NCBI RefSeq assembly: GCF_017744135.1
Contig: NZ_JAGHQU010000003.1
Span: forward strand, 186,001-250,000
DNA: 64,000 bases
Source of the DNA: Endozoicomonas sp. G2_2
Lineage (GTDB): Bacteria; Pseudomonadota; Gammaproteobacteria; Nevskiales; Salinisphaeraceae
Direction: 5' to 3'
In this document: positions 1 through 64,000 of the stretch, in pieces
How the letters are laid out: each line of letters starts with the position of its first letter
Numbering within the stretch: position 1 is the first letter of the stretch
The notes under the pieces: generated by a model
Databases searched by the model: none
What the model was told of the DNA's origin: nothing
The model's input: only the letters and a program-made list of their open reading frames with translations
Position numbers and translations under genes: made by a program

Positions 1-222
1 AAGAGCACGCCCTTTGCGGCGCAGGTTGCCGCCGAGCGTGCCGGTGAAGGTGCGAATCAGTACGGCGTCAAGAATCTGGAAGTTCGCGTGAAGGGCCCCG
101 GGCCGGGTCGCGAGGCCGCGGTGCGCTCGCTCAATGGCGCCGGCTTCAAGGTCACGAGCATCATCGATGTGACCCCGATTCCGCACAACGGCTGTCGTCC
201 GCCCAAGAAGCGCCGCGTTTAA
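1..222 (+). CDS. rpsK: 30S ribosomal protein S11, 3' part only
   Basis: The window opens inside this gene, so the N-terminus is missing. The readable 73 residues carry the C-terminal S11 signature: a VKGPGPGRE segment, then [30 protein letters not shown] and a TAA stop. S11 sits on the platform of the small subunit, next to the mRNA exit and 16S h23. It is followed after 38 bp by rpsD, the standard order of the gammaproteobacterial alpha operon (rpsM-rpsK-rpsD-rpoA-rplQ), so co-transcription with the next three genes is expected. Confidence 0.97.
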
Positions 223-260
223 CGCGCCGGGCGTACCGCTTTAGCGAACAGGTAAAGATA

Positions 261-884
261 ATGGCTAAATATACGGGACCGAAATGCAAGCTTTCGCGCC
301 GGGCAGGTACCGACCTGTTCCTTAAGGGGCGCGGCCGCTCGCTGGAAGGCAAGTGCAAGATCGACACGCCGCCGGGTGCGCAGGGTGCGCAACGCCGTCA
401 GCGCTTGTCGGACTATGCCCTGCAGCTGCGTGAGAAGCAGAAGCTGCGGCATATGTACGGCGTGCTGGAGAACCAGTTCCGCAACTATTACAAGAAGGCG
501 GCGCAGAACAAGGGCGCGACCGGCGTGTTGCTGCTGCAGCAGCTGGAGTCCCGGCTGGACAACGTGGTGTACCGCATGGGCTTTGCGTCCACCCGCGCCG
601 AGGCGCGTCAGCTGGTAAACCACAAGGCCGTTGCCGTTAACGACTATCCGGTCAACATTCCGTCTTACGAGGTGAAGGTCGGCGATACGGTGGCGATCCG
701 CAATCGCGCCAAGCACCAGCCTCGCATTCTGGAGTCGCTCCAGGTCGCCTCGCAGTTGGGTATCAGCGAGTGGCTCGAGGTGGACGAGAAAGGCCTCAAG
801 GGCACGTTCAAGGCGGTCCCGGATCGCGATCAGGTGCTGCCGGACATCAACGAGAATCTGGTAGTCGAGCTTTACTCGAAGTAA
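261..884 (+). CDS. rpsD: 30S ribosomal protein S4
   Basis: This 207-residue protein has the normal S4 length. It begins [20 protein letters not shown] and contains the S4 RNA-binding domain around residues 95-160 ([20 protein letters not shown], then [19 protein letters not shown]). S4 is a primary 16S rRNA binder that nucleates small-subunit assembly. In enterobacteria it is also the translational repressor of the alpha operon. Whether that feedback operates here cannot be seen, because the rpsM leader lies outside the window. The spacing to rpsK (38 bp) and rpoA (36 bp) fits one operon. Confidence 0.98.
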
Positions 885-920
885 TTGGCGCTGTCTTAGA
901 CGGCAAGAGGTATTTGCATT

Positions 921-1907
921 ATGCAGTCCAGTGAATTGCTGAAACCGCGCCTGGTCGAGGTGGAGCGCGCCAATGAGCGTCGCGCCAAGATCGCGCTGGA
1001 GCCGCTCGAGCGCGGCTACGGGCATACGCTCGGAAACGCGATTCGGCGGATTCTGCTGTCCTCCATTCCGGGGGCGGCGATCACCGAGGCGAAGATCGAC
1101 GGTGTGCTTCACGAGTACACCACTGTCGAGGGCATGCAGGAAGATGTCATCGACGTGCTGCTTAACCTCAAGAACGTGGCGGTGCGTATGCATTCGCGTG
1201 ACGAGGCCGAACTGCATCTGCACAAGAGCGGCGAAGGCCCCGTCACGGCAGGCGATATCACCACGGATCACGATGTCGAAATCGTGAACCCGGATCTGGT
1301 CATCGCGCATCTCACGAGCGGTGAGCTGCGGATGAGCATGAAGGTCGAACGCGGCCGTGGTTACCAGCCCGCGCAGAGCAAGGCCGAGCCGGGCGAAGAA
1401 GATACCGGTGCCAGCGAAATCGGTGCACTGCGTCTGGACGCGAGCTTCAGCCCGATTCGTCGCGTGAGCTACGCCGTTGAGCGTGCGCGTGTCGAACAGC
1501 GCACCGACCTCGACAAGCTCGTGCTCGACATCGAGACGAACGGCAGCGTCGAGCCGGAAGACGCGGTGCGTACCGCGGCGGCCACGCTGTACGACCAGCT
1601 GTCGGTTTTCGTGGATCTGGAAGCCCGCGAGGAATCCAGTCGCAAGGGCGAAACCGGCAAGGTCGACCCGACGCTGCTCAAGCCGATCGAGGATCTCGAA
1701 CTGACGGTACGGTCGACCAACTGCCTGAAGGCCGAGGACATCCACTATGTGGGCGACCTGGTGCAGCGTACGGAAACCGAACTGATGCGCACGCCGAACC
1801 TCGGTAAGAAATCGCTGACCGAGATCAGCGAAGTGCTCGCAGAACACGGACTCAAGCTCGGCATGTCGGTCGAGAACTGGCCGCCGGCAGAACTCGAAAA
1901 AGCCTAG
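921..1907 (+). CDS. rpoA: DNA-directed RNA polymerase subunit alpha
   Basis: This 328-residue protein has the full alpha-subunit layout. The N-terminal dimerisation and assembly domain (about residues 1-235) includes [21 protein letters not shown] short acidic linker follows, then a C-terminal domain (about 250-328) with [20 protein letters not shown] and [12 protein letters not shown], the helix-hairpin-helix elements that contact UP elements and activators. Alpha dimers nucleate assembly of beta and beta-prime. It lies between rpsD and rplQ as in other gammaproteobacteria. No truncation or unusual insertion is seen. Confidence 0.98.
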
Positions 1908-1951
1908 CTGACAGCAGCGCTTTTTTGCAGTCGTAGACTAAGGACACAACT

Positions 1952-2353
1952 ATGCGTCATCGCAAGAGCGGTACCAACCTGGGGCGTGAGTCGTCGCACC
2001 GCGCCGCCATGATGAAAAACATGTCGTCGTCGCTGTTCAAGCACGAACTGATCCGCACGACGCTGCCCAAGGCCAAGGAATTGCGGCGTGTCGCCGAGCC
2101 GCTGATCACGCTGGCGAAAACCGACAGCGTGGCGAACCGTCGGCTCGCATTCGCGCGCCTGCGCGACAAGGAAGCCGTCGGCAAGCTGTTCAGTGAGCTG
2201 GGTCAGCGCTATGCGCAGCGTCCGGGTGGCTATCTGCGTATTCTCAAGTGCGGTTATCGACCGGGCGACAATGCCCCGATGGCCTATGTCGAACTCGTCG
2301 ACCGGCCGGTCGTGGATGTCGACGAGGACGAAACAGAAGAGGCGTCGGCGTAA
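1952..2353 (+). CDS. rplQ: 50S ribosomal protein L17
   Basis: This 133-residue protein starts [20 protein letters not shown] and continues with the L17 core ([20 protein letters not shown], then [20 protein letters not shown]). L17 binds 23S rRNA near the peptide exit tunnel. The C-terminal tail is rich in Asp and Glu ([13 protein letters not shown]), slightly longer than in E. coli and acidic. It is the last gene of the alpha operon, and a strong intrinsic terminator begins 24 bp after its stop codon. Confidence 0.98.
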
Positions 2354-2376
2354 GTCGGTGCGCTCTGGTATCTTTG

Positions 2377-2404
2377 AAAGCCGGCCTTCGGGCCGGCTTT
2401 TTTA
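2377..2404 (+). terminator. Rho-independent terminator of the alpha operon
   Basis: A perfect 10 bp stem (AAAGCCGGCC / GGCCGGCTTT) with a TTCG tetraloop runs into a T tract. It begins 24 bp after the rplQ stop. The stable UUCG loop and the following T run make it a textbook intrinsic terminator that closes the ribosomal operon. Confidence 0.93.
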
Positions 2405-2442
2405 TGCGTATCTGTAATACGCGGCGGTTTCCTGGGGGAGTA

Positions 2443-3555
2443 ATGCGGAACGGTTTCGGTGTATTTGGGTTGGGTGTTGTGGTCGGCGTGGGCGCGCTGT
2501 GGCCTTCGGCGGTTCTTGCAGATACGGTGTTCTTGAAGGACGGGAGCCAGATCAATGGCAGTATCGTGTCCATGTCCGATGCGGATCTTCGTATCAAGAC
2601 CGGCTTCGCCGGGGAATTGACCGTCCCGCGCGATCAGTTGGCAGGCGTGAGCAGCGATGAAGCGTTGCCGATCACGCTGCGCGCCGGCGGCGAGCGGCAG
2701 GCGCGGTTCGCATATTCGGAGGATGACGGTACACAGTCGGTCATCGTGGACGGGGTGCCGCGTGATGAAACCAGCGGCGCTGACGACGCGTTGGCCGAGG
2801 TGGCGACTGTCGCCCCGAAAGTGGTGGCCGCGCAGCAGGAGAGCGACGACACCTACGAGTTGCCGCAGTCGGACACGTTGCCGCCCGAAGATGCCGATTA
2901 CTGGTCCGGACATGTCGAGGTGGCACTCAACGGCAACTCCGGCAATACCGATAGCAGTTCGTTGCTGACTGAGGTGGCCGCACTTCGCGATACCGGCGAT
3001 TCGCGGTTGTCCTTCTCCGCGTCTGTCGATCGCGAAGAGGAGGACAACGAACAGACCGCCGAAGAATATCTGGGCGAGGCGCGCTACGAGCAGGACGTTA
3101 CCCGGCGTTTCTTCTGGTTTGGTCAGCAGGAGCTCGAGAAGGACGAGTTCGAGGATATCGACCTGCGATCACGCACGCTGTTCGGCCCGGGCTACTACCT
3201 CGCGCGTCGCGATCGACTGACATTCAAGGTGCGCAGTGGCGTCGGCTACCAGTACGAGGCGTATACGGACAACGACAGCAGCAGCGAGATGATCTTTTCC
3301 AGTGGTTGGGACTATGCCCAGCTCGTCGGCGAATGGCTGAAGCTCACCCACGAATTCACGATCTATCCCGAGATCACGAACAGTCCGAGCGAAAATTTCG
3401 TGCTCGAATCCTCGCTGGGCGTCGAGGTACCGATCGCGGACAGCCAGGTCTGGCGTGTTCGCGGTGCACTGGACCACGAGTACAACAATAATCCCGAACC
3501 CGGCGTCGAAGATCTCGACACGTCCTACAAGGTGGGGCTGATCCGCGACTTCTAG
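2443..3555 (+). CDS. DUF481 family outer membrane protein (YdiY-like)
   Basis: The frame stays open upstream into rplQ, but the ATG at 2443 is preferred. It has a GGGGGAG ribosome site just upstream and starts a clean signal peptide (hydrophobic VFGLGVVVGVGALWPS, cleavage likely after VLA). The 370-residue product has an N-terminal small beta domain (about 25-90, DTVFLKDGSQINGSIVSM), an acidic linker, and from about residue 150 a DUF481 beta-barrel (SGHVEVALNGNSGNTDSSSL) ending in Phe, as outer membrane barrels usually do. The family includes salt-induced YdiY; its transport role is unknown. It converges on apaH with only 7 bp between stop codons. Confidence 0.85.
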   Translation: MRNGFGVFGLGVVVGVGALWPSAVLADTVFLKDGSQINGSIVSMSDADLRIKTGFAGELTVPRDQLAGVSSDEALPITLRAGGERQARFAYSEDDGTQSVIVDGVPRDETSGADDALAEVATVAPKVVAAQQESDDTYELPQSDTLPPEDADYWSGHVEVALNGNSGNTDSSSLLTEVAALRDTGDSRLSFSASVDREEEDNEQTAEEYLGEARYEQDVTRRFFWFGQQELEKDEFEDIDLRSRTLFGPGYYLARRDRLTFKVRSGVGYQYEAYTDNDSSSEMIFSSGWDYAQLVGEWLKLTHEFTIYPEITNSPSENFVLESSLGVEVPIADSQVWRVRGALDHEYNNNPEPGVEDLDTSYKVGLIRDF

Positions 3556-3562
3556 CGCCGAG

Positions 3563-4387
3563 TCAGCCGGCGTCGACCTGGATCAGTTCGGGCGGCTCGC
3601 TATCCAGTCGCAGCGCGCTCAGTTGTCCGCCCCAGGCGGCGCCGGTATCGATGCCCCAGACCTTGTGCTCGGGCCACTCGACCTGTTCGAGCGCCGACCA
3701 GTGGCCGAAGACGATGCGTTCCCGTCTTGAAGCGCGCTCCGGCATGCTGAACCAGGGCTGCAGTTCGGTCGGCGCATCCGCCAGTGTCTTCTTGTATTGC
3801 ATGTCGAGGCGGCCGTCTGCGTGCACGAAGCGTTGGCGCGTGAGCGCGTTGGCGATATAACGCAGTCTCGGCATGCCGGCGAGATCCGGATGCCACTTCT
3901 CGGGCGTGTTGCCGAACAGCTGTGCGAGAAATTCGGCGTGGTCCGGCCCGCGCAGGGCCGACTCGAGCTCGGCGGCGCGCGCCTGCGCTTGGGCAATGGT
4001 CCACTCGGCCGGAATGCCCGCATGAACCATCGTCCAGCCGAGGGCCGTGTCCCGGTGCATGAGCGGACGGTGCCGCAGCCAATCCAGCAACTCGCGACAG
4101 TCGGGGGCCTCGAGTATCGGCCTGAGCGACGGCTTGGCCTCAGCCAGGGCGTCCGGCTTTTGCGCGAGGGCGAGCAGGCTCAGATCGTGGTTGCCCAGCA
4201 CCGTAATCGCACGGTCGCCCATATCCCGAACGCGCCTCAAGACCCCCAGCGAGTCAGGCCCGCGGTTCACGAGATCGCCGACGAACCAAAGCTTCGGAGC
4301 GGTCGGGCCGCGCGTGCCCAGTGCAGACAGCAGCTCATCGAGCGCCGGGAGAGCGCCGTGAATATCGCCGATACAGAATATGCTCAC
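3563..4387 (-). CDS. apaH: Symmetrical bis(5'-nucleosyl)-tetraphosphatase
   Basis: This 274-residue enzyme hydrolyses Ap4A and related dinucleoside polyphosphates to two NDPs and can remove Np4 caps from RNA. The metallophosphoesterase motifs are all visible at the N-terminus: GDIHG (about residue 7), GDLVNRGPDS (about 37) and GNHD (about 66). In many gammaproteobacteria apaH is the distal gene of lptD-surA-pdxA-rsmA-apaG-apaH. Here it has the same strand and order as that block, but the Tad operon lies between it and rsmA, and no apaG is present in the gap. Confidence 0.95.
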   Translation of the reverse strand: MSIFCIGDIHGALPALDELLSALGTRGPTAPKLWFVGDLVNRGPDSLGVLRRVRDMGDRAITVLGNHDLSLLALAQKPDALAEAKPSLRPILEAPDCRELLDWLRHRPLMHRDTALGWTMVHAGIPAEWTIAQAQARAAELESALRGPDHAEFLAQLFGNTPEKWHPDLAGMPRLRYIANALTRQRFVHADGRLDMQYKKTLADAPTELQPWFSMPERASRRERIVFGHWSALEQVEWPEHKVWGIDTGAAWGGQLSALRLDSEPPELIQVDAG

Positions 4388-4710
4388 GGTCGGTCAGCGT
4401 TTAAAAGAAACCGCGAGTGTGCACGCATCGAACGTCTTCATCCACACGTGCCCCGGCGGTGCCGGGCCCCTGATTGGGCTCTTCGCGGGCACCAATCGTT
4501 TTCGAGTCCTTATCCGGTCCTTCAGAGTGACCCTTTGGGCACTTAGGTTTCTTTGATGGTCCCCGGAGTGCCAAAAAATCGCGGTTTCGTCACCGAACCC
4601 TGTTCAGGCCGCCTGGGCGAAGCCGATAACAAGGTGTAGGCGCTGGATAACGAGGCGCTTTTCAAATCGTGTATCGGTTGCGCTTAACGAGCGCGGGAGG
4701 TTCAAGAAAA
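4388..4710. other. Intergenic region upstream of apaH and of the Tad operon
   Basis: This 323 bp stretch separates the divergent apaH and flp genes and must hold both promoters. No confident sigma-70 or sigma-54 promoter can be assigned by eye. One GC-rich hairpin (CCCGGC GGT GCCGGG, near 4452-4467) lies on the apaH side. The flp ribosome site (GGGAGG) is at the right end. No gene is seen. Confidence 0.5.
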
Positions 4711-4920
4711 ATGCTGACGATTCTCAATTATCTGCTGTGCCATAGCGGCGGCTTGAGCAACTGCAAGCGTCAGGAAGGCGCGACTCTGATCGAATACGTG
4801 CTGATCGTTGGAGTTATTGCGATCGGTATTTTTGTAGGTGTCGCTGCAGGTCTCGATACGGCTATAACGAATCTTTTCGAAACCGCGTCGAATGAAATCA
4901 CTAACGCGCCCGACTCGTAA
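4711..4920 (+). CDS. flp: Flp/Fap-type major pilin prepilin
   Basis: This 69-residue prepilin is the structural subunit of a Tad (type IVc) pilus. The start at 4711 follows a GGGAGG ribosome site. A short leader with two Cys residues ends at RQEG, followed by ATLIEYVLIVGVIAIG. That is the Flp cleavage site: Gly at -1, Glu at +5 and Tyr at +6. The hydrophobic segment after it forms the pilus core. The mature part is about 43 residues and ends in NAPDS. It is the first gene of the operon. Processing needs a prepilin peptidase that is not encoded in this window. Confidence 0.9.
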   Translation: MLTILNYLLCHSGGLSNCKRQEGATLIEYVLIVGVIAIGIFVGVAAGLDTAITNLFETASNEITNAPDS

Positions 4921-4951
4921 CTCAGATAGCGTTAAATTCATAAGTGAATTC

Positions 4952-5455
4952 ATGATGCAGGCAACACAGCGCGGCGCGAGCCTGATCGAATTCGCGCTCG
5001 TGTTGCCGCTTTTTCTGTTATTGGTGATCGGCATCCTCACCTACGGCATCGCCTTTGCCACGCATCAAGCTGTCAACTATGCCGCGCAGCGATCGGCCGA
5101 GTCGGTAACGCATCTCGATCCGGAGCTGGATATGGCAGCGTACGCGGCGCGCGCGACTGGGCTAGTCAACGAGCGGCTGGCGTCGGTGCTGGGATATTTT
5201 CCGGGGGATGCGCCGAGTGTCGCCGCGGCAGAAAATGGCTGCGACACCGCGGAAGATTCAGAATCGGCCGCTCCGGCACGCCTTTGTATCGACACGGATG
5301 CCGACGTGCCCGGCCGGCGTGTGATTGTGGTGGAACTGGCGCCGACATTCGATTCGCTCTGGCCCGGTTTTCCGCAGACGGGTTACATCCCGGCGTTGGG
5401 TCCGATACGTGCCACAGGCCGGAGCGTGGTGGCTGCAGGTAACGGTGGCTCGTGA
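4952..5455 (+). CDS. TadE-like minor pilin (first copy)
   Basis: This 167-residue protein begins MMQATQRGASLIEFALVLPL. The prepilin-like motif GASLIEFALVLPLF, followed by a single TM helix, is the TadE/TadF (pseudopilin) signature. The rest is an extracytoplasmic domain with two Cys (NGCDTA and RLCIDT) that could pair. An earlier in-frame ATG at 4892 would overlap flp and put 20 polar residues before the motif, so 4952 is preferred. TadE-type pseudopilins are cleaved by the same peptidase as Flp and are needed for pilus assembly. Confidence 0.85.
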   Translation: MMQATQRGASLIEFALVLPLFLLLVIGILTYGIAFATHQAVNYAAQRSAESVTHLDPELDMAAYAARATGLVNERLASVLGYFPGDAPSVAAAENGCDTAEDSESAAPARLCIDTDADVPGRRVIVVELAPTFDSLWPGFPQTGYIPALGPIRATGRSVVAAGNGGS

Positions 5456-5456
5456 T

Positions 5457-5894
5457 ATGCGCTCGCAGCGTCAACGAGGCGTTGCAGTCATCGAGTTCGC
5501 GCTAGTGCTGCCGTTATTGCTGGCGATCGCGGTCGGGATTGTCTATTACGGTTACGTGTTTGTGTTGAAAGCGGCGACGGAGAGCGCGGCACAGAACGGA
5601 GCCCAGGAGGCGGTCGCGCTGAGTCCGCTTTCGACGGATTACGATCGCAATCGCGTTATGCGTCGTGCGGAAGATGTTGCGTTGGCGAGCCTGGACTGGT
5701 TGCCGGCCGGCGTTCGGATGGCGTCGAGTGTGGCGCAGGCTTCGCAGTGTGACGCTTCAGGCATGTTCGGTGTGCGAGTACAGATCAATCTGGCCGACGA
5801 AGATGGTCGGGTGTTGCCGCAATTGGAGTTTGGCGGTTTCAAGATTCCGCCACGACCGCCCGTCATTGAAAGCTATGCTTGCGCATCGTTGTAA
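5457..5894 (+). CDS. TadE-like minor pilin (second copy)
   Basis: The ATG at 5457 lies one base after the stop of the preceding gene, which implies translational coupling. The 145-residue product starts MRSQRQRGVAVIEFALVLPL, the same TadE/F motif as its neighbour with Val-Ala-Val before IEF. A hydrophobic helix and a short periplasmic domain follow. It is probably the TadF or TadE partner. Which one cannot be decided from length alone. A third, von Willebrand-type TadG pilin is not present in the locus. Confidence 0.83.
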   Translation: MRSQRQRGVAVIEFALVLPLLLAIAVGIVYYGYVFVLKAATESAAQNGAQEAVALSPLSTDYDRNRVMRRAEDVALASLDWLPAGVRMASSVAQASQCDASGMFGVRVQINLADEDGRVLPQLEFGGFKIPPRPPVIESYACASL

Positions 5895-5954
5895 TTTATA
5901 AGTGAAACAGGTCGAGCGCGCACCCGGGTGCGCGATCTGTTGGGGGACACAACA

Positions 5955-6947
5955 ATGAGCTCATCCGCACTGCGAACGTTCGCCTTTGCGTTAATCGTGC
6001 TCGCGATCCTGTTTGGCGTGGTTGCTTACTTCATGAGTCGGCAGATCGCTTCGGGGCCGGATGCAGGGGCGAGCGCACCGGTGCCGGAGAACAACAGCGT
6101 GCTGGCGGTGGTCGCGGTAAAGCCCCTGCAGCCCTACCAGGCGATCACGCTCGAGGACGTTTCCCTGGTGCCGATTTCCGTGGAGCCACCGCAGTACTAC
6201 ACGGACGTAGCGGATGTGGTGGGTCGTACGCCGGTTCGCGACGTGGCGACCGGTGCGCCGGTGACCGATGCGGCCTTCGGGCGCAAGAACAAGCTGGCGG
6301 AAGCCATACCGCCCGGCACGCAGGCCATGTCGTTGTCGATCTCGGACATCATCGCGGTCGGCGGTTTCATTCAGCCGGGTGACTTTGTCGACGTGTTGAT
6401 CTACCTGCGCTCCTCCGGTGAACAGGTAGAGGACAGTCAGGCGCGCATTCTGCTCAAACAGGTGCGTGTACTCGCCTATCAGGAACAGCTGATCAGTAGC
6501 GAAGCGGATACCGCCGACGCAGGCGACGGCCGCAATCGCCGAGAGCGTACCGCCGTGCTCGCGGTGCCTGAAGACCAGACCACGCGGGTTATGCTCGGCG
6601 CGAGTCTTGGCGAGCTTCGCCTCGCGCTTCGTGCGCCGATGGGTAAGGATCGCTCGGAGATGGCCGATACCGGTCTGGACCTCGCTGATGCCGAAGGCAT
6701 GCAGGATGACGACATGCCGGAATCGGTGTCACCGGCGGCGGTGCGTGCGGCGCCCGTAGCGAGCGCATCCGAAGAAACAGAGCTTTCCGAAAGCGAGAAA
6801 CAGCGTGTGATCACGCTCGCGGAGCTTGCTCGCGTCGAGGAAAAGCGTGAGAAGCGTGCGACGCCGCAGCGCCGGTCGACGCCGCGGCGTGCCACCATCG
6901 AGGTGTATCAGGGCGCGCAGCCGAGCCGCATCAGCCGGCCGTATTGA
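5955..6947 (+). CDS. cpaB: Flp pilus assembly protein CpaB/RcpC
   Basis: This 330-residue protein starts at ATG 5955, with GGGGGAC upstream. It has an N-terminal membrane anchor (ALIVLAILFGVVAYFM), then the SAF domain region (KPLQPYQAITLEDVSLVPI, about residues 55-120) and the RcpC/CpaB domain (IPPGTQAMSLSISDIIAVGG, IQPGDFVDVLIYLR). CpaB-type proteins act in the periplasm next to the secretin. The C-terminal third, past about residue 240, is a charged, low-complexity tail rich in Glu, Ser and Arg that is not part of the family core. Confidence 0.9.
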   Translation: MSSSALRTFAFALIVLAILFGVVAYFMSRQIASGPDAGASAPVPENNSVLAVVAVKPLQPYQAITLEDVSLVPISVEPPQYYTDVADVVGRTPVRDVATGAPVTDAAFGRKNKLAEAIPPGTQAMSLSISDIIAVGGFIQPGDFVDVLIYLRSSGEQVEDSQARILLKQVRVLAYQEQLISSEADTADAGDGRNRRERTAVLAVPEDQTTRVMLGASLGELRLALRAPMGKDRSEMADTGLDLADAEGMQDDDMPESVSPAAVRAAPVASASEETELSESEKQRVITLAELARVEEKREKRATPQRRSTPRRATIEVYQGAQPSRISRPY

Positions 6948-7000
6948 GGATGTATTACAACAATCGAATCGGCGCAGGCCGAAGGATAGGGAGCGGTGCG

Positions 7001-8263
7001 ATGACGCGTTTCATCCAGCGAATGCTGATGGGGCTGGTGCTGATGGGCACGGCGCTCGCATTCTCGGGAACGGTCGGCGCACAGGTCTCGGCCGGCCACG
7101 TCGACAAGGCGCGGTCCGTACAGGTGGGTGTCGGCCAGCAGGAGATCGTGCGCACACCCGGGCGGATCGAACGCGTTGCGATCGGCGATCCGGAAACCGC
7201 GTCGGTGAACGTGTTGAGTGCGCGCGAGGTGTTGCTCACCGGTAACGTGCGCGGTAACACGAGCCTGCTGGTATGGGTCGCGGGCAATGATCAGCCGACC
7301 CGTTTCCCCATCATCGTCGGCGCCGGAGATCTGCCGGGCGTGCTCCTGGAAGGCAGTCGGGAGCGGCTCAAGACGCAGGTACAGGCCGATATCCGGATCG
7401 CCGAAGTCAGCCGTAGCGCGTTGCGCCAGATCGGTTTCAATTTCATCAGCAATGCGGCTGGCGAGTCTGCCGTGGGTGTATCGCCGCCGGGCGCTTCGGC
7501 CGGCGTGGATGGGCTGGGCAACAACGGCTTGAGCCTGTTGTCGAGTACCGGCTTTCAGCCGATCGGCGATGCGTTCAATCTCGTGTTGACCGACAGCAAC
7601 AAGGATACGGCGGGCCTGCTCAGTATTCTCGAGCGGCGCGGGTTGATGCGTACGCTCGCGGAACCATCGCTCGTGGCCATGAGCGGGCAGACGGCTTCAT
7701 TCCTGGCCGGCGGTGAGTTCCCGATTCCCGTGACGCAGGGCGGCGGCAGCGGTGTAGGCAACAATGCCGTGACCATCGAGTTCAAGGAATTCGGTATCCG
7801 TCTTTCGCTGACGCCCACTGTGCTCGAGCAGGATCGCATCGTGCTCAAGGTAGCGCCGGAGGTCAGCGAACTGGATTTCGACGCCGGTGTGACCCTGCAG
7901 GGCATCACCGTGCCCGGCATTCGGGTGCGCCGTACTGATACAACGGTGGAATTGGGCGACGGCGAGAGCTTCATTCTCAGCGGTCTGGTGGATCAGAATC
8001 TGGCGGCCAATGTGGACAAGGTCCCGTGGCTGGGCGATCTGCCGTTCATCGGCGCGTTCTTTCGCAATACGCGCTACGAGCGCCGTAACCGCGAACTGAT
8101 CATGGTGGTCACGCCGCATCTGGTGTCGCCGTTGGCCAAGGGAACGGACGTACCGTTGCCGGGCCGCGAATACGACGACTACGACCCCAGTAACGCCGAA
8201 CTGTTCTTTCTTGAACGCGGCGAGTTCGAGAAGCGGGCGGGACCCACGGGATTCTCCCGTTAA
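7001..8263 (+). CDS. cpaC: Tad pilus secretin CpaC/RcpA
   Basis: This 420-residue outer membrane secretin forms the exit pore of the pilus. The ATG at 7001 has GGGAG upstream and opens a signal peptide ending near VGAQ. The periplasmic N-domain (about 30-120) has the CpaC pattern of a pilus assembly domain (IERVAIGDPETASVNVLSAR). The C-terminal secretin domain (about 220-390) shows FLAGGEFPIP and FGIRLSLTPTV, followed by VPWLGDLPFIGAFFRNTRYE, which is the conserved secretin end. An in-frame ATG 57 bp upstream has no good ribosome site. Confidence 0.94.
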   Translation: MTRFIQRMLMGLVLMGTALAFSGTVGAQVSAGHVDKARSVQVGVGQQEIVRTPGRIERVAIGDPETASVNVLSAREVLLTGNVRGNTSLLVWVAGNDQPTRFPIIVGAGDLPGVLLEGSRERLKTQVQADIRIAEVSRSALRQIGFNFISNAAGESAVGVSPPGASAGVDGLGNNGLSLLSSTGFQPIGDAFNLVLTDSNKDTAGLLSILERRGLMRTLAEPSLVAMSGQTASFLAGGEFPIPVTQGGGSGVGNNAVTIEFKEFGIRLSLTPTVLEQDRIVLKVAPEVSELDFDAGVTLQGITVPGIRVRRTDTTVELGDGESFILSGLVDQNLAANVDKVPWLGDLPFIGAFFRNTRYERRNRELIMVVTPHLVSPLAKGTDVPLPGREYDDYDPSNAELFFLERGEFEKRAGPTGFSR

Positions 8264-8274
8264 CGGAACGATTC

Positions 8275-9483
8275 ATGGCACTACAGGCCCTGTTAATTGC
8301 ACGCGAAGACAGCTGTCGCGCCTGGCTGCAAGAGCGGCTCGGTGACGGCGTCGTGCTGTTGCCCGCGGATGCGCGCACCGGTCACGAAAGCGTTGCCGAA
8401 ATCGCCGAGACGCCGGACGTGGCGCTCGTGTTCGTGCAATTCGATTACAAGAGCGCGGCGATACACACCTCGATCGTCGAGTCGGTGGCCAATGCTTATC
8501 CATCGTTGCCGATCGTGGCTGTCGGCCGCCACGACGCGGGCGATGTCGTACTCGCGGCCATGCGTGCCGGTGCACAGGATTTCTTTGTCATCGGGCGCGA
8601 CGATGAGCGCTTCGATTCGCTGCTGGAACGGGTGCTCGATCGCAAGCGCCGTGCCCGTCAGGTGCCGGTCGGCGAACGTGAGCCGGGCCGCATCGTCACC
8701 GTTCTGAGCGGCCCGCAGTCGCCCATGCTGGCTTTTCTCGGCGGGCATATCGCGTTCGTGCTCGAAGCCGCCACCGCGCGCGATAAACGGGTGCTGTTGT
8801 TCGATCTGTCCATGCCGGGTGGCAATGCCACCATCATTTTCGACGCGGCACAGGATTACACGGCGCTCGACATATTGCGCGACGCCGAGCGTTGCGACGA
8901 GACGCTGGTCGAAAGTGCGTTCCAGCAGTTGCAGAGCGGCGTGTATCTGCTGGCGCTGCCCGAAGATTTCACGATCGAACAACTGGGCGAGAGCACGCCG
9001 AGTCTGTCGCGGCTCATCGAGATTTTTCGCGGCCTGTTCGATTATGTGGTGATCTGTATCGATCAGGGTCTGGGCATGCAGGCCCTGAGCGACACCGTTC
9101 AGAACAGCGATCACGCGCTCATGATTTCGGATCAATCCGTGCTGCGCAGCCGTCAGAACAAGGCCATGCTGCACGTACTGCACCAGCAGGCGTCGGAGCT
9201 GCCACCGCTGAGGCTCGTAGTGGTCAACTATCGCTCGGATGTCGGCATGGAACCCGAGCGGCTTGCGGAGCTGCTGGATCTGCCGTTGGCGACGGCGCTC
9301 GGCGGCCGACCGGAAGTGCGCATTCGGGCCATGAACGCGGGCGAGTCCATGCTCGAGTACGCGCCCTCGGATAACTTTACCCGTGGTGTCACCACGCTCA
9401 CCGAGCAGATCATGGGTATCGAAGCGCCGGCGCCGCGCAAGAAATTCGGACTGGCGCAGTTGTTCGGGCGGGGTGGCGGCTGA
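8275..9483 (+). CDS. tadZ: CpaE/TadZ-family pilus localisation protein with degenerate P-loop
   Basis: The 402 residues contain an N-terminal receiver-like domain (about 1-125; MALQALLIAREDSCRAWLQE) and a C-terminal ParA/MinD-like ATPase fold (about 135-380). TadZ/CpaE proteins mark the cell pole or site where the Tad machine is built. The segment where a deviant Walker A (KGGVGKT) is expected reads VLSGPQSPMLAFLGG and has no Lys, so ATP binding may be weak or lost. The later FDLSMPGGN and VVICIDQGLG segments match the switch and Walker B positions of the fold. It overlaps tadA by one base. Confidence 0.88.
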   Translation: MALQALLIAREDSCRAWLQERLGDGVVLLPADARTGHESVAEIAETPDVALVFVQFDYKSAAIHTSIVESVANAYPSLPIVAVGRHDAGDVVLAAMRAGAQDFFVIGRDDERFDSLLERVLDRKRRARQVPVGEREPGRIVTVLSGPQSPMLAFLGGHIAFVLEAATARDKRVLLFDLSMPGGNATIIFDAAQDYTALDILRDAERCDETLVESAFQQLQSGVYLLALPEDFTIEQLGESTPSLSRLIEIFRGLFDYVVICIDQGLGMQALSDTVQNSDHALMISDQSVLRSRQNKAMLHVLHQQASELPPLRLVVVNYRSDVGMEPERLAELLDLPLATALGGRPEVRIRAMNAGESMLEYAPSDNFTRGVTTLTEQIMGIEAPAPRKKFGLAQLFGRGGG

Positions 9484-10691
9484 TGAATGCCGATCGCGGT
9501 TTTCGCCTGTCCGATCGCTATCAGGAGCTCAAGAGCGCGCTGCATCTGCACCTCATCCGGCTCCTCGAGGATCGCGGCATCGATATCGGCACCTGGTCGG
9601 AGGCAAAGGCCGCCGAGTTCTTGCGTGGCCAGGCGCGGGTCTATGTCAACGAGAATCGCATCCCGATCAATCAGCACGAGGTGCAGCTGCTCGCCGACGA
9701 CACGCTCGACGAGCTGGTCGGTTTCGGACCGCTGCAACCTTTGATCGAGGACGACGCGGTGGACGACATCGTCGTCAACGGTCCCGACCGGGTCTATACC
9801 GAACGGGACGGCCGCCTGGCCGCCGAGTCGGTACGGTTTTCCAGCAATGCCCATATCCTGCGTGTCGCCCAGCGCATTCTCGCGCCGCTGGGCCGACGGC
9901 TGGATGAATCCACACCGATGGTCGATGCGCGTCTGCCGGATGGCAGCCGTGTGAACGCGATCATCCCGCCGCTGGCGCTCGACGGGCCCTGTCTGTCGAT
10001 TCGCAAATTCGGTAAGCGCGCACTCAGCGATGCCGATCTGCTCGCCAGCGGCGCGGTTTCGCAGGAGGTGCTCGATTATCTGCGCGAGCGTATCGCCGCG
10101 CGCGAGAACATTATCGTTGTTGGCGGCACGGGTTCCGGCAAGACCACCTTTCTGAACATGATCAGCCAGTGGGTCGGCGACGCGGAGCGCGTGATCACCA
10201 TCGAGGACGCCGCCGAGCTGCGTCTCGATCACGAGCATGTGGTCCGTCTGGAGACGCGGCCGCCGAACCTCGAGGGCGAGCGTGCCATCACCGCTCGTGA
10301 TCTGGTGCGCAACGCGCTGCGCATGCGGCCCGATCGGATCATCGTCGGCGAGGTTCGCGGCGACGAAGTGCTCGACATGCTCCAGGCGATGAACACCGGC
10401 CACGATGGCTCCATGACGACGCTGCACGCGAACAGCCCGCGCGATGCCGTGCATCGGCTGCAGTTGCTGGCGAGCTTTGCCGGTTTTACGGGTGACGAGC
10501 GCACCTTCCTGCAGCAGATCGCGTCGGCGCTGGACGTTATCGTCCATGTGGCGCGCCTGCCCGACGGCAAGCGGCGGCTGATGTCGGTCGAGCGCGTGGG
10601 CGAGGTAACGGCTGAACGGCTCGAATTGCATCGCGAGTTCGTCTTCGAACAGCAGCACGACACCCACGTCCGTACCGCGCGAGCCGCCTGA
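9483..10691 (+). CDS. tadA: Tad pilus secretion ATPase TadA/CpaF
   Basis: This 402-residue type II/IV secretion ATPase powers pilus assembly in the cytoplasm. The N-terminal domain (1-180) is followed by the RecA-like core. The Walker A motif GGTGSGKTTF is at about residues 214-223, the Asp box VITIEDAAELRL follows, Walker B is RPDRIIVGEVRG, and the His box is GHDGSMTTLHANSP. The ATG overlaps the tadZ stop (TGATG), and the stop overlaps the tadB ATG, so the genes are translationally coupled. Confidence 0.96.
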   Translation: MNADRGFRLSDRYQELKSALHLHLIRLLEDRGIDIGTWSEAKAAEFLRGQARVYVNENRIPINQHEVQLLADDTLDELVGFGPLQPLIEDDAVDDIVVNGPDRVYTERDGRLAAESVRFSSNAHILRVAQRILAPLGRRLDESTPMVDARLPDGSRVNAIIPPLALDGPCLSIRKFGKRALSDADLLASGAVSQEVLDYLRERIAARENIIVVGGTGSGKTTFLNMISQWVGDAERVITIEDAAELRLDHEHVVRLETRPPNLEGERAITARDLVRNALRMRPDRIIVGEVRGDEVLDMLQAMNTGHDGSMTTLHANSPRDAVHRLQLLASFAGFTGDERTFLQQIASALDVIVHVARLPDGKRRLMSVERVGEVTAERLELHREFVFEQQHDTHVRTARAA

Positions 10692-11617
10692 TGTGGATTC
10701 TCGTCGGCATGCTCTCGCTGTTGCTGCTCGGCATCGGCCTGCTGGTGCTGGCCCGGGCCACGCGACGTGCGAACGATGAAAAGCTGGCCGAACGTGTCGG
10801 CGAGGCTCACGCCGATGCCGCCAACGATTCGCTGTCCGGCTACCAGCGCCTCGCCAACATTCGTAATCCGCTGCTGCGGGAGCTCTGTCGACGACTCTGG
10901 TCGGCCGGTATCGAGGCGGGCCCCGCCCGTATCGCGCAGTTCGCTTTTCTGTGGATTGCCGCGGTGGTGCTCGCGACGCTCGTAATGGGGTTGATCGGTA
11001 TTGTGCTGATGTGTGCGCTGCTGGTTCTAGCGGCGCTGGTGGTCGCCCAGCGCAAGCGTAGCCGGCGGCGCCAGATCAACGCCCAGATGCCCAATTTTCT
11101 CGGCTATCTGGTGCGCGCGCTGACGGCCGGGAACACGCTCGAGGAGGGCATCAACAATGCCGCCCTCGAGAGCGTTGATCCGATCCGCGGCGTGTTTCTC
11201 AGCGTGTCGCGACAGGTTCGGCTGGGTGCGAGCATCGAAGACACGCTCGCCGAAACCGCGCGCATCCACGAGCTCAAGGCGTTGCACATTCTCGCGATGA
11301 GTGCACGGGTGAATCGCCGCTTCGGCGGGTCGATGCGCCGGGTCATCGCCAGCCTCGTCGACACGATTCGTCAGCAGGAGGCCGCCGCCCGCGAACTCAA
11401 GGCGCTCACCGGCGAGACGCGCTTCTCGGCCTATGTCGTCGCCGCGATTCCGGTCGCAATCAGCCTGTTCTTCTATCTGCAGAACCCGCAATACTATGCG
11501 GCGATGCTGTCCAGTAGCGGTGGGCGAATCGCGGTCATGCTGGCACTCATGCTGGAAGCGCTCGGCCTGTTCATCATCTGGCGGATGATGGCGCGACTGC
11601 AGGAGCCCGACGCATGA
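10691..11617 (+). CDS. tadB: Tad inner membrane platform protein TadB
   Basis: This 308-residue polytopic protein has TM segments near residues 2-20, 80-115 and 250-300 and a central T2SSF-type cytoplasmic domain (PNFLGYLVRALTAGNTLEEG, about 135-250). TadB pairs with TadC and both are driven by TadA to extract Flp subunits from the membrane. It starts on the last base of the tadA stop and overlaps tadC by four bases (ATGA). Confidence 0.93.
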   Translation: MWILVGMLSLLLLGIGLLVLARATRRANDEKLAERVGEAHADAANDSLSGYQRLANIRNPLLRELCRRLWSAGIEAGPARIAQFAFLWIAAVVLATLVMGLIGIVLMCALLVLAALVVAQRKRSRRRQINAQMPNFLGYLVRALTAGNTLEEGINNAALESVDPIRGVFLSVSRQVRLGASIEDTLAETARIHELKALHILAMSARVNRRFGGSMRRVIASLVDTIRQQEAAARELKALTGETRFSAYVVAAIPVAISLFFYLQNPQYYAAMLSSSGGRIAVMLALMLEALGLFIIWRMMARLQEPDA

Positions 11618-12537
11618 GCATGCCTGCCGTCTTTCTGGCGCTCGCCGTGGCGACGGCGGTGGTCGCACTCGGGCTGTTGTCGCTGATGCTCGTTCAGAGT
11701 GTGCGCGAACGCCGTCTGACGCGCCGCTATCAGGGCGAGCGCGCACAGGACGGCACTGTCCGCAACGGTGCGGGCGCCGCCTGGGTCGCCGGTATGGCCG
11801 AAGGCGGTGAACGCATCGACCGGCTCCTCAAAAATCCCGACGAGACCCGAATTCTGCTCGCCCAGGCCGGCTGGCGCGATGCGCAGTCGCGCACCGTGTT
11901 CTATGCCTGCCAGTTCGGCCTGCCGGTGTTGATCGGTCTGCTCGTTCTGCCATTGTCCGGTGTGCTGGGCCTGACCAGCGGATCGCTGAACAGCCTTCTG
12001 CTGGTGGCCTTTGTCGTGATCGTGTCGCTGCTGGCGCCACGCTACGTGTTGCGTGCGCGAGCCAAACGTCGGCGAGAACGCATCTCGGCCGAAGTGCCGT
12101 TGTTCATCAATCTTCTTGTGCTGTTGTTCGAGGCCGGTTTGAACATGCGGCAGGCGTTGTCATCGCTGGTGCGCGACGGCGCCCCGACGATGCCCGAACT
12201 CGTCAACGAACTGGCGCCAATCCTGCGCCAGATCGAGGCCGGCGCCGATGCCGATCAACTGCTGTTCGAGACCGGCAAGCTCATGTCGATCGAGGAGCTG
12301 GATACCGTGCTCGGTATTCTCCGACAGGTCGAGCGTTATGGCGGCGAGATTCGCGAGCCCCTGCTCGAGGCGCTCGACAATCTGCAGTCCAAGCGATCGA
12401 TGGCGTTGCGCGAGCAAGTCAACGTCATGTCCGGCAAGATGACGGTCGTGCTGGTGACCTGTTTCTTTCCACCGTTGCTGATCTTTATCGCCGGGCCGGC
12501 GTTCATGTCGATTTCCGAAACGCTCGGCGGGCTGTGA
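11614..12537 (+). CDS. tadC: Tad inner membrane platform protein TadC
   Basis: This 307-residue protein has an N-terminal TM helix, a paired hydrophobic region near residues 95-145 and a C-terminal TM helix. The T2SSF domain is at about 160-285 (VPLFINLLVLLFEAGLNMRQ, then MTVVLVTCFFPPLLIFIAGP). It is the partner of TadB in the inner membrane platform. The overlaps with both neighbours are four bases each, so it is inside one tightly packed operon. Confidence 0.93.
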   Translation: MSMPAVFLALAVATAVVALGLLSLMLVQSVRERRLTRRYQGERAQDGTVRNGAGAAWVAGMAEGGERIDRLLKNPDETRILLAQAGWRDAQSRTVFYACQFGLPVLIGLLVLPLSGVLGLTSGSLNSLLLVAFVVIVSLLAPRYVLRARAKRRRERISAEVPLFINLLVLLFEAGLNMRQALSSLVRDGAPTMPELVNELAPILRQIEAGADADQLLFETGKLMSIEELDTVLGILRQVERYGGEIREPLLEALDNLQSKRSMALREQVNVMSGKMTVVLVTCFFPPLLIFIAGPAFMSISETLGGL

Positions 12538-13310
12538 GCGTGTCGTGCATGCCGTATGCCGGTCGGGTTGCGATGGCCGCCCTGTGTCTCGCACTGGTGG
12601 GGGGCTGCGCGAGTCAGCGCGTCTCGCCGCGCGATCTGCCGGGTTCCACGCTCGAAGCCGCGCGCGGCCCGGACGAGAACGCGCGCCTGTACACCGATCT
12701 GATCCGACAGCTGATCAGTCAGGATCGACTCTACGCCGCGCTTGCCCACCTGCAGGCACGCGAACAGGAGTTTGGCGTCACCGACGAACTGCGCCTGTTG
12801 CGCGCCGATATCCTGCGCAAGATGGACGATCTTGGCGGCGCTCGCCGACTCTACGAGCAACTGCTGGACACGCCCTATGTGGGCCAGGCCCATCACGGGC
12901 TCGGCCTGATCATCGCGCGGGATGATCTGGCCGCCGGTGAGGTGCATCTGCAGAAAGCGGTCGCCCTCGTGCCCACCGATGCGCGGATGCGCAACGATCT
13001 CGGTTACGCGAAGCTGCGCCAGGGGCAGCTGGCACAGGCACGCCTGCAACTGGCTACCGCGTACCAGCTTGACGAGGCTAATGAGCTGAACCGCAACAAT
13101 TACATTCTGCTATTGTTGGCCGAGGGCAACGACCGCAAGGCAGCGCGGATTGCGGCCGATAATCAGATAGATGCCGGCGTCATGCGTGAGCTTCGGCGGG
13201 AAGCACGCACGATAGCGGGCTCCGCCGGCAATGCGCCCGTCGGCAACGCGGCGGTGCGCCCTGTAACGCCGGCGAAAGCGCCCGCAGCGGTGGGTGGTGG
13301 CGGCGGCTAG
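12534..13310 (+). CDS. tadD: TadD-like TPR lipoprotein
   Basis: The GTG start overlaps the tadC stop (GTGA). The 258-residue product has a lipoprotein signal (ALCLALVGGC, lipobox VGGC at about residues 22-25) and TPR-like helices between about 55 and 210 (LYAALAHLQAREQEFGVTDE, then LGYAKLRQGQLAQARLQLAT). TadD/RcpX lipoproteins act as pilotin-like factors for the secretin. The C-terminus ends in a Gly-rich run. The family is assigned by position and TPR pattern; the exact TadD orthology was not tested. Confidence 0.85.
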   Translation: MSVSCMPYAGRVAMAALCLALVGGCASQRVSPRDLPGSTLEAARGPDENARLYTDLIRQLISQDRLYAALAHLQAREQEFGVTDELRLLRADILRKMDDLGGARRLYEQLLDTPYVGQAHHGLGLIIARDDLAAGEVHLQKAVALVPTDARMRNDLGYAKLRQGQLAQARLQLATAYQLDEANELNRNNYILLLLAEGNDRKAARIAADNQIDAGVMRELRREARTIAGSAGNAPVGNAAVRPVTPAKAPAAVGGGGG

Positions 13311-13353
13311 GCGACGCCTGGCGTTATCGAATCCGATTGTCGAGGGGGAAACC

Positions 13354-13620
13354 ATGAAAAAGAAATCCATTGCGGTCGGCCTGTTGGCAGTGTTCATGCT
13401 GGCGCCCGCAGCGGCCAGCGCGCGCGATGTCAGTGATGTCGGGCATACGGTGCGCGGTGCGCTCGAACTACAGCGCAGCGGCCGGCAGGCGGCGCCGACG
13501 CGACCGATGCTCAGCGATGTGGCCGACCGAACCTATGAACGTTATCTCGAAAGCTTCACCTATCCGATCCCGGAACAGTTCGAGCGCGACGACGCGTTCG
13601 CCGCGGACGCCGGCAGCTAG
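13354..13620 (+). CDS. Small secreted DUF3613 protein of the Tad operon
   Basis: The ATG at 13354 has GAGGGGG seven bases upstream and begins an 88-residue product with a clear signal peptide (MKKKSIAVGLLAVFMLAPAA, cleavage near ASA). The mature part has the DUF3613 pattern: VGHTVRGALELQRSG, PMLSDVADRTYERYLESF and PIPEQFER. DUF3613 proteins occur beside tad genes in beta- and gammaproteobacteria. Their function is unknown. The location after tadD and the signal peptide suggest a periplasmic accessory factor of the pilus. Confidence 0.8.
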   Translation: MKKKSIAVGLLAVFMLAPAAASARDVSDVGHTVRGALELQRSGRQAAPTRPMLSDVADRTYERYLESFTYPIPEQFERDDAFAADAGS

Positions 13621-13671
13621 TGCGCTGCGCGATGTCTCGCAACGGCGCGCGGACGCCGTGAAGGGCAGCGC

Positions 13672-15366
13672 GTGAACCGGATGATGAACGGATCCGCGGG
13701 CATCCAGCGTTACGCGCTCTATGCGCTTGCGGGCGTCTGTGTGCTTCTCGTGGCCTATTCCGGCCTGCGCTGCGCGACGCGAATCGCACAAACGCGTACC
13801 GCGGCGCTCTTTGAAGCGGAGCAGGCGATCGTGCAGGCGACCGTGTCGCGGATCGAACAGGACCGTATTCCCAACGGTCTGATCCTGTCCGTCGAAGCGC
13901 TCGTGGGCGAGCGCAGTCTGGGATTGAACTACGTCACCCTGCGCAATGCGGACAACGTGACGCTGGTGTCGCGCGGGCGATTCACCGATCGCTTCAGCTG
14001 GCTCGGCGAGGACATGGCGCGGCAATGGCGCGGCTGGTCCTATCAGCTCGAATCCGCGGAGGCCAATCGCCCGTTGATGCAGGCCGAGCAGCGTATCGGC
14101 TACGCCCAGTTCGGGGTGAGCTGGTTCGCCGTGATTTCGCGTGCCGGCATGCCGCTGGCGATATGGATTACGGCGTTGCTGGCCGGACTGATCGGCTTTC
14201 TCGGGGCTCTGGGGGCGGCGGCTTCGACGCCGCCGGCCAAGACCAGGGACGAGGCCGAACGCAAACCACGTATTCGCACCCCCGGCGAGTCGACGCCCAA
14301 GGCCGGCGAGCGCGCCAAGGCACCACTGTCGCGATTCTCGCGCCGACGCGATCGGGCTGAGGACGAATTTGCGCCGATTGTCGACAAACGCGCCCATGCG
14401 CCGGGAGGCGCAGCGCGCCCCGAGCCCGTGTCGGCGCCGCAGCCCGCTCCGGGCGCCAAGCCGAGGCCTTCGGCGGCCGCTGCCGATCGCCCGGCGCCGG
14501 CAGCGCCTTCCATGCCAGCGGCGGCGCGATCGCCCAAGCCGCCGCCGGCGTCACCGCCGGTGGCCGATCCGTTCGAGCCGTCGCCGCCGGCCGAAGCGGC
14601 GCCCGGGCCCGCGCCGGCCGCGGCGCCGATCACCCCGTTGCCCGCCCGCACGGAGCTGCATGCGCCAAGTCTCGATGCGCAACCGCGGTTGGGCGACGAA
14701 ACGCTCGATCTGCGTTTTTACCCCATCTGGCGCGATCTGGACCGCGAGGTGCTGGCCGGCGCCTGTGCGGCTCTGGCATGGCGTGTCGGCGAGACCCGGC
14801 TGGTCGATGCGGCCACCCTCACGCGGCTGGCCGAGAAGGACGGCGCGTTGCGCGCGTTCACCCAATGGCTGGCGCGGCGCTTTTCGCTGCTGCACAGCAA
14901 CTGGCGTACGCTCGAAATCAACACGGTACCGATCGTGCTGCCCATACCGAGCGCGATGCTGGCCTTCGCCGACGCCGAAACCGTCTGGCGGGATGCGCTG
15001 CGCCGTACCGACCGTGACCCGAACGATCTCATCCTCTGGCTGGGGACGCGGGTGCGCCGACATGTGCACGGTACCCTGCCGGTGCGCCGCGCGCTCTTGC
15101 TGGAGGGGCACGACATGCCGTTGCCGGCGGACTGCGATATCGTCTGCATCGGCCCGGATCAGATCGGCGATGCGATCGATGCCTGGTACGCCCGGATCGA
15201 CGCCCTGCGGTGCCCGGTGCTGCTGGGGCCGGTCGACGATCCCGAACCCTATGCGCGCCTGATTCAGCACAAGCGCGTGCTCTGGTTCAGTCAGGCGGAT
15301 GACGACCTGTTCGCACCGCGCGCCTTCGCCCGCTTGCTCGCGCGCCACCCGACCGAGGCGATCTGA
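13672..15366 (+). CDS. Two-TM protein with Pro/Ala linker and degenerate EAL-like C-terminal domain
   Basis: This 564-residue protein was not recognised as a named family. The GTG at 13672 has AAGGGC upstream; ATGs at 13681 and 13684 are alternatives. TM1 is at about residues 12-31. A periplasmic domain of about 125 residues follows, then TM2 at about 157-180, and a Pro/Ala/Arg-rich cytoplasmic linker to about residue 335. The last 220 residues follow the EAL phosphodiesterase pattern (LRFYPIWRDLDREVLAGACA at the place of the HYQPI...EALLRW segment; VLWFSQADDDLFAPRAFARL at the place of the QGYLFSRP end). The catalytic EAL Glu and other metal ligands are absent, so it would be a non-catalytic domain. 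It is the last gene of the Tad operon. The EAL reading is inference. Confidence 0.55.
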   Translation: MNRMMNGSAGIQRYALYALAGVCVLLVAYSGLRCATRIAQTRTAALFEAEQAIVQATVSRIEQDRIPNGLILSVEALVGERSLGLNYVTLRNADNVTLVSRGRFTDRFSWLGEDMARQWRGWSYQLESAEANRPLMQAEQRIGYAQFGVSWFAVISRAGMPLAIWITALLAGLIGFLGALGAAASTPPAKTRDEAERKPRIRTPGESTPKAGERAKAPLSRFSRRRDRAEDEFAPIVDKRAHAPGGAARPEPVSAPQPAPGAKPRPSAAAADRPAPAAPSMPAAARSPKPPPASPPVADPFEPSPPAEAAPGPAPAAAPITPLPARTELHAPSLDAQPRLGDETLDLRFYPIWRDLDREVLAGACAALAWRVGETRLVDAATLTRLAEKDGALRAFTQWLARRFSLLHSNWRTLEINTVPIVLPIPSAMLAFADAETVWRDALRRTDRDPNDLILWLGTRVRRHVHGTLPVRRALLLEGHDMPLPADCDIVCIGPDQIGDAIDAWYARIDALRCPVLLGPVDDPEPYARLIQHKRVLWFSQADDDLFAPRAFARLLARHPTEAI

Positions 15367-15387
15367 TTCCGAGCGGGCGGCCCCGGG

Positions 15388-16173
15388 TCAGCCGGCCGAG
15401 CCGCCAGCGTTGGCGGCATTCGCCAGCCCTGCGAATTGGGCAGCGGTGAGGCGTTCGGGCCGCAGCGTGGGGTCGATGCCGCAGGCCTCGATCGCTTCGG
15501 CCGAGAGAAAGTCACGGATCGCGTTGCGCAGCGTCTTGCGCCGCTGACTGAATGCCGCGGTCACCAGTCGATCGAAAAGGCGGCTGTCGTCGATCGCGAA
15601 CTGCGGCGCGCGCGGCGTCACGCGCACGACCGCCGACATCACGCGCGGAGGCGGGGTGAAGGCGCCGGGGCCCACGTCGAACAGCGCCTGTGCGTCGGCA
15701 CGGGCGGCAACCGATACGCTGAGTCGCCCGTATTCGCGGCTGCCGGGCGCGGCGGTCATGCGATCGACCACTTCCTTTTGCAACATGAAGTGCATGTCCG
15801 TGATCGGTGCCGGGCTCGCGAGCAGGGCGAAAAGCAGCGGCGAGGAGATGTTGTAGGGCAGATTGCCGACCAGTCTCAGGGCGCGGCCGCGCTCTGCCGC
15901 GAGTGCGGCGTAGTCGATGCGCAGGGCGTCGCCCTCGATGACGTCGAGGCGCGTGTCCGTGCTGGCGCGCGCGTGCAGATCGGCCACCAGGTCACGATCG
16001 ATCTCGATGACGCTCAGGCGTGCGACGCGGTCGAGCAGGGGGGTGGTGAGCGCACCTTGGCCGGGCCCGATCTCCACGAGCGCGTCGTCGGGCGCTGGCG
16101 AGAGCATCGACAGGATGCGATCGATCACGCCCTGTTCGTGCAGAAAGTGTTGTCCGAAACGTTTGCGCGCCAT
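15388..16173 (-). CDS. rsmA: 16S rRNA (adenine1518/1519-N6,N6)-dimethyltransferase
   Basis: This 261-residue SAM-dependent enzyme dimethylates the two adenines in the terminal 16S helix 45. It begins MARKRFGQHFLHEQGVIDRI. It has the SAM motif VEIGPGQGALT and the catalytic NLPYNISSP motif, plus the C-terminal helical domain (QRRKTLRNAIRDFL). It is in the conserved lptD-surA-pdxA-rsmA order. The gap to pdxA is 72 bp. Its 3' end faces the end of the Tad operon with only 21 bp between stop codons. Confidence 0.96.
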   Translation of the reverse strand: MARKRFGQHFLHEQGVIDRILSMLSPAPDDALVEIGPGQGALTTPLLDRVARLSVIEIDRDLVADLHARASTDTRLDVIEGDALRIDYAALAAERGRALRLVGNLPYNISSPLLFALLASPAPITDMHFMLQKEVVDRMTAAPGSREYGRLSVSVAARADAQALFDVGPGAFTPPPRVMSAVVRVTPRAPQFAIDDSRLFDRLVTAAFSQRRKTLRNAIRDFLSAEAIEACGIDPTLRPERLTAAQFAGLANAANAGGSAG

Positions 16174-16245
16174 GGCGTTCTCGGTGTGGCGCCGTGCGCC
16201 GTCTGCGATATGCGGGCCGTATTCGGCTGCTCCGATGCCCAGCTG

Positions 16246-17241
16246 TTAGCGCGGTGAAGCGCCCGCCATACGGATAGCGGTATCGATAGCCGCCTGGAGA
16301 CTTCCGGTATCCACGCCGTCCCCGCCGGCGAGCTCGAGCGCGGTGCCGTGGTCCACCGATGTTCGCACGATCGGCAGGCCGAGACTGATATTGACCGTGC
16401 GTCCAAAACCCAGGTGCTTGATCACCGGCAGACCCTGGTCGTGATACATCGCGACCACCGCGTCCGCCTCGGCCAGCCGGTGCGGCGTGAAAAGCGTATC
16501 GGCCGGTAACGGCCCCACCACATCGAGCCCGCGCGCGCGTTCGGCTTCGATCACCGGCGTGATGGTGTCGATCTCCTCGCGTCCGAGATAGCCGTTTTCC
16601 CCGGCATGGGGGTTCAGGCCGGCGACGAGCAGCCGCGGCCGGGCGATGCCGAACCGGGTACGCAGGCCATCGTCGGTAACGCGCAATACGTGCGCGAGGC
16701 CCGCGCGCGTGAGGGCCGCCGGCACGGCGGCGAGCGGAATATGAACGGTCGCAAGCGAGACGCGCAGCTGGCCATCGTCGGTCGCGAGCATCATCACGGG
16801 CTCATCGCTACCGCAGCGATGGGCGAGATAGCCCGTATGGCCGGAAAAAGGGATGCCGGCATCGTTGATGACGGCCTTGTGGACCGGGCCGGTCACCAGC
16901 CCGTCGCAATGGGCGGCGCGACACAGATCGGTGGCGCGGTCCAGGGTGTCGAGCACGTATCGGGCGTTGGCCGTATCGACCGCGCCGGGCGTGGCCGGTC
17001 GCGCGCTGGCGACGGTTTCGATGCCGAGCGTTCCTGCGGGCAGCGCCTGCGGCGCGCTGTCGTAATCGATCTCGACGAGCTTCAGCGGCAGGCCGAGGTG
17101 CGCGGCGCGGGCCTGCAGCAGATCGGGGTCGGCTACGGCAACCAGCTGCGCGGTCTGTCTGCGCTGGGCAATACGAACCGCAAGGTCCGGCCCGATGCCG
17201 GCGGGCTCACCGGGGGTGAAAGCGAGTCTCGGGGTACGCAA
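16246..17241 (-). CDS. pdxA: 4-hydroxythreonine-4-phosphate dehydrogenase
   Basis: This 331-residue NAD-dependent enzyme makes 3-amino-2-oxopropyl phosphate in pyridoxal phosphate synthesis. Visible family segments are FTPGEPAGIGPDLAVRIAQ at the N-terminus, DGLVTGPVHKAVI, PFSGHTGYLAHRCG, MYHDQGLPVIKHLGFGRTVN and SVDHGTALELAG; the His residues are metal ligands. The first codon that fits the family N-terminus is TTG (17241-17239), unusual, with no strong ribosome site after the surA stop 15 bp earlier. Translation may depend on coupling to surA. Confidence 0.94.
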   Translation of the reverse strand: MRTPRLAFTPGEPAGIGPDLAVRIAQRRQTAQLVAVADPDLLQARAAHLGLPLKLVEIDYDSAPQALPAGTLGIETVASARPATPGAVDTANARYVLDTLDRATDLCRAAHCDGLVTGPVHKAVINDAGIPFSGHTGYLAHRCGSDEPVMMLATDDGQLRVSLATVHIPLAAVPAALTRAGLAHVLRVTDDGLRTRFGIARPRLLVAGLNPHAGENGYLGREEIDTITPVIEAERARGLDVVGPLPADTLFTPHRLAEADAVVAMYHDQGLPVIKHLGFGRTVNISLGLPIVRTSVDHGTALELAGGDGVDTGSLQAAIDTAIRMAGASPR

Positions 17242-17256
17242 TCCGGGGCGCCGCGA

Positions 17257-18663
17257 TCAGCTGCCGTTGGTGTCGCGGTAGCCGGCCATGCGCACGTCGA
17301 CATAGGCTTCGTCGCGCAGCTTGCGCAGCCACAGCTCGCCTTCCTCGGTGGATTTCTGCTCGCCGAGCGCGCGCCGCGCGCGGTTGCGCACCGCTTCGCG
17401 GGTCTGATCGCGTTCCCGACGATCGGCGACGCGCAGGATCTCGTAGCCTTCGCTCGTCTGGAAGATCGGGCTGACTTCGCCGGCGTCCAGAGCGTTCAGC
17501 TGACGTCGGGTCGTCGGATCCAGGCGCTGGGACTGAACCCAGCCCAGTTCGCCGCCCTGATTGGCGGTTGCGTTGTCGTCCGAATATTCGCGGGCCAGTG
17601 CCGCAAAATCGTCGCCGGCTTCGAGCCGTTCGCGGATCTGACGGGCCAGCTCGCGGGTGCGTTCGTCGTCGCGGATCTCGTTGGGCTTGAGCAGAATATG
17701 GCTCGCCTGCACTTCTTCGACCATGACCTTCTCGTCGGGCATGACCGAGTCGCCGCCGCGCATATCCTCGACCTGCACGAGATGGAAACCGTCGGCATCG
17801 CGGAAGACTTCGCTCGTCTCGCCCGGCTGCAGCTGCGGCACCACATCGGCGAACGTCGACGGCAGATAGGCGCCGTCCATCCAGCCCATGTCACCGCCTT
17901 GCATGGCGTTCTCGCCCTGCGAGCGGGCGGCGGCCACATCCGCGAAATCGGCATCGCCGGCGACGATTTCCTCGCGCAGCGACTGCAGCTGCCTGCGGGT
18001 GGATTCGACGCTCTCGGCGTCTGCGCCTTGCGGAACCGGCACGACGATGTGCCGCACGCGATACTCGCGGTCCTCGGCGGCGCGCAGGGACTGGTTTTCC
18101 AGGTAGCGATCGACGTCTTCGTCGCTGATCGTCACCTTGGACATCACTTCCTGGCGCCGCAGCTTGGAGATCATCAGCTCCTGACGAATCTGCTCGCGCA
18201 GCTGTCCCATGCTCATGCCGTCAGCGGCCACCGCACGGGTGAGCTGCTCCATGCTCATGTTGTTCTGCTGGGCGATACGGCGCAGGCCATCATCGACCTC
18301 GCTGTCGCTGATCTCGACGTTGCGCTCACGTGCGCGCTGCATCTGCAGCCGCTGCATGATCAGCTGGTCGAGCACCTGCGATCGCAGGATGTCGCTGGGC
18401 ATCTGGCTTGCGCGGCTGCCGGCGCGTGCCTTGATACGCGTGACGGCCTGATCGAGTTCGCTGTCCAGAACCACGTCGTCGCCGACCACGGCCACGATCT
18501 TGTCGAGCGTGCGCGCCCCTTGGGCGCCGCTGTCGCTACTGGAGGTCGTCGACGACAGCGAAAAGTCGTCCGGCATGCCGAGGCTCTGGGCCGTGGCCGG
18601 CAGGGCGATGAACGCCAGTGGCGTGATAGCGAGCGCGAAGCCCGTGGCGAGGAGGTGTCTCAT
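17257..18663 (-). CDS. surA: Periplasmic peptidyl-prolyl isomerase/chaperone SurA
   Basis: This 468-residue precursor has a signal peptide (LLATGFALAITPLAFIALPA). The N-terminal chaperone domain (about 40-200) starts with LDKIVAVVGDDVVLDSELDQ. Two parvulin domains follow, at about 205-310 (YRVRHIVVPVPQ) and 325-425 (VQASHILLKPNEI, QGGELGWV), and then a C-terminal helix. SurA escorts outer membrane barrels, including LptD, to the BAM complex. The gene overlaps lptD by four bases, so the chaperone and one of its main clients are translationally coupled. Confidence 0.95.
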   Translation of the reverse strand: MRHLLATGFALAITPLAFIALPATAQSLGMPDDFSLSSTTSSSDSGAQGARTLDKIVAVVGDDVVLDSELDQAVTRIKARAGSRASQMPSDILRSQVLDQLIMQRLQMQRARERNVEISDSEVDDGLRRIAQQNNMSMEQLTRAVAADGMSMGQLREQIRQELMISKLRRQEVMSKVTISDEDVDRYLENQSLRAAEDREYRVRHIVVPVPQGADAESVESTRRQLQSLREEIVAGDADFADVAAARSQGENAMQGGDMGWMDGAYLPSTFADVVPQLQPGETSEVFRDADGFHLVQVEDMRGGDSVMPDEKVMVEEVQASHILLKPNEIRDDERTRELARQIRERLEAGDDFAALAREYSDDNATANQGGELGWVQSQRLDPTTRRQLNALDAGEVSPIFQTSEGYEILRVADRRERDQTREAVRNRARRALGEQKSTEEGELWLRKLRDEAYVDVRMAGYRDTNGS

Positions 18664-21128
18664 GGGAAACGGATGGTATCAAAAGAGCTGCTCGAACTGC
18701 GGCCGCGGTCGTCTTCGTTGTAGACATCGTTATCAACGAAAGATTGCACGGTGTCGCCAAACTGGCCGAGGCCGTTGAGCACGAATTGGAACATGATGGC
18801 GGTATCGAAGCTGCCGTCGTCGTCGGCCACGTAGCGGCGCCAGGCCACACGCCCGGCCCAGCAGCACGACGGCCGGTACTCGAAGCCGGCGAGTGTCTCC
18901 ACGTTCTGGCTGCGTTCGAGCGAATAGTTCCAGCGCCCGAGCACATCCAGATTGCCGGTTATCGGCGCGCGTACGCCGACCGCGGTCTGCTCGAGGCTTT
19001 CGTATTCGCCCGGCACCACCTGCGACTGGATATCGTCGCCGACGACCGTGACCTCGCGCTGCGGGCGATAGTCGCGATAGCGGCGATAGGCGAGATCGAG
19101 CTGGTAGCCGCTGTCGGTCTGGTAGCTCGCCGACGCAATGGCGCGGTTGATGCGGCTGTCGTCCGGGTCGTACTGGACCGTGGTGCGGGCCGTGATGTTC
19201 TCGGTCGGACGCAGTTCGACGCCGGCGACGTAGTCCGAGCCGCGATCGCCGTAGCCGACTTCGCCGCTGTTGGGCAGGTTCACGCGCAGATCACGAAAGC
19301 CCGTGACCCGGCCCAGGTCGAGCTTGGCCACCGTGCGCCCGCTCTCCGGCGCGATGAAGCGCGAGGTGACGCCGAGCGTGAGCTGATTGGCATCGCCGAT
19401 GCGATCGGTGCCGACGAAACGGTTGTCGGCGAACAGCCGGTCGAAGTGCAGATCCGCCACGCCGGAGTCGAAGATCGGGATGTCGGACTGATCCTCGTAG
19501 CCGGTATAGAGATACTGCATGCGCGGCTCGAGCGTCTGAACCCACCCGTCGTTGAAGGTGCGCGCGAAGCGCAGGCCGGTTTCGGCACTGAACTGCGGGA
19601 TCTCGCGGGTGATGACGTCGTCGTCGCCGACGTCGGACAGGGCGAAGTCCGGCGCGTCGTCGAAACCGCGCAGGCTGTAACGCGTGAGCCGATAGGAGGC
19701 TTCGCTGTTGGCATACCAGCCACCCTGGTCGACGCCCCAGAGCAGTCGCGGCTGTGCTTCGAGACGGTAGGCGTCGATATCGTCGTCGCGCTTGAAGTTG
19801 GTGAACTCGGCATTCAGCCCGGCACGAAACGGCGCCGTAGGCGACAGCATTTCCAGCCGCGCCTGTGGCACACGGGTGTAGGGGTCGTTGCTGAAGGCGC
19901 GGTCGAAGTTGTCGTCGTCCTCGTCCTGGATGTCGTCGAGCGTCTGGAAGTCCTGCGCCAGTACCGTGAAGCGCACGCCGGTATCGGCCAGGGTCAGGCG
20001 CGCCGCGCGTTCAAGCTGCGAGGTCGACGTTCTGGCCAGGTCGGTGCTCAGGTCGTCGAAATACTGATCGTCGCTGACCTTGGTGTAGTTCGCCTCGATG
20101 CCGACGTGCTCGTTGAAGCGGCCGATGTGTTCGAAGTGGAAGAGTGAACGATCGTCGCCGTACTCGCTGTCGCTGGGCAGATACTCGCCGTCGAACTCGC
20201 CGCGATGGTGTTCATGCAGATAGCGGAACTGGCCGCCCAGCTGCAGGCCGCGATCGGCGAGCACGCGCGGCACGATGGTCGCGTCGTAATTGGGTGCGAT
20301 ATTGATGTAATAGGGCACCGCCAGCTCGAAGCCGGAATCGCTGGAGCTGCCGATGGTCGGCGGCAGAACGCCGGTATGGCGCTTGTCGTCGATCGGGAAG
20401 TTCAGGTACGGCGTATAGAAGACCGGGACGCCGTAGAAGCGCATCACGGAGTTGAACGCTTCGCCGCGCCCGCTCTCGCGATCGAGTTCGATACGCTCGG
20501 CCGACAGCAGCCAGGCTTTCGTCTCGCCTTCGCAGGTGCTGTAGTCGGCATCGGTCAATTCATAGGCGCCGCCGCCGAGTGCGGTCACGGTGCCGGCCTT
20601 GCCGCGGCCCCCGTTGGTGATGACCGAATAGGTCGCGGTGTTGAAATTGCCGGTTTCGTCGTCGATCTGGACATCGCCGTTGTCGGCGGTCAGATAGATG
20701 CCGGGGCGGTAGTACTGCAGCCCGTCGCGCGCCTGGGCGCGCCCGCTGCTGCGGTTGTAGCGCACAAACGGCGCCTCCAGGGCCTGACCGTTGCGCTCGA
20801 GGCGCACGTTGCCGGTGGCCTCGGCGACGTCATCCTGAAGGCTGGCCTCGTCGGCGATCAGCGTCGAGTCCTCGCTGGGCTCGGGCAGCGAGATCGGCGG
20901 TGGCACTACCGGACACCCCATTTCGGCGGCGATGCTAGGCTTTGCGGCCAGCGCACCGATGCACACCAGCGATGCGCCCACGCAGAGCGGCGTAACGAGC
21001 CCCGTGCGCGGCGCGACATCGGGCCGCCGGCCAGCCACAGTACGAAGACGGGAATGCGAAAAAGCGATACGAATCACGGCGGGATGTCTCACCCATTGAC
21101 GCGGCGACGCACGACACGGTTGACGCAC
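18660..21128 (-). CDS. lptD: LPS assembly outer membrane protein LptD
   Basis: LptD forms the outer membrane LPS translocon with LptE. The longest frame (GTG at 21128, 822 residues) has about 45 Arg-rich residues before the hydrophobic segment PLCVGASLVCIGALAA, so a downstream GTG (21092 or 21077) may be the true start. The periplasmic OstA/LptA-like domain (about 85-200; LIADEASLQDDVAEATGNVR, then IYLTADNGDVQIDDETGNFN) is followed by the 26-strand barrel region. The signature Cys pair near the barrel end (RPSCCWAGRVAWRRY) is present. The start is uncertain; the family assignment is not. Confidence 0.92.
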   Translation of the reverse strand: MRQPCRASPRQWVRHPAVIRIAFSHSRLRTVAGRRPDVAPRTGLVTPLCVGASLVCIGALAAKPSIAAEMGCPVVPPPISLPEPSEDSTLIADEASLQDDVAEATGNVRLERNGQALEAPFVRYNRSSGRAQARDGLQYYRPGIYLTADNGDVQIDDETGNFNTATYSVITNGGRGKAGTVTALGGGAYELTDADYSTCEGETKAWLLSAERIELDRESGRGEAFNSVMRFYGVPVFYTPYLNFPIDDKRHTGVLPPTIGSSSDSGFELAVPYYINIAPNYDATIVPRVLADRGLQLGGQFRYLHEHHRGEFDGEYLPSDSEYGDDRSLFHFEHIGRFNEHVGIEANYTKVSDDQYFDDLSTDLARTSTSQLERAARLTLADTGVRFTVLAQDFQTLDDIQDEDDDNFDRAFSNDPYTRVPQARLEMLSPTAPFRAGLNAEFTNFKRDDDIDAYRLEAQPRLLWGVDQGGWYANSEASYRLTRYSLRGFDDAPDFALSDVGDDDVITREIPQFSAETGLRFARTFNDGWVQTLEPRMQYLYTGYEDQSDIPIFDSGVADLHFDRLFADNRFVGTDRIGDANQLTLGVTSRFIAPESGRTVAKLDLGRVTGFRDLRVNLPNSGEVGYGDRGSDYVAGVELRPTENITARTTVQYDPDDSRINRAIASASYQTDSGYQLDLAYRRYRDYRPQREVTVVGDDIQSQVVPGEYESLEQTAVGVRAPITGNLDVLGRWNYSLERSQNVETLAGFEYRPSCCWAGRVAWRRYVADDDGSFDTAIMFQFVLNGLGQFGDTVQSFVDNDVYNEDDRGRSSSSSFDTIRFP

Positions 21129-21247
21129 CGCGGCGCCGCTGAAAGCGGTTGTGTTCGCAAGCGAACCCCCAAGTTCAACCGATTATGCGCACCCGCGATG
21201 GCCCCCGCAATAAAACAGGCCCGGGTTGCGGCGCCGCGGGGCGCGGC

Positions 21248-22237
21248 ATGAATACGTCGATGGATACGCGCCGCCAGGCGCTGGAGGCCTGGGTGGCCGA
21301 CGAACTCGACGCCACGCCCGAATGGCAGGTGGCGTCGGCCGACGCCAGTTTTCGGCGCTATTTTCGAGCGCATGTAAGCCGCGGCAACGAAACGCTCAGC
21401 TACATCGCGATGGACGCGCCGCCCGAGCGTGAAAACAACGCGGCCTTTATCGAGATCGCCGCGCTGATGGCCGAAGCCGGTCTGAACGTGCCCCGGGTAC
21501 TGGCAGCCGACCACGAACGCGGTTTTCTGCTGCTCACCGATCTGGGCACGCGCACCTTTCTGGACGTGCTCGATGACGACAATGCCGATGCGCTGTTCGG
21601 CGCGGCCATCGGCGCCTTGATCGACTGGCAGCAGGCCAGCCGGCCGGGCGTGTTGCCCGCTTACGATCGCGCCACCCTGGCCGCCGAGCTCGAGCTGTTT
21701 CGCGACTGGTACCTGGCTCGCCATCTCAAGTACACGCCGAGCGACGCCGAGCACGCGGATATCGACCGTGCCTTCGCCTTCATTCTCGATAACGTCTGTG
21801 CGCAGTCGCCGGTGTACGTGCACCGCGATTACATGCCGCGCAATCTCATGATCAGCGATCCGCTGCCCGGCGTGCTGGATTTTCAGGATGCCCGCTACGG
21901 GCCGGTCACCTACGACGTGACCAGTTTGTTTCGCGATGCCTTCATCAGCTGGCCGGCTGCGCGGATCGACGGCTGGGTGCGCCACTACTGGGATGCGGCA
22001 CGCGAGCGCGGCATTCCGGTCGGTGACGATTTCTCCGCATTTCAGCGCGATCTCGCGCTCATGGGCGCGCAGCGCCATATCAAGGTGCTCGGGATCTTTG
22101 CGCGCATCGCGCATCGCGACGGCAAGCCGCGTTATCTCGCCGACACCCCGCGTTTCGTGGCGTATCTTCGGCCCGTGGTCGCCGCGTACGACGCGCTTGC
22201 GCCCCTTGCGCCGCTGCTCGAAAGAGAGGCCCCATGA
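21248..22237 (+). CDS. amgK: N-acetylmuramate/N-acetylglucosamine anomeric kinase AmgK
   Basis: This 329-residue aminoglycoside-phosphotransferase-fold kinase phosphorylates MurNAc at C1 in the peptidoglycan recycling route that bypasses de novo UDP-MurNAc synthesis. Family features are the N-terminal DASFRRYFR, the LLTDLG motif, the catalytic loop YVHRDYMPRNLM and the metal-binding Asp in LDFQDARYGPVTYDV. ATG 21248 is preferred; 21260 is also possible. It overlaps murU by four bases (ATGA), and this pairing is diagnostic for the pathway. Confidence 0.9.
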   Translation: MNTSMDTRRQALEAWVADELDATPEWQVASADASFRRYFRAHVSRGNETLSYIAMDAPPERENNAAFIEIAALMAEAGLNVPRVLAADHERGFLLLTDLGTRTFLDVLDDDNADALFGAAIGALIDWQQASRPGVLPAYDRATLAAELELFRDWYLARHLKYTPSDAEHADIDRAFAFILDNVCAQSPVYVHRDYMPRNLMISDPLPGVLDFQDARYGPVTYDVTSLFRDAFISWPAARIDGWVRHYWDAARERGIPVGDDFSAFQRDLALMGAQRHIKVLGIFARIAHRDGKPRYLADTPRFVAYLRPVVAAYDALAPLAPLLEREAP

Positions 22238-22908
22238 AGGCGATGATCCTGGCCGCCGGCCGCGGCGAACGTCTGCGCCCGCTGACCGACCACACGCCCA
22301 AGCCGCTGATCGACGTCGGTGCGCGTTCGCTGATCGGCCATCATCTGGCCGGCCTGGCGCGCGCCGGGTTCGAGGACGTGGTGATCAACGTCGCCTACCG
22401 GGGTCGTCAGATCATCGACGCGCTGGGCGATGGCCGCGCCTGGGGTCTGCGTCTGCACTTCAGCGAGGAACAGCCGGGTGAACTCGACACCGGCGGAGGC
22501 GTGCGCAACGCCTTGCCGCTGCTCGGCGACGGCGCGTTCGCGCTGATCTCGGCCGATGTATTCACCGATTTCGACTATGCGCGGCTGCGCCACCGCCACG
22601 ATGCCGATGTCCACTGCGTGCTGGTCGACAACCCGCCGCACCATATTGACGGCGACTTCGGCCTGGATGGTCGCGCCCTCGTCTATGCGGCGCCGCGCTA
22701 CACCTATGCCGGCATGGGCGTGTTCGATACCGCGCGTTTTGCCGCGCGCGATACGCAACGGTTCGCACTTTCCGCGGTCATACGGGAAGCCATGCAGGCC
22801 GGTCGCGCGAGCGGCGAACGCCATGCCGGGCGGTGGATCGATGTCGGGCGCCCGAGCGCGCTCGAGCAGGCCCGCGCGGTGGCCTGTGGTGGCCACGTGG
22901 CAGGCTGA
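22234..22908 (+). CDS. murU: N-acetylmuramate alpha-1-phosphate uridylyltransferase MurU
   Basis: This 224-residue nucleotidyltransferase makes UDP-MurNAc from MurNAc-1-P and UTP. It opens with the nucleotide-binding motif MKAMILAAGRGERLRPLTDH and TPKPLIDVG, then shows LISADVFTDFDY with the metal-binding Asp. It is shorter than GlmU and has no acyltransferase domain. Its coupling to amgK, plus an AmpG muropeptide permease elsewhere in the window, supports a working recycling route. Confidence 0.9.
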   Translation: MKAMILAAGRGERLRPLTDHTPKPLIDVGARSLIGHHLAGLARAGFEDVVINVAYRGRQIIDALGDGRAWGLRLHFSEEQPGELDTGGGVRNALPLLGDGAFALISADVFTDFDYARLRHRHDADVHCVLVDNPPHHIDGDFGLDGRALVYAAPRYTYAGMGVFDTARFAARDTQRFALSAVIREAMQAGRASGERHAGRWIDVGRPSALEQARAVACGGHVAG

Positions 22909-23021
22909 GTCTCGGCCGCTGCCGCGAGCGCTGTTAGAATCCCGGCCTTGCCGCAGCGCGCCACCGGCGTGCAATGCTGTATCGCGGTTGGGTCATAACC
23001 TCAATACAACGGAGAAGCCGC

Positions 23022-23471
23022 ATGCCGGCGAGCCCCCCGAATCCCGTATCCGTCATGCGATCGCTGCTCGTGCTGATCGCGATCCTGATGGTGGCCGGCT
23101 GTGCCGGTCAGGCCGTCGCGCCGCCGAGCGCGCCCGACCAGAGTGTGCTCGCGCCGGCCGAAAAGGCGCTGGAGAAAGCGCGCGCGGCCGATGCGGATAC
23201 CTTCGCGCCGCGCGTTGTCGACGCGGCCCGGCGTCGGATCGCCACGGCGCGCGACATTCTTTTCAACGCAGCGCGCGCCAATCGCGATCTCAACGACCGC
23301 GAACAGGCACGCGTCGATCAGTTGGTGGCTGCCGCCGAACTCGACGCCCGCTCTGCGCTTGTCCAGACACAGGCCAAGGCCGTACAGACCAAGCTGGCCG
23401 AACTGCAGGGGCAGCTAAACCCGAGCACCGGTCAAGGGTCGTCGCAGATGCAGCAGGGAGTGTCGCCGTGA
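23022..23471 (+). CDS. DUF4398 lipoprotein
   Basis: This 149-residue precursor starts at ATG 23022 (ACGGAGAAGC upstream). Its lipoprotein signal is LLVLIAILMVAGC, with the acylated Cys at about residue 27. The mature part is mostly alpha-helical and rich in Ala, Arg, Glu and Gln (PAEKALEKARAADADTFAPR), matching DUF4398. A second candidate start is ATG 23055. It overlaps the following OmpA-like gene by four bases (GTGA). The DUF4398 function is unknown; the pair probably forms an envelope complex. Confidence 0.75.
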   Translation: MPASPPNPVSVMRSLLVLIAILMVAGCAGQAVAPPSAPDQSVLAPAEKALEKARAADADTFAPRVVDAARRRIATARDILFNAARANRDLNDREQARVDQLVAAAELDARSALVQTQAKAVQTKLAELQGQLNPSTGQGSSQMQQGVSP

Positions 23472-24463
23472 AGTCGTTCTGGATCGTGGGTATTGGCTTG
23501 CTGCCGCTGATCGCAGGCTGCTCGGTATTCGAAACCAACCCGGTGCCGCCGAATCCGGCGCTGACCGGCGTGAGCGCACAGGATGCGGCCTGGAAGGATC
23601 AGATCAAACAGGTGCGCGGCGGTGACGGCGCGCGCTTCGAGCCGCTTGAGGACGCGCGCGACGCGCTGGACAGTGCCAGCGCCGAGCAGGGCGTGGAGAA
23701 CTACGACGCCCAAGCGCTCGCGTCCGCGCGGCAGGCGCTCGACGCCGCCGAAAGCGGTTGGGCCGAGGTCGCCGACAAGCGCCGGCCGAGCAGCGACCGG
23801 CTCGCCGAGATTGCGAGCGACGCCCATCGTGCCCAGCGTCTTGCCGAGATCGCGCGCTATACCGCGATCCGCGAGATCAACCTCGAAAAGCTCGTCGCGG
23901 CCAACGATGAACTCCAGTCGCGCGAGCCCGTGCAGCAGCCTGCAGGCGAGGCGCGGCCGGTTACCGGCGCGGCCCGCGAGCTGGTCGGCCAGAAGGTCGT
24001 GCCGGACCGGCTCGGCGAGGTGTCCTTTCAGCCGGGTACGGCGCGCATGAAGGCCGAATCCCAGGCGGTGGTGGGTGAACTCGCGCAGTTGCTGAGCCAG
24101 TATCCGAGTGTCGGCGTGGCGATCTTCGGACACACCGACAATGTCGGGCCTTCCGCACAATCTTTGGAGCGTTTCGTTGCCGCCAATCCACGGCTCGAAC
24201 AGCAGGCGCCTTCGCGCGCCGAGAAGGTGCGTGCGTTCAATCTCGCGCTGTCGGCAGCGCGTGCCCGCGCGGTCGCCCAGTTGCTGGTCGAGAACGGTGT
24301 GCCTGCGCGGCGTATCGGTGCCCGTGGTTTTGGCGACACACGCCCGGTAGCCTCCAACGACACCGAGGCCGGCCGTCAGGCCAATCGGCGTATCGAGGCC
24401 GTGATCGTACCCGGCCCCGACAGCCCCGAGGCGCAACAGGCCCGGGCCAACGCCGGCTCGTAA
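23468..24463 (+). CDS. OmpA-family lipoprotein with DUF4398-like helical part
   Basis: The GTG at 23468 overlaps the preceding stop. The 331-residue product has a lipobox (PLIAGCSVF, Cys at about residue 18). A helical region (about 60-170, LASARQALDAAESGWAEVAD) resembles its neighbour. The C-terminal OmpA peptidoglycan-binding domain (about 185-315) has VAIFGHTDNVG and LVENGVPARRIGARGFGD followed by NRRIEAVI. The OmpA domain would anchor the lipoprotein to peptidoglycan. The GTG start is inferred from the overlap and the lipobox. Confidence 0.85.
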   Translation: MKSFWIVGIGLLPLIAGCSVFETNPVPPNPALTGVSAQDAAWKDQIKQVRGGDGARFEPLEDARDALDSASAEQGVENYDAQALASARQALDAAESGWAEVADKRRPSSDRLAEIASDAHRAQRLAEIARYTAIREINLEKLVAANDELQSREPVQQPAGEARPVTGAARELVGQKVVPDRLGEVSFQPGTARMKAESQAVVGELAQLLSQYPSVGVAIFGHTDNVGPSAQSLERFVAANPRLEQQAPSRAEKVRAFNLALSAARARAVAQLLVENGVPARRIGARGFGDTRPVASNDTEAGRQANRRIEAVIVPGPDSPEAQQARANAGS

Positions 24464-24479
24464 CGACAGGGCTGCAAAG

Positions 24480-24497
24480 GGCCGGCGCGCGCCGGCC
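24480..24497. terminator. Perfect GC palindrome between convergent genes, possible bidirectional terminator
   Basis: GGCCGGCGCGCGCCGGCC is a perfect 18 bp palindrome midway between the convergent OmpA-like and lexA stop codons. It would make a strong hairpin on either strand but lacks a T tract, so it may be only a weak or Rho-assisted terminator. Confidence 0.35.
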
Positions 24498-24505
24498 GGC
24501 CGCTG

Positions 24506-25138
24506 TTAGAGCGCGCGGATCACGCCGACCGCGAGGCCTTCAAGCTCTAGGGTTTCGCGTTGGCTATCGACGAGAATGTCGTCGTAGTCGGGGTTTTCCG
24601 CGATCAGCCTGGCGGTGTTGCCTTCACGCGCGAAGCGCTTGACGGTCACCTCGTCATCCCAGCGAAAGACCGCGACCTGCCCGGTGCGCACTTCGGGGGC
24701 CCGGGCCACGGCGAGCAGGTCGCCGTCGAATATCCCGGCGCCCACCATGCTGTCGCCGCTTACGCGCAGCAGGTAATCCGGTCTGCGGCTGAACAATCCC
24801 GCATCGACTTCGCAATGGCGTTCGACATGCTCGACGGCCAGCACGGGCGCGCCGGCAGCCACGCGCCCGACCACCGCAAGGCGCAGTGCGCTGCCGGGCG
24901 GCATGGCCGGTTCTGTCTCGAACGTGTCGTCGGTCAGGCGAATGCCGCGACTCAAGCGCGCGTTGAGCTCGATGAACCCCTTGCGTTCGAGTGTGCGCAG
25001 ATGCGCCTGCGCGGCATTCGCGGAGGCGAATCCGAGCGCTTGCGCAATCTCGGCCCGGGTGGGGGGCGTGTGGCGATCCGCGATGGTGTCGCGGATGAAT
25101 TCATAGACGCGGCGCTGCTTCGCGGTGAGATCGTGCAT
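24506..25138 (-). CDS. lexA: LexA repressor
   Basis: This 210-residue SOS repressor starts MHDLTAKQRRVYEFIRDTIA. The winged helix DNA-binding domain (1-70) has the recognition helix RAEIAQALGFASANAAQAHL. The autocleavage site is the Ala-Gly bond at residues 95-96 (VAAGAP), and the Ser130/Lys167 dyad is present in VSGDSM and VTVKRF. RecA-stimulated self-cleavage derepresses DNA repair genes. The recognition helix is close to that of E. coli, which predicts a CTGT-N8-ACAG operator. It is divergent from the phasin gene. Confidence 0.96.
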   Translation of the reverse strand: MHDLTAKQRRVYEFIRDTIADRHTPPTRAEIAQALGFASANAAQAHLRTLERKGFIELNARLSRGIRLTDDTFETEPAMPPGSALRLAVVGRVAAGAPVLAVEHVERHCEVDAGLFSRRPDYLLRVSGDSMVGAGIFDGDLLAVARAPEVRTGQVAVFRWDDEVTVKRFAREGNTARLIAENPDYDDILVDSQRETLELEGLAVGVIRAL

Positions 25139-25139
25139 G

Positions 25140-25155
25140 TTGTAAGAATATCCAG
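25140..25155 (-). promoter_or_regulatory. Degenerate LexA-box-like site next to the lexA start codon
   Basis: On the minus strand, CTGGATATTCTTACAA lies one base before the lexA ATG. It agrees with CTGT-N8-ACAG at six of eight core positions and has an AT-rich centre. No better match was seen in the 147 bp lexA-phasin gap. The fit is imperfect and the position unusually close to the start, so this is only a candidate. Confidence 0.25.
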
Positions 25156-25198
25156 TCGGGCGCGTTGCGCGCAATGGTCTTGACAGGTGCTTAAACGT

Positions 25199-25228
25199 TT
25201 GACAAGCGCCTTCGCGCTCTCTTAATAT
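25199..25228 (+). promoter_or_regulatory. Sigma-70 promoter of the phasin gene
   Basis: TTGACA at 25199-25204 and TAATAT at 25223-25228 are separated by 18 bp. The -35 is perfect and the -10 is one base from consensus. The site lies 57 bp before the phasin ATG, which fits strong constitutive expression of an abundant structural protein. A second TTGACA occurs 20 bp upstream, at 25179. Confidence 0.7.
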
Positions 25229-25285
25229 TCCGGTTTGCTGCAGCGCAGCAAACGAAAAGAATTTTACTTGTGAGAGGGCCAACCC

Positions 25286-25933
25286 ATGAAGATTCAGGAA
25301 ATCGTTTCGGATGTCCGTAGTCGTGTCGGCACCGCCGGCAAGCACTATCAGGATGCGTTCAAGGCCTATTTCGACGCGCAGCGCAAGGCCGTTGGCGTTG
25401 TGACCAAGAATGGTCAGACCCTGGCCAACACGGAAATCGGCGCCGCGAAGAACCTTTTCGCTGCCGCCAAGTCCAGCTTCGACAAGGCGCGCACCGATGG
25501 CGTGCGCAAGGTCGCCAACAACCCGCAGGCCTATGTGCCCAACGGCCGCGACCAGATCGTGTCGGCCTATAAGGACACGATCGATCTGCTCGTGCAGACC
25601 GGCAACGAACTGAGCAGCGTCGTCACCAGCGGCTACAAGTCGGTGATCGGCAAGCTGTCCGGCGAAACACAGAAAAAGGCCGGCACGCGCAAGACGACGA
25701 CCCGCAAGACGTCGTCCGCCGGTAGCCGCAAGGCCTCGACCGCCAAGAGCGCGTCGACCAAGACGACCGCTGCGAAACGCAAGACGGCCTCGACCCGCAA
25801 GACGGCTTCGAGCGCCAGCAAGAGCGCGTCGACCGGCTCCACCACGCGCAAGCGTACGACGGCCAAGAAGTCGTCCACGGCTTCGGCGTCCGCGTCGAGC
25901 AACAGCGCGAACAGCGACAGCAGCGCTTCTTAA
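25286..25933 (+). CDS. Phasin-like protein with Ser/Thr/Lys-rich basic tail
   Basis: The first 130 of 215 residues form an amphipathic helical domain (KHYQDAFKAYFDAQRKAVGV, then LFAAAKSSFDKARTDGVRKV) like phasins that coat polyhydroxyalkanoate granules. From about residue 132 the sequence becomes a low-complexity tail of about 80 residues built from Lys, Arg, Thr, Ser and Ala (TRKTTTRKTSSAGSRKAS), ending in a Ser/Asn-rich stretch. Such tails resemble AlgP or histone H1-like DNA-binding tails, so the protein might bridge granules and the nucleoid. That bridging role is inference. No PHA synthase gene lies in the window. Confidence 0.75.
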   Translation: MKIQEIVSDVRSRVGTAGKHYQDAFKAYFDAQRKAVGVVTKNGQTLANTEIGAAKNLFAAAKSSFDKARTDGVRKVANNPQAYVPNGRDQIVSAYKDTIDLLVQTGNELSSVVTSGYKSVIGKLSGETQKKAGTRKTTTRKTSSAGSRKASTAKSASTKTTAAKRKTASTRKTASSASKSASTGSTTRKRTTAKKSSTASASASSNSANSDSSAS

Positions 25934-25976
25934 AGCGCGCTCACGTTGTCGGCGCTCCGGTACGTAGCGCCACCTA

Positions 25977-26005
25977 AAAGCCCGGCTCGCACGCCGGGCT
26001 TTTTT
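25977..26005 (+). terminator. Intrinsic terminator after the phasin gene
   Basis: A 10 bp perfect stem (AAAGCCCGGC / GCCGGGCTTT) with a 6-base loop is followed by a T run. It begins 44 bp after the phasin stop. Confidence 0.92.
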
Positions 26006-26258
26006 GTGCGCGATCCATTTGGGTGAGGGGATCGAATGCGCACCGGGTGCGTGGCCGCAACGCCTGTCCGTCCGGCCGGCATCGGCCGGTATCGCGCGGC
26101 AGGCCCGAAGCGGATGCTGGGGCAACCGCATCATGCCGTGATCGGAGGCGACCCGGGCAGGGTGTCTGATCCCCTAGAGACGATGCCGTGCGCGAACCGC
26201 GACGAACGGAATGCCCCGGTTCGTTTGGCGGGTCAAGCAGCGATTGCGAGGTTTAGCA

Positions 26259-26370
26259 TGCGCTTGCCGATGTAGGCCGTACTTCGAATCGAACGAAGCC
26301 TAGGCGGCCGACGCGTCCCTGTCCTGCTCGATCATCGCGCAGGCGGTGTGATTGTGGGTGGACGAGGAGT
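26259..26370 (-). pseudogene. Decayed duplicate of the folE2 3' end
   Basis: On the minus strand this stretch reads STHNHTACAMIEQDRDASAA followed by TAG. The real folE2 end is [20 protein letters not shown] followed by TAG. The flank downstream of the stop is also shared: the 30 bases at 26271-26300 match 26431-26460 (offset 160 bp). Upstream, the similarity fades and no intact folE2 frame exists. It is a partial duplication that has diverged. The rest of the gap (26006-26258 and 26371-26459) holds no gene that can be supported. Confidence 0.75.
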
Positions 26371-26459
26371 CGGCCTTCTCGGCAACTTGAGCAGGGTTCC
26401 CGTCGCGCCGCGGCGGGATGCGCTTGTCGATGTAGGCCGTACTTCGAATCGAACGAAGC

Positions 26460-27326
26460 CTAGGCGGCAGACGCGTCCTTGTCCTGCTCGATCATCGCGT
26501 AGGCCGAATGATTGTGGATGGATTCGAAGTTCTCCGACTCCACCACGTAATACCGGAAACGCGCGTCGTCGTTCAGGCGCTGGGCAATATCGCGCACCAC
26601 GTCTTCGACGAACTTGGGGTTGTCGTAGGCGCGTTCGGTGACCGCCTTTTCGTCGACCCGCTTGAGAATGCCGTAGAGCTCGCAGGAGCCTTCGGATTCG
26701 GCGATGTCGATAAGTTCCTCGAGCCAGAAGAACTCGGTGGCGCGTACACGGATGGTGATCAGCGAGCGCTGGTTGTGGGCGCCGTAGTCCGAGATGTCCT
26801 TGGAGCAGGGGCAGAGCGTGGTGACCGGCACCTTGACCTCGACATAGAGATCGGTGCGCTTGCCGCGCTGGTCGCCAATGAAGGTGACGTTGTAGTCCAT
26901 CACGCCTTTTTCCTGCGTGACCGGCGCGTACTTGTCGACGAAGTAGGGAAAGCTCATCTCGATATGGCCGTTGTCGGCCTCGAGACGCTCGGTCATCTCG
27001 CCGAGCATGCAGCGAAACGACTCGACCGTGATCTGGTGCTCGTGCGCGTTGAGAATCTGCACGAAACGCGACATGTGCGTGCCCTTGAAGTGATGGGGCA
27101 GGTTCACATACATGCCGAAGGTCGCGACCGTGCTCTGATGGCCGCCCACGCGCTGCTTGATCGAGACCGGGTGGCGAATGTCGCAGATGCCGACCTTGTT
27201 GATCGCCAGATGACGCGGATCGTTGCGCCCCTGTACATCCTCGATGTGGGCGCTGCTCTTGGCGGCGCCTTTCGATTCGACTGAAGTGCTGTTGCTGGCG
27301 CCCTGCGCCTTTGCCACGGTGCTCAT
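26460..27326 (-). CDS. folE2: GTP cyclohydrolase IB (FolE2)
   Basis: This 288-residue enzyme converts GTP to 7,8-dihydroneopterin triphosphate for folate and queuosine precursors. FolE2 is unrelated in sequence to FolE and can use metals other than zinc. Family segments include [35 protein letters not shown], the [20 protein letters not shown] block with the active-site Cys, and the C-terminal [12 protein letters not shown]. The N-terminal 25 residues are Ser/Ala-rich and not conserved. A decayed copy of the 3' end lies directly downstream. Confidence 0.94.
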
Positions 27327-27471
27327 TGCAATGCTGTCCCGATCAAGCGAATCGGCAGGCCGGCCGACTCAAAGCCCGCCATGTTAGCGCGGGGGTGCTG
27401 GGCCGACAAAGCCGCCTTGTGTCGGGTTATGGGGGCAGCGCGGGAAAGCGCAAGCACCGTCGCGCGTGAAA

Positions 27472-27858
<387 letters not shown>

Positions 27859-27977
27859 TCAGACCTCTGCACCGTCCCGGCAATAGTGGCGTTCGCGGTG
27901 CGGCCCGGTTTATCGTCTGCTATGCGCCGCCATGGTGCGCGGCTTTCCGATGATTTCCAGATCAGGGCCCGACAATA

Positions 27978-29984
27978 ATGAACTATCTCGTTACCGGCGC
28001 GACCGGTTTCATCGGCCGCTTTCTCGTCGAGAAACTGCTGGCCCGCCGCAGCGCGAAGGTCTACGTACTCATGCGGCGCTCGAGCGCCGATCGCTATGAA
28101 GGCTTGTGCGAACGCCTGGGCGTTGGCGAAGACCGCCTGGTGCCGGTCTGGGGCGACATCACCCGCAAGGGAGTGATCGACTCAGAAGCGCTCAAGCATC
28201 TGTCGGGCCATATCGACCACGTGTTTCATCTGGCGGCGGTCTACGACATGAACATGACCGATGCCCAGGCGGACAAGGTGAATAACGAGGGCACGGCCAA
28301 TATCGTCGCGCTTGCCGGCCAGCTCGCCAACGAGAACGGAACCAAGCCGTGCTTCCACCATGTGTCGTCGGTGGCCGTCGCGGGCGCGGACTACGAAGGC
28401 GTGTTCACCGACGAGATGTTCGACGAGGGCCAGCACGTCCGCCATCCCTACTACCGCACGAAGTTCCAGTCCGAGGCGATCGTGCGCGAGCACTGCAAGG
28501 TGCCGTGGCGTGTCTATCGCCCGGGCATGGTGGTCGGCCACTCGCAGACGGGCGAGATGGACAAGATCGACGGGCCTTACTATTTCTTCAAGCCGATCAA
28601 GCGGATCCGCGACAACGTGCCGAAATGGCTGCCGTTGCTGGGCATCGAAGGCGGGCAGATGCCGGTGGCGCCGGTCGATTACGTTGTCGACGCGATGGTG
28701 CATATCGCGCACAAGAAGGGCGTTGATCGGCGCGCGTTTTTCCTGATTCAGGACGAGCCGCCGACCGCGGGCCAAATGCTGCGTATTCTCATGCGCGCCG
28801 CGCACGGCCCGGATATCGTGCGTCGTCTGCCGACCCAGGAATGGCCGGCGAGCATCGAGCAGCAGTTCAAACGCCTGACCTCGAATATTCCCATGGCCGA
28901 ATGGCTGGAAAAACGCATCTCCAAGAGCATCGGCGTCCCGCTGTCGATTCTCGGCTATGTGAACAACCGCGCGGTCTTTGACGACGTGAATACGCGCGCC
29001 GCGCTCAAGGGCAGCGGCATCCATTGTCCGCGTCTCGAGGATTACGCCGAGACGCTCTGGCAGTACTGGGAAATGCATATGGACTGCGACGTCCATATCC
29101 CGGAAAAGCTGCTGCGTCGGATGCAGGGCAAGGTGGTGGTGATCACGGGCGCATCCAGCGGTATCGGCTTCATGGCGTCCAAGAAGCTGGCCCGCGCCGG
29201 GGCCAAGATCTGCATGGTGGCGCGCACGCCGGCCAAGCTCGAGGAAACGCGCAGCGTGATCGAGAAGATGGGCGGGGTGGCGTTCGCCTATCCCTGTGAT
29301 CTGAACAACATGGAGGCGATCGACGAGTGCACCCGGACGATCCTCAAGGATCATCACCACGTCGATATCCTGATCAACAATGCCGGCCATTCCATTCGGC
29401 GGTCGGCGTTCGAGTCGCTCAATCGCTTTCACGACTACGAGCGGACCATGCAGCTGAACTATTTCGGCGCCATCCGCATGATCTTCAACTTCCTGCCGGC
29501 GATGGCAAAGCGTCGTAGCGGGCATATCATCAACATTTCCAGCATCGGCTGCCTCACAAACGTGCCGCGCTTTTCGGCCTACGTCGCGTCGAAATCAGCG
29601 CTGGACGCCTTCTCGCGCTGCCTGTCACCCGAGGTCGCCTCGCGCAACATCGACCTGACCACCATTTACATGCCGCTGGTGCGCACGCCGATGATCGCGC
29701 CGACCAAGCTGTACGACTACGTGCCCACGCTCACGCCGGAGCAGGCGGGCGACATGATCGTGTCGGCCGTTCTGGAAAAGCCCAAGCGCATCGCCTCGCC
29801 TCTGGGGACGACCGCGCAGATCAGCTACGCGCTCTGGCCCAAGGTCAACGATTTCGTGCTGCACAAGGCGTTTCACATGTTTCCGTCGTCCAAGGCCGCT
29901 CGTGGTGGGCGCGCCGGTGAGGCGGAGAAACCGAATATTCCGGGGCGGGTGCTTGCGGCGTTGTTGCCGGGGCCGTACTGGTAG
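27978..29984 (+). CDS. Fatty acyl-CoA reductase (alcohol-forming, two-SDR-domain type)
   Basis: The 668 residues consist of an extended SDR domain (1-370; MNYLVTGATGFIGRFLVEKL, with the YRTKFQSE active-site Tyr/Lys) and a classical SDR domain (about 380-640; GKVVVITGASSGIGFMASKK, NINNAGHSIRRSAF region, SAYVASKSALDAFSRC). This arrangement and the near-identical motifs match the Marinobacter fatty acyl-CoA reductase, which reduces acyl-CoA by two NADPH steps to a fatty alcohol for wax esters. The C-terminal GPYW end is also shared. The activity is inferred from family likeness. Confidence 0.88.
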   Translation: MNYLVTGATGFIGRFLVEKLLARRSAKVYVLMRRSSADRYEGLCERLGVGEDRLVPVWGDITRKGVIDSEALKHLSGHIDHVFHLAAVYDMNMTDAQADKVNNEGTANIVALAGQLANENGTKPCFHHVSSVAVAGADYEGVFTDEMFDEGQHVRHPYYRTKFQSEAIVREHCKVPWRVYRPGMVVGHSQTGEMDKIDGPYYFFKPIKRIRDNVPKWLPLLGIEGGQMPVAPVDYVVDAMVHIAHKKGVDRRAFFLIQDEPPTAGQMLRILMRAAHGPDIVRRLPTQEWPASIEQQFKRLTSNIPMAEWLEKRISKSIGVPLSILGYVNNRAVFDDVNTRAALKGSGIHCPRLEDYAETLWQYWEMHMDCDVHIPEKLLRRMQGKVVVITGASSGIGFMASKKLARAGAKICMVARTPAKLEETRSVIEKMGGVAFAYPCDLNNMEAIDECTRTILKDHHHVDILINNAGHSIRRSAFESLNRFHDYERTMQLNYFGAIRMIFNFLPAMAKRRSGHIINISSIGCLTNVPRFSAYVASKSALDAFSRCLSPEVASRNIDLTTIYMPLVRTPMIAPTKLYDYVPTLTPEQAGDMIVSAVLEKPKRIASPLGTTAQISYALWPKVNDFVLHKAFHMFPSSKAARGGRAGEAEKPNIPGRVLAALLPGPYW

Positions 29985-30066
29985 GCGTACTTGGTTGCTT
30001 GCCGGTGCGGGGTGCTGAGTTCGTTTTCTTCCCGTGTTGAAGCGCGTTGGCTTCGATCACGAGTTC

Positions 30067-30734
30067 TGAATCAACTTTGCGGGTGAATTTTCGCTTGGGG
30101 TTTCGCACTGTTGTGCGAGTCACTTTTATTTGCTTGCCCAAATAAAAGTAACCAAAACAAAAGGCACCCTGTCTTGCGTCGGCGCTTTGCGCCGATGCCC
30201 TCCGATCGCGGTCCGCAAGCGGGACGGCCGGAAACTCGCTGCGCTCAAACATCCGGCCGTCTCGATCCGCTTGCGGCCCGCGCTGCTCGGCGCTGCGCCC
30301 AAGGGGACCGAATCCAGACAAAGACAGGCTCGCTGACGCTTTGCAAGCAAGATCGCGAAGCGATCTTTATCGGACGATGCCAGAGGCGAGTCCGACCGGA
30401 ACGTCGCCAAACTGCCCAACCCTCACCCCATAATTGTTGCAACGCCGTGCGCCAGCTTAGCCGCGCTGGATTCGGGTCCCGTGTGGCGCGACGAGAAGCG
30501 CAGGGCCGAAGGGTGTCCGGCGCACTGCGCCGGTGCGGCCAGCCTGTTTGAGCGTCGCCAAAGCGACGCGAGTTCTGGCCGCATCCCTTCGGACCGAGCA
30601 TCGCAGTCCACCGGCGCGCTTCGCGCCGGCGCGTAATCCGGGTGTCTTTTCTCTTGGTTACTTCTCTTTGGACAAGCAAAGAGAAGTGACTCGCACAGCA
30701 GTGCGAAACAAAAGCAACGACAAACTCGTGAGTA
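30067..30734 (+). repeat. Structured intergenic repeat element, copy A
   Basis: This 668 bp element fills most of the gap between the acyl-CoA reductase and aroG. It begins with TGAATCAACTTTGCGGGTGA and ends with CAAACTCGTGAGTA. Both ends carry a small hairpin (TCGCAC / GTGCGA) next to an 11 bp hairpin: left ACTTTTATTTG / CAAATAAAAGT (30122-30149), right ACTTCTCTTTG / CAAAGAGAAGT (30660-30687). The interior has several short palindromes such as GATCGCGAAGCGATC. Related copies lie at 40703-41354 (inverted) and 47675-48345 (same direction). Short frames inside it are unlikely to be genes. Confidence 0.85.
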
Positions 30735-30794
30735 GACCAAAGACTCGTGGTTCGAACCTGCTGTTTTAATTACTGCCGCGCCTCGGCACACAAA

Positions 30795-30822
30795 CAAAAA
30801 AGCCGCCCCGAAGGCGGCTTTT
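30795..30822 (-). terminator. Intrinsic terminator of aroG
   Basis: Read on the minus strand, a 10 bp perfect stem (AAAAGCCGCC / GGCGGCTTTT) with a 5-base loop leads into a run of six T. It lies 28 bp after the aroG stop and points leftward, so it ends aroG transcription. Confidence 0.9.
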
Positions 30823-30850
30823 GCTGAGCAGCACTAGTGCCTGCGCTCGA

Positions 30851-31927
<1,077 letters not shown>

Positions 31928-32114
31928 GGTGAGTCGCGCCGGTACGGCGCTCTCGCGCCGCAAAAACAAGGCGCCGAGTCTAGCAGAAGCCATGCAGGCC
32001 ATGCCGCCGCCTGCCGAGATACAAATGTGAAGATCGGGGTGTTGCGGCGCGTTACGCTGTCGCGCAGACGTGCCGAGCAATAAATTGGCGCGCAATCAAA
32101 AAGGGACCGAGAGC

Positions 32115-34271
32115 ATGAACGGGATGCGTATTGGGCTGGCGCTGGCGGCCGCGGGGCTGGTGGCTACCTATTTCATCGTCGATCCGGGGCAGTACCTGGG
32201 CGGGGATTGCAGCGGCCAGCTGTTCAGCCTGAGCTGTTTCGAAAGTCAGCGCAGCGCGCTCGGCGAACTGGCGGCAGCCAATGGGTTGCTGTTCGCGATC
32301 GGGTTCTTCGTGATCTATGTCGCGGTGACCGCCATCTCGCTGCCGGGCGCAGCCGTGATGACGCTCATCGGTGGCGCGTTGTTCGGTCTGCTCCAGGGCG
32401 TGCTGCTGGTGTCCTTTGCCTCGGCCATCGGTGCGACGCTGGCGTTTCTGATGGCGCGCTTCGTGCTGCGCGAGAGCGTGCAGACGCGTTTCGGGCGGCG
32501 CCTCAAGGCGCTCAACCGCGGCGTCGAACGCGACGGCCCTTTCTATCTGTTCGCGCTGCGGCTGGTGCCGGTATTCCCGTTCTTCGTGATCAACCTGGCG
32601 ATGGGGCTCACGCCCATTCGTACGCGCACCTTCTACTGGGTCAGCCAGCTGGGCATGCTGCCGGGCACGCTGGTGTACGTGAATGCCGGTACGCAGCTCG
32701 GGCAGGTGGAGTCGCTCTCGGGCGTGCTCTCGCCGGGGTTGATCGGCTCGTTCGTGCTGCTGGGCCTGTTCCCGCTGATCGCCCGCAAGACGCTGGATTT
32801 CTTTGCCACGCGCAAGGCGCTGCGGGGCTACGACAAGCCGAAATCGTTTGATCGCAACCTCATCGTGATCGGCGCCGGTTCAGCCGGGCTGGTGGCGTCG
32901 CTGATCGCGGCCACGGTGAAAGCCAAGGTCACGCTGATCGAAAAAGGCGAGATGGGCGGTGATTGTCTGAATACCGGCTGCGTGCCGTCCAAGGCGCTGA
33001 TTCGTACCGCGCGTCTCATGCATGAAATCCGCAACAGCGAGCGCTACGGTATTCGTTCGGCGAGCGCCGAACTCGAGTTCGCCGACGTGATGGCACGGGT
33101 GAAATCCGTGGTTGCCACCATCGCGCCGCACGACTCGGTCGAGCGCTACGAGTCGCTCGGCGTGGAGTGCATCAAGTCGAGTGCGCGCCTGGTCGACCCG
33201 TGGACAGTCGAGACCGACGACGGCACGCGCCTGACCGCGCGCAGGATCGTTCTGGCCACCGGCGCGACGCCGTTCGTGCCGCCCATCGACGGGCTGGCCG
33301 ATATCGACTATCTCACTTCGGACAATCTCTGGGATCTAGACCATCTGCCAAGTCGTCTCGCCGTGCTGGGCGCCGGCCCGATCGGTTGTGAGATGGCCCA
33401 GGCATTCGCCCGTCTGGGCAGCCGCGTCACGCTCGTCGAGCAGGCCGATCGCATCCTGTCGGTGGAGGACGCCGATGTTGCCGCCCAGCTGGCCGCCGTG
33501 CTCGGTGAAGAGGGCGCGGATATCCGGACCGGCCATCAGGTCACCGCGGTGCATCAGCGCGACGACGGGCTGGTACTGACCTGCAAGAGCGCGCAGGGTG
33601 AAACCGAGATCGTGTGCGAGAAGGTGCTGGTCGCGGTCGGCCGGCGCGCGCGCACCGAGGGCATGGGTCTGGAAGCGCTCGGTATCGCCCGCGACGGACG
33701 TATTGAAGTGGACGAGAAACTGCAGACGGTCGTGCCTACCGTGTACGCCTGTGGCGATGCCATCGGCGGCTACCAACTCACCCATGCGGCCTCGCACGAG
33801 GCGTGGCACGCCACGGTCAATGCGCTGTTCGGTGCGTTCAAGACGTTTTCGGTGGATTATTCGAAGCTGCCCTGGTGCACCTTTACGGACCCGCAGGTCG
33901 CCCACGTCGGCCATAACGAAGACAGCGCCCGCGCCGAGTCCATCGACTACGAAGTCACCCGCTACGATCTCGCCGAGCTGGATCGCGCGATCGCCGAGTC
34001 GGCGACCCACGGGATGGTCAAGGTGCTCACCGTGCCCGGCAAGGACACTATCCTGGGCGCGACGATCGTCGGCGACGCGGCCGGCGAACTTATCATCGAG
34101 TTCGTGAGCGCGATGAAGCACGGCATCGGCCTGAACAAGATTCTGGCCACCATCCATCCGTATCCGACGTTGGCCGAGGCCAATCGCTTCGCCGCCAGCG
34201 AGTGGAAGAAGGCGCATGCGCCGGCATGGGTGTTCCCGTGGCTGACGCGTTTCCATCGCTGGCAGCGTTAG
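32115..34271 (+). CDS. TVP38/TMEM64 membrane domain fused to FAD-dependent disulfide reductase
   Basis: The ATG at 32115 has AGGGACCGAGAG upstream and gives 718 residues. The first 235 are a TVP38/TMEM64 (DedA superfamily) membrane domain (LPGAAVMTLIGGALFGLLQG, VPVFPFFVINLAMGLT). From about residue 250 a pyridine nucleotide-disulfide oxidoreductase follows: FAD motif NLIVIGAGSAGLVASLIAAT, redox-active GGDCLNTGCVPSKALIR (the CxxxxC pair), NAD-binding LAVLGAGPIGCEMAQAFARL, and a C-terminal dimerisation domain with HPYPTLAEA. It is close to mercuric reductase and dihydrolipoamide dehydrogenase, but no MerA metal-binding Cys tail is seen. The substrate is unknown. Confidence 0.88.
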   Translation: MNGMRIGLALAAAGLVATYFIVDPGQYLGGDCSGQLFSLSCFESQRSALGELAAANGLLFAIGFFVIYVAVTAISLPGAAVMTLIGGALFGLLQGVLLVSFASAIGATLAFLMARFVLRESVQTRFGRRLKALNRGVERDGPFYLFALRLVPVFPFFVINLAMGLTPIRTRTFYWVSQLGMLPGTLVYVNAGTQLGQVESLSGVLSPGLIGSFVLLGLFPLIARKTLDFFATRKALRGYDKPKSFDRNLIVIGAGSAGLVASLIAATVKAKVTLIEKGEMGGDCLNTGCVPSKALIRTARLMHEIRNSERYGIRSASAELEFADVMARVKSVVATIAPHDSVERYESLGVECIKSSARLVDPWTVETDDGTRLTARRIVLATGATPFVPPIDGLADIDYLTSDNLWDLDHLPSRLAVLGAGPIGCEMAQAFARLGSRVTLVEQADRILSVEDADVAAQLAAVLGEEGADIRTGHQVTAVHQRDDGLVLTCKSAQGETEIVCEKVLVAVGRRARTEGMGLEALGIARDGRIEVDEKLQTVVPTVYACGDAIGGYQLTHAASHEAWHATVNALFGAFKTFSVDYSKLPWCTFTDPQVAHVGHNEDSARAESIDYEVTRYDLAELDRAIAESATHGMVKVLTVPGKDTILGATIVGDAAGELIIEFVSAMKHGIGLNKILATIHPYPTLAEANRFAASEWKKAHAPAWVFPWLTRFHRWQR

Positions 34272-34375
34272 CGCGGCGTCCCCTGCTTATTGCGTGATGG
34301 CCGGAGGTTGCGCACTATCGACGGCCTGCATTTCAACCAGCCAAGTGCGCCCCGCATGCCGCACATCGCCCTGTC

Positions 34376-35113
34376 GTGCTGTTGACGGCGGCCCTCGTGG
34401 TGGCGGCGCTGGTGACGGCGACGTTATCGGGCATGGCCGGCATGGGCGGCGGTGCGGTCTTGATTGCGGTGATGTTCGCTCTCGGCATGCCGCCGGCGCT
34501 TGCCCTGCCGTTGCATGCCGGCGTGCAGCTGGCCTCCAATGCGTCGCGCAGCGTCGTCTACAGCCCGCACGTGCGCTGGGGCGCGCTCGGCCTGTTCATG
34601 ATTACCGCCGTGCCGGGGCCGTTTCTCGTCGCGCCGCTGGTCGTCGATGCCAATCCGGACTGGATCCGGCTGATCATGGCAGTGTTCATCGCCATGGCCG
34701 TCTGGCCGAGCTGGGCGCAGCGTCTGCGAATTCACGGCCGCGGCGGCCTGCTTGCGGCGGGCGCCATTGCCGGCGTGATCGGCCCGGTCGTGGGCGCGAC
34801 CGGCATTCTGGTCGCGCCGTTCTTTCTGCGCGACGACTGGCGCAAGGAGCAGATCATCGCGACGATGGCCGTGGCTCAGGCCAGCGGCCACCTGCTCAAG
34901 ATGGCGGCGTTCTCGCTGAACGGGTTCAACGTGCTCGCCCGGCTCGACCTGCTCGTGCCGATGGCGATCGCTGCGCTCGTGGGTACGCTGATCGGCCGGC
35001 GTCTGGTCGGGCTGTTCTCGGAAGTCCGCTTCCGACAGATGATTCGCGCGGTCATGCTCGTGTTGGCGGTCAAGCTGGCCTGGGACGGGCTCGCCGGACT
35101 GCTGGCCGGCTAG
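34376..35113 (+). CDS. TauE/SafE (TSUP) family sulfite/sulfonate exporter
   Basis: This 245-residue, mostly hydrophobic protein has about eight TM segments arranged in two repeats, typical for TSUP transporters: ALVTATLSGMAGMGGGAVLI in the first half and GAIAGVIGPVVGATGILVAP in the second. The start is GTG at 34376; no in-frame ATG fits. It may move sulfite, sulfonates or other anions; the substrate cannot be inferred. It lies 104 bp after the fusion reductase, with no clear promoter between. Confidence 0.85.
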   Translation: MLLTAALVVAALVTATLSGMAGMGGGAVLIAVMFALGMPPALALPLHAGVQLASNASRSVVYSPHVRWGALGLFMITAVPGPFLVAPLVVDANPDWIRLIMAVFIAMAVWPSWAQRLRIHGRGGLLAAGAIAGVIGPVVGATGILVAPFFLRDDWRKEQIIATMAVAQASGHLLKMAAFSLNGFNVLARLDLLVPMAIAALVGTLIGRRLVGLFSEVRFRQMIRAVMLVLAVKLAWDGLAGLLAG

Positions 35114-35157
35114 ATGTCGCATGGATGAATAACAACGCAGTTGAAAAAGGAGACGCC

Positions 35158-35610
35158 ATGAGCCTGCTTGACGCAGAGGAGATCGAAACCGTCATCCGGC
35201 GCAACGTGGGCGCCCCGGGCAGCCCCCAGTTCCATGTGCTGGATATTGGTGAAACCCATGCCGATATCTGTCTGCCCTACGACGAGGGCATGACCCGCCT
35301 GGGCAACACGATCTCCGGCCCCGTGCTCATGACCCTGGCCGATGCCGCCATGTATACGGCCATCATTGCGCACGTGCCGGACGGCGAATATGCGGTGACC
35401 AGTCATTTTCATATCGAATTCCTGCAGCGACCGCGGGCGGCGGACGTGCTCGCGCGGGCACATCTGCTGCGCGTGGGCCGACGCAGCGTGACCTGTCGAG
35501 TCGAGCTGTTTTCGCAGGATTTCGACACGCTCGTCGCGCATGTCAGCGGCGCCTATGCGCGCATGAATACCGCCACCAGCGGCACGGGCGGCGCTACCAG
35601 CGGCGCATAG
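35158..35610 (+). CDS. PaaI-type hotdog thioesterase
   Basis: The ATG at 35158 has AAAAAGGAG seven bases upstream. The 150-residue product has the hotdog fold pattern (LGNTISGPVLMTLADAAMYT, the active-site region, and YAVTSHFHIEFLQRPRAADV). PaaI-type thioesterases hydrolyse acyl- or aryl-CoA. The last bases overlap the stop region of the convergent gene at 35594. The tail ends in a TSGTGGATSGA low-complexity stretch. Confidence 0.83.
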   Translation: MSLLDAEEIETVIRRNVGAPGSPQFHVLDIGETHADICLPYDEGMTRLGNTISGPVLMTLADAAMYTAIIAHVPDGEYAVTSHFHIEFLQRPRAADVLARAHLLRVGRRSVTCRVELFSQDFDTLVAHVSGAYARMNTATSGTGGATSGA

Positions 35611-36247
35611 CCGCGCGCGCTGCCTCGTTGGCCGGCCGGGCGACGAGCCCGCTCTGGGTGAGCGTGATGTCGTAGGCCGCGCCGTCGGCCATCGGCAGAT
35701 AAGTCGCGCTGCCGTATTCGGCGTCGACCAGCCCCGCCCAGCGCGGCATGCGGCGGGCCAGGGCGAAAGCGTTCAGCCCGGGCTCCTCGCCGCCCAGCGC
35801 GATGGCACTGCGCGGGCGGTGGTTTTCGGCCTCGATATCGCGATAGCGGCCACTCAGCCGCTCGAGCCGGAACAGGGCATCGAAACCGAGCAGGTTCGCC
35901 AGCGGCTGCCACTTGAGCACGCGCGCGTCGAGTTGCCACTCGTCGCCGCGCATGTCGGCCAGGCGCAGGCGCGCGTCGGGCGTGGTCAGCGTGGCCTGGA
36001 AATGCTGGTCGCCGACGGCGACGAACCGCAGGCCGGCAACGGGCTGCTCATAGCTCAACCGCTGGTAGGTATGCAGATTGAGCAGGATCGCGCCCGCCAG
36101 CAGGGCCAGCGCGAGGCAGAGTCCGCCGCCGGTACCGGCGCGCGCCGCCGCGAAACGCCGGCGTCGGCGCAGCCGCGCGGCACTCGTGCCGAGCATCAGC
36201 ACGCCGATGGCGGCGATCACGGTCAGAAGACAGTAGACAACGATCAT
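35594..36247 (-). CDS. Conserved membrane protein of unknown function
   Basis: The 217 residues include two N-terminal TM helices (VYCLLTVIAAIGVLML, about 4-22, and CLALALLAGAILLNL, about 44-60) separated by an Arg-rich loop, followed by an extracytoplasmic domain (FVAVGDQHFQATLTTPDARL). The function was not recognised. It overlaps the 3' end of the thioesterase gene by 17 bp, on the opposite strand. Confidence 0.65.
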   Translation of the reverse strand: MIVVYCLLTVIAAIGVLMLGTSAARLRRRRRFAAARAGTGGGLCLALALLAGAILLNLHTYQRLSYEQPVAGLRFVAVGDQHFQATLTTPDARLRLADMRGDEWQLDARVLKWQPLANLLGFDALFRLERLSGRYRDIEAENHRPRSAIALGGEEPGLNAFALARRMPRWAGLVDAEYGSATYLPMADGAAYDITLTQSGLVARPANEAARAAMRRW

Positions 36248-36355
36248 GGTGTGCGCGCGGGGCTCGGCCGCCGATGCCGACAGGCTGCTGCCCTCCGCCG
36301 GTTTTCGGCGGCCGTGATATGCCGCCGTGCCGAAAGCGAAATGATTCCGTCAGGC

Positions 36356-36387
36356 ATAAAAAAGACCGGCGCACCGCAATGCGCCGG
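36356..36387 (-). terminator. Intrinsic terminator of the GlsB-family gene
   Basis: On the minus strand an 8 bp perfect stem (CCGGCGCA / TGCGCCGG) is followed by TCTTTTTTA. It begins 27 bp after the stop of the gene at 36414-36665. Confidence 0.82.
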
Positions 36388-36413
36388 CCCCTCGTTCGAT
36401 CGGTGCCGAGCCG

Positions 36414-36665
36414 CTAGCGCGACTTCACCACGCGATACAGCCAGAGCAGCAGAATGGCGCCGAGAATGGCGATCACCAAGCTGCCCAGGTTGAAGCCGGA
36501 CACGCCGCCAAAACCGAGCGCGGTCGCGATGAAGCCACCGACCACGGCACCCAGGATACCGATGACGATGGTGACGATGATGCCGCCCGGATCCTTGCCG
36601 GGCATGATCAGCTTCGCGATCGCGCCCGCGATCAGACCGAAGATGATCCAGACGAGAATGCCCAT
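36414..36665 (-). CDS. GlsB/YeaQ/YmgE family stress-response membrane protein
   Basis: This 83-residue protein, MGILVWIIFGLIAGAIAKLI followed by PGKDPGGIIVTIVIGILGAV and a Gly-rich second helix, is the transglycosylase-associated (GlsB/YeaQ) family. It has three TM segments. These small proteins are induced by osmotic, acid or general stress in several bacteria; their exact function is not settled. It is probably a single-gene unit, because a terminator follows and an intergenic gap of 71 bp lies before it. Confidence 0.9.
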   Translation of the reverse strand: MGILVWIIFGLIAGAIAKLIMPGKDPGGIIVTIVIGILGAVVGGFIATALGFGGVSGFNLGSLVIAILGAILLLWLYRVVKSR

Positions 36666-36736
36666 AGTTCTTCCTTTCCTTGCAGTTGACGCGATTCACT
36701 GTGCGCGCCGCCCGCGGGTGGCGCAAGTCCGTGATT

Positions 36737-37546
36737 TCACCCCTTGCGGCGGTAGCGTGCCTTTGCGCGTCGGCCCTTGGCAGCCAGTAACGGGCGCAGG
36801 GCGCGCGACAGCCCCGGCACCAGGTAACCGGCCGTGGCCATGACCCGGCCCATGGCCGGGCGCGTGCGCTCGACCCGCCCGTCGTTGGCACAGGCCACCA
36901 CCAGCGCGGCGATCTGTTCCGGCGTGCTCATCGACTGGGAAAACGTGATGTCCGAGACCGCATCGATATCGTCGAGGATGAAGCCGGTGGCGATCGGCCC
37001 GGGCGAAACCGCGCTGACCGTGACGTTCGCGTCACGCAGTTCGTCGGCCAGGGCATAGGTGAACGCGCGCAGGCCGAACTTGGTGGCCGAGTAGGCCGCG
37101 CTGCCGGCCAGCGGCATCTGGCCGGCGATGGAGGCCACGTTGACGATCGCGCCGCCGCCGTCTTTGCGCAGCGTGTCCAGGGCCAGACGGCTGAGAACGA
37201 GCGGCGCGCGCAGATTGGTGTCGACCATTTCCGCCAGTTCGTCCGCACTCCGCCCGGCCACCGGCCCGCGGTGGTGGCAGCCGGCGTTGTTCACCAACAC
37301 GTCGAGGCGGCCATGCACGGCGATCGCCGCGTCGATCAGCTCGCGACAACCGTCTGTGGTGGCGACATCGCCCGCGATTGCGGTGGCGCCAATGCTGTCG
37401 GCGACCTGCTGCAGGCGGTCGATGCCGCGCGCGGCGACGATCACCCGCGCGCCGTTGGCGGCAAAGGCGCGCGCACTGGCTTCGCCGACGCCGGCCGAGG
37501 CGCCGGTAATCAAAACCACACGGCTGTTGTCCTGCGTGTTGTTCAT
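36737..37546 (-). CDS. Short-chain dehydrogenase/reductase
   Basis: The 269 residues match a classical SDR: ITGASAGVGEASARAFAANG (the TGxxxGxG cofactor site), VLVNNAGCHH, the catalytic Ser in VNVASIAGQMPLAGSAAY and the YSATKFGL Tyr/Lys motif. Substrate and cofactor preference cannot be predicted. The stop of this gene and the downstream gap are followed by the GlsB-family gene. It starts 7 bp after the stop of the upstream DUF1232 gene and may share its promoter. Confidence 0.88.
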   Translation of the reverse strand: MNNTQDNSRVVLITGASAGVGEASARAFAANGARVIVAARGIDRLQQVADSIGATAIAGDVATTDGCRELIDAAIAVHGRLDVLVNNAGCHHRGPVAGRSADELAEMVDTNLRAPLVLSRLALDTLRKDGGGAIVNVASIAGQMPLAGSAAYSATKFGLRAFTYALADELRDANVTVSAVSPGPIATGFILDDIDAVSDITFSQSMSTPEQIAALVVACANDGRVERTRPAMGRVMATAGYLVPGLSRALRPLLAAKGRRAKARYRRKG

Positions 37547-37553
37547 GGCCGAC

Positions 37554-37976
37554 TTATTCCACGGGCCGCAGCGGGCGCTTGTATGCGGGACGCTCGAACC
37601 ACTGGTCGAGCTTGTGCGCGGTGCGTCGGCGTACGTCGTCGTTGATGTACTGCGACAGCGCCACGACCGAAAGCGTGAGGGCGCCGAGATCGTCCGTCAG
37701 GCCGAAGCCGAACAACCAGTCCGGTACCGCATCCATCGGCAGGATGAAGTAGCCGAGCGCGCCGTAGGCGGTCACGCGCGCCCAGCGCGGCGTTTCCGGG
37801 CGCTGGGCCGCGTAATGGAGCCAGAGCGCCTTTTCCAGCAGCTCATAGCCCGCGCGCCTGGCCACGCGCGAGACCTTGGTCCAGAAACGCGTATCGGAGT
37901 ACTGGGTCGCGTAGTCGCGTACCTGTTCGGTGGTTTCGGGCGGCGTGCGCGGGCGGCGCAGAGTCGGCAAGGCCAT
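37554..37976 (-). CDS. DUF1232 (YkvA-like) small membrane protein
   Basis: The ATG at 37976 has AGGAG eight bases upstream and gives 140 residues; an in-frame ATG pair at 37997 would add seven residues but would put this ribosome site inside the coding frame. The DUF1232 core is RVTAYGALGYFILPMDAVPD, followed by DDLGALTLSVVALSQYI, typical of the YkvA family. The function is unknown. Confidence 0.85.
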   Translation of the reverse strand: MALPTLRRPRTPPETTEQVRDYATQYSDTRFWTKVSRVARRAGYELLEKALWLHYAAQRPETPRWARVTAYGALGYFILPMDAVPDWLFGFGLTDDLGALTLSVVALSQYINDDVRRRTAHKLDQWFERPAYKRPLRPVE

Positions 37977-38102
37977 GATCAAGTCTCCTGGCATCATCCT
38001 GGATGCCGTGGACGCATATGTTGCCCCGAGCGTATCGCATACGCCCGGGGCCGGCGTATCCGTATTGCTCGCGGCAGGCGCCAGCCGTTCGTGTTGGCTT
38101 GC

Positions 38103-39692
38103 CTAGATCGACGGTAGGAAACTGTGGGCCTGGGCCTTGCGCCAGGCCTGCTCGTAGCGCCCGTCGCCCGTGGCGGTGAGCAGTTCGCCGGTTTCGAGAA
38201 AACGATAAACCTGATCCGCGGTATGGATTTCCGAATCGGTCGTGCGGCGACACAGGTGTTCGGGGCGCAGCTGTCCGGGATGGTCGAGCCCAACGGTCGC
38301 GACGACTTCCTGCATCGCGGCCACTGTGCGCTTGTGGAAGTTGTACACCCGTTCGCCTTTTTCCGGCACCACAACGGCGCGCTGGCGCCACTTGTTCTGG
38401 GTGGCCACGCCGGTGGGGCAGTGATCGGTATGGCAGGACTCGGACTGCACGCAGCCGACCGCGAACATGAAGCCGCGCGCCGAATTGCACCAGTCCGCGC
38501 CCAGCGCCATGTTGGCCGCCATCTTGAAGCCGGAGGTGATCTTGCCGGACGCGCCGATCTTGATCCGCTCGCGCAGCCCCGCACCCACCAGCGAATTGTG
38601 GACCCACACCAGGCCCTCGCGCAGCGGCGTACCGACGTTGTCGGCAAGCTCCAGCGGTGCGGCGCCGGTGCCGCCTTCGGCGCCGTCCACCACGATGAAA
38701 TCCGGGGTGATGCCGGTCTTGAGCATGGCCTTGACCAGCGACATGAACTGCCAGCCATGCCCCACACAGAGCTTGAAGCCGACCGGCTTGCCGTTCGCGC
38801 CCTCCCGCAGGTCGGCGATGAACTCCATCATCTCGACCGGCGTGGAAAAGGCGCTGTGCGCGGGCGGCGAGACACAGGTCTGGCCCACCTTGATGCCGCG
38901 TGCTTCGGCGATCTCGGGCGTGACCTTGGAGCCGGGCAGCACGCCGCCGTGGCCGGGTTTCGCGCCCTGACTGAGCTTGATCTCGATCATCTTGACCTGG
39001 TCGTCGTTGGCGACCTTCACAAACTGATCGCGATCGAAACCGCCGTCCTCGGCTCGGCAGCCGAAATAGCCGCTGCCGATCTCCCAGATGAGATCGCCGC
39101 CGAACTCCTTGTGATGCCGGCTGACCGATCCTTCGCCCGTGTCGTGGGCGAATTCGCCCTTGGCGGCACCGAAATTGAGCGCCCGAATGGCGTTGGCGGA
39201 CAGCGAGCCGAAACTCATCGCGGATATGTTGAGCGTCGACGCCTCGTAGGGCTGGGTGCACTGCGGCCCGCCGATGCGCACGCGCGGCGGTGTCTCGCTC
39301 GGCGTCTTGGCGGCGATCGAGTGCACCATCCATTCATGGCCTTCGGCATAGACGTTCTGCTCGGTGCCGAACGGATCCGCGTCGTTGACGTTCTTGGCGC
39401 GCTGATAGACCTGCGACCGGTGCTCGCGCGAAAACGGCGTGGCCTCGGTATCCGATTCCAGAAGGTACTGGCGAATCTCGGGGCGGATCGCCTCGATCAT
39501 CCAGCGGAAATGCGCCAGCAGCGGATAGTTGCGCAGCAACGCATGCTCGCGCTGGAACAGGTCATGCAGACCCATGCCCAAGAAGGTGATGCTGATCAGA
39601 AAGAACAGCCCGAAGTAGCGCGGCAGCCCCAGCGTCAGGTAACCAAAACCCACGGTGGCGGCGAACACGGCGATCAAAGCGATATAGCGCAT
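38103..39692 (-). CDS. FMN-binding glutamate synthase-like protein with N-terminal membrane anchor
   Basis: This 529-residue protein has two N-terminal TM helices (RYIALIAVFAATVGFGYLTL and FGLFFLISITFLGMGL) and then a GltB-like alpha/beta-barrel. Segments include LNISAMSFGSLSANAIRALN, SQGAKPGHGGVLPGSKVTP, FIVVDGAEGGTGAAP and the three-Cys iron-sulfur site CVQSESCHTDHCPTG (C-x5-C-x4-C). There is no glutaminase domain, so it cannot act as a complete glutamate synthase alone. Family members are often annotated as FMN-binding glutamate synthase; the physiological role is unknown. Confidence 0.87.
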   Translation of the reverse strand: MRYIALIAVFAATVGFGYLTLGLPRYFGLFFLISITFLGMGLHDLFQREHALLRNYPLLAHFRWMIEAIRPEIRQYLLESDTEATPFSREHRSQVYQRAKNVNDADPFGTEQNVYAEGHEWMVHSIAAKTPSETPPRVRIGGPQCTQPYEASTLNISAMSFGSLSANAIRALNFGAAKGEFAHDTGEGSVSRHHKEFGGDLIWEIGSGYFGCRAEDGGFDRDQFVKVANDDQVKMIEIKLSQGAKPGHGGVLPGSKVTPEIAEARGIKVGQTCVSPPAHSAFSTPVEMMEFIADLREGANGKPVGFKLCVGHGWQFMSLVKAMLKTGITPDFIVVDGAEGGTGAAPLELADNVGTPLREGLVWVHNSLVGAGLRERIKIGASGKITSGFKMAANMALGADWCNSARGFMFAVGCVQSESCHTDHCPTGVATQNKWRQRAVVVPEKGERVYNFHKRTVAAMQEVVATVGLDHPGQLRPEHLCRRTTDSEIHTADQVYRFLETGELLTATGDGRYEQAWRKAQAHSFLPSI

Positions 39693-39739
39693 CGACCTAC
39701 CCTAGGTGATTTCGTGGTGGTACGGAACGTGCGGCCCGG

Positions 39740-40555
39740 TCATTTCTGGCAGACCGGACAGAAGAACGTGCTGCGCTGGCCGATCACCTCGCGCCGGACC
39801 GGTCCGCAGCCTCGCGGGCACGCCTGCCCGGCCTTGCCGTAGGCCGCAAGGCGCAGCTGGAAGTAGCCGGTATCGCCGTCCACGCCGATATAGTCGCGCA
39901 GCGTGGTGCCGCCGGCGACGATGGCGTCGGCGAGCACCCGGCGAATAGCCTCGGCCAGCGCGCGATAGCGGGCGCGCCCGACCCGGCCTGCGGGGCGGCG
40001 CGGGTGGATGCGCGCGGCATGGAGTGCTTCGCAGGCGTAGATGTTGCCCACGCCGACCACCGTGGCGCTGTCCATGATGAATGTCTTCACCGATGCGCGT
40101 TTGCCGCGCGAGCGTGCGTAGAGCCAGTCGCCATCGAATGCGTCGCCCAGCGGTTCCGGGCCCAGATGCGCGAGCAGGGAAAACGTTTCCGGCGCGCCGT
40201 CCAGCCAGAACACTGAACCGAAGCGCCGCGCATCGTTGAAACGAATCACCCAGTCGTTCTCCAGCACGATATCGAGATGGTCGTGGGTAGCGACCGGCGT
40301 GTCCGCGGGCACGATACGCAGCCGACCCGACATGCCCAGATGCAGGCAGACATGGCCGGTATCGGTTTCGAAGAGCAGGTATTTCGCCCGCCGGTGCACG
40401 GTACGGATCGCCTGGCCGGGCAGCACGGCGGCCAGTTCCGGCGAAACCGGCCAGCGCAGCTGTGGCTGGCGCACGACGACCGTACGCACGGTCTGGCCGC
40501 GCACGTGCGGTTCGATCCCCGCGCGCGTGGTCTCGACTTCGGGCAATTCGGGCAT
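39740..40555 (-). CDS. mutM: Formamidopyrimidine-DNA glycosylase (Fpg)
   Basis: This 271-residue base-excision repair enzyme removes 8-oxoguanine and formamidopyrimidines. The N-terminal catalytic Pro and Glu are in PELPEVETTRAGIEPHVRGQ, right after the initiator Met. The helix-two-turn-helix region has DSATVVGVGNIYACEALHAA, and the C-terminal zinc finger is YGKAGQACPRGCGP plus FFCPVCQ. The first finger pair reads CPRGC, a three-residue spacing instead of the usual two. The frame is open upstream, but MPELPEVE fixes the start. Confidence 0.94.
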   Translation of the reverse strand: MPELPEVETTRAGIEPHVRGQTVRTVVVRQPQLRWPVSPELAAVLPGQAIRTVHRRAKYLLFETDTGHVCLHLGMSGRLRIVPADTPVATHDHLDIVLENDWVIRFNDARRFGSVFWLDGAPETFSLLAHLGPEPLGDAFDGDWLYARSRGKRASVKTFIMDSATVVGVGNIYACEALHAARIHPRRPAGRVGRARYRALAEAIRRVLADAIVAGGTTLRDYIGVDGDTGYFQLRLAAYGKAGQACPRGCGPVRREVIGQRSTFFCPVCQK

Positions 40556-40702
40556 CGCGCTATTTTGCCATGGGATGTGGTAGAGGCTGATCGGCGTTGC
40601 GGTTTGCAGGGGTTGGTGCTCTGGCAACTGCGGGTGAGCGCCGAGCGGGGGGTTGGGTGATTGTTCGTGTCTGGTTGATTCGGGCTTCAAGTTGTTTTGT
40701 GT

Positions 40703-41354
40703 TGCTCACGAGTTTGTCGGACCTTTGGTTTCGCGCTGCTGCGCGACTCACTTTCTTTTGCTTGTCCAAAAGAAAGTAAGCAAAGAAAAAGACACCCGGA
40801 CACAGCGCCGGCGCTTCGCGCCGGTTCACTCCGACACGCAGCGTCGACGGGATGCGTACAGAACTCGGATCGCTTTGGCGATCCTCAGACATGCTGTACG
40901 CACCGGCGCAGTGCGCCGGACACCCGTCGCCACTCCGTGTCTCCGTCGCCGTGCAACGGGCCCGAATACAAACGCCAGGCCCACAGCAAGAGTCAGCTGA
41001 TTCGGTAATTTGATTTTCCCGTTGGGACTTCGTTCTTGTCGGATTAGGCGAACGCCTGATCCGACATAAGAAGCGCGACCTTGCGCGAGCGATAGCGAGC
41101 TTGCCTGTATTGGGTCCCCTTAGGCGCAGCGCCGAGCAGTGTAGGCCGAAAGAGAAAAAGACAGCCGGATGTCTGAGCGCAGCGAGTTTCCGGCTGTCCT
41201 CTTTCGGCCGGAGCCGCGCAGGGCACCGATGCGCAGCATCGGCGCAAGACAGGGTGCCTTTTGTTTTGGTTACTTTTATTTGGGCAAGCAAATAAAAGTG
41301 ACTCGCACAACAGTGCGAAACCTCAAGTAAAACTTCACCCGCAAAGTTGATTCA
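40703..41354 (-). repeat. Structured intergenic repeat element, copy B (inverted)
   Basis: This 652 bp copy lies between mutM and the DUF4340 gene and is inverted relative to copies A and C. Left hairpins: TCGCGC / GCGCGA (40731-40746), with C-G pairs exchanged relative to the other ends, and ACTTTCTTTTG / CAAAAGAAAGT (40750-40777). Right hairpins: ACTTTTATTTG / CAAATAAAAGT (41272-41299) and TCGCAC / GTGCGA (41303-41318). The inner right part (GACAGGGTGCCTTTTGTTTT) is the reverse complement of the inner left part of copy A. Short frames inside it are unlikely to be genes. Confidence 0.85.
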
Positions 41355-41478
41355 AAGCTGCAAAATCGTTGTAAGCGCCCTAGATGCGCACGACTCGCAT
41401 CTCAGCCGTACGACTAAGCGCGACATGAAAAGCTGGCAAAGCCCGAGTCGCCGGCCGAAACCGGTCATCCGATTCGAT

Positions 41479-42426
41479 TCACCCGCTGTCCCCGCCAATC
41501 GCGCCCCCGGCCTGCGTTGGGCTGAGCGGAATCGCCGAAGGCTGCAGGCTGCGCTCACGGCCGGCGCCCAGCGAGTCCGGATGCCGCATATCGAGCAGCG
41601 GCGCAGCGAGCGTGTCCGCGAAGTGATAGTCGATGCCCAGTGCCGCATCGCGCAGGATCAACTCGGGCTTGCGAGCGATCACGTCCAGGTGGCGCGTGCT
41701 GTCGTCGCCGAAACGTAGCGTGACGCGGGCCAGACGTTCGCGGCCGGCATCGGCCGGCTCGAGCGAGAGCGCGCGGCTTTGGCGCCAGGCGTCGATGGTC
41801 GCCTGTGCGTAGTCGGCGCCGCGGTCCGCGCTGTCGGGCAGCACGCGCCAGCCGCCGGTGTCGGTGCGTTCGAGCGTGAGGCGGGGTAGCGTAAGTTTCG
41901 ACAGGTTCGCATCGCGGGCGAGCAGGGTGGGCGAAATCCAGCCGCGCCAGCGCGTCGGCAGGCTGGACAGCGATCGAGCGTCCACCAGCAGCAGGGCATG
42001 CGCGGTGCGTACGTAGCGGGTGCCTGGCTGCGGGCCGGGCTTGCCGATCGCGATCGGGGCGTCGTCGTTGTAACGAACCGTCAGCGCGGGATCGTCGAGG
42101 CCGGTCACGTCATCCTCGATCGCGTCGCGATCGTAGCGCCGTGTGGGCGTGGCGGCAGCCAGCTCGAGCAGTGCCTTGACGTGCGCGATATCGGCGCGGG
42201 CCGCGACCGGCGTGGTGACGCCCCAGCCGCCGTCGTCAGGCTCGCGTTCCAGTGCCACGACGGCGTCGCGCAGGTTGATCCCGATTTCGTCGATTGCTTC
42301 GGTGGGTACGTCGCTCACGCGCGGCTCCGGCGCGGGCTGCGGGGTGCGGGTCAGCCAGAGGGCGATGCCCAGCACGACGACGCCGGCCGCGAGGATGGCG
42401 ATGAATATCAGGCGTTTGGGATTCAT
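41479..42426 (-). CDS. DUF4340 domain protein of the Gld-type ABC module
   Basis: This 315-residue protein starts at ATG 42426, which overlaps the gldG stop (ATGA). A single TM helix (IFIAILAAGVVVLGIALWLT) is followed by the DUF4340 region (EIGINLRDAVVALEREPDDG, then HVKALLELAAATPTRRYDRD). DUF4340 proteins are often found as the last gene of GldA-GldF-GldG operons and are thought to be accessory envelope proteins. The C-terminus is low complexity. Confidence 0.8.
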   Translation of the reverse strand: MNPKRLIFIAILAAGVVVLGIALWLTRTPQPAPEPRVSDVPTEAIDEIGINLRDAVVALEREPDDGGWGVTTPVAARADIAHVKALLELAAATPTRRYDRDAIEDDVTGLDDPALTVRYNDDAPIAIGKPGPQPGTRYVRTAHALLLVDARSLSSLPTRWRGWISPTLLARDANLSKLTLPRLTLERTDTGGWRVLPDSADRGADYAQATIDAWRQSRALSLEPADAGRERLARVTLRFGDDSTRHLDVIARKPELILRDAALGIDYHFADTLAAPLLDMRHPDSLGAGRERSLQPSAIPLSPTQAGGAIGGDSG

Positions 42427-43757
42427 CGACGGCGCCGGCGTGCCCAGCGGGTTAGCCCGAAGCCGAGCAGGCCAAACGGCAGGATGAGTACGTAGATCCA
42501 CCACAGCCCGCGGATCTGGCGGGCCGTCAGGTCGAGATTCGCGTCGGGCGCCGTGGCCACGTCGACCGCTATCTGGGCATCGCGATAGCCCAGCCACTGG
42601 AACAGCGCCAAGGCGAGGGGACGGTTGCCGAGCTTGGCGAGATGACCGTTGCTCATGAAGTCGCTGTCGGCGATCACGGCGGCGCGTTGTGCCTGCGGGC
42701 CCTGGTCGGTTTGTACCGTGCGCGACAGCGCGATGCCCATGTCAAGCGGGCCACGCTGGTCGCCGTTGTCCGGCTCGAAAGTCAGGCTCGCCTGTTCGAG
42801 CGCGCCTGTTTCGAGCCAGCTGCGCGTGTTCGAACGCAGGAAGGTCTGCGCTTTCCAGTCACTGCGGCCGGCCGTGGACGTGATCGCGCCGGCATAGGGA
42901 AACAGGCTGATGCGATTGAGGTTTTCCGAGATCGGCGTATCCGGATAGTTGGCAACCACCGCAATGGCGGGATGGCCCGTGCCGATCGTCTTGTAATCGG
43001 GGTAGATCAGCGTGCCGGGCTGCCATTCGATAGCGAGATCGCGGGCGAGCGCGCCGAGGCCGTAGCGCTCGCCCGGGTCGTCGGCCCAGAGCAGGGCGCC
43101 CCCGCGGGCGAGATAGTCCCGTAGCAGCTGCACTTCGCCGGGCAGCAGCTCGCGTTGCGGGCTGGCGATGACCACGAGGGCCGCGTTGTCGGGTATGGCG
43201 GCGGCGTCGGCGATGTTGAGGGTGCGGGTGGTCATGCCCTGGCTGTCGAGTGCAGCGGCGAGATCGCTGTATCCGCCGTTGGATTCGTCGGCCGGGTCGC
43301 GCTCGCCGTGGCCGGTGAGAAACACCACCCACTGATCGCGGGCCACGGACAGCCGCTGCAGCGCGTTGGTCACGCTGGCCTCGTCGAAATCGTTCACCGT
43401 CTGGCTGCGGCCCTGGTAGCGCACTTGGAGCGCGCCGTCGTCGCCGATACGCAGCGCGCGCACTTCCTGCGGATGGCGCGCCGGGTCGACGAACTCGAGC
43501 GTGACGCGTGCGCTGGCGCGCGTGTAGCGGGCCAGCTGCGCGCGCACGTCGGCGCGCTGCGGACCGGGGTAGATATACGCGCGCAGCGTGATCGGGCCGT
43601 CGTGCAGCGCGTCGATGACGCGCTCGCTGGCTTCGGTGAGCGAATTGCGGTTGCCGGCGGTCCAGTCCGCGCTGATCGACAGCCGCTGGCTGAGCGCGCC
43701 GGCAAGCAGCGCGACAGCCACAATCAGCAATAAGGTCAGCACATGGGCAACGCGCAT
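42423..43757 (-). CDS. GldG-like ABC-associated membrane protein
   Basis: The ATG at 43757 overlaps the permease stop. The 444 residues have an N-terminal TM helix (LTLLLIVAVALLAGALSQRL), a large extracytoplasmic domain with the ABC-type uncharacterised/GldG pattern (VVFLTGHGERDPADES, LRDYLARGGALLWADD) and a C-terminal TM helix (GLWWIYVLILPFGLLGFGLT) followed by Arg residues. GldG-type proteins accompany the GldF permease; in most bacteria the substrate is unknown and not linked to gliding. Confidence 0.87.
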   Translation of the reverse strand: MRVAHVLTLLLIVAVALLAGALSQRLSISADWTAGNRNSLTEASERVIDALHDGPITLRAYIYPGPQRADVRAQLARYTRASARVTLEFVDPARHPQEVRALRIGDDGALQVRYQGRSQTVNDFDEASVTNALQRLSVARDQWVVFLTGHGERDPADESNGGYSDLAAALDSQGMTTRTLNIADAAAIPDNAALVVIASPQRELLPGEVQLLRDYLARGGALLWADDPGERYGLGALARDLAIEWQPGTLIYPDYKTIGTGHPAIAVVANYPDTPISENLNRISLFPYAGAITSTAGRSDWKAQTFLRSNTRSWLETGALEQASLTFEPDNGDQRGPLDMGIALSRTVQTDQGPQAQRAAVIADSDFMSNGHLAKLGNRPLALALFQWLGYRDAQIAVDVATAPDANLDLTARQIRGLWWIYVLILPFGLLGFGLTRWARRRRR

Positions 43758-44527
43758 CAGTGGCGATCCATGTCGAGGCGTACGACCGTCAGGGCCAGAA
43801 AACACAGCGTAAAGATCAGGAAATACAGGACGTCCGCGCTGGAGAACACGCCGCGCAGCAGCGCGTCGTGATGGCCGATCAGCGACAGTGCGCGCGCAGC
43901 ATCGCCAAGCGGCAGGGCGGTGCCGAACACCACCGGCTGCCATTCCATGGCCGACACCGCGTAGAACAGCCACAGCAGCATGAGCGCGCCGAGGGTCGCG
44001 ACGGCGGCCAGCGTCGGCTCGCGAGTGAGCGAGGACAGAAACAGCCCCAACGCGCAGAACGCCGCCATGACCAGCCACAAGCCGATCAACCCCGACGCGA
44101 GCAGGCCGATATCCAGCGGTGTCGCGAACGCCAGCGACAGCGGCATGAGCGCAACGAGCGCAAACAACAGCGTGAGATAGCCCATCAGCCCGGCGAACTT
44201 GCCGAGCACCACGGCCGTGAGCGATGCCGGCGACGACAGCAGCAGTTCGATATTGCCAGTCTTTCGCTCCTCGGCGAACACGCGCATCGTCAGCAGCGGC
44301 ACGACCAGCAGCAACACCACGGTGGCAAACCGGAACAGACCACCGCCGACGATTGCCGACACGCCGTCGTAGGCGCCGATGCGCTGCGGATTGAGGCTGA
44401 GATCGGTTAGCGACAGCGCGAACAAAATGCCAGTGAGCAGCTGGCTGACAGCCAGCAGCGTCCAGGCCAGCGGTGACACGAACAGCCGCCGCAGCTCGTG
44501 GCGGGCGATCGATACGGCCAGGTTCAT
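43757..44527 (-). CDS. GldF-like ABC transporter permease
   Basis: This 256-residue protein has six predicted TM segments (for example LLAVSQLLTGILFALSL and GLIGLWLVMAAFCALGLFL). The ABC-2 type permease pattern LLTMRVFAEERKTGNIELLL is present between TM2 and TM3. Its ATG overlaps the stop of the ATPase gene by four bases, and its stop overlaps the GldG start. Members export or move unknown substrates. Confidence 0.9.
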   Translation of the reverse strand: MNLAVSIARHELRRLFVSPLAWTLLAVSQLLTGILFALSLTDLSLNPQRIGAYDGVSAIVGGGLFRFATVVLLLVVPLLTMRVFAEERKTGNIELLLSSPASLTAVVLGKFAGLMGYLTLLFALVALMPLSLAFATPLDIGLLASGLIGLWLVMAAFCALGLFLSSLTREPTLAAVATLGALMLLWLFYAVSAMEWQPVVFGTALPLGDAARALSLIGHHDALLRGVFSSADVLYFLIFTLCFLALTVVRLDMDRH

Positions 44528-45471
44528 GAGGCCACCGCCGTTGTGTGCTCGGCGCTTCGGGTCAGCTCGGCAAAGCGTGTTTCCAGATCGGGGGCATGGG
44601 TCGTCAATTCGACGAGATGCCAGCCGTTATGCACGGCTGTCTCGGCCAGCGAGCCGCGAATATCGCGACCCGGCGCGGCGGTGATGCGCCAGCGCCCGTC
44701 GCCGAGCGGCTCGACGGTTTCTACGCCGGGCAAGGCGGCGAGCGTGCTTCTGTCTGGTCCGGCGCGTAGGCCGATGTCGATCACGCGGTCATCGCGCGCT
44801 TCGGCGTCGGCGAGGGCTTCGTCGAGCACCACGCGGCCGCGGTGCAGGATCATCACTCGATGCGCGACCGCCTGAATTTCGGACAGGATATGGCTGGACA
44901 CGATCACGCTGTGCGCCTCGGCCAGCCGGCCCACGAGTTCGCGAATGCCGCGCAGCTGGTTCGGATCGAGACCCGCGGTGGGTTCGTCGAGGATGAGCAC
45001 GTCGGGCCGGTGCACGATGGCCTGGGCGATGCCCACCCGCTGCTGATAGCCCTTGGAAAGATGGCCGATCAGGCGACGGCCGACGGCCTCGAGGCCGCAG
45101 TCCGCCTTGGCGCGGGTGATGGCATCTGCGCGTTTCGCGCGCTCGACACCGTGCAGGCGCGCACAGAACGCCAGGTATTCGTCGACGGTAAGTTCGTCGT
45201 AGACCGGCGGCCGTTCCGGCAGATAGCCCAGATGACGCTTGGCCTGCTGCGGCGCACGAGCCATGTCGTGTCCGGCCAGCAGAATGCGCCCGGCGCTGGG
45301 GGCCAGCGTGCCGGCCAGCATGCGCAGGGTGGTGGTCTTGCCGGCGCCGTTCGGCCCGAGCAGGCCCAGCACTTCGCCGGCCGCCAGGCGGATATCGATA
45401 TCGTTCACGGCGCGCCGGCCCGCATAATCGCGGATCAGGCCTTGCGCCGACAGCTTCAAATCGCTTTCCAT
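44524..45471 (-). CDS. ABC transporter ATP-binding protein (GldA-like)
   Basis: This 315-residue ATPase starts at ATG 45471. It has Walker A GPNGAGKTT, the signature LSKGYQQRVGIAQAI and Walker B DVLILDEPTAGLDP, followed by a C-terminal extension of about 90 residues that is typical of ABC-2 exporters (AALPGVETVEPLGDGRWRIT). It is the first gene of a coupled four-gene operon. A divergent gap of 72 bp separates it from the hydantoinase gene. Confidence 0.92.
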   Translation of the reverse strand: MESDLKLSAQGLIRDYAGRRAVNDIDIRLAAGEVLGLLGPNGAGKTTTLRMLAGTLAPSAGRILLAGHDMARAPQQAKRHLGYLPERPPVYDELTVDEYLAFCARLHGVERAKRADAITRAKADCGLEAVGRRLIGHLSKGYQQRVGIAQAIVHRPDVLILDEPTAGLDPNQLRGIRELVGRLAEAHSVIVSSHILSEIQAVAHRVMILHRGRVVLDEALADAEARDDRVIDIGLRAGPDRSTLAALPGVETVEPLGDGRWRITAAPGRDIRGSLAETAVHNGWHLVELTTHAPDLETRFAELTRSAEHTTAVAS

Positions 45472-45543
45472 GATCGTTTCCGGCACACGCGGCAGCTGGC
45501 CTCGTACCAAGGCGGCCAGGCCGAATCATCCGCTGACAGGGCC

Positions 45544-47565
45544 ATGACCGTAAAGCACGACGACGAATCGACAAAGCCGGGCGCTGGAGGTTCCATAGCC
45601 GGAGAGCTCGGTGTGGATACCGGCGGCACCTTCACCGACGTGATCGCGCTCGAAAACGGCGCGCTCGCGGTTTACAAGATCGCGTCCACGCCGGACGCGC
45701 CGGATGCTGCCGTTATCGACGGCGTGCGCCATTTCGCCGGCGATGCCGCGGCCGACTGGCGCATCGTGCACGGCTCGACCGTGGCCACCAACGCGCTGCT
45801 CGAGAACAATCTCGCGCGCACGGCCTATGCCGCCAACACCGGTTTCGCCGACGTGCTCACCATCGGCCGCCAGGCGCGCGCCGAGCTCTATGCGCTCGAA
45901 CCCGTGCCGAACCCGGTGCCGGTCGCGCCCGAACTGTGCTTCGAGGTGGATGCCCGCGCCGACGCGCACGGCGAAACGCTGGTCGCGCTCGACGATGCCA
46001 TGTGCGACGCGCTGGTCGACCAGATTCGCCAGTCCGGTGTCCAGGCGGTGGCCATCAATCTGTTGTTCGCGTTTCTGAACGGTTCGGACGAGGCGGCCAT
46101 CGAAACCGCGCTGCGCGAAGCGCTGCCGGATCTGACCATCGCGCGTGGCAGCCGCGTGCTGCCCGAGTACGGCGAGTACGAACGCGGTATCGCGACTTGG
46201 CTCAACGCCGCGCTGGGCCCGACGGTGGGCGGCTATCTGCGCCGGCTCGAAGCCGCGCTCGACCGGGTCGCGATCATGCATGGCGCCGCCGGTACGGTGG
46301 GGGTCGACCAAGCCGCGGACAACGCGGTCAATCTGTTGCTCTCCGGCCCGGCCGGCGGGCTGCTCGGCGCGCGTTTCGTGGCGCGCTCGGCCCGGCTCGA
46401 TCGCGTGCTTACGCTGGACATGGGCGGCACCAGCAGCGACGTGGCGCTGGTGGGCAACGAACTGGCGCTGACCAGCAAGACGCGCATCGCCGGCTACCCG
46501 GTCGCCGTGCCCATGGTCGATATGCACACCATCGGCGCCGGTGGCGGATCGATCGCCTGGCTGGATGCCGGCGGGCTGCTGCAGGTGGGCCCGGCCTCGG
46601 CGGGCGCGGAACCTGGCCCGGCCTGCTACGGCAAGGGCGGCGAACAGCCGACCGTCACCGATGCCCATGTCGTGCTCGGCCGGCTGCCGGCCTCGACCCG
46701 GCTCGGCGGCCATATGGGTCTGGACGTGGCGGCTGCCCGCAAGGCGGTCGCACGTATCGCCGAGCCGCTCGACCTGAGCGTAGAAGACGCCGCCGCCGGC
46801 ATTCTGCGTGTGGCAGACGAAGCCATGACGGCTGCCCTGCGGGTGATCTCGGTTGCCCGAGGCGAATCGGTAGCCGAGGACAGCCTGCTGTGCTTCGGCG
46901 GCGCCGGGCCGCTGCATGCCTGCGCGCTTGCCGAAGGCATGGGCATGAAGCGCGTGCTCATTCCGGTATTCGCCGGGGTGCTTTCGGCGCTGGGCATGCT
47001 CGTCGCCCGCCGTTCGCGCGAACGTTCGCTGAGCATTCTGCAGCCGTTGGCCGAGGTGGAAACCTCGCAGATCGATGCCTGGCTCGCGCCGCTGCGTGAA
47101 GCCACACGCGACGAACTGGTCGAAGAAGGCGTGGCCGAGGACGATATCGAGGAGCGTCTGAGCGCGGACCTGCGCTATGCCGGCCAGAGTGCATCGCTCA
47201 ATCTGGCCTGGCAGGCGCCGGACGAACTCATCGAAGCGTTCCACGCCGCGCACGAGGCGCGTTATGGCCATCGCTTCGATTTACCCGTAGAGCTGGTCAA
47301 CCTGCGTCTGCATCGTGCCGGGCCCGTGCCGGATGTCGCCCTGCCGGCGATCGAAAAAGGCGAGGGCGCGCCGGTTGCCGGCGAACAGGTGGCGGTGCAT
47401 GAGTTGGGCGACGACGTCCCCGTCTACGACCGCGACGCGATGCTCGCTGGCCAGCGTTTCGACGGCCCGGCGATCGTGCGCGAGAGCGTGACCACGACCT
47501 GGATCGCGCCCGGCTGGTCGGCTGAGGTGGATGCGAAGGGCAATCTGCTGCTTGGGCAAAGTTGA
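45544..47565 (+). CDS. Hydantoinase A/5-oxoprolinase family protein
   Basis: The ATG at 45544 gives 673 residues that match HyuA. The ATP-binding GELGVDTGGTFTDVIALENG is at the N-terminus, and RVLTLDMGGTSSDVAL and MVDMHTIGAGGGSIAWLDAG follow in the core. HyuA normally pairs with HyuB for ATP-dependent cleavage of N-methylhydantoin, 5-oxoproline or similar rings, or of acetone-type ligands. No HyuB-like gene lies beside it. The substrate is not predictable. Frame remains open upstream across the gldA region, but the family start fits 45544. Confidence 0.87.
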   Translation: MTVKHDDESTKPGAGGSIAGELGVDTGGTFTDVIALENGALAVYKIASTPDAPDAAVIDGVRHFAGDAAADWRIVHGSTVATNALLENNLARTAYAANTGFADVLTIGRQARAELYALEPVPNPVPVAPELCFEVDARADAHGETLVALDDAMCDALVDQIRQSGVQAVAINLLFAFLNGSDEAAIETALREALPDLTIARGSRVLPEYGEYERGIATWLNAALGPTVGGYLRRLEAALDRVAIMHGAAGTVGVDQAADNAVNLLLSGPAGGLLGARFVARSARLDRVLTLDMGGTSSDVALVGNELALTSKTRIAGYPVAVPMVDMHTIGAGGGSIAWLDAGGLLQVGPASAGAEPGPACYGKGGEQPTVTDAHVVLGRLPASTRLGGHMGLDVAAARKAVARIAEPLDLSVEDAAAGILRVADEAMTAALRVISVARGESVAEDSLLCFGGAGPLHACALAEGMGMKRVLIPVFAGVLSALGMLVARRSRERSLSILQPLAEVETSQIDAWLAPLREATRDELVEEGVAEDDIEERLSADLRYAGQSASLNLAWQAPDELIEAFHAAHEARYGHRFDLPVELVNLRLHRAGPVPDVALPAIEKGEGAPVAGEQVAVHELGDDVPVYDRDAMLAGQRFDGPAIVRESVTTTWIAPGWSAEVDAKGNLLLGQS

Positions 47566-47674
47566 AAGGCTGCCTCGGCGTGCCGTAATGCGCACAGCTG
47601 GAATCCTTGGCTTTGAATTGCAGCTCGAAGCCTGGGAGGGCAACTTCAGGGACCTGGACCCGGACGGTTAGTTC

Positions 47675-48345
47675 GGGATCAACGGTGCGGGTGAATTTGT
47701 ACTTGGGGTTTCGCACTGCTGTGCGACTGACTTTCTTTTGCTTGTCCAAAAGAAAGTAAGCAAACAAAAGGACACCCTGTCTTGCGTCGGCGCTTCGCGC
47801 CGATGCCCTGCGCTGCTCGCCATGACGAGCGCAGCCGGAACTCGCCGCGCTACGCGCGACTCAGACAGCCGTCTGCTTCATCTCGTCCTGGCTCCGCTGC
47901 TCGGCGCTACGCCCAAGGGGCCCCAATACAAACGAAGACAGGCTCGCTGACGCTCTGCCAAGATCGCTAAGCGATCTTCGTCGGACAAAGCCGTAGGCGA
48001 GTCCGACCGGAACACAGCCAAACGCTTCAACGTCTACTCGATCACTATCTCAACTACAGAGATTCGGTGGTCGCGCCTGTATTCGGGTCCCGTGTGGCGC
48101 GACGAGAAGCGCAGGGCCGAAGGGTGTCCGGCGCACTGCGCCGGTGCGGACAGCTGTTCGAGGATCGCCAAAGCGATCCGAGTTCTGGCCGCATCCCTTC
48201 GGACCGAGCATCGCAGTGGACCGGCGCGCTTCGCGACGGCGCGTAACCCGGGTGTCTTTTTCCTTTGCTTACTTTCTTTTGGACAAGCAAAAGAAAGTGA
48301 GTCGCACAGCAGTGCGAAACAAAAGGTCCAAAGAACTCGTGAGTG
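47675..48345 (+). repeat. Structured intergenic repeat element, copy C
   Basis: This 671 bp copy lies between the hydantoinase gene and rpmG and has the orientation of copy A. Both ends carry the same hairpin pair: TCGCAC / GTGCGA, and ACTTTCTTTTG / CAAAAGAAAGT (left 47730-47757, right 48271-48298). The interior shares long segments with copy A, such as GGCGCGACGAGAAGCGCAGG and GTGTCCGGCGCACTGCGCCG. The inner hairpin ATCGC/GCGAT has a TAA loop here and a GAA loop in A. Confidence 0.85.
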
Positions 48346-48475
48346 GATTAGAGACGGGCGCCTAAAGCCCGAGTCACTCGTACTAACGAATGCGCTAAAG
48401 AATCAGCGCAGCGAGTGGCAAGCGCACGATGAACGCTAAGCGCCATCCGGCACGCCACGCACCGGGAGCAGACAC

Positions 48476-48503
48476 AAAAAAACCGGCGCGCGGCCGGTTT
48501 TTT
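48476..48503 (-). terminator. Intrinsic terminator of rpmB-rpmG
   Basis: On the minus strand an 11 bp stem (AAAAAACCGGC / GCCGGTTTTTT) with a 5-base loop ends in a T run. It lies 36 bp after the rpmG stop. The stretch between copy C and this point (48346-48475) shows nothing else. Confidence 0.9.
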
Positions 48504-48539
48504 CGCGATCATGACCGGCCACGGCCGGTCAAGCGAAGA

Positions 48540-48695
48540 TCACTTGATCTTGGCTTCCTTGAAGGTCACGTGCTTGCGCGCCTTGGGATCGTACTTCTTC
48601 ATCTCGAGCTTGTCGGGCGTGTTCCGCTTGTTCTTGTACGTGGTGTAGAAGAACCCGGTATCCGCGGTCGAGACCATGCGTACTTTTTCGCGCAT
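48540..48695 (-). CDS. rpmG: 50S ribosomal protein L33
   Basis: A 51-residue protein, [20 protein letters not shown] then [20 protein letters not shown] and a Lys-rich end, is the standard Cys-free L33. It starts at 48695, where the ATG overlaps the stop of rpmB (TAATG), so the two genes are coupled. L33 binds 23S rRNA near the E site. In E. coli mutM follows rpmG; here about 8 kb of other genes lie between. Confidence 0.97.
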
Positions 48696-48928
48696 TATGC
48701 TTTCTCCTGCTTGCGGATCTTCGCAAGTACGGTATCGATGCCTTGGCGATCGATGATGCGCATGCCCTTGGCAGACACCCGAAGACGCACATAGCGCTTT
48801 TCGGATTCGACCCAGAAACGATGCCAGTGCAGGTTGGGCACAAAGCGACGACGGGTCTTGTTGTGGGCGTGCGAGACGTTGTTACCGGTGACCGGCTTCT
48901 TGCCGGTGACCTGACAGATCTGGGACAT
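48695..48928 (-). CDS. rpmB: 50S ribosomal protein L28
   Basis: The 77 residues match L28: [20 protein letters not shown], then [20 protein letters not shown] and [20 protein letters not shown]. The ATG at 48928 is the family start; codons upstream in the frame belong to the leader. L28 is essential in late large-subunit assembly. The stop overlaps the rpmG start. Confidence 0.97.
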
Positions 48929-49009
48929 GGCTAACTCCTGGGTCGCGCGCTCATGCGTCAGCGAGCCGCGCATTTAACCATCAAAAGCCGCGCGGTACAA
49001 CCGTTTCGG

Positions 49010-49051
49010 GGCAAAAGAACGGCAAGGTCCGGTCTGGTGCCGGACCTTGCC
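49010..49051 (-). terminator. Hairpin terminator of the outer membrane protein gene
   Basis: GGCAAGGTCCGG (49021-49032) and CCGGACCTTGCC (49040-49051) pair perfectly over 12 bp with a 7-base loop. On the minus strand the stem is followed by GTTCTTTTG, a moderately T-rich stretch. It begins 13 bp after the stop of the gene at 49065-49724. Confidence 0.75.
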
Positions 49052-49064
49052 CATCCCGGCTGCG

Positions 49065-49724
49065 CTAGAAATTCATGCGCGCGCCGACGCGGAACTCGTT
49101 GTCGAAGCCGATATCGCGACGCGCGGTCTCGATTTCACTGGCGCTGTAGGCTGCGGTGAGTGCGAGATCGTCGGCGACATAGCCGAGCGCTCGCACGCCG
49201 TAGCGCACACCATCCGCGTCGCCGAGATTCACGTCGTCGTCGACATCGCCATAGTCGACCCAGCCGACGTGCGGGTTGATTTCGACCCGCGGGTGCGCCA
49301 TCCAGCGCAGGCCGACGTCGGCCCCGTAACCGTTGGCGTCGGCTTCTTCGCTGCCGGCCACGCCGTCCAGCGCCAGCCGCTCGTAGGACACCTGGCCGTA
49401 GTAGCCGATGCCGGTGCCTTCGGCGCCGCCGTAATCGAGGAAATCATTCAGACCGACGCCGACGCTCGCGCGGTTCGCATCCAGTGTGCTGCCGTCCACG
49501 TCGAGCCAGTCGTACTTGCCGTTGACGAAGACGTGGCGGGTGATCGTCACCGAGCCTTCGACGCCGTAGCCGTCATAGTCGTTGCCGATGCCGTTGGCAT
49601 CGCCATCCGGAATATAGTCGCCCTGGAGGTAGGTGTAGCCGGGCGCGCCAGGCTGGTCGTTGGGTGCTGCCGTCGCAGCAAAGGGTATGAGCGTGACGCT
49701 CATCGCAATGGCCACCTTCTTCAT
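49065..49724 (-). CDS. Outer membrane beta-barrel protein
   Basis: This 219-residue precursor has a signal peptide (MKKVAIAMSVTLIPFAATAA). The mature part consists of alternating, Gly/Asp/Tyr-rich beta strands (YGVEGSVTITRHVFVNGKYD, then EINPHVGWVDYGDVDDDVNL) ending in Phe (FRVGARMNF). This is the pattern of small 8-stranded outer membrane barrels such as the YfaZ/OmpA-like group. It is very acidic. It sits between rpmB and radC, genes that are neighbours in many gammaproteobacteria. The precise family was not fixed. Confidence 0.72.
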   Translation of the reverse strand: MKKVAIAMSVTLIPFAATAAPNDQPGAPGYTYLQGDYIPDGDANGIGNDYDGYGVEGSVTITRHVFVNGKYDWLDVDGSTLDANRASVGVGLNDFLDYGGAEGTGIGYYGQVSYERLALDGVAGSEEADANGYGADVGLRWMAHPRVEINPHVGWVDYGDVDDDVNLGDADGVRYGVRALGYVADDLALTAAYSASEIETARRDIGFDNEFRVGARMNF

Positions 49725-49855
49725 GCGTACATCTCCTGTGCTCGGCCGGAACCGATTGAGGGGAAAGGGAAAGTTCCGGCGATGCGCAAGCTAGTGGTCG
49801 CCGTCTACGCTGTCAAAGCGTGTTTCTACCCACCGACGAAGCGCCAGGCGACGTG

Positions 49856-50530
49856 CTAGAGCAGCCCGCGCTCGGCGAGTGACGTGCTCTGTCGATGGCC
49901 GAGGATGAAGTGATCCAGCACGCGGATGTCGACCAGCGCGAGCGCGTCCACGAGCCGGCGCGTGATGTCACGGTCGGCCGCGCTGGGTTCGGCCACGCCG
50001 GACGGGTGGTTGTGGGCGAGAATCACCGCTGCGGCGTTGTGGCGCAGCGCGGCCTTGACCACTTCGCGGGGGTAGACGGCCGCGCCGTCGATGGTGCCGC
50101 GGAACAGCTCCTCGAACGCGATCACGTGGTTGCGCGTATTCAGGAACACGCAGGCGAACACTTCGTGCGGCACGTGCGCGAGCTTGAGGCTGAGATAGCG
50201 GCGCGTGGCTTCGGGGGCGCTGAGCACATCGACATCCGCCAGGGTTTCGGTGGCATGGCGGCTCGCCATTTCCATGACGGCCTGCAGCTGCGCGAACTTG
50301 GCCACGCCCAGTCCGCGGGTCGCGCAGAACGTCTTCTCGTCGGCTGCGAGCAGGGCGCCCAGGCCGCCGTATTCGGCCAGCAGATGCCGGGCGAGATCCA
50401 CCGCGCTCATACCGGCCACGCCCACGCGCAGAAAGATCGCCAGCAGTTCGGCGTCGGACAGCGCGCCGGCGCCGCGTTCGAGCAGTTTTTCCCGCGGCCG
50501 CTCGGCGGCCGGCCAGTCGGCGATTCCCAT
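49856..50530 (-). CDS. radC: RadC family JAB-domain protein
   Basis: The ATG at 50530 gives 224 residues, the family length. [20 protein letters not shown] begins a helix-hairpin-helix region and the JAB/MPN domain carries the metal site [14 protein letters not shown] (H-x-H-x7-S-x2-D). RadC was once linked to radiation repair, which has not held up; its function remains uncertain. It is divergent from coaBC, as in many gammaproteobacteria. An in-frame upstream extension to 50617 has no support. Confidence 0.93.
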
Positions 50531-50625
50531 ACCGCGCTCCGTTTCGTTCTTGTTCGTGACGGCGGTGGATTCATCCTGTGGCCGGCGGGCAGGCGCCGTC
50601 CAGTGGTACAGGTACAATGCGAACC

Positions 50626-51852
50626 ATGCGACCGCTGGCCAATCGAAAAATCCTGCTCGGCATCACCGGCAGCATCGCCGCGTACAAGGCGGCCGTGCTC
50701 ACACGGCGCCTGGTGGAGGCCGGCGCCGAGGTCCAGGTCGTGATGACCGATTCGGCGCAGCGCTTCATCACGCCGATGACGCTGGCGGCCCTGTCCGGGC
50801 ATGCGGTACGCGACAGCCTCTGGGACGAGGCCGCCGAGCTGTCCATGGGGCATATCGAACTCGCCCGCTGGGCGGATCTGATCGTGATTGCGCCGGCTTC
50901 TGCCGACACGCTCGCGCGCCTGGCCCATGGGCGCGCCAACGACCTGCTGTCGACGTTGTGTCTGGCCAGCGAAGCGGAGGTGCTGGTGGCGCCGGCCATG
51001 AACCACGTCATGTGGGCGCATCCGGCGACGAGGCACAACGTGGAAACACTGGGTGCGCGCGGCGTGCAGTTCGTGGGCCCGGCCGAAGGCGAGCTTGCCG
51101 AGCGTGAGTCCGGCGCCGGGCGGATGGTCGAGCCGGAGGCGATCCGCGATGCGGTCGTCGCGTATTTCGCGGATGCGCCCGTCAGTGGAGCGCTCGCCGG
51201 CCGGCATGTGGTAATCACCGCAGGGCCGACCCGCGAGGCGCTCGACCCCGTGCGCTTCATCACCAATCATTCGTCCGGGCGCATGGGCTATGCGCTGGCG
51301 AGCGCCTGTGCCGCCGCCGGTGCGAGCGTGACGCTGGTATCCGGGCCCACCGCACTGGCCGTGCCGGCGGGCGTGGAACGCGTGGACGTGCAGTCGGCGG
51401 CGGACATGCACGCCGCGGTGTTCGACGTGATCGAGACCGCGGATATCTTCATCGGCGCGGCCGCGGTCGCCGACTACCGCCCGGCCACGACGGCCGCCGA
51501 CAAGATCAAGAAAGCCGAAGGCGATACCAGCCTCGCGCTCACGCGCACGCGCGATATCATCGCCGATGTCGCCCGCGACTATCCCCAGCTGTTCACGCTC
51601 GGCTTTGCGGCCGAAACCACCGATATGGAAAACAGCGCGCGCTCCAAACGCGAGCGCAAGCATCTGTCGATGGTGGCCGGCAATGTCGTCGGGCCCGAAC
51701 ACGCCTTCGGCCGCGACGACAATGCGCTGTTCGTGGTCTGGGAGGGCGGCGAGCAGGAACTCGCCCAGGCGAGCAAGGCGGCGCTGGCCGAGCAGCTCGT
51801 CGCGCTCGTGGCCGAGCGTCTGCCGGTAGCCGAGTCGAACATCGAAAGTTGA
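50626..51852 (+). CDS. coaBC: Bifunctional phosphopantothenoylcysteine decarboxylase/phosphopantothenate-cysteine ligase
   Basis: This 408-residue enzyme performs two steps of coenzyme A synthesis. The N-terminal CoaC flavin domain (1-190) has [20 protein letters not shown], the active-site His region [20 protein letters not shown] and the AMNHVMW substrate loop. The CoaB domain (about 195-400) has [27 protein letters not shown], and [12 protein letters not shown] 50617 is also possible. A TACAAT close to the start (50612-50617) looks like a -10 box and could mean a very short leader. Confidence 0.94.
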
Positions 51853-51872
51853 AACGAATCAAGGACATCACG

Positions 51873-53266
<1,394 letters not shown>

Positions 53267-53275
53267 CGCGACGCG

Positions 53276-53914
53276 CTAGACGCCGTAGGTGTCGCGATAG
53301 CCGCGGATGGCGGTGAGCGTCGCCGCATCGAGCCTGGCGCGTTCGGCATAGCCGATCACGTCGTCGAGATTGGCGACCGCCACGGTGGGGATGCCCTCGT
53401 CCTCGGCCAGGGCTTGGATTGGCGAGCGGTCGTCTGCGCCGCGTTCCTGGCGATCGAGGGCGACCAGCAGGCCGGCGACTTCGCTGCCGTGGGCGCGAAT
53501 CATGTCTATGGCTTCGCGTACCGCGGTGCCCGCGGTGATCACGTCGTCGACGATCACCACCCGCTTGCCCAGCGGCGCGCCGACCAGCGTGCCGCCTTCG
53601 CCGTGGTCCTTGGCTTCCTTGCGGTTGTAGGTGAACGGCACGTTGTAGCCCCGCGGCACGAGCGCGCAGGCAAGCGTTGCGACCAGCGGAATGCCCTTGT
53701 AGGCGGGGCCGAACAGGCTGTCGTATTCGATACCCGCATGTTCGAGCGCGGCCGCATAGCCGTCGGCCAGTCGTGCCATGCCCGCGCCCGAGGCGATCTG
53801 GCCCATATTGAAGAAATAGGGGCTGACCCGGCCCGACTTGAGGGTGAACTCGCCAAAGCGCAGCGCATCGTATTCCATGGCGAGATCGAGGAAATCCAGG
53901 CTGTGGGCGTGCAT
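53276..53914 (-). CDS. pyrE: Orotate phosphoribosyltransferase
   Basis: This 212-residue enzyme makes OMP from orotate and PRPP. It has FTLKSGRVSPYFFNMGQI near the N-terminus, FGPAYKGIPLVATLACAL, NRKEAKDHGEGG, and the PRPP-binding motif VVIVDDVITAGTAVREAI. It converges on argB with 9 bp between stops and is divergent from the nuclease gene at 54006, the same arrangement seen around pyrE and crc in Pseudomonas. Confidence 0.96.
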   Translation of the reverse strand: MHAHSLDFLDLAMEYDALRFGEFTLKSGRVSPYFFNMGQIASGAGMARLADGYAAALEHAGIEYDSLFGPAYKGIPLVATLACALVPRGYNVPFTYNRKEAKDHGEGGTLVGAPLGKRVVIVDDVITAGTAVREAIDMIRAHGSEVAGLLVALDRQERGADDRSPIQALAEDEGIPTVAVANLDDVIGYAERARLDAATLTAIRGYRDTYGV

Positions 53915-54005
53915 GCGGTAAGTATCCTGCGGGTAGGAGCGCGAAACGGTAACCCCGTATGATAAGCGCCTTGATTTGTACCGACCAAGACACGCGGGTT
54001 ATTCC

Positions 54006-54797
54006 ATGCGGGTAATGTCCTTCAACGCCAATGGCATACGTGCCGCCCAGCGCAAGGGGTTCTTCGAGTGGATGCTCGCGCAGGACCCGGACGTGGTCTG
54101 TATCCAGGAACTCAAGGCGCAGCAGCACCAGCTTGAAGGCGTCGAGGCGTTCTGGCCCGAGGGCTATCACTGCTTCTATGAAGAGGCGACGAACCGCAAG
54201 GGCTATTCCGGCGTCGCGATCTATTCCAAGCGCGAGCCAGACGAGATCATCCGCGGCATGGGTCACGAAGAGTTCGATGGCGAAGGGCGTTATATCGAAG
54301 CCCGTTTTGCCATGCCCGAGGGCGACCTGAACATCGCCAGCCTGTATGCGCCTTCGGGCTCCTCCGGTGACCACCGCCAGGATTCCAAGGAACGCTATCT
54401 CGAGTTTTTCCCGGAACTGCTCGCCGCGCGTGCCGCCGCACCCGGCAATTATCTGGTCTGTGGCGATCTGAACATCGCGCACAAGGAAATCGATCTCAAG
54501 AACTGGAAGAACAACAAGAAGAACTCGGGCTTTCTTCCCCACGAGCGCGAATGGATGGACCGGCTGTTCGGCGAGATGGGCCTGGTCGACGTGTTTCGCG
54601 AGATCAATCCCAACGAGGACCAGTTCACCTGGTGGTCGCAGCGCGGGCGTGCCTGGGACAACAACGTGGGGTGGCGTATTGACTATCACGTAGCCACGCC
54701 GAATCTCGCCTCGAAAGCGACGACCGAATCGGTCTATCGCGAAGAACGCCTGTCGGATCATGCGCCGCTGACGATCGATTATGACCTCGAATTCTGA
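54006..54797 (+). CDS. Exodeoxyribonuclease III-family AP endonuclease, Crc-like by context
   Basis: The 263 residues form an endonuclease/exonuclease/phosphatase domain: MRVMSFNANGIRAAQRKGFF, CIQELKAQQ (catalytic Glu), LYAPSGSSGDHRQDSKERYL, GDLNIAHKEIDLKN (catalytic Asp and Asn), WRIDYHVATPNL and LSDHAPL (Asp-His pair). All nuclease residues are intact. The segments GFLPHEREWMDRLFGEMG and the position divergent to pyrE resemble Pseudomonas Crc, a catalytically dead translational repressor. This protein is therefore either an active ExoIII-type enzyme or a Crc ancestor type. The gene's end overlaps ampG by 17 bp. Confidence 0.88.
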   Translation: MRVMSFNANGIRAAQRKGFFEWMLAQDPDVVCIQELKAQQHQLEGVEAFWPEGYHCFYEEATNRKGYSGVAIYSKREPDEIIRGMGHEEFDGEGRYIEARFAMPEGDLNIASLYAPSGSSGDHRQDSKERYLEFFPELLAARAAAPGNYLVCGDLNIAHKEIDLKNWKNNKKNSGFLPHEREWMDRLFGEMGLVDVFREINPNEDQFTWWSQRGRAWDNNVGWRIDYHVATPNLASKATTESVYREERLSDHAPLTIDYDLEF

Positions 54798-56178
54798 CGT
54801 GGCCGAGGCAACCGGCAAGCGCGACTGGCGCGCCGCGCTCGAGGTCTATGGCCAGCCGCGCGTCATCGGCATGGCGTTTCTGGGGTTCTCTTCCGGCCTG
54901 CCGTTTCTGCTGGTGTTCTCTACGCTGTCCGCATGGCTGGCTCAGGAAGGCGTGTCCAAGACCACGGTCGGGTTCTTCTCCTGGATCGGGGTGATGTACT
55001 CGATCAAGTTCTTCTGGGCGCCGGTGGTGGATCGCTTCCCGCTGCCGGTTCTTGGTCGCCTGCTCGGCCGACGACGCGCCTGGATGCTGCTCGCCCAATG
55101 CGGCCTGATGGGCGGGTTGATCGCCATGGCTTTGACTGATCCCACCGCGGATCTGGCGACGCTTGCCTGGTTCGGCCTGCTGGTGGCGTTCTCTTCGGCA
55201 ACGCAGGACGTGGCTATCGACGCCTGGCGGATCGAGGCCGTGGTTGAAAGCGTGCAGGGCGCGATGGCGGCGAGCTATCAGGCCGGTTATCGCATCGCGC
55301 TGCTCACCGCCGGCGCCGGCGCGTTCTATATCGCCTCCGGCACCTCCTGGCCGTTCACCTATTTCGTGATGGCCGGGTTGGTCGGCGTGGGCATGGTCAC
55401 CGTGCTGCTCGTCGCCGAGCCGGATGCCTCGAAGACGGCCAGCAGCCAGCCCCAGGAAGACTGGGTGGTCGAACATCTGCGCCGGCATGATTTCTCGCCG
55501 GCCTGGCTGCACGCAGCCTATGGCTGGGTGCTGGGCGCGGTGGTCTGCCCGCTGGTGGATTTCTTCGCCCGCTACGGCAAGCAGGCATTGATCATTCTGC
55601 TGTTCGTGAGCGTGTTCCGCATCACGGACATCACGCTTGGGGTGATGGCCAACCCCTTCTATCTGGACATGGAATACACGCTGGCCGAGATCGCCAGCGT
55701 GACCAAAGTCTTCGGCATTCTCATGACGCTCGGCGGGGCGGCCCTCGGTGGGGTGCTCGTAGTGCGCTACGGCATCCTACGGCCGCTGCTGGCGAGTGCG
55801 ATCCTGGCGGCGCTCACGAACCTGGTGTTCGCCTGGCTGGCGACCCAGGATGATCCGGGCACGCTGTCGTTGGCGCTGACCGTGTCCGCCGACAATCTCT
55901 CCGGCGGTATGGCCGGCTCGGCGTTCATCGCCTATTTATCCAGCCTGACCAATACTGCCTACACGGCGACCCAGTACGCGCTGTTTTCATCGCTGATGAC
56001 GCTGCCCGGCAAGTTCATCGGCGGCTTCTCGGGCTGGGTGGTCGACAATTTCGGCTATGTCTGGTTTTTCAGCTATACCGCGATGGCCGGAATACCCGCG
56101 GTGCTGCTGATCGTCTGGCTGCTCTACCACGACCGCCGCCAGCGCAAGGCCTCAGAACAGGAAGAACACGCCTCATGA
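54781..56178 (+). CDS. ampG: AmpG-like muropeptide permease (MFS)
   Basis: This 465-residue, 12-14 TM major facilitator has the AmpG pattern FLGFSSGLPFLLVFSTLSAW, GFFSWIGVMYSIKFFWAPVV near TM2, and FSSATQDVAIDAWRIE after TM4. AmpG imports anhydromuropeptides from the periplasm for peptidoglycan recycling and, in some species, controls beta-lactamase induction. Its start lies inside the 3' end of the nuclease gene, a 17 bp out-of-frame overlap, and its stop overlaps the next start (ATGA). It fits with amgK-murU at 21248-22908. Confidence 0.9.
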   Translation: MTSNSDVAEATGKRDWRAALEVYGQPRVIGMAFLGFSSGLPFLLVFSTLSAWLAQEGVSKTTVGFFSWIGVMYSIKFFWAPVVDRFPLPVLGRLLGRRRAWMLLAQCGLMGGLIAMALTDPTADLATLAWFGLLVAFSSATQDVAIDAWRIEAVVESVQGAMAASYQAGYRIALLTAGAGAFYIASGTSWPFTYFVMAGLVGVGMVTVLLVAEPDASKTASSQPQEDWVVEHLRRHDFSPAWLHAAYGWVLGAVVCPLVDFFARYGKQALIILLFVSVFRITDITLGVMANPFYLDMEYTLAEIASVTKVFGILMTLGGAALGGVLVVRYGILRPLLASAILAALTNLVFAWLATQDDPGTLSLALTVSADNLSGGMAGSAFIAYLSSLTNTAYTATQYALFSSLMTLPGKFIGGFSGWVVDNFGYVWFFSYTAMAGIPAVLLIVWLLYHDRRQRKASEQEEHAS

Positions 56179-57533
56179 TGTCCAAGCTGTCCACGCCCGC
56201 GATCTTCACGGCCGCACTGCTCGGCGCGCCCGCCTTCGCCCAGAACGCTACCGACGACAGGGCCGTCGATGCCATGGCGATCTACAACCGCGGCGCGGCG
56301 GTCATCCAGACCACGCGCGAAGTCGATCTCGATGCCGGCGCCCAGCGCGTCGGCTGGCCCATCAACGGCCGTCTGCGCGCCGATACGCTCTGGCTGGAAG
56401 GCGACGGCATACGGCTGACCGGCCTGAGCGCGCGCTCGAACGACGACAGCGGCGCCGGCCTGCTGGCCGCGCGTATCGGCCAGCCGGTCACGCTGCTGCG
56501 CGACGACGATGCCGGTCAGGTGCAGACCCGCGAGGCCACGCTCGTCGGCCTGAGCGGCGACACCGCGCTCGTGCGGGTCGACGATCGCATCGAACGGCTC
56601 ACGCCGAACTCACCCTGGCGGCTGGCGTGGCCGGCCGGTAGCAACGCGCCGGGCGGCCTGCAGCTGGATATCGACGCCGATAGCGCCGGGCGCCAGCCGT
56701 TGACGGCCACCTACCAGATCGACGGACCGAGCTGGCAGGCCAGCTATACCGGTCGATTCGACGCCGACGCGGGCGAGCTGTCGCTACAAAGTCTGGCGGT
56801 GATAGACAACAGTGGCGGTAGCGATCTGAATGCCAAACAGGCCTGGCTGGTCGCCGGCGACGTCGCGCGCGCCAACGGTCGTGGCCCGCAGCCGATGATG
56901 ATGGCGCGCAGCGAGGCCAAGATGAGCGACAGCGCGCCCGAGGCCGCGGGCGATACCTATCGATACGCGCTCGACGGCGCGCTCGAGGTGCCCGCCGGCG
57001 CCACCCATGCGGTTGCCATGATGACGCCGGTCACGCTCGATGCCGAGCGCCGCTATCGCTTCGAGAACAGTTTTCATGCGCTCGGGCGCGACGGCGCACG
57101 CGATCACGCCGCGGTGCAGCTGCAGTTCGACAACACCGCCGACCGGCCGCTGCCGGCCGGCGTGATACGGATCTACGACGGCAACCGCAGCGCCACGCTG
57201 ATGGGCGAGGATGCGATCGGCGATACGCCCGCAAATGCGCCGGTCACGCTGTCGCTGGGCACCGCGTTCGACATCACCGGCGAGCGCCGGATGATCGAGG
57301 ACACACGCACCGAGGGCGATCAGCGCCAGCGCAGCGTGGAGATCACCCTCTACAACGCCAGCGAGCGCGACGTGACCGTGGACGTTGCTGAACATCTGCC
57401 CCAGGAAGCCGAGATCGTGTCGAGCTCGACCGAACCGCGCGACGACAGCGCCGCCAATATGGCGACCTGGCATGTCGATGTGCCGGCCGGCGGTGAAACG
57501 ACGCTGCGCTACAGCGCGCGCTGGCCGAGCTAG
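56175..57533 (+). CDS. DUF4139 domain secreted protein
   Basis: This 452-residue precursor begins with a signal peptide (LSTPAIFTAALLGAPAFAQN). An N-terminal beta-rich part (VDAMAIYNRGAAVIQTTREV) is followed by the DUF4139 region (about 170-450) with ATYQIDGPSWQASYTGRFD and the C-terminal RSVEITLYNASERDVTVDVA. DUF4139 proteins are predicted envelope or secreted proteins of unknown function. It starts within the ampG stop and its end overlaps the convergent ispA stop by four bases. Confidence 0.82.
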   Translation: MMSKLSTPAIFTAALLGAPAFAQNATDDRAVDAMAIYNRGAAVIQTTREVDLDAGAQRVGWPINGRLRADTLWLEGDGIRLTGLSARSNDDSGAGLLAARIGQPVTLLRDDDAGQVQTREATLVGLSGDTALVRVDDRIERLTPNSPWRLAWPAGSNAPGGLQLDIDADSAGRQPLTATYQIDGPSWQASYTGRFDADAGELSLQSLAVIDNSGGSDLNAKQAWLVAGDVARANGRGPQPMMMARSEAKMSDSAPEAAGDTYRYALDGALEVPAGATHAVAMMTPVTLDAERRYRFENSFHALGRDGARDHAAVQLQFDNTADRPLPAGVIRIYDGNRSATLMGEDAIGDTPANAPVTLSLGTAFDITGERRMIEDTRTEGDQRQRSVEITLYNASERDVTVDVAEHLPQEAEIVSSSTEPRDDSAANMATWHVDVPAGGETTLRYSARWPS

Positions 57534-58417
57534 TGATCGCGTTGCACGATTTCGGCAGCGATCGCGCGTAGCGCGTCGGCAGACCCGCCGAATACCGCGA
57601 GCGCTTCCACAGCCTCGGCGTAGAGGCGATCGGCGTAGGCGCGGGCCGCTTCCAGACCCAGTAGGGCCGGGTAGGTCGCCTTGTCGTGGGCGATGTCGGC
57701 GCCCTGGGTCTTGCCGAGGGTGGCGGTGTCCGAATCGATATCGAGGACATCGTCGCGCACCTGAAAGGCCAGCCCGATCCGGGTGGCGAAACGATCCAGC
57801 GCATCGCGCTCGTGTGCCCTGAGGTCCGGCCGGCCGTCGGCGGCGAGACGCACGCAGGCGTGCAATAGCGCGCCGGTCTTCAGGCTGTGCAACCGTTCGA
57901 GGGTTTCGACATCGATCGCGCGGCCTTCGCTGGCCATGTCCAGCGCCTGGCCGCCCACCATGCCGCGCGAACCGCAGGCCCGGGCCAGCGTGGCCAGCCG
58001 CGCGGCACGGATCGTGTCAGTGACGCGCGGGTGGCGGTCGGTCGCGATCGTTTCGAACGCCAGGCTCTGAAGCGCGTCGCCGGCCAGTATCGCGGTCGCC
58101 TCGTCGAAGGCGATATGGGTGGTTGCGCGACCGCGGCGCAGCGCATCGTCGTCCATGGCGGGCAGATCGTCGTGGATCAGCGAATAGGCATGGATGTACT
58201 CGACCGCGCAGGCCGATGCGTCCAGCGCGTCCGGCTCGAGGCCGATCGCGGTGCCGGCGGCATAGACGAGCCGTGGCCGAATACGCTTGCCGCCGCCCAG
58301 CACGGCATAACGCATGGCTGCGTGCAGGCGCTCGGGCGATGCGTCGGCCGCGGGCAGCAGGTGTTCGAGTCGTGCCTGAATGCGTTGACTATAATCGGGG
58401 TTCTGACGGTCGGACAT
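57530..58417 (-). CDS. ispA: Farnesyl diphosphate synthase
   Basis: This 295-residue trans-prenyltransferase condenses IPP and DMAPP to farnesyl diphosphate. The first Asp-rich motif is in SLIHDDLPAMDDDALRRGRA and the second in FQVRDDVLDIDSDTATLG. GGGKRIRPRLVYAAG is the substrate-binding GKR segment. In E. coli ispA lies with xseB and dxs; neither is here. Instead it lies next to HpnG/HpnM-like genes and close to the mevalonate pathway genes, which supply its substrates. Confidence 0.94.
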   Translation of the reverse strand: MSDRQNPDYSQRIQARLEHLLPAADASPERLHAAMRYAVLGGGKRIRPRLVYAAGTAIGLEPDALDASACAVEYIHAYSLIHDDLPAMDDDALRRGRATTHIAFDEATAILAGDALQSLAFETIATDRHPRVTDTIRAARLATLARACGSRGMVGGQALDMASEGRAIDVETLERLHSLKTGALLHACVRLAADGRPDLRAHERDALDRFATRIGLAFQVRDDVLDIDSDTATLGKTQGADIAHDKATYPALLGLEAARAYADRLYAEAVEALAVFGGSADALRAIAAEIVQRDH

Positions 58418-58606
58418 GGCGGCGTGCTCGACGCTGACGGCAAGGTTCGAAACGAAGGCGCGCTAGCTAGCCACTAAAGCCGAAAGCCGTCAAATATGGC
58501 GACAGCAAACGACGAGCCGAAGCAAACGCATGCGAGATCCGAGACTGCCGGCCACCGACACCCGGCCATCGCCATCGGTCGATGCCACGCCAAAGCGGGC
58601 GGGGCG

Positions 58607-59359
58607 ATGACGGTCGGGGCGTTGTCGCGACCGACCGGCGCACAGGCGACACGGCCCGGCATCGTCGCAACCCTGCCGGCGGAAGCCCGCGCGTTGGCGC
58701 GTCTGCGCCTGCGCGGACGCGCGCTGCTGAGCAGCGGCGGCCAAGTGGCGTTGTCCGGTCTTGGCGCGGCGCGGGCCGAGGCAACCGCGCGCATGCTCGT
58801 GGCGGAAGGCGCGAACGGGTTGATCAGCTGGGGCAGTGCGGCCGGGCTGATGCCGGTGCTCGCGCCCGGCGATCTGTTGCTGCCGCACCAGGTACGGGCC
58901 GCCGCCGGCGATTATTACGCCTGCGATCGTGACTGGCTCACGACGATTGCCCATGCAGGCGACGGTCTGCGTATCCGTCACGGTCTGCTCGCGGAAGCCC
59001 CCGGCGCGCTCACCGATACGGCCGCGAAGCAGCGCCTGCAACAGACGAGCGGCGCGCTCGCCGCCGATACGGAGAGTGCCGCGGTCGCGCGGGTCGCGGC
59101 CGATTTCGACCTGCCGTTCATCGCGATTCGTGCGGTGGCCGACGACGCGACCCTGATCCTGCCGCCGGTCATTCACGCAGCGCTCGATGTCGATGGTCGT
59201 CTGCGGCCGGTGCCCATGTTGCGCGCCCTCGCCGGGCGGCCGCGTTCGGTGCATGCCCAGCTGCGCGCGCTCAAGCAGCTCGCGGTGGCGTTTCGCGCCG
59301 CGCAGGACACGCTTGCGCAGGTCGCGCCCGTACTGCGCGGCGACACCGCGGCGAATTAA
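58607..59359 (+). CDS. HpnG-like phosphorylase/nucleosidase
   Basis: The gene can start at ATG 58607 (250 residues) or at ATG 58496 (287 residues, with an unlikely polar extension); 58607 better fits the family length. It has the phosphorylase superfamily pattern: PGIVATLPAEARALARL, SGLGAARAEATARML, ISWGSAAGLMPVLAPGDLLL and DTESAAVARVAADFDLPFIA. This matches the hopanoid-associated phosphorylase HpnG, which releases adenine from adenosylhopane. No hopene cyclase is in the window, so a role in hopanoid synthesis is suggestive only. Confidence 0.7.
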   Translation: MTVGALSRPTGAQATRPGIVATLPAEARALARLRLRGRALLSSGGQVALSGLGAARAEATARMLVAEGANGLISWGSAAGLMPVLAPGDLLLPHQVRAAAGDYYACDRDWLTTIAHAGDGLRIRHGLLAEAPGALTDTAAKQRLQQTSGALAADTESAAVARVAADFDLPFIAIRAVADDATLILPPVIHAALDVDGRLRPVPMLRALAGRPRSVHAQLRALKQLAVAFRAAQDTLAQVAPVLRGDTAAN

Positions 59360-59459
59360 GTTTCGATGAACACGGCCGACGCGCCGAACTGTCGCGAACA
59401 CGATGTGGTCTCAAGGCAGACGCGGTATGGCGCCGCGACTCGTTTGAGGGCCTGTGCGC

Positions 59460-60020
59460 ATGAGCAGTCATCGTCAGAAGTTGCAGCAAACCATCGTCTG
59501 CATTGTCGCCACGCTGGTTGTATGTGCCTGTATCGGCATCTGGAGCGCCGCGGCGGCCGAGCCGGCGCGTGCCGTGGTCGACCGCCTCGACAGCGCCTTG
59601 CTCATCACGATGAAGCAGGGCGAAGCGCTGGGTTTCGAGGGGCGCTACGCACGGCTTGCCCCCGAGGTCGATGACGTATTCGACCTGCGCGCCATGACAC
59701 GGCGCGCGCAGGGGCGGCGATGGCAATCGCTCGACGCGCATGAACGCCGTGATCGGCTGGCACGCTATCGCCATGGCGTGATTGCCGCCTATGCGCAAGG
59801 GTTCGACGATCACCACGGGCAGCGCTTCGACGTCACCCGGGTGAAGAATCTCGACGGCGCGCGCCGGGAAGTGTCGACCGCGATCGTGGCCAGCAACGGC
59901 GAGCGACGGCCGATTCGCTACATCCTGGCGAATCGCGGCGGCGACTGGCGCATCGTGGATATGCACAGTCCCGAAGGGCGCGGCCCGGCGGCCCTGCGGG
60001 GCGTGGCGCGAAAAGCCTGA
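59460..60020 (+). CDS. MlaC/Ttg2D-family (HpnM-like) periplasmic protein
   Basis: The ATG at 59460 (GTG 59454 possible) gives 186 residues with an N-terminal signal or anchor (IVCIVATLVVCACIGIWSAA, cleavage near AAA). The mature helical domain has the MlaC pattern (VDRLDSALLITMKQGEALGF, LDAHERRDRLARYRHGVIAA, GDWRIVDMHSPEG). MlaC shuttles lipids across the periplasm; HpnM is its hopanoid-cluster relative. The adjacent HpnG-like gene supports the HpnM reading. The mla permease genes are not adjacent. Confidence 0.77.
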   Translation: MSSHRQKLQQTIVCIVATLVVCACIGIWSAAAAEPARAVVDRLDSALLITMKQGEALGFEGRYARLAPEVDDVFDLRAMTRRAQGRRWQSLDAHERRDRLARYRHGVIAAYAQGFDDHHGQRFDVTRVKNLDGARREVSTAIVASNGERRPIRYILANRGGDWRIVDMHSPEGRGPAALRGVARKA

Positions 60021-60063
60021 CGCGGCGCGACAGCGATCGCGAGCGCCGGATCGCGCCGGCGGG

Positions 60064-60645
60064 TCAGTCGGCGCGCAGACGTTGCACGGTCGCCCAGTGC
60101 TCGCTGCGGATGCGCGGCCATTCGAGCTGCAGCCACGGCGTGTAGCGCTGCGGGTTGGCGACCAGTTCGGCGTCCAGTGTTTCGGGCGCCACGGCTTCGC
60201 TGGCCACGATCTCGTGTGGGTTGGTGGCGATCGGCGTGGCTGAACGTGCCACATAAACCGAGCAGAGTTCGTGCTCGGCGCCGACGTCGCCGAAATGCGC
60301 GTGATACTCGAAGCGATAGAGAAACGTCATTTGCGCTTCCACGCCCAGTTCTTCGCGCAGGCGTCGCGCGGCGGCGTCATCCACGGTCTCGCCGCGGCGC
60401 GGATGGCTGCAGCAGCTGTTCGCCCAGTAGCCGCCCCAGAGCTGTTTGCCCGGTGCGCGCTGTTGGAGCCAGATGTTGCCGGCCTCGTCGAACAGGAAGA
60501 TCGAAAAGGCGCGATGCAGCACGCCGTCGCCCTCGTGGGCCTCGGCCTTGGGCTTGTAGCCCAGCACGTTGTCTTCGCTGTCGACGAGGATGAGCGGCTC
60601 GTCGTCGAAGGAGACAACCGGAGCGTCGTCTGCGGACTCGGCCAT
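60064..60645 (-). CDS. idi: Isopentenyl-diphosphate delta-isomerase, type I
   Basis: The ATG at 60645 has AGGAA upstream and gives 193 residues; TTG 60660 is less likely. The type I (Nudix-like) enzyme interconverts IPP and DMAPP. The active-site Cys is in WANSCCSHPRRGE (Cys79 by this start), followed by the Nudix-like helix DDAAARRLREELGVEA. The second catalytic pair is Glu124 and Glu126 in GAEHELCSVYVA. It lies 11 bp after the stop of the HMG-CoA reductase-mevalonate kinase gene, in the same direction, and is probably co-transcribed. Confidence 0.93.
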   Translation of the reverse strand: MAESADDAPVVSFDDEPLILVDSEDNVLGYKPKAEAHEGDGVLHRAFSIFLFDEAGNIWLQQRAPGKQLWGGYWANSCCSHPRRGETVDDAAARRLREELGVEAQMTFLYRFEYHAHFGDVGAEHELCSVYVARSATPIATNPHEIVASEAVAPETLDAELVANPQRYTPWLQLEWPRIRSEHWATVQRLRAD

Positions 60646-60656
60646 GAAATTCCTGT

Positions 60657-62933
60657 TCAACGTATTTCCGTGATGAAGGTGTTGTAGCCCGCGCTGCGCA
60701 TGGCGGAGGCGATGGTCTGGGTGCGCTCGGGCTCGGCGACAGCGATCATCGCGCCGCCGCCGCCACCGCCGGTCAGCTTGGCGCCGAGCGCGCCGTTGCG
60801 GCGCGCGATTTCCACCAGTTCCTCGATCTCGCGCGACGAGACCTGCAGCGCGTTGAGCAGGCCGTGGTCGATATTCATGAGTTCGCCGAGCTCGGCGATA
60901 TCGCCTTGCTTGAGGGCCTGCGCGCCAGCCAGCGCGAGCGCGTCGATCTGCGAGAAGATGCTTTCATAACGCGCCGGGTTCTTTTCCCAGGCCGCCCGCA
61001 CGCTGCCGACTGTCTGCATGGTCAGTGTCGCCACGCCGGACAGGCCGATGACCACGGGAATCGGCGCCGGGGTGTTCAGATGCCGAATTTCGGCGCGTGC
61101 GAGCGCGTTTTCCTTGCGGAACAGGATCGGCCGGCCGAAGGTCGCCAGCGTGTTGTCGATGCCCGATGGCGTGCCGTGGGCGATCTTTTCGCAGTCGAAG
61201 GCGAGGTTGGAGATCTCGCGCTCGCTGATCTCGACCTCGAAACAGCGCGCCATGGCACGGATCACAGCCACCGCGAGTGCGGCCGACGCACCAAGCCCGT
61301 TGGCGCGCGGGATATGCGGAAACACATCGATACGCATGCCCCGGTCGGCCAGGCCCAGGCGCTCGGCGATAAGCGTGATCGAGGCATGCAGCGAGCTGAC
61401 CGACCGCTCCGGCTCGGACAGGCGCATCTCCACGCCCCAGCGGGGGATCATCAGGTCGGTGTGTTCACGCTGCGCCTTGACCTCGGCACGGATATGCAAG
61501 GGTATGGGCGCGGCGATCGCGTGCCGGCCGTAGACCACCGAATGCTCGCCGAGCAGAATGATTTTGCCGTAGCCGATATCGCCCGCGGCGTCGGCGTGTT
61601 CGACGACCTCCTGCCGGTCGTTGCGCCCAGGCGCGCGCGTACGCTGGCTGTCTTCGAGGTCGGCGATGATCTCGCGCGCTTTCCATACCTTGATATCGCC
61701 AGCCGCGATCAGCCGGTCGACCACGTCGTCGAACACCGACTCGCTCGCCCCGGCGGCCATGGCCACGCTGCGTGCGTGCAGGGTCATGTGGCCGCGCTGG
61801 ATACCGTGCGTGGACAGCGCGCGGATGGCGGCAAAGTTCTGCGCCAGGCCGACCGCGCCCATCACCTCGGCGAGCTCCGGCGCAGACTCGACCCCGAGCA
61901 CGCGATGCGCGATGCGCACCGCCTGGTTGGATTCGACCTGCCCGCCGACCGTGCCGACCTTGAGCGGAATCTCGAGTTCGCCGACCAGATCGCCGGCCTC
62001 GTTGGCATACCACCGGGTCAGCGAACTGTAGCGCCCGGTTCGCGCGGCATAGGCATGGGCGGCGGCTTCGATCGCGCGCCAGTCGTTGCCGGTGGCGATC
62101 GCCACGGCGTCGATGCCGTTCATGATGCCCTTGTTGTGCGTGGTCGCGCGGTACGGATCGCGCTCGGCGAACTCGTTGGCGAGGATGATGCCGTCGCGCA
62201 CTTCGGCGCCGGAATAATCGCCGGCCGCCAGTTCCGCGACGGGGATCACCGCCTTCGAGCGCACCAGTGCGCGATCGGCCAAGTTCGACAGAATGCGCAG
62301 GAATACCCGCCCGCCGCTGATCTTTTCCACCAGCGGGGCCGCGCCCTCACACATGGTGTTGACCAGATTTGCGCCCATGGCATCGCGCGTGTCGACCAGC
62401 AGATGCACGACCAGCATGTCGCCATGGCCGGCCGTGGCGCCGTGGGTGTGGACCTCGATTTCGCGTGCACCGCCGCCGCGCGCGACCATGTTCGGGTGCA
62501 GGCTGTTGGCGAGGTTGAGGATCTCTTCGCTGTGCTGCAGCAGCGCCTGGCGCGCATGGGCCGGATGCGGCACGTTCACCACCTGGATCTGGCCGATAAG
62601 CAGCGGCCGCTCCGCGGTACTGGTGAACCCGCCCGTGCTGCGCACCAGCTTCGCCGCCGAACTGACCGCGGCAATGATCGACGGCTCCTCGACCACCATC
62701 GGCACGAGATAGTCGCGATCGTTGACCTGAAAATTGAGGCCCAGTCCCATCGGCAGGCCGAATACGCTGATCACGTTCTCGATCAGCCGGTCGGCCTGGT
62801 CGGCATCCAGCATGTGGGTGCCATCGATGAGCATGTCGTACTCGGCCTGGTCGATGACGTTGCGCTCGAGCAGCACACGCAGCCGGTTGGCCACGGAGAA
62901 CTTGTAGAACGATGGAATCCGGGACTGGCTCAT
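60657..62933 (-). CDS. Fused HMG-CoA reductase-mevalonate kinase
   Basis: One 758-residue frame joins two mevalonate pathway enzymes. Residues 1-430 form a class II HMG-CoA reductase close to the Pseudomonas mevalonii enzyme, with Glu83 (VVEEPSIIAA), Lys268 (THNKGIMNGID), Asp284 (TGNDWRAIEA) and His382 (GIQRGHMTLHARS) all present. After a linker (about 430-450) a GHMP mevalonate kinase starts with GYGKIILLGEHSVVYG. It has the ATP loop PRANGLGASAALAVA (about 541-555), catalytic Glu582 and Asp593 in CEKIAHGTPSGIDN, and KLTGGGGGGAM near the end. No stop, start or frame change separates the parts. The fused protein would make mevalonate from HMG-CoA and phosphorylate it in turn. Confidence 0.93.
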   Translation of the reverse strand: MSQSRIPSFYKFSVANRLRVLLERNVIDQAEYDMLIDGTHMLDADQADRLIENVISVFGLPMGLGLNFQVNDRDYLVPMVVEEPSIIAAVSSAAKLVRSTGGFTSTAERPLLIGQIQVVNVPHPAHARQALLQHSEEILNLANSLHPNMVARGGGAREIEVHTHGATAGHGDMLVVHLLVDTRDAMGANLVNTMCEGAAPLVEKISGGRVFLRILSNLADRALVRSKAVIPVAELAAGDYSGAEVRDGIILANEFAERDPYRATTHNKGIMNGIDAVAIATGNDWRAIEAAAHAYAARTGRYSSLTRWYANEAGDLVGELEIPLKVGTVGGQVESNQAVRIAHRVLGVESAPELAEVMGAVGLAQNFAAIRALSTHGIQRGHMTLHARSVAMAAGASESVFDDVVDRLIAAGDIKVWKAREIIADLEDSQRTRAPGRNDRQEVVEHADAAGDIGYGKIILLGEHSVVYGRHAIAAPIPLHIRAEVKAQREHTDLMIPRWGVEMRLSEPERSVSSLHASITLIAERLGLADRGMRIDVFPHIPRANGLGASAALAVAVIRAMARCFEVEISEREISNLAFDCEKIAHGTPSGIDNTLATFGRPILFRKENALARAEIRHLNTPAPIPVVIGLSGVATLTMQTVGSVRAAWEKNPARYESIFSQIDALALAGAQALKQGDIAELGELMNIDHGLLNALQVSSREIEELVEIARRNGALGAKLTGGGGGGAMIAVAEPERTQTIASAMRSAGYNTFITEIR

Positions 62934-63002
62934 GGCGTGCTTTGGCGTGTCCTGCCCGTCGCCGGGCCGATTGCGGTCAATTTCGATGTGGGGTGCAACA
63001 TG

Positions 63003-64000
63003 CTATCGCACCTGCCGCGAATCCCCGATGTCGGCGCTGTCGATACGGACGCCGGCGGCGCCGAACATCAGGTCCACGATTTCTGCGCCGGCCTCGATGA
63101 GGGCGCGTCGTACTGCCTGTTCATTGGGGCCGCGGGCAACGAAAACCAGCCCTACATCGCCGCCGCCGGCGCCGGATGTCTTGAATACGCCGCCCGCGTC
63201 GGCGACGAGATCGGCGAGCGCATGATGCTGCGCGGAGACAATGCCGGCCTTCGCATGCGTATCGAGCGTACACAGCGCAGCAAAATAGGCGTCGGCAAGC
63301 GCCAGAAAATCGTTTGTGTCGGCCAGGCGCCGGGGCGCGGTTGCCGCAAGCTCGGCCAGGCGCCCGATATCGTCATTGTAGGCCCGGGGATGGGCTGAAG
63401 CGTAGGCGCGCACCCGGCCCACGAGGTCCGGTGTACTGGCGCCGGTGCCCGTCACAACCGCGAACGCGGCGAGATCGGCGGGCCAGGCAAGCGGGGTCGG
63501 CTCGGCGTCGCGCGTATAGCTGATCAAGCCGCCATATACCGCACTCGCCACATCGCCGCCGCTGCCGGCGCCGTCCTGCGCGTGCCGGTGGGCGCGAATG
63601 GCCGCCGTTGCAAGCGTGCGACGCGTGAGCGGCACACCGGCGTAATGCGCGAGTGCGGCATACAGCGCGGCGGCCACGGCAGCGCTCGACCCCAGTCCGA
63701 GCTTGTGGCCGTCGCGCGCGAAATCGGCGCTGTCGATGGTGATATGCACCGGCGTCGGCTCGATATCGGCGGTATTCAGGAAATCCTCGCGCACGGCATC
63801 GAACACGCCGAGCCTGGCTTCCACGTCACGCGCGAAAGCGGGGCGACGGCTTGCGTGCGGGCCGAGATCGAGCCTGTCGAGCCCGAGGTTCGGCGCGGTC
63901 AGCGACCAGCGCCCGCTGGGCGCGCGCGCCACGCGAACATGCACGCGCCGATCGACCGCGGTCAGCAGTGCGGGCGCGCCATCGAGCACGGCGTATTCGC
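63003..64000 (-). CDS. Phosphomevalonate kinase, 5' end beyond the window
   Basis: This GHMP kinase is truncated at its N-terminus by the window edge. The frame reads EYAVLDGAPALLTAV up to position 64000, the internal GEYAVLDG motif of these kinases, so the GTG at 63989 is the Val codon and not a start. The ATP loop is KLGLGSSAAVAAALYA and the substrate loop RHAQDGAGSGGDVASAVYGG, which resembles bacterial phosphomevalonate kinases more than mevalonate decarboxylases. It precedes the fused reductase-kinase gene by 69 bp in the same direction. The decarboxylase expected for the pathway is not visible. Confidence 0.82.
   Translation of the reverse strand, partial: EYAVLDGAPALLTAVDRRVHVRVARAPSGRWSLTAPNLGLDRLDLGPHASRRPAFARDVEARLGVFDAVREDFLNTADIEPTPVHITIDSADFARDGHKLGLGSSAAVAAALYAALAHYAGVPLTRRTLATAAIRAHRHAQDGAGSGGDVASAVYGGLISYTRDAEPTPLAWPADLAAFAVVTGTGASTPDLVGRVRAYASAHPRAYNDDIGRLAELAATAPRRLADTNDFLALADAYFAALCTLDTHAKAGIVSAQHHALADLVADAGGVFKTSGAGGGDVGLVFVARGPNEQAVRRALIEAGAEIVDLMFGAAGVRIDSADIGDSRQVR

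Follow-up and report, generated by a model that had tools for sequence, protein, structure and literature searches.

HMG-CoA reductase (HMGR) and mevalonate kinase (MK) are usually encoded by separate genes, which is the textbook arrangement. In the window, the 64,000-nucleotide stretch of contig NZ_JAGHQU010000003.1 of Endozoicomonas sp. G2_2 that was analyzed, a single gene was found to encode both (Table 1). This locus raises the question of whether the join is real, how far it extends beyond this genome, and what the joined enzyme may do.

Table 1. Coordinates of the fused gene, its parts, and its neighbors in the window
Feature	Position	Strand	Basis
Fused HMGR/MK gene, 758 aa	60657..62933	(-)	Single ATG-to-stop frame; Pfam and NCBIfam domains; full-length in 18 of 41 genomes including its own
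Class II HMGR domain (residues 1-431); its C-terminal flap carries catalytic His382	61641..62933	(-)	TIGR00532, Foldseek, invariant catalytic residues
Inter-domain linker, residues 432-452	61578..61640	(-)	Low pLDDT; little sequence identity, variable length
MK domain, GHMP fold, residues 453-758	60660..61577	(-)	TIGR00549; solved mevalonate kinases of M. mazei and L. major as relatives; invariant catalytic residues
Upstream neighbor, phosphomevalonate-kinase (PMK)-like GHMP kinase that runs past the end of the window into the rest of the contig	63003..63998	(-)	TIGR01220, 111.5 bits, below the cut-off of 165.7 (score taken on the longer frame in locus L024)
Downstream neighbor, type I isopentenyl-diphosphate isomerase; longest frame overlaps the fusion stop	60064..60660	(-)	TIGR02150, 142.0 bits versus a cut-off of 105.8
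Nearby farnesyl diphosphate synthase (polyprenyl synthetase)	57530..58417	(-)	NF045485, 344 bits versus a cut-off of 275

Domains, linker, and catalytic residues of the fused protein

The fusion of HMGR and MK in one frame was confirmed as real. The single polypeptide proposed by the first-pass annotation was found as a frame of 758 residues from ATG to stop, and its assignment of the two domains to a class II HMGR and an MK was upheld by Pfam domains and by the curated cut-offs of NCBIfam. The Pfam search placed HMG-CoA_red (PF00368) at residues 14 to 387 with 359.7 bits against a cut-off of 27, the N-terminal GHMP kinase domain at residues 519 to 598 (61.6 bits), and the C-terminal one at residues 672 to 750 (61.8 bits). 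With the NCBIfam models, residues 1 to 387 matched TIGR00532 with 410.9 bits (cut-off, 259.95), and residues 456 to 731 matched the mevalonate kinase model TIGR00549 with 246.4 bits (cut-off, 163.05); a further mevalonate kinase model, NF003036, reached 220.2 bits and stayed below its cut-off of 403. Matches were obtained with 42 PDB sequences; each had its best stretch in either the reductase part or the kinase part, and in none did it span both.

The AlphaFold2 model, calculated from an alignment of 50 fused sequences, had a mean pLDDT of 87.3 and a pTM of 0.58. It contained the three-helix C-terminal flap of class II HMGRs (helices at residues 378 to 393, 401 to 411, and 416 to 431), and the pLDDT fell below 50 at residues 433 to 441, between the end of the flap helices at residue 431 and the start of the first kinase strand at residue 453. 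The 21 residues between these two elements agree with the linker of about 20 residues estimated earlier. The best Foldseek match was the HMGR of P. mevalonii (9dcp_A), with a TM of 0.93 when scaled by target length; lower among the matches listed, mevalonate kinases appeared, namely, those of L. major and M. mazei. On alignment with 73 fused relatives, where gaps were scored as differences, identity to the window protein amounted to 64% for the reductase, 53% for the kinase, and 6% for the linker. The stretch aligned with residues 432 to 453 varied in length from 4 to 56, with a median of 17, compared to 22 in the window. The model shows confident domains with a loose linker and, at a pTM of 0.58, fixes no orientation of the domains relative to each other. 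A linker that is predicted to be flexible, is not conserved in sequence, and imposes no fixed orientation favors tethering over a sealed channel, so that, judged from alignment and model, the linker looks like a tether and not like a structured channel.

All catalytic residues that had been read from the sequence were present, namely, E83, K268, D284, and H382 in the HMGR half and, in the MK half, S550 of the ATP loop, E582, and D593, to which K457 can be added. Both sets of four were unchanged in every one of the 134 fused rows; 16 pairs of these rows were identical over the compared stretches, mostly because one gene had been met twice, which leaves 118 distinct rows. For the HMGR residues, the catalytic roles are those we assume from the customary numbering and the alignment with the HMGR of P. 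mevalonii; for the MK residues, we take K457 to be the catalytic Lys, E582 the Glu, D593 the Asp, and S550 the Ser of the ATP loop.

Conservation, distribution, and descent

Of the 41 genomes searched, the own genome included, 18 had the full-length fusion: every one of the 14 from the genus, three others from the family, and a single one from a different family within the order. None of the 18 full-length fusions contained an internal stop, and the length of the linker differed between the relatives. A hidden stop or frameshift near the junction, named by the first-pass annotation as an event that would undo the fusion, could thus be ruled out by 18 of 18 cases with an open frame and differing linkers.

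A wider view was obtained with a class sample of 369 genomes drawn evenly and a threshold of E ≤ 1e-20. Matches appeared in 30 of them: 9 with the full fusion, one (G219) with a fusion cut by a contig end, 19 with an unfused HMGR match, and one (G191) with the kinase part only. In 27 chosen genomes, the TIGR00549 cut-off was passed in 8, exactly the 8 fused ones, and in none of the 19 unfused genomes, which had weaker kinase matches only or, in the case of G240 and G402, none. This sets the kinase half apart as a type of its own in the class sample.

When a species-level genome collection was scanned with the kinase half, at least 594 stretches were found, at least 582 of which encoded relatives, and the best 80 were analyzed. 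A near-complete HMGR was in frame with the kinase in 74 of these 80, including locus L125 with a kinase cut by a contig end. In five others (L055, L087, L096, L104, and L113), the HMGR tail was in frame and a contig end cut off the rest, and in L105 only the last 66 HMGR residues were left after unrelated sequence with stops. The three top matches among those listed were Salinisphaera contigs, and three fusion genes of the same genus were identical to scanned Salinisphaera loci over the compared stretches, by which the genus appears to be Salinisphaera. By NCBI name, which may be wrong since many of the genomes are MAGs, the 74 fused loci belonged to Pseudomonadota (52), Calditrichota (7), Actinomycetota (6), Acidobacteriota (2), and Myxococcota, Ignavibacteriota, Bacteroidota, and Planctomycetota (one each), with 3 unplaced. 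Samples around single genomes differed in their yield. Around a Calditrichota genome, both domains were in one frame across the junction in 35 of 40 genomes of the phylum sample (32 of them full-length), and the other five comprised three with contig-end pieces only and two without a match. For a Kapaibacterium genome, the surrounding phylum sample contained the full fusion in 5 of 247 genomes and an unfused reductase match in 34 others, and the family sample around Cryobacterium contained the fusion in 4 of 120. The HMGR-MK fusion is a widespread architecture and not confined to the genome of the window.

These data also decide whether two adjacent genes may have been joined by a sequencing or assembly error that removed a stop or shifted the frame. 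Such an error would be favored by the usual arrangement in separate genes, by the class sample, where 19 of 29 genomes with an HMGR match lacked the fusion, and by the remnant of HMGR in L105, one of the best 80 scanned loci. An error of this kind would not recur throughout a genus and in independent assemblies from several phyla, would not leave every full-length case free of internal stops, and would not come with linkers of varying length among relatives. An artefact was rejected on the grounds of this conservation, and its probability is practically negligible. An origin from a mobile element was also considered and dropped since neither the scan of viral contigs nor the plasmid records gave a full-length match. 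No viral contig was matched in a scan with the single protein, which detects close relatives only, and none of 45 matching plasmid records covered 80% of the query; the 20 plasmid matches listed contained the reductase part only.

The descent of both halves was followed in trees with 64 fused representatives, less than 75% identical to each other, from 133 full rows. For the HMGR tree, 31 of 51 unfused rows were used after the Bacteroidota had been thinned from 25 to 8 and L046, L147, and L159 had been dropped; the very long row L050 was kept. In this unrooted tree from a quick search, the 64 fused and 31 unfused rows were on opposite sides of one branch with an SH-aLRT of 99. For the MK tree, 27 rows had initially been counted as unfused; 8 of them were dropped as fusions that were broken or cut by contig ends, and L147 and L157 as extra rows of genes already represented. 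A first tree that included the three very long unfused rows L051, L141, and L153 gave a support of 0 for the same split, and the unrooted tree that omitted them separated the 64 fused from 14 unfused rows by one branch with a bootstrap of 97 and an SH-aLRT of 91. No unfused row was located inside the fused branch of the HMGR tree or of the MK tree without the three long rows. The pairwise distances of the 64 representatives in HMGR and MK were correlated with a Mantel r of 0.81, which was reached by none of 2,000 permutations (best, 0.24), indicating that the two halves have mostly travelled together. According to these sequence comparisons, the fused HMGR-MK proteins probably form one clade.

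After L016 of its own family, the nearest rows of the window protein by path included Cryobacterium-type fusions in both trees. The MK tree united these with the Salinisphaera family in a supported set of eight (99/97), and the corresponding branch in the HMGR tree had a support of only 32. In these unrooted trees, the pattern suggests a possible lateral transfer, in either direction, involving the Cryobacterium-type fusions.

Pathway context and direction of the reaction

The fused gene is part of a cluster in the order diphosphomevalonate decarboxylase, PMK-like kinase, fusion, and isopentenyl-diphosphate isomerase. The decarboxylase gene precedes the PMK-like gene and scored 268.1 bits against a cut-off of 171.35, and a divergent HMG-CoA-synthase-like gene upstream scored 154.5 bits at best, below its cut-off. 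Among the fused loci with sufficient upstream sequence (64 of 74), the PMK-like gene was in the expected place in 48 and the decarboxylase gene in 47; sufficient downstream sequence was available for 72 of 74, with the isomerase in 51. All three neighbors were present in 33 of the 63 loci with both flanks long enough, and, as these counts come from tblastn with the genes of the window, the misses include divergent genes. HpnG- and HpnM-like genes are also located near the fusion, with scores under their cut-offs. A hopanoid link, or a cluster feeding squalene, was dropped because of these sub-cut-off scores and since no match to the squalene/phytoene synthase family was found in the genome.

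The genome of the window contained one HMGR match, one MK match above the cut-off, and, within the cluster, two upstream GHMP matches of lower score; neither DXR nor GcpE was matched in this genome. DXR and GcpE were tested in 31 relatives. Neither was matched in the 18 that carry the fusion, the own genome among them, whereas DXR was found in 13 and GcpE in 12 of the 13 without the fusion. A further 43 genomes with the fusion were tested, 36 chosen from the best 80 scanned loci and 7 taken from the class sample. Of these, 16 reached the cut-off for DXR (PF02670), nine of them strongly, four Cryobacterium genomes with a split match near 1e-15, and three marginally near 1e-4, and GcpE was over the cut-off in 11. 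A general replacement of the MEP pathway by the fusion is consistent with the 18 close relatives but fails among these 43 further genomes, so that the fusion need not be the sole route. Over all 61 fusion-bearing genomes, GcpE over the cut-off was present in 11 and absent from 50, an absence that is weak evidence because many of the genomes are MAGs or drafts.

The cofactor helix of the reductase was compared with published motifs. The motif (H/Y)xSxxxR marks NADPH enzymes and Dx(V/L)xxxL marks NADH enzymes, as given in the text of a preprint (PMC13370337), and the available text on the HMGR of P. mevalonii attributes its NADH use to Asp146, Leu148, and Leu152 (PMC10070635). The HMGR of the window has His146, Asn148, and Arg152 instead of this degradative NADH-type helix; H146 and R152 fit the NADPH-type motif, and position 148 is N instead of S. 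Among the 134 fused rows, 131 had H146 and 133 had R152; at position 148, 121 had K, N, or R and one had S. We predict that the HMGR half would use NADPH or both cofactors and work in the biosynthetic direction. The name of TIGR00532, "degradative," is a poor guide for the window protein, albeit the reductase half passes its cut-off.

Two readings would change the reaction of one half. The reductase may run catabolically from mevalonate to HMG-CoA, with the kinase competing for mevalonate. Passing the "degradative" cut-off and having the NADH enzyme of P. mevalonii among the closest solved structures would agree with this; the biosynthetic gene cluster, a genome with no DXR or GcpE match, and His/Asn/Arg in place of the NADH-determining Asp146/Leu148/Leu152 (as described in the available text of PMC10070635) do not, so that a catabolic reductase is very unlikely. 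Just as improbable is a kinase that has drifted to another GHMP substrate, for instance, to the 3-phosphorylation of mevalonate, next to a canonical reductase. In favor of such a drift, functions vary widely across the GHMP superfamily, and the window protein matched many of its families weakly. The TIGR00549 equivalog for mevalonate kinase was nevertheless passed by 83 bits, the best solved matches of the kinase half were mevalonate kinases, and the genome contained no second MK above the cut-off, though PMK-like, decarboxylase, and isomerase genes are present.

Proposed working and known relatives

The fused protein is with high probability a bifunctional enzyme of the mevalonate pathway that would convert HMG-CoA to mevalonate-5-phosphate, with a reductase probably using NADPH and a tethered kinase. 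This proposal draws on computed observations, which are the fusion and its conservation, catalytic residues that are intact, a cluster of pathway genes, and a genome with no second HMGR, no second MK above the cut-off, and no DXR or GcpE; both activities, the choice of the cofactor, a kinetic pull by proximity, and the assembly as a dimer are what we infer. In class II reductases, the catalytic His is located on a C-terminal flap that closes upon ligand binding, according to the available text of PMC10070635. An N-terminal dimer of class II HMGR would reduce HMG-CoA to mevalonate, probably with NADPH, and the MK, attached by a flexible linker behind the mobile flap of the reductase, would phosphorylate this mevalonate with ATP. 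One gene would provide two consecutive steps with the enzymes fixed at a ratio of 1:1. The ATP-driven and practically irreversible kinase step next to the reversible reductase step may pull the reductase forward. In its likeliest form, this enzyme would consist of two catalytic domains that work independently and are connected by a flexible tether, and the coupling of mevalonate production to its first phosphorylation, proposed at first sight of the frame, would be a consequence that we infer.

Whether proximity contributes a kinetic gain is a question of almost equal odds when set against a bare co-expression fusion, in which both domains work and the join provides a fixed stoichiometry only, with no kinetic benefit over separate proteins. 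Such a plain fusion is a serious possibility, slightly short of an even chance: the linker is conserved neither in sequence nor in length, the model gives no fixed domain orientation, and pathway genes are often clustered with the fusion anyway. On the other hand, no unfused row appeared within the fused branch of either tree, so that the join looks long kept, which hints at some benefit. A closer coupling, in which the tethered kinase captures mevalonate released on opening of the flap before it escapes, or in which the state of the kinase gates the reductase, appears rather unlikely. If it were true, the protein would be a self-propelled catalyst of two steps that holds free mevalonate at a low level, a trait retained across many phyla.

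The bifunctional enzyme proposed here can be compared with known systems, of which MvaE (thiolase-HMGR) and IspDF are the closest natural fusions known to us. MvaE joins the non-adjacent steps 1 and 3, whereas the fusion in the window joins adjacent steps of the pathway. As described in the available text of PMC10070635, MvaE of Enterococcus faecalis is also a natural mevalonate-pathway fusion with a class II HMGR, but its acetoacetyl-CoA thiolase is N-terminal and its reductase C-terminal, and in the window protein the MK follows the reductase flap. No N-terminal thiolase exists in the window protein, since the reductase match begins at residue 1 and the partner is a C-terminal GHMP kinase. 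The HMGR of P. mevalonii (1qax and 9dcp) shares about 50% identity, the same fold (TM of 0.93 by target length), and the same aligned catalytic residues; it is a stand-alone, NADH-using enzyme with Asp146/Leu148/Leu152 (available text of PMC10070635) in contrast to His146/Asn148/Arg152. The mevalonate kinases of M. mazei (6mde) and L. major (2hfs) are the closest solved relatives of the kinase half among the matches listed, but they were solved as stand-alone chains and are, in structural alignments, 33% and 27% identical to it, respectively; the M. mazei enzyme is described as feedback-resistant in the available text of PMC5817203. IspDF of the MEP pathway is likewise a bifunctional fusion in the synthesis of isoprenoid precursors and is common in bacteria (per the available text of PMC13001223), but it belongs to another pathway and joins non-consecutive steps.

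Among the matches listed in the open-access literature, as far as the available texts go, no description of an HMGR-MK fusion was found. A 2026 review on the diversity of bacterial isoprenoid pathways uses "fusion" in its main text solely for IspDF and does not use "fused" there (PMC13001223). The main text of a preprint from 2026 that presents 6,924 bacterial HMGR nodes in a network contains neither "mevalonate kinase" nor "fused" nor "bifunctional" (PMC13370337), and the available text of a Wenzhouxiangella paper mentions the mevalonate pathway and no fusion. Of the possibility raised by the first-pass annotation that the fusion is common and already characterized in this clade, the former part held, and for the latter no characterization was found in the available open-access texts. 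The parts are known and the join appears to be new; the architecture may well be listed, uncommented, in protein-architecture databases.

For the annotation of such genomes, two warnings follow. A family match would label the reductase half "degradative," and a survey that assigns one function to one protein can overlook either step. The fusion is solid and broadly distributed, yet built of two ordinary enzymes. Two enzymes that act one after the other in isoprenoid synthesis are naturally joined in it, and the joined proteins, apparently a single clade, occur in Gammaproteobacteria, Calditrichota, and several other phyla. It offers a ready-made test of whether a reversible step is sped up by the proximity of the ATP-driven step that follows it, and a candidate component for the engineering of isoprenoid pathways.

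Kinds of class II HMGR

The class II HMG-CoA reductases (HMGRs) at loci L032 to L050, from genomes G056 to G402 of the class sample, were compared with the window. Judged by sequence, the class II HMGRs of the sampled Gammaproteobacteria are of at least three kinds, one of them being the fused type. The second kind shares about 48 to 53% identity with the window, and its printed rows (L032 to L035) carry Asp at position 146; the third, more distant one shares about 36 to 45% identity, and its printed rows (L036, L037, and L041) have Ala at this position. In-frame stop codons are present inside three unfused HMGR matches, L033 (G240), L166 (G499), and L185 (G701), which may indicate pseudogenes, assembly errors, or a match overrunning the gene end. 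A bacterial-type class II HMGR, annotated as “degradative,” resides next to a citrate/2-methylcitrate synthase gene on a haloarchaeal plasmid of Halomontanus rarus (L223, NZ_CP119797.1).

Stand-alone kinases and a possibly broken fusion locus

The unfused kinases nearest to the fused ones in the kinase tree were the stand-alone kinases of Microbacteriaceae (L168 to L171), with about 37 to 38% identity to the fused kinase; their genomes gave no HMGR match at the threshold used. At locus L105 (bases 1 to 315), HMGR is reduced to its final 66 residues ahead of the kinase, and the sequence before this remnant is unrelated and contains stops. Either the gene is broken at L105 or the contig is chimeric.

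Neighboring genes and the MEP pathway

HpnG- and HpnM/MlaC-like genes near the mevalonate genes
Feature	Window position	Strand	Evidence
HpnG-like phosphorylase and HpnM/MlaC-like protein	58496-60020	+	NCBIfam matches below cut-off

The HpnG-like product reached 154.0 bits (cut-off, 187.1) and the HpnM/MlaC-like product 130.4 bits (cut-off, 160.1). A search of the source genome for the squalene/phytoene synthase family gave no match. Both genes may possibly be orphan hopanoid-associated genes.

DXR and GcpE served as markers of the MEP pathway, the alternative route to the mevalonate pathway. Among three fusion-bearing Dyella genomes (L063, L065, and L066), two had a DXR match without GcpE, and neither marker was matched in the third. 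DXR-family and GcpE matches accompanied the fusion in all four Cryobacterium genomes (L056, L057, L060, and L061) and in the Rhodanobacter genome of L094. By their gene content, these five genomes hold two pathways.
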